A DNA stretch of 12,230 bases from an uncultured Lachnospiraceae bacterium (GTDB lineage: Bacteria; Bacillota; Clostridia; Lachnospirales; Lachnospiraceae), in contig CAMALN010000023.1 of the NCBI GenBank assembly GCA_945836565.1, positions 1 to 12,230 on the forward strand, given 5' to 3'. Positions 1-12,230 of the stretch are shown piece after piece. The notes beneath the pieces were generated by a model, which ran no database searches, was not told the DNA's origin, and worked only from the letters and a program-made list of their open reading frames with translations. A program made the translations under genes and the position numbers. The number at the start of each line of letters is the position of its first letter. Positions within the stretch are counted from its first letter, which is position 1.

Positions 1-20
1 GGCATTTTAGGAGGTAAAAA

Positions 21-500
21 ATGAAAACGAGAGTGCTTTTCGTATGCCACGGCAACATCTGCCGCTCGCCTATGGCAGAATTCATCCTAAAGGACATGGT
101 AAAAAAACGTAATATATCTGACCTGTTTGAAATCGCCTCGGCGGCAACAAGCACAGAAGAAATATGGAATGGTGTGGGCAATCCGGTATATCCTCCGGCA
201 AAGGCTGAGCTTGCCAAGCACGGGATAAGCTGTGAGGGGAAGAGAGCTGTTCAGCTGAAGAAATCGGATTATGACTATTATGATTATCTTATAGGTATGG
301 ATACCATGAATATGCGCAACATGGAACGTATAACCGGGCATAAGGCCGGTGATAAGATGCGACTTTTGTTGGAATATAACAACGAATCAAGGTCTGTGCG
401 AGATCCGTGGTACTCGGGTGCATTTGATGAGACCTATAGAGATGTCGTGACAGGTTGCACTGCATTCTTGGAATATCTTGAATATGAAGGTATAATCTAA
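21..500 (+). CDS. Low-molecular-weight protein-tyrosine phosphatase
   Basis: Cytoplasmic phosphatase of the LMW-PTP fold (159 aa, the usual family length). The P-loop VCHGNICRSPMAE lies at residues 8-20 and gives the CX5RS signature with nucleophile Cys9 and phosphate-binding Arg15. The general-acid loop is RDPWYSG, with Asp128 followed by Pro, as in the family. The start ATG is preceded by AGGAGGT at 9-15. By family knowledge it removes phosphate from phosphotyrosine; the physiological substrate cannot be read from the sequence. Arsenate reductases share the fold, but the DPW acid loop and overall sequence favour a phosphatase. The next gene starts 14 bases after the stop with its own strong ribosome binding site, so the two are probably co-transcribed. 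The promoter lies left of the window. Confidence 0.93.
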   Translation: MKTRVLFVCHGNICRSPMAEFILKDMVKKRNISDLFEIASAATSTEEIWNGVGNPVYPPAKAELAKHGISCEGKRAVQLKKSDYDYYDYLIGMDTMNMRNMERITGHKAGDKMRLLLEYNNESRSVRDPWYSGAFDETYRDVVTGCTAFLEYLEYEGII

Positions 501-514
501 TCAGGAGGGCAAAC

Positions 515-901
515 ATGAGTGGTATAATATATGATGCAAGACTAATAAAAGCGATGGAGGGCCTTCAGATGCTAGGCGAGTATGCGGGCGAGGAGCAATC
601 GTTCATAGACGAGCTGTGGTCGGGGCTCATTATGGATTCAGAGATGATGACAGAATTCGTGTACTATCTTGATAATCATTGTATTCTGGACAGAGTGAAG
701 GTGCAGGGATATGGCCTTTCTGATATGTATTTTCATCTGATGTGGCAGTACAATGTGATGCATGATTTAGGTAAGAATAATTCGGATTGCGACAAAGAGC
801 GGATTATGCTACATGCATTTGCAGATGTTATGGCGATGAAGAAGGAGCCTGAGAAGTATATATCAAGATTTGACGATAGAGGACTGGACAAATTCATTTG
901 A
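515..901 (+). CDS. Uncharacterised 128-aa soluble protein
   Basis: I do not recognise this family. The ORF opens with AGGAGGG (503-509) six bases before ATG and is intact. The protein is acidic, rich in Met, Tyr and Asp, with no signal peptide, no membrane segment and no obvious metal or nucleotide motif. It looks largely helical, for example an amphipathic N-terminal stretch around residues 8-30 and another around 90-115. It follows the tyrosine phosphatase by 14 bases, so it is probably made from the same mRNA. That link is only positional and does not establish a shared pathway. No terminator-like hairpin is visible in the 150 bases after the stop. Confidence 0.8.
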   Translation: MSGIIYDARLIKAMEGLQMLGEYAGEEQSFIDELWSGLIMDSEMMTEFVYYLDNHCILDRVKVQGYGLSDMYFHLMWQYNVMHDLGKNNSDCDKERIMLHAFADVMAMKKEPEKYISRFDDRGLDKFI

Positions 902-1053
902 TAAACATAATAGACCAATTTCAAACAATCATAAAGGCTACGAAGAAATAACTATTTATTAATCATTTACTATACTGAAGAACCTTTGTGATACGGTATA
1001 TCTCAAATCTACATATTATTTAATTCGAACAAACAATGGCAGGTATAAACCAT

Positions 1054-1734
1054 ATGACAATCACAAACCAACTCTTCGCCCTACAGGACTTAGAATATAA
1101 GGCGTTTCATTCCCGCCTTATACCGAATGTCGAACCTGACAGGATTATAGGGGTGCGTACACCTAAGCTTAGGGCGTTGGCAAAACAAATATACAGAGAA
1201 GACTATGTGGAGGAATTCTTAGACACTCTTCCGCACTATTATTATGAAGAGAATAATATCCATGCGGAGCTGCTCCTGCTTCGCTATAAGGATGTAGACG
1301 AGCTACTTGAAAGGCTCGCAGCATTCCTTCCGTACGTAGACAACTGGGCGACCTGCGATATGATAGCACCGAAGATATTCAAGAAGAATCAGGACAAGGT
1401 ATATCCGATTTTGCTTGAGTGGCTTGACAGCGAGCATACCTATCAGCAGAGGTTTGCCATCGTAGCGCTTATGAAGTATTTTCTCGATGGTGAACTAAGG
1501 GAGGGCTTGCTTGAAAAGATTGCTTCCATAAGGTCAGAGGAGTATTATATACGTATGGCTGTGGCGTGGTTTTTCAGTGAAGCTCTAGCAAAACAGTATG
1601 ATAAAACTCTGCCGTTTATCGAAGGGAAAAAACTTGATGTCTGGACGCATAACAAGGCTATTCAAAAGGCCAGAGAAAGCTATAGAGTTGATGCAGAAAA
1701 AAAGAATCATATTAATATGCTAAAAATCAAATAA
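1054..1734 (+). CDS. AlkD-like DNA alkylation repair protein (HEAT repeats)
   Basis: Member of the AlkD/AlkC-type DNA alkylation repair family, all-helical HEAT-like repeat proteins. Characterised relatives are glycosylases that excise alkylated purines. Visible hallmarks, numbering from the ATG at 1054: IGVRTPKLR near residues 32-40, the VDNWATCD segment (95-102) with Trp98 and Asp102 in the region of the AlkD catalytic Asp, QQRFAIVALM (131-140), MAVAWFFSEA (168-177) and the C-terminal HNKAIQKARESYR (199-211). The product is 226 aa. An ATG at 1036 is in frame but has no ribosome binding site; ATG 1054 has a modest GGCAGGT at 1038-1044 and gives the N-terminus expected for the family. It is monocistronic by position, with a 152-base gap upstream and a new promoter downstream. 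Substrate range in this branch is unknown. Confidence 0.88.
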   Translation: MTITNQLFALQDLEYKAFHSRLIPNVEPDRIIGVRTPKLRALAKQIYREDYVEEFLDTLPHYYYEENNIHAELLLLRYKDVDELLERLAAFLPYVDNWATCDMIAPKIFKKNQDKVYPILLEWLDSEHTYQQRFAIVALMKYFLDGELREGLLEKIASIRSEEYYIRMAVAWFFSEALAKQYDKTLPFIEGKKLDVWTHNKAIQKARESYRVDAEKKNHINMLKIK

Positions 1735-1760
1735 ATATTACAAAAATAGTTATTACATAT

Positions 1761-1789
1761 TTGACATCATAAAAAAAAGTTAGTAAAAT
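1761..1789 (+). promoter_or_regulatory. Sigma-A type promoter of the atp operon
   Basis: A perfect -35 TTGACA at 1761-1766 and a -10 TAAAAT (5 of 6) at 1784-1789 are separated by exactly 17 bases of A-rich spacer. The predicted transcription start near 1796 gives a leader of about 110 bases before atpB. It is the only strong promoter seen ahead of the ATP synthase genes. Confidence 0.75.
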
Positions 1790-1844
1790 ACGTGTCGGAA
1801 TGTTCATAATAGAACTAGACTACGGATGATGAGTTTTATTATAT

Positions 1845-1885
1845 ACGTCACCTGCAGTGAAATACTGAAGGTGGCGTTATTTTAT
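1845..1885 (+). promoter_or_regulatory. Leader hairpin with T-rich tail upstream of atpB
   Basis: ACGTCACCTGCAG (1845-1857) can pair with CTGAAGGTGGCGT (1865-1877): thirteen positions with one mismatch and one G-U pair, around a seven-base loop. TTATTTTAT follows directly, so it resembles a weak intrinsic terminator inside the leader. The 5' arm can alternatively pair with AGGTG (1894-1898) and ACGT (1902-1905), which would cover the atpB ribosome binding site GGGAGGTG (1891-1898). An attenuation or translation-control role is inference from these pairings only. Confidence 0.45.
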
Positions 1886-1907
1886 GTCACGGGAGGTGTG
1901 GACGTAG

Positions 1908-2726
1908 ATGAAAGAAAAGAAGCAAAAAACGGGTATCGTTGTGTGGATACTGTCACTTATTGCACTTTTGGTGGCGAGTATAGCACTGAATAAGCCCGGA
2001 GGAAAACCTGAGACCATACAGGAGGTTATGAAGGATGCGGTATTGCATGAGCATAACAAGCTATCGCTATTTGGCATCATAGATGTGAATCCGGCGGTTG
2101 TTTCGGCATTTACTGTTACCGGAATATTACTGGTGTTTGCACTCATTATCAGAATATTTGTGATACCGAAATTCAAATATGTGCCGGGCAAGCTACAGCT
2201 TCTGCTGGAGAGCTGGGTTGGATTATTCGACGGTCTGGCAAAGTCAAACAGCCCCCACAGGAACGGATTTTTGGGCCTGTATGTATTTTCGGCAGGAACG
2301 TATATATTCACCAGCACATTGTTTGAGCTTTTGGGATTGCAGGCGGTTACGACCGGCGGGATATCTATTGCATTGCCTGCACCGATTTCCGATGTAAATG
2401 CAGCGATTGCACTTGGATGTCTGTCGTATATAGTAATTTTATCAGGTGGTATAGCGGGAAATGGATTGAAGGGCGTAGGACGTACCCTCAAGGATTTTTC
2501 TCTTCCTATATCAATGAGCTTCCGTTTGTTCGGAGCACTCTTAAGTGGCTTGCTTGTAACGGAGCTTGTATATTATTACATTGCGCTTAGCTTTGTACTT
2601 CCGGTTGTGGTGGGTGTGCTGTTCACACTGCTTCACGCATTGATTCAGGCATATGTCCTGACTATGCTCACGGCTCTTTTCTACGGAGAGGTATCGGAGA
2701 GACATGAGCGTGTAGCTGTGGCATAG
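1908..2726 (+). CDS. atpB: ATP synthase F0 subunit a
   Basis: Integral membrane stator subunit that forms the two ion half-channels against the c ring (272 aa, normal length). It opens with a basic N-terminus and a first membrane segment at about residues 9-27. The essential arginine is in SFRLFGALLSG, Arg206, equivalent to E. coli Arg210. In the last helix Gln247 (HALIQAYVLTMLTALF) matches E. coli Gln252, and Glu219 lies in VTELVYYY. The usual Asn of FRLFGN is Ala here. The upstream LPAPISDVNAAIALG segment matches the P-T/x-x-D-x-N motif of the family. Ribosome binding site GGGAGGTG (1891-1898). It is the first gene of the operon; no atpI is seen before it. atpE follows after 41 bases. Confidence 0.96.
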   Translation: MKEKKQKTGIVVWILSLIALLVASIALNKPGGKPETIQEVMKDAVLHEHNKLSLFGIIDVNPAVVSAFTVTGILLVFALIIRIFVIPKFKYVPGKLQLLLESWVGLFDGLAKSNSPHRNGFLGLYVFSAGTYIFTSTLFELLGLQAVTTGGISIALPAPISDVNAAIALGCLSYIVILSGGIAGNGLKGVGRTLKDFSLPISMSFRLFGALLSGLLVTELVYYYIALSFVLPVVVGVLFTLLHALIQAYVLTMLTALFYGEVSERHERVAVA

Positions 2727-2767
2727 GATTGATAACATAGATTATATAAGATAAAGGAGAAAACATT

Positions 2768-3148
2768 ATGAAGAAGATTACTGGTTTGAAGAGTATTATC
2801 AAGAGAGCAGGTGCAATGCTTGCAGTAGCAATGGTTTTGGCTATGAGCCTTGGTATGACTGTATCCGCTGAGGAAAAGGATGCCGAGGAAACAGCTATAG
2901 AGGCAACAGCAACAGCTGATTCAACGGTCGGCTCAAAGGCTATGGCAGCCGCTATTGTAGTTGGTATTGCAGCCGCAGCAGGTGCAATCGGTATGGGTAT
3001 GGCTATATCTAAGTCGGCAGAGGGTATAGCACGTCAGCCTGAGGCAGAGGGAAAGATTAGAACCACACTTATGCTCGGACTTGTATTTATAGAGACCGCT
3101 ATCATTTATGCACTTATCGTAGCGATACTTATCATATTCGTTATGTAA
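2768..3148 (+). CDS. atpE: ATP synthase F0 subunit c with signal peptide-like extension
   Basis: Rotor ring subunit that carries the transported ion. Typical c subunits have about 70-90 residues; this one has 126. Residues 1-34 look like a signal peptide: basic N-region, hydrophobic core at about 16-32, and VSA just before Glu35. An acidic linker follows (about 35-56, many Glu, Asp, Thr, Ala). The conserved hairpin is then complete: helix 1 at about 58-80, polar loop ARQPE (88-92), helix 2 at about 99-125 with ion carboxylate Glu109 in [12 protein letters not shown]. Cleavage would leave an outside N-terminus, which agrees with known c topology. Of the Na+ ligand set, Glu109, Thr110 and Tyr114 are present, but the Gln of helix 1 is Met76, which leans toward protons. 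Ribosome binding site AAAGGAGA at 2753-2760. Confidence 0.95.
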
Positions 3149-3160
3149 GGAGGGATTATC

Positions 3161-3655
3161 ATGAATATTCCTTTGAATATTGATTGGCAGCAGATACTTC
3201 TGCATTTGTTTAATTTTGGCATATTGACGGGTGGTCTGTATCTTCTTTTGTACAAGCCGATTAAGGCTTTTATGGACAAGAGAACAGCTTACTACAAGGA
3301 TATGGAAGCTGCGGCTCAGGCAAAGCTTGCTGAGGCTGAAAATGTAAAGGAACAGTATGATGAGAAGCTTGCCGGTGCTGATGAGGAGATAGCTGTAAAG
3401 AAGAAAGAGACTATGGCTAAGGCAAATGATGAAGCAGAGAAGCAGCTTCAGGATGCAAAGGCACAGGCTGAAAAATACATGCAGAACGCCAGAGAGGATA
3501 TGGCACGCGAGCATGATAGAATACTTGAGGAATCTAAGAAGGAGGTTGCCGAGCTTGCCGTTGAGGCTACCAGAAAGCTCCTTGCACAGACTGCAAAGGA
3601 TCCTTATGAGAGCTTCCTTCAGAATGTAGACGGAGGTGCAGCTGATGAGCACTGA
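3161..3655 (+). CDS. atpF: ATP synthase F0 subunit b
   Basis: Peripheral stalk subunit of normal length (164 aa). One N-terminal membrane helix (about residues 9-30, LLHLFNFGILTGGLYLLLY) is followed by KPIKAFMDKR and a long Ala/Glu/Lys-rich coiled coil (about 38-145) that reaches up F1. The C-terminal segment ends with DPYESFLQNVD plus a short acidic tail; this is the part that contacts delta in other bacteria. Ribosome binding site AAGGAGGG (3147-3154) overlaps the atpE stop. Its 3' end overlaps the preferred atpA start by 11 bases, so b and the alpha fusion are probably translationally coupled. There is one b gene only, so a homodimer is expected. Confidence 0.95.
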   Translation: MNIPLNIDWQQILLHLFNFGILTGGLYLLLYKPIKAFMDKRTAYYKDMEAAAQAKLAEAENVKEQYDEKLAGADEEIAVKKKETMAKANDEAEKQLQDAKAQAEKYMQNAREDMAREHDRILEESKKEVAELAVEATRKLLAQTAKDPYESFLQNVDGGAADEH

Positions 3656-5447
3656 TTCTAAGAATACTAGACTTGCAGCGAGACTCATAAGTGATGTCAG
3701 ACCACAGCCGGCACAGGAGGAGAAGCTGCTTGCATTTCTCAGTAAGAAATACGGCGACGACGTTCGCATGGACTGGGTCGAGGACAAGTCTGTTACAAAT
3801 GGTTTTCGTCTTGAGGTCGGAACTGCACTATATGACGAAAAGTCAGGTGAAGTACTTGACTGGAAATTAAGTGAGGTCTACGACTGGACTCCGGAGGCAC
3901 ACCTTGCTGAGCTTAAGGAAAGATTCGCATCACTTAAGGTTGCGGGAAGCCGCATCATTCCGCTATTACAGGAGGCGGTAAATGACTGGACTCCGAGCTC
4001 CATGGCTACGGAAATAGGAACCGTGCTTACCGTAGGTGATGGTATAGCAACAGTAAAGGGATTGGAGCATGCCTGCTATGGCGAGATTCTTATATTCTCA
4101 GAGGGTATAAGAGGTATGGTTCAGGAGCTTCAGCCTGATTACTTAGGATGTATATTATTTGGTGATGACAGCCTCATATCAGAGGGCAGCGTCGTAAAGA
4201 GAACCGGTAGGACTGCAGGTGTATCTGTTGGAGACGCACTTTTAGGAAGGGTTGTTGATGCGCTTGGTAACCCTATCGATGGCAAGGGAGACATAGCTGA
4301 GCAGGAATACAGACCTATAGAGAATCCGGCCCCGGGCATACTCGAGAGACAGCCGGTAGATACCCCTATGGAGACAGGGCTTCTTGCGATAGACTCGATG
4401 TTTCCTATAGGAAGAGGACAAAGAGAGCTTATAATAGGCGACAGGCAGACAGGTAAGACTGCCATCGCACTGGATACTATATTGAATCAAAAGGGCAAGG
4501 GAGTAATCTGTATCTATGTTGCCATAGGACAGAAGGCGAGTTCGGTTGCCCAGCTTGTGGAGAATCTTAGAAAGCGTGGTGCACTTGATTACACTATAAT
4601 TGTCGCAGCAAATGCAAGTGATTCCGCACCATATCAGTACATTGCACCGTATTCCGGCTGTGCTATGGGTGAGTATTTCATGCACAAGGGCAAGGATGTG
4701 CTTATCGTGTATGACGATTTGTCTAAGCATGCTATAGCATACAGAGCCTTAAGCTTATTGCTTGAGCGTTCGCCGGGACGAGAGGCATATCCGGGAGATG
4801 TATTCTATCTTCATTCGAGACTTCTTGAGCGTTCGGCACATATGTCGGATGAGTGCGGCGGAGGAAGTATGACAGCACTTCCTATAGTAGAGACACAGGC
4901 CGGAGATGTATCGGCATATATTCCTACGAATATCATTTCCATTACCGACGGACAGATATTCCTTGAGAGCAATCTCTTCTTCGCAGGTCAGAGACCGGCT
5001 GTAAATGTAGGACTTTCTGTATCGCGAGTCGGTGGTGATGCACAGACTAAGGCTATGAAGAAGGCTACAGGTGCCATTCGTCTTGATCTTGCTCAGTACA
5101 GAGAGATGGAGGTATTTACACAGTTTTCAAGTGACCTTGATGATACTACCAAGAGACAGCTTGTATATGGTCAGGGTCTTATGGCATTGCTTAAGCAACC
5201 TCAATACCATCCGTACAGCCAGCACGAGCAGGTTGTAATACTGCTTGCGGCCATGGCACATCTGTTCCAGGATGTACCTGTTAAGAAGATTGGTGAGGTC
5301 AAGAACGGACTTCTGGCATATATAGAAGAAAACTGTGGTGAGCTCTGCAGACAGATAGATAAAACCGGATTACTTCCGGATGATGTAAAGAATGAATTAT
5401 TAGATTGTGCGGCGTCCTATATAGAGGATATAAAACAGACTATGTAA
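3645..5447 (+). CDS. atpA: ATP synthase F1 subunit alpha with delta-like N-terminal domain
   Basis: Non-catalytic nucleotide-binding F1 subunit, 600 aa against a usual 500-510. Residues about 120-600 are a standard alpha: P-loop GDRQTGKT (265-272), YDDLSK (356-361), PGREAYPGDVFYLHSRLLER, and the arginine finger Arg461 in SVSRVGG. The extra first 100 residues are not alpha-like. Residues 24-64 line up with the C-terminal half of delta; the segment ending DKSVTNGFRLEVGTALYD keeps delta's DKSV-x2-G-x5-G-x3-D pattern (E. coli delta has DKSVMAG). The N-terminal helical domain of delta is absent. Residues about 101-118 could replace alpha's own N-terminal helix. ATG 3645 is preferred because GGAGG (3632-3636) is eight bases upstream; the in-frame GTG at 3636 overlaps that site. 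The fusion is inferred from motif match, not alignment software. Confidence 0.95.
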   Translation: MSTDSKNTRLAARLISDVRPQPAQEEKLLAFLSKKYGDDVRMDWVEDKSVTNGFRLEVGTALYDEKSGEVLDWKLSEVYDWTPEAHLAELKERFASLKVAGSRIIPLLQEAVNDWTPSSMATEIGTVLTVGDGIATVKGLEHACYGEILIFSEGIRGMVQELQPDYLGCILFGDDSLISEGSVVKRTGRTAGVSVGDALLGRVVDALGNPIDGKGDIAEQEYRPIENPAPGILERQPVDTPMETGLLAIDSMFPIGRGQRELIIGDRQTGKTAIALDTILNQKGKGVICIYVAIGQKASSVAQLVENLRKRGALDYTIIVAANASDSAPYQYIAPYSGCAMGEYFMHKGKDVLIVYDDLSKHAIAYRALSLLLERSPGREAYPGDVFYLHSRLLERSAHMSDECGGGSMTALPIVETQAGDVSAYIPTNIISITDGQIFLESNLFFAGQRPAVNVGLSVSRVGGDAQTKAMKKATGAIRLDLAQYREMEVFTQFSSDLDDTTKRQLVYGQGLMALLKQPQYHPYSQHEQVVILLAAMAHLFQDVPVKKIGEVKNGLLAYIEENCGELCRQIDKTGLLPDDVKNELLDCAASYIEDIKQTM

Positions 5448-5460
5448 GGTGGGTGACTGT

Positions 5461-7757
<2,297 letters not shown>

Positions 7758-7813
7758 AATCATTGCACAGTTTGGATATATATAGTAGACTAGAAAGAAG
7801 GGATGAGTGAGTC

Positions 7814-8227
7814 ATGGATACATTTCAGATAGCCATTTTGGCGGCAGACAGGGATTTCTACGAGGGCTTATGCGAGTCGCTGGTTGTGCCGACTCTTGAA
7901 GGACAGATAGGCATACTTGCTCATCACAGTAACCTTATAGAAGCGATAGTTCCGGGCAGATTAACATACACCATTCCGGGGGAAAAGCCAAGATATGCAT
8001 TCGTGTCAGAGGGCATGCTGAAGGTTGAGGACGGAGAGGTTTTAGTTCTTGTGGACAGTGCTGAAAAGCCTGAGGAAATTGATGAAAACCGTGCGAAAAG
8101 GGCTGAGGCCAGAGCGAAGGAGGCATTGCTTCAGAAGAAGAGTCACAGGGAGTATCTGGAGGGACAGATGAGACTTTCCAGAGCTATGAATAGATTAAAG
8201 GTTAAACATGATATAGACAATATATAG
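7814..8227 (+). CDS. atpC: ATP synthase F1 subunit epsilon
   Basis: Rotor foot subunit that links gamma to the c ring and can regulate hydrolysis (137 aa, normal). The N-terminal beta sandwich runs to about residue 85, with conserved EGQIGILAHHSN (29-40) and the SEGMLKVEDGEVLVLVDSAE segment. The C-terminal helical pair begins with IDENRAKRA (89-97), which fits the I(L)DxxRAxxA nucleotide-binding motif described for Bacillus-type epsilon, so ATP-dependent positioning of this domain is plausible. An AAGGG at 7798-7802 lies upstream of ATG 7814. It is the last ATP synthase gene; the next ORF begins 29 bases after the stop with no terminator-like hairpin between. Confidence 0.95.
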   Translation: MDTFQIAILAADRDFYEGLCESLVVPTLEGQIGILAHHSNLIEAIVPGRLTYTIPGEKPRYAFVSEGMLKVEDGEVLVLVDSAEKPEEIDENRAKRAEARAKEALLQKKSHREYLEGQMRLSRAMNRLKVKHDIDNI

Positions 8228-8256
8228 ATAACTATATTTAATAATTGGAGGCTACT

Positions 8257-8826
8257 ATGAATTGTAAGGTGTGTGGTGCACAGATAAACGGCAATGAGCA
8301 ATATTGCCCTGTGTGTGGAGCTTTTCTTGACAGTTTTACGAATGTTGATGCGTCAAAGATAATTTATAATCAGAGTGAGTCGGAACAGCTTATAGCAGGT
8401 GATGACAGCGTAACGGAGCTTATACCTGAGAATTACGGTCAGGTAGAGGGAAATGATGATGAGACAGAGCTTATACCTGAGAATTATGGACAGGTAGAGG
8501 GAGACGACAGCGTTACTGAGCTCATACCTGAGAATTACGGTCAGGTAGAGGGAGACGACAGCGTTACTGAGCTCATACCTGAGAATTACGGTCAGGTACA
8601 AGGAGATGACAGCGTAACACAGTTTATACCACAGCCTCAGGTGAGAAGTGATGCCGTATATAATGCTGCACCTAATAATGTAAATTATAATTTGAATTAT
8701 AGTGCAAATACTAATGCGACTAACACCGGAGATATGAAAAAAGGGGGTTCTGCCGGTGCTATAGTGGGCATAGCTGTAGGTCTTGTTGTGATGGTTGCGG
8801 TTGCACTTATATTGATTTTATCATAG
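8257..8826 (+). CDS. Zinc-ribbon protein with 17-residue repeats and C-terminal membrane anchor
   Basis: Unnamed protein (189 aa) in three parts. Residues 3-20 form a zinc ribbon: Cys3-x2-Cys6 and Cys17-x2-Cys20 in CKVCGAQINGNEQYCPVCG. Residues 48-125 hold four copies plus a partial fifth of an acidic 17-residue repeat with core DDSVTELIPENYGQV. After an Asn/Tyr-rich linker, residues about 166-188 form a single hydrophobic segment ending at the C-terminus, preceded by MKKGG, so a tail anchor with a cytoplasmic N-terminus is likely. Start ATG 8257 has GGAGG at 8247-8251; a TTG at 8245 is in frame but overlaps that site. Function is unknown. The invariant Thr in each repeat could be a phosphorylation or FHA-binding site, which is speculation. 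It sits between atpC and a chemoreceptor gene, which starts 43 bases downstream. Confidence 0.85.
   Translation: MNCKVCGAQINGNEQYCPVCGAFLDSFTNVDASKIIYNQSESEQLIAGDDSVTELIPENYGQVEGNDDETELIPENYGQVEGDDSVTELIPENYGQVEGDDSVTELIPENYGQVQGDDSVTQFIPQPQVRSDAVYNAAPNNVNYNLNYSANTNATNTGDMKKGGSAGAIVGIAVGLVVMVAVALILILS
8398..8631 (+). repeat. 51-bp coding tandem repeat, 4 units plus a partial fifth
   Basis: Units start at 8398, 8449, 8500 and 8551, with a partial unit at 8602. Each encodes 17 residues around TELIPENYGQV. Units 3 and 4 are identical except for the last codon (GAG versus CAA), which points to recent duplication. Unit 2 is the most diverged (NDDETE in place of DDSVTE). The frame is kept throughout, so copy number can change without breaking the gene. 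Confidence 0.95.
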
Positions 8827-8869
8827 ATATTACAGAAGTTTAAATTTTGACATAATAAGGAGGGCATGT

Positions 8870-10843
8870 ATGGAGCGTGGCATTAACAAAAGAATAGTAA
8901 GATACGTTATAATTACAGTAATGATAGTAATTGCTATCATTGGGCTTGCTTTGGGAATATTGACGGGAGCGATGCTGTCGGTGAAGAATAAGACACTGTA
9001 TCGTGAGAGGACAAAGAATCTTGCAGATAACATACAGGCTTGGTATGACGAGCAGCTTATGGCGGTAGATATGATTATACAGAATATCGAGTATAATGAT
9101 ATGATTGCCAATCAGGACAAGTATGACATACAGGGATTTTTGGCAAACTGCCTTGCACACAACGAAACAGTATATGATTATTATGTATGTCTTGAGGATG
9201 ATAACAATTATTTTGGTGGTGGATGGGAGCCGGCACCGGGTGAGTTCCAGCCTAAGACCAGAGAGTATTACATAGAGGCTATGAAGTCGGATGAGCCGTA
9301 TATCTCGAGTGCATATGTAGATGCAGATACCGGAAGAATGGTTATCACGCTTTCGAAATGTATATACAGCGGAGGCAAGAGAGCAGGTATACTCGCAGTA
9401 GATATATTTATAGATGATATAACTGAGATGGCACAGTCGGCATTTAAGTCCTCAAAGGGCTATGCGGTGCTTGTTGACAGTGCCGGTGGTGTACTTACTC
9501 ATAAGGCCAATAAGTTCATACCATACGTAGACGAAAATGGCGAGGAGCATATAGCTGCATATAAGTCGGCCGGAATCTCGAAGAAGCTTATCGGAACAGA
9601 TAAGTTCAAGCTTGGCTTTGATTATGACAAAAAACTCAGGATATTCACTTCACATTACCTGGAGAATGAGGGACTTACAGTTATATATGCCACAAGCGCA
9701 TTTGAGTATTTTAAGGGTGTAATTATCTTTATTGTAGACATAATTATTATCTCTATCATAGCATTATTCTTGATAAGGAAGTCTATAAACAGCACATTGC
9801 TTCCGATGTTCTCACCTCTTAAGGAGCTCAATGATGTGGCATGCAATATGATGGAGGGTATACTTGATTATACTGCTACTTATAGAGGAAATGATGAGAT
9901 AGGTGCAGCCTGTATGTCCATAGAGGATTCGAATACAGCTATCCGTTCATACATACAGGATATGCAGGAAAAGCTCAGTGCTATGGAGAATGGTAACTTT
10001 AACGTAAGAGTTGATATGGATTACATAGGTGATTTTGCACCGCTTAAGGATAGTATCAACAGTATTGCCGTAGCTTTACAGGATGCGATGACCAAGATTC
10101 GAGACAGTGCGGAATGTGTATATTACAGTGCACAGAACGTGGCTGACGGTGCTGATTCTCTCGCTGAGGATGTTGCTTCTGTAACTGTTTTGGTAGACCA
10201 GGGTAGCACAGCAGTTGAGGATGTATCCGAGAAGTTCAACAGAAGCAAGCAGCTTGCTCAGGCATCCATGGAGCTTTCACAGGATACCATGCAGGAGCTT
10301 TCGGCAGGCTATGAGGAGATGCACCAGCTGCTTGAAGCTATGGAGAAGATATCTTCTACTTCAAATGAGATTGTAAATATTATTGAGACCATAAATAATA
10401 TTGCCAGCCAGACCAACCTTCTTGCCTTGAACTCTTCTATAGAGGCGGCAAGAGCAGGAGAGGCGGGAAGAGGCTTCTCGGTTGTTGCGGATTCTGTAAG
10501 AGACCTTGCAAACCAGACAGCAGATGCAGCCGTAAATATTACCCGTCTTATCGAGGTATCGAAGCAGGCTGTGGATGAGGGAAGCCGTCTGGCAGATTAC
10601 ACTGCACAGAAGCTTCAGATGATAGTTTCCAAGACTCAGGATGTAAATGATCACGTTCAGGAAATCGTGGAGGCTATTAACAGCGAGACTGAGATTATAT
10701 CAGAGGTTGGTGGAAACTTTAGAGAGATTTCAAGTCATACTATGAACAATTCAGCTACTTCGGAGGAATCAGTTGCACTTAGTAAGGAACTGTTCGACCA
10801 GGTTGAGCGTATGAAGGATGTAATCTCAAGATTCGAGGTTTAA
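8870..10843 (+). CDS. Methyl-accepting chemotaxis protein with dCache sensor
   Basis: Transmembrane chemoreceptor (657 aa) that signals through CheA/CheW; no che genes are in the window. Order: TM1 at about 12-36; extracytoplasmic double-Cache domain at about 40-280; TM2 at about 283-303; HAMP at about 304-357; a second HAMP-like stretch at about 370-410 (NGNFNVRVDMDYIGDFAPLK); then the long coiled-coil signalling domain. The kinase-control tip is the conserved INNIASQTNLLALNSSIEAARAGEAGRGFSVVADSVRDLA block (about 508-547, abbreviated key parts IEAARAGEAGRGF and VVADSVRDLA). In the sensor, Arg131, Tyr133, Tyr134, Tyr144 and Asp178 fall at positions resembling the amino-acid-binding dCache pattern, with Tyr where Trp is usual. 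Start: AAGGAGGG at 8857-8864. No CheW-binding pentapeptide at the C-terminus is evident. Confidence 0.93.
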   Translation: MERGINKRIVRYVIITVMIVIAIIGLALGILTGAMLSVKNKTLYRERTKNLADNIQAWYDEQLMAVDMIIQNIEYNDMIANQDKYDIQGFLANCLAHNETVYDYYVCLEDDNNYFGGGWEPAPGEFQPKTREYYIEAMKSDEPYISSAYVDADTGRMVITLSKCIYSGGKRAGILAVDIFIDDITEMAQSAFKSSKGYAVLVDSAGGVLTHKANKFIPYVDENGEEHIAAYKSAGISKKLIGTDKFKLGFDYDKKLRIFTSHYLENEGLTVIYATSAFEYFKGVIIFIVDIIIISIIALFLIRKSINSTLLPMFSPLKELNDVACNMMEGILDYTATYRGNDEIGAACMSIEDSNTAIRSYIQDMQEKLSAMENGNFNVRVDMDYIGDFAPLKDSINSIAVALQDAMTKIRDSAECVYYSAQNVADGADSLAEDVASVTVLVDQGSTAVEDVSEKFNRSKQLAQASMELSQDTMQELSAGYEEMHQLLEAMEKISSTSNEIVNIIETINNIASQTNLLALNSSIEAARAGEAGRGFSVVADSVRDLANQTADAAVNITRLIEVSKQAVDEGSRLADYTAQKLQMIVSKTQDVNDHVQEIVEAINSETEIISEVGGNFREISSHTMNNSATSEESVALSKELFDQVERMKDVISRFEV

Positions 10844-10904
10844 TTAAAAACTAAAATTTATTTTGCAAAATGATAAAATAATACTTTTATATTTTTGAAA
10901 AATG

Positions 10905-10913
10905 TGATAAAGT
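10905..10913 (+). promoter_or_regulatory. Possible extended -10 promoter for tRNA-Pro
   Basis: TGATAAAGT reads as TGn plus TAAAGT, an extended -10 element, about 40 bases before the tRNA. No convincing -35 lies at the matching distance. It is the best candidate I can see for the tRNA transcript, and weak. Confidence 0.3.
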
Positions 10914-10916
10914 AAC

Positions 10917-10943
10917 AGGTGCTGTGTGGTATGCATGGCACCT
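10917..10943 (+). other. Hairpin between the chemoreceptor gene and tRNA-Pro
   Basis: AGGTGCTGTG (10917-10926) pairs with CATGGCACCT (10934-10943): ten base pairs, two of them G-U, with a seven-base loop. No T-run follows, so it is not a typical intrinsic terminator. It could end the upstream transcript poorly, or be part of the tRNA precursor 5' leader, nine bases before the mature 5' end. Confidence 0.5.
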
Positions 10944-10951
10944 ATTAACTT

Positions 10952-11025
10952 CGATGCGTGGCTCAGCTTGGTAGAGCGCTGCGTTCGGGACGCAGAGGTC
11001 GCAGGTTCGAATCCTGTCGCATCGA
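10952..11025 (+). tRNA. tRNA-Pro, anticodon CGG
   Basis: A complete 74-base cloverleaf. Acceptor CGATGCG (10952-10958) pairs with CGCATCG (11018-11024), discriminator A at 11025, and the C1-G72 pair is typical of bacterial tRNA-Pro. D stem GCTC/GAGC, anticodon stem CTGCG/CGCAG with loop TTCGGGA giving anticodon CGG at 10986-10988, and T arm GCAGG-TTCGAAT-CCTGT with one G-U pair. CCA is not encoded; a T-run (TTTATTTTTTT) follows directly and may help end transcription. It reads CCG codons. Confidence 0.96.
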
Positions 11026-11038
11026 TTTATTTTTTTGC

Positions 11039-11066
11039 TTGACAAATTGATATATATGAGTATTGT
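11039..11066 (+). promoter_or_regulatory. Sigma-A type promoter for the trpA leader
   Basis: A perfect -35 TTGACA (11039-11044) is followed after 16 bases by TATTGT (11061-11066), 4 of 6 to the -10 consensus. A start near 11073 would place the whole T-box-like leader on the transcript and make trpA independent of the tRNA gene. Confidence 0.6.
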
Positions 11067-11090
11067 ATTTAGTAAGTTAATATTTTAAAC

Positions 11091-11239
11091 CGTTGAAGCG
11101 GAGATGAAGGCAGTTATGACCTTACAGAGAGTCCGGGAGGCTGAGAACCGGATGTGATACAGGCTGTCAAATGGACCGCGGGTAGCTGATATAGTTTATT
11201 CGTCCTTGACAGATTATCTCTGTCGAGGACTTTTTATTT
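11091..11239 (+). promoter_or_regulatory. T-box-like leader with Trp (UGG) specifier, noncanonical
   Basis: Stem I of a T-box riboswitch can be drawn by hand: GCGG (11098-11101) with CCGC (11176-11179); a specifier loop with AGATGAA (11102-11108) opposite AAATGGA (11169-11175), holding UGG followed by A; GGCAG (11109-11113) with CTGTC (11164-11168); CCT (11120-11122) with AGG (11161-11163); the AGAGAG bulge (11126-11131); TCCGG (11132-11136) with CCGGA (11148-11152); and distal loop GAGGCTGAGAA. UGG is the Trp codon and trpA lies downstream, which fits tRNA-Trp sensing. No stem III or separate AGGGTGGNACCGCG follows. The stretch TGGACCGCGG (11172-11181) itself resembles the T-box core minus one base. 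CTGTCAA (11164-11170) can pair with TTGACAG (11206-11212) of the terminator, giving an alternative antiterminator. Confidence 0.7.
11202..11239 (+). terminator. Intrinsic terminator (attenuator) before trpA
   Basis: GTCCTTGACAGA (11202-11213) pairs with TCTGTCGAGGAC (11219-11230) over twelve positions with one G-U pair and a five-base loop, followed by TTTTTATTT. It lies 55 bases before the trpA start, so it acts as an attenuator within the leader rather than an end-of-gene terminator. Confidence 0.85.
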
Positions 11240-11293
11240 GCTCGAAAATTCCGATAGAAACAGAATATTTTGCATATAGAGGGGAGGATATAT

Positions 11294-12064
11294 ATGAGTA
11301 GAATAGGAAAGGCATTTGAGTCAGGAAAGGCATTTATCCCGTTTATAACCTGCGGCGACCCGGACCTTGGGACCACCAAAAAGGCAGTACTCGAGATGGT
11401 TGCAAACGGCGCAGATATGATAGAGCTAGGTATCCCATTTTCAGACCCTACGGCAGAGGGCCCGGTTATCCAGAGTGCAAATGTAAGGGCATTGAGCGGC
11501 GGAGTGACTACGGATGATGTGTTCGAGCTTGTGAAGGAGCTTAGGAGGGAAATCGATATTCCGCTTGTGTTTATGACATATGCAAATGTGGTATTCTCGT
11601 ATGGCATCGACGAATTTCTAGCCAAATGCAACAGCTACGGAATAGACGGAATTATCCTTCCTGACCTTCCTTATGAGGAAAAGGAGGAGTTCGCACCGAC
11701 ATGCCGCAAATATGGTGTGGACCTGATATCTCTGATAGCACCTACCTCTGCTAACCGCATAGCTATGATAGCAAAGGAGGCAGAGGGCTTTATATACATC
11801 GTATCCAGTCTTGGCGTGACCGGAACCAGAAGCGAGATAAATACTGACCTTGCATCAATAGTTGAGGTAATCCGCAGCAGCACTGATGTGCCTTGCGCCA
11901 TAGGCTTTGGCATATCTACACCCGAGCAGGCAAAACGTATGGCCGACATAGCAGACGGAGCAATTGTAGGCTCAGCAATCGTTAAGTACCTCGAAAGATA
12001 CGGAAGAGAAGCTGCACCTTACATTGGTGAATATGTGAAAACCATGAAGGACGCAATAAGGTAG
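11294..12064 (+). CDS. trpA: Tryptophan synthase alpha chain
   Basis: Splits indole-3-glycerol phosphate to indole and glyceraldehyde 3-phosphate; indole then passes to TrpB. The protein is 256 aa, an intact (beta/alpha)8 barrel. Catalytic Glu49 of the E. coli enzyme corresponds to Glu44 in IELGIPFSDP. The second catalytic acid, Asp60, is Glu55 here (PTAEGPVIQ instead of PLADGPTIQ), a substitution I recall in other clostridial TrpA sequences. Later motifs include GIILPDLPYEE, LIAPTSANRI, YIVSSLGVTGTRSEI and the phosphate-binding GFGIS and GAIVGSAIVK. ATG 11294 is chosen because AGGGGAGG (11280-11287) is six bases upstream; a TTG at 11270 is in frame but unsupported. It stands alone: no trpB or other trp gene is adjacent, and the next gene is convergent. 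Control is probably by the upstream Trp-type leader. Confidence 0.96.
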   Translation: MSRIGKAFESGKAFIPFITCGDPDLGTTKKAVLEMVANGADMIELGIPFSDPTAEGPVIQSANVRALSGGVTTDDVFELVKELRREIDIPLVFMTYANVVFSYGIDEFLAKCNSYGIDGIILPDLPYEEKEEFAPTCRKYGVDLISLIAPTSANRIAMIAKEAEGFIYIVSSLGVTGTRSEINTDLASIVEVIRSSTDVPCAIGFGISTPEQAKRMADIADGAIVGSAIVKYLERYGREAAPYIGEYVKTMKDAIR

Positions 12065-12065
12065 A

Positions 12066-12108
12066 CCAATGGGGACAGGAAAAGTGGCTCTTTTCCTGTC
12101 CCCATTGG
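12066..12108. repeat. Perfect 19-bp palindrome between convergent genes
   Basis: CCAATGGGGACAGGAAAAG (12066-12084) is followed by a five-base loop and its exact reverse complement (12090-12108). It begins two bases after the trpA stop codon and lies between trpA and a convergent gene, so a bidirectional transcription stop is likely even though no clear T-run is present on either side. The GGGGACAGG...CCTGTCCCC core also resembles a palindrome I recall as dispersed in many bacterial genomes. Confidence 0.85.
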
Positions 12109-12132
12109 CTTTCATAATATTTTTGAGAATAG

Positions 12133-12230
12133 CTACTCTGTGATATTAGTTATTTTCCACTGACCATCTGCTTTGTTACAAATAATCTTTGCGTCAAAAG
12201 AGAATACATAATCATTAACATCCTCGTCAA
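12133..12230 (-). CDS. 3' end of an unidentified gene (partial)
   Basis: Reading the - strand from 12228 gives 31 codons to a TAG stop at 12135-12133, with C-terminus ending in KADGQWKITNITE. The DGxWKI pattern close to the C-terminus is common in small secreted or lipoprotein domains of the DUF4878/NTF2-like kind, but too little is present to assign a family. The gene runs off the right edge and converges on trpA. Confidence 0.55.
   Translation of the reverse strand, partial: DEDVNDYVFSFDAKIICNKADGQWKITNITE

What the first reader, a model, noticed from the sequence alone, without database searches (positions are those of the whole stretch)
3645..4001. A delta-subunit fragment appears fused to the N-terminus of ATP synthase alpha
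The first 100 or so residues of alpha are extra. They contain a segment ending DKSVTNGFRLEVGTALYD that keeps the delta/OSCP C-terminal pattern DKSV-x2-G-x5-G-x3-D. Only the b-binding C-terminal half of delta seems kept; the N-terminal six-helix domain that normally docks delta to alpha is missing, which would be unnecessary if the two are covalently joined. The b-delta fusion of mycobacteria is known; I do not recall a published account of a delta-alpha fusion.
Basis: partly seen in the sequence, partly recalled or inferred. Interest (0 to 1): 0.78.

Follow-up and report, generated by a model that had tools for sequence, protein, structure and literature searches.

The report
Stalk anchor fused to ATP synthase alpha
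A gut-type bacterium's second ATP synthase carries the stalk-holding half of its delta subunit welded onto the alpha subunit, which should put three stalk anchors on every motor; the same design was built in the laboratory in 2025 to make an ATP synthase with several stalks, and here it occurs naturally in many bacteria.

Summary
Residues 1-97 of the window's ATP synthase alpha (ATG 3645) are a delta/OSCP C-terminal domain: PF00213 E=1.4e-5, profile 97-159 of 172; PF00213 hits 104 of 105 aligned fused relatives; structure matches are delta/OSCP. The delta N-terminal domain is absent and the operon has no atpH. The alpha N-terminal helix is kept.

One exists: Ueno et al. [quoted passage not shown]

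New here: about 73 of 397 genomes of the window's family carry delta-alpha fusions, as do other families and classes. Intermediates with a whole delta fused to alpha exist. A single origin of the truncated form is rejected. In 20 of 20 chosen genomes the fused alpha is the only F-type alpha found and no free delta is found, so every alpha carries an anchor.

Most likely: a natural F-ATPase with three stalk sites, possibly multi-stalk with a raised ion/ATP ratio. Stalk number is inferred, not shown.

The parts
3645..3935 (+). delta/OSCP C-terminal domain (residues 1-97) at the N-terminus of alpha; holds an insertion (residues 63-78) that most aligned relatives lack
   Evidence: PF00213 at residues 4-65; predicted strands and helices 6-97 and delta/OSCP structural matches; alignment A1
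3948..3995 (+). retained alpha N-terminal helix region (residues 102-117, SRIIPLLQEAVNDWTP), joined to the delta domain by a short linker
   Evidence: comparison with free alpha N-termini; helix 104-113 or 105-113, low confidence
3996..5447 (+). alpha core: beta-barrel, nucleotide-binding domain with GDRQTGKT, C-terminal domain
   Evidence: PF02874, PF00006, PF00306, TIGR00962 742.8 bits; invariant residues in A4
3161..3655 (+). atpF, b subunit (expected partner of the delta domain)
   Evidence: PF00430 3.8e-18; over 88 loci, residues 121-160 have 2.0-2.5 bits per column against 1.7-1.9 at 71-100
1908..2726 (+). atpB, a subunit
   Evidence: PF00119 2.5e-18
2768..3148 (+). atpE, c subunit with an N-terminal signal-peptide-like extension
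   Evidence: PF00137 7.4e-15 from residue 59
5449..6366 (+). atpG, gamma subunit
   Evidence: PF00231 4e-90
6363..7757 (+). atpD, beta subunit
   Evidence: TIGR01039 790.6 bits
7814..8227 (+). atpC, epsilon subunit
   Evidence: PF02823 4.4e-20, PF00401 2.5e-12

Best explanation
The window encodes a complete F-type ATP synthase (a, c, b, delta-CTD-alpha, gamma, beta, epsilon) in which the b-binding half of delta is covalently part of alpha. Shown: the domain identity, the loss of the delta N-terminal domain, the lack of a free delta gene in the operon, and, in chosen related genomes, no other F-type alpha and no free delta found. Inferred: each of the three alpha subunits offers its own anchor for a b2 stalk, because the delta N-terminal domain, which sits on the threefold axis and by Ueno et al. 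limits ordinary enzymes to one stalk, is gone. The enzyme can then hold up to three b2 stalks, each bringing an a-subunit, so more ions pass per turn of the c-ring and ATP can be made at low ion-motive force, or a steep gear is available for ATP-driven pumping. This is what Ueno et al. measured for the same architecture built in Bacillus PS3.
For: Domain. No atpH between b and alpha. In 20 of 20 chosen genomes with one F-type alpha, the fused one, PF00213 finds nothing above its cut-off outside the fused gene; two of these are single-contig genomes. No sign of an internal start that would make unfused alpha: ATG plus Shine-Dalgarno-like motif in 4 of 109 genes, below a background of 0.112 per block. 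b C-terminus moderately conserved. Repeated loss of the delta N-terminal domain: one origin of the truncated form rejected, p-AU 2.2e-28; at least 10 losses on the best tree if it cannot be regained. Engineered equivalent: up to three stalks by cryo-EM, H+/ATP 5.8 against 3.0 (PMC12229609).
Against: No stoichiometry or structure of any natural member was found in the searches made. a and b are single genes in the operon, so multi-stalk assembly would depend on expression. The engineered enzyme averaged two stalks, had lower pumping activity than the wild type, and few particles showed three stalks. Lineages with a whole delta fused to alpha are common (28 of about 73 fused genomes have an open frame of 660 aa or more), so fusion does not always go with loss of the axial domain. 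b C-terminal conservation is only modest and one mid-stalk block (101-110) is as high. The junction is modelled with low confidence (pLDDT under 50 at 97-121). c-ring size is unknown.
Confidence: 0.55

Rival explanations
1. Single-stalk tether: the fusion only replaces the docking job of the delta N-terminal domain. One b2 stalk binds one of three delta domains and the other two stay empty; the ion/ATP ratio is ordinary.
For: One gene each for a and b in the operon. Lineages with whole delta fused to alpha suggest that fusion alone can be kept for tethering. Supply of a and b2 could limit stalks (inference).
Against: The engineered equivalent took up about two stalks on average (PMC12229609). 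I found no reason in the sequences why two anchors should be dead, but the b interface was not examined residue by residue.
Confidence: 0.35
2. Mixed enzyme: the fused alpha works together with alpha or delta from the canonical second operon, for example one fused alpha plus two ordinary ones, giving one anchor.
For: The window genome and a same-genus genome (G180) also hold a canonical operon with a full delta.
Against: 20 of 20 chosen genomes with the truncated fusion as sole F-type alpha show no other alpha and no free delta. The fused operon is complete by itself.
Confidence: 0.05
3. Dual translation: an internal start makes a short alpha without the delta domain, restoring one anchor per F1.
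For: Residue 120 of the window protein is Met; 13 of 109 genes have some in-frame start codon with a Shine-Dalgarno-like motif near the junction.
Against: Only 4 of 109 have ATG plus motif, fewer than the background rate of 0.112 per block. Met at residue 120 is not conserved.
Confidence: 0.04
4. Not real: chance similarity, a frameshift or an assembly error joins two genes.
For: Weak single-sequence score: 22.0 bits in the whole protein, just under the Pfam cut-off.
Against: PF00213 in 104 of 105 relatives; in all 80 named loci the alpha core is preceded in frame by about 100 to 160 residues, among them two records whose titles name a strain and no MAG, An867 and NE2001; own ribosome-binding site in the window.
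Confidence: 0.01

Closest known systems
Engineered Bacillus PS3 deltaDeltaN-alpha FoF1 (Ueno et al. 2025, PMC12229609; PDB 9jc1)
   Same: Delta C-terminal domain joined by a short linker to the alpha N-terminus, delta N-terminal domain absent, no free delta. Best PDB match of the A3 profile (E 1.8e-12, chain residues 4-101).
   Different: Designed, from a thermophilic bacillus, epsilon C-terminus removed. The window enzyme is natural and its epsilon keeps the C-terminal helix domain (PF00401).
Natural Acidaminococcus fermentans delta-alpha fusion (and UniProt G4Q3K6, A0A1I2C5T3) named in the Discussion of PMC12229609
   Same: Delta-alpha fusion lacking the delta N-terminal domain, by the paper's words.
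   Different: The Discussion gives no survey, tree or intermediates; its supplement was not read. I did not obtain its sequences, so whether it shares an origin with the window's clade is untested.
b-delta fusion of Mycobacterium and Gordonia
   Same: Delta joined covalently to a neighbouring subunit (PMC5709465, passages); the A3 profile matches its C-terminus (7jg5_d).
   Different: Fused to b, not alpha. One copy per enzyme with delta kept whole is recalled, not tested.
N-ATPase (alternate F1F0; TIGR03324 and kin)
   Same: F-type operon without a free delta (PMC5709465, passages).
   Different: Window subunits score below the N-ATPase cut-offs (TIGR03324 614.8 against 750.5).
Canonical F-ATPase of the same genome (contigs C179, C115)
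   Same: Same kinds of subunits in the same order apart from the fusion.
   Different: Free 180-aa delta (PF00213 1.5e-41) and ordinary alpha N-terminus; c subunit with GIGQG at the ion site.

Membership tests
F-type ATP synthase, alpha subunit (atpA) | atpA equivalog score and the three alpha domains with P-loop GDRQTGKT | tested here: met
   TIGR00962 742.8 bits against 484.45; PF02874, PF00006, PF00306; G265-K271 of the P-loop invariant in A4
Delta/OSCP C-terminal domain (PF00213) | Profile match above the curated cut-off over the C-terminal part | tested here: met
   25.5-25.7 bits against 22.3 for residues 1-122 alone; 22.0, just under, in the whole protein
Delta/OSCP C-terminal domain (PF00213) | Same fold as solved delta/OSCP C-terminal domains | tested here: met
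Full-length delta subunit (atpH) | N-terminal six-helix domain, profile 1 to about 95 | tested here: not met
   Match begins at profile position 97 and the gene starts 3 residues before the match; nothing above the cut-off elsewhere in 20 of 20 chosen genomes
deltaDeltaN-alpha multi-stalk FoF1 (Ueno et al.) | Delta C-terminal domain fused to alpha, no delta N-terminal domain | tested here: met
deltaDeltaN-alpha multi-stalk FoF1 (Ueno et al.) | More than one b2 stalk and a-subunit per F1; raised ion/ATP ratio | not testable with these tools
   needs cryo-EM, native mass or equilibrium measurements
N-ATPase | alt_F1F0 exception models above cut-off | tested here: not met
   TIGR03324 614.8/750.5, TIGR03305 589.6/752, TIGR03321 49.9/224.7

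The most novel reading that the evidence does not exclude
Nature invented the multi-stalk F-ATPase repeatedly: in gut Clostridia and other Bacillota, delta was fused to alpha and its axial domain then dropped, many times over, giving enzymes with two or three stalks and a-subunits and an ion/ATP ratio two to three times that set by the c-ring. Hosts with two F-ATPases would own two gears.
Probability: 0.45. Interest if true: 0.92.

Novelty: new member of a known kind. Interest (0 to 1): 0.7.

Why it matters
By Ueno et al., the delta subunit is why ATP synthase has a single stalk. If this natural enzyme carries several, the rule of one a-subunit per motor, and with it ion/ATP = c/3, is not universal, and energy budgets of common gut anaerobes must be redrawn. 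The clade offers natural enzymes, from whole-delta intermediates to genomes where the truncated fusion is the only F-type ATPase found, on which the 2025 prediction can be tested directly.

Tried and rejected
Dual initiation: tested, not supported.

A relic of the delta N-terminal domain upstream of the fusion in genome G062 (hit 22-170 with one stop): the ORF ending just before the fused gene is the b subunit, so I took the extension as chance.

Single origin of the fusion: in both trees free-delta rows nest among fused rows. The AU test rejects all fused rows as one clade (p 4.8e-12) and all truncated ones (p 2.2e-28). The groups were set by architecture, but the tests were run after the trees had been seen. 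Whether the fusion arose several times, or once and was split again, is not settled: unordered parsimony needs only 2 changes between fused and free. These are quick trees, and 36 of 93 inner branches are weak. Only 19 of the 80 named loci went into the trees. Left out of the second tree: L271, L232, L234, L122, L126, L086 and L224 (near copies, fragments, or a long branch); left out of the first: L204, L225-L231 and L245 (no full alpha, or duplicates of other loci).

Literature: searches found nothing; some searches listed papers of which none names a delta-alpha fusion in its title (only PMC5709465 was looked into, passages only); led to PMC12229609.

Full report
What is there. The window is contig C23 of a draft genome (1.64 Mb, 71% complete, 3.8% contamination). 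Genes at 1908-8227 encode a, c, b, alpha, gamma, beta and epsilon of an F-type ATP synthase, with no separate atpH. Alpha is 600 aa from ATG 3645, which has GGAGG 8 nt upstream and overlaps the stop of b. Its first 122 residues alone hit PF00213 (OSCP/delta) at E 1.4e-5 over profile positions 97-159 of 172, above the cut-off; inside the whole protein the hit is 22.0 bits, just below it. NCBIfam delta models hit the same region at E 1.2e-4 and weaker, far below their cut-offs for whole delta. The rest is an ordinary alpha (TIGR00962 742.8 bits).

Anatomy. Residues 1-97 are the delta C-terminal domain. Residues 102-117 (SRIIPLLQEAVNDWTP) correspond to the N-terminal helix of free alpha subunits of relatives (such as EEIISILKEEIENY). 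So alpha keeps its own N-terminus and delta has lost its N-terminal half. In the relatives L031 and L038, with free subunits, the order is b, delta, alpha, so the fusion joined neighbours.

Distribution. The window's family is probably Lachnospiraceae (contig G120:C1 and the named record L096, Lachnospiraceae bacterium UBA3804, both have 121,746 bases). In 397 genomes of that family, my hand count from the rows is 72 with an uninterrupted frame of 570 aa or more and a match starting at profile position 10 or earlier; G335, whose row shows a stop but which is fused, makes 73. G089 and G147, cut by contig ends, were not counted. Of these 73, 28 have a frame of 660 aa or more. Among 391 genomes of the class, 29 rows meet the same criteria at E up to 1e-20; G475 (509 aa, cut) and G516 (match from position 19, fused) make 31, ten of them in the window's family and the others in 13 further families. 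Among 398 genomes of the phylum, four outside the class carry fusions: G1045, G855, G940 and G839; that listing was cut, so more may exist. In all 80 the alpha core is preceded in frame by about 100 to 160 residues, and my own delta profile found no separate delta ORF of 100 aa or more on the plus strand. That profile recognised the fused domain itself in only 19 of 80, but 75 of the 80 are in A3, where Pfam hits 104 of 105. Titles include Anaeromassilibacillus senegalensis An867 and Lachnospiraceae bacterium NE2001 (not labelled MAG), and MAGs named Roseburia, Mogibacterium, Faecalibacterium and Erysipelotrichaceae.

A series of states. Free delta plus alpha: L031, L038, L205-L218. Whole delta fused to alpha: L034, L035, L185-L195, L232-L234, L275. 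Fourteen of the 28 long-frame family genomes were looked at in detail, and all 14 match my delta profile from positions 11-50 onward. Six whole fusions sent to Pfam match PF00213 from position 5-35 to 170-172. Of four truncated ones in the same call, three match from 100-102 onward and one, L202 of the same genus as the window, only below the cut-off (18.7 bits). On a tree of alpha cores (96 rows, quick method, many weak branches) the window lies in a group of 40 truncated fusions (support 93). Free, whole-fused and truncated forms intermix in a neighbouring group of 38 (support 94). Holding all truncated fusions as one clade is rejected (p-AU 2.2e-28), as is holding all fusions (4.8e-12). If the lost domain cannot be regained, the best tree needs at least 10 losses. 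The number of fusion events is not settled, since a whole fusion can be split back into two genes.

Stoichiometry. Of 44 fusion genomes searched for alpha subunits, 27 hold one, the fused one; of 17 earlier ones, two of which are not fused, five. These sets were chosen, partly for weak delta scores, and are no random sample. From them 20 single-alpha genomes with the truncated form (82-100% complete) were searched with PF00213. In 20 of 20 nothing outside the fused gene passes the cut-off. The fused domain itself passes in 19, G277 only with neighbouring pieces; G293's is below. Sub-threshold matches elsewhere have E 0.01 to 0.2. The same-genus control G180 (100% complete) shows a free delta at 1.3e-44 and the fusion at 21.5 bits, below the cut-off. 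G420 and G668 are single-contig genomes. In-frame ATG with a Shine-Dalgarno-like motif at the junction occurs in 4 of 109 genes, below background. So in these organisms every F-type alpha found carries a stalk anchor: three per F1, given the known alpha3beta3 build.

Mechanism. Ueno et al. 2025 (PMC12229609; abstract, passages and the whole Discussion read) argued that the delta N-terminal domain, on the threefold axis, limits the enzyme to one stalk. They fused the delta C-terminal domain to alpha and saw up to three stalks and a-subunits, an average of two by SDS-PAGE, H+/ATP 5.8 against 3.0, and ATP synthesis at low pmf; triple-stalk particles were rare and pumping activity was lower. They add that Acidaminococcus fermentans has such a fusion and is highly likely multi-stalk. 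The window enzyme has the same build. Across 88 loci the b C-terminus (121-160) is somewhat better conserved (2.0-2.5 bits) than residues 71-100 (1.7-1.9), as expected if b still binds the delta domain, though block 101-110 is as high. I infer three anchor sites (likely) and more than one stalk in the cell (about even odds). The use would be ATP synthesis at low ion-motive force in fermenting anaerobes, or a second gear beside the canonical enzyme, which the window's genome also has. No stoichiometry of a natural member was found in the paper searches; the library lacks most subscription journals.

Verdict. The kind is already in print as one engineered enzyme and a short passage on natural cases.

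Noticed in passing
window 2768-3148: The c subunit has a signal-peptide-like N-terminus and an acidic stretch before its two membrane helices; among 87 loci of the clade most c ORFs run to about 104-158 aa from the first start codon. The ion site reads [10 protein letters not shown], without the Gln seen in the canonical copy.
   Followed up: partly
window 8245-8826: ORF just after epsilon: zinc-ribbon-like start (PF13240 6.1e-5, below cut-off), 4.5 copies of a 51-base repeat encoding DDSVTELIPENYGQVEG (8401-8630), hydrophobic C-terminus.
   Followed up: partly
L042 (contig C168 of the window's genome), 2-2346: A second gamma-beta-epsilon set close to the window's (beta 90% identical): a second copy or contamination by a relative; the contig begins inside gamma, so its alpha is not seen.
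   Followed up: partly
L034, L035, L185-L195, L232-L234, L275: Whole delta fused to alpha, so three delta N-terminal domains per F1 that could not all sit on the axis. How such enzymes assemble is unexplained.
   Followed up: partly
window 3831-3878 (residues 63-78 of the alpha protein): An insertion in the delta domain (YDEKSGEVLDWKLSEV), shared in part by P0003 and L027 and absent from the other 15 rows of A1.
   Followed up: no
window 515-901: 128-aa ORF with no Pfam match at E up to 10.
   Followed up: no
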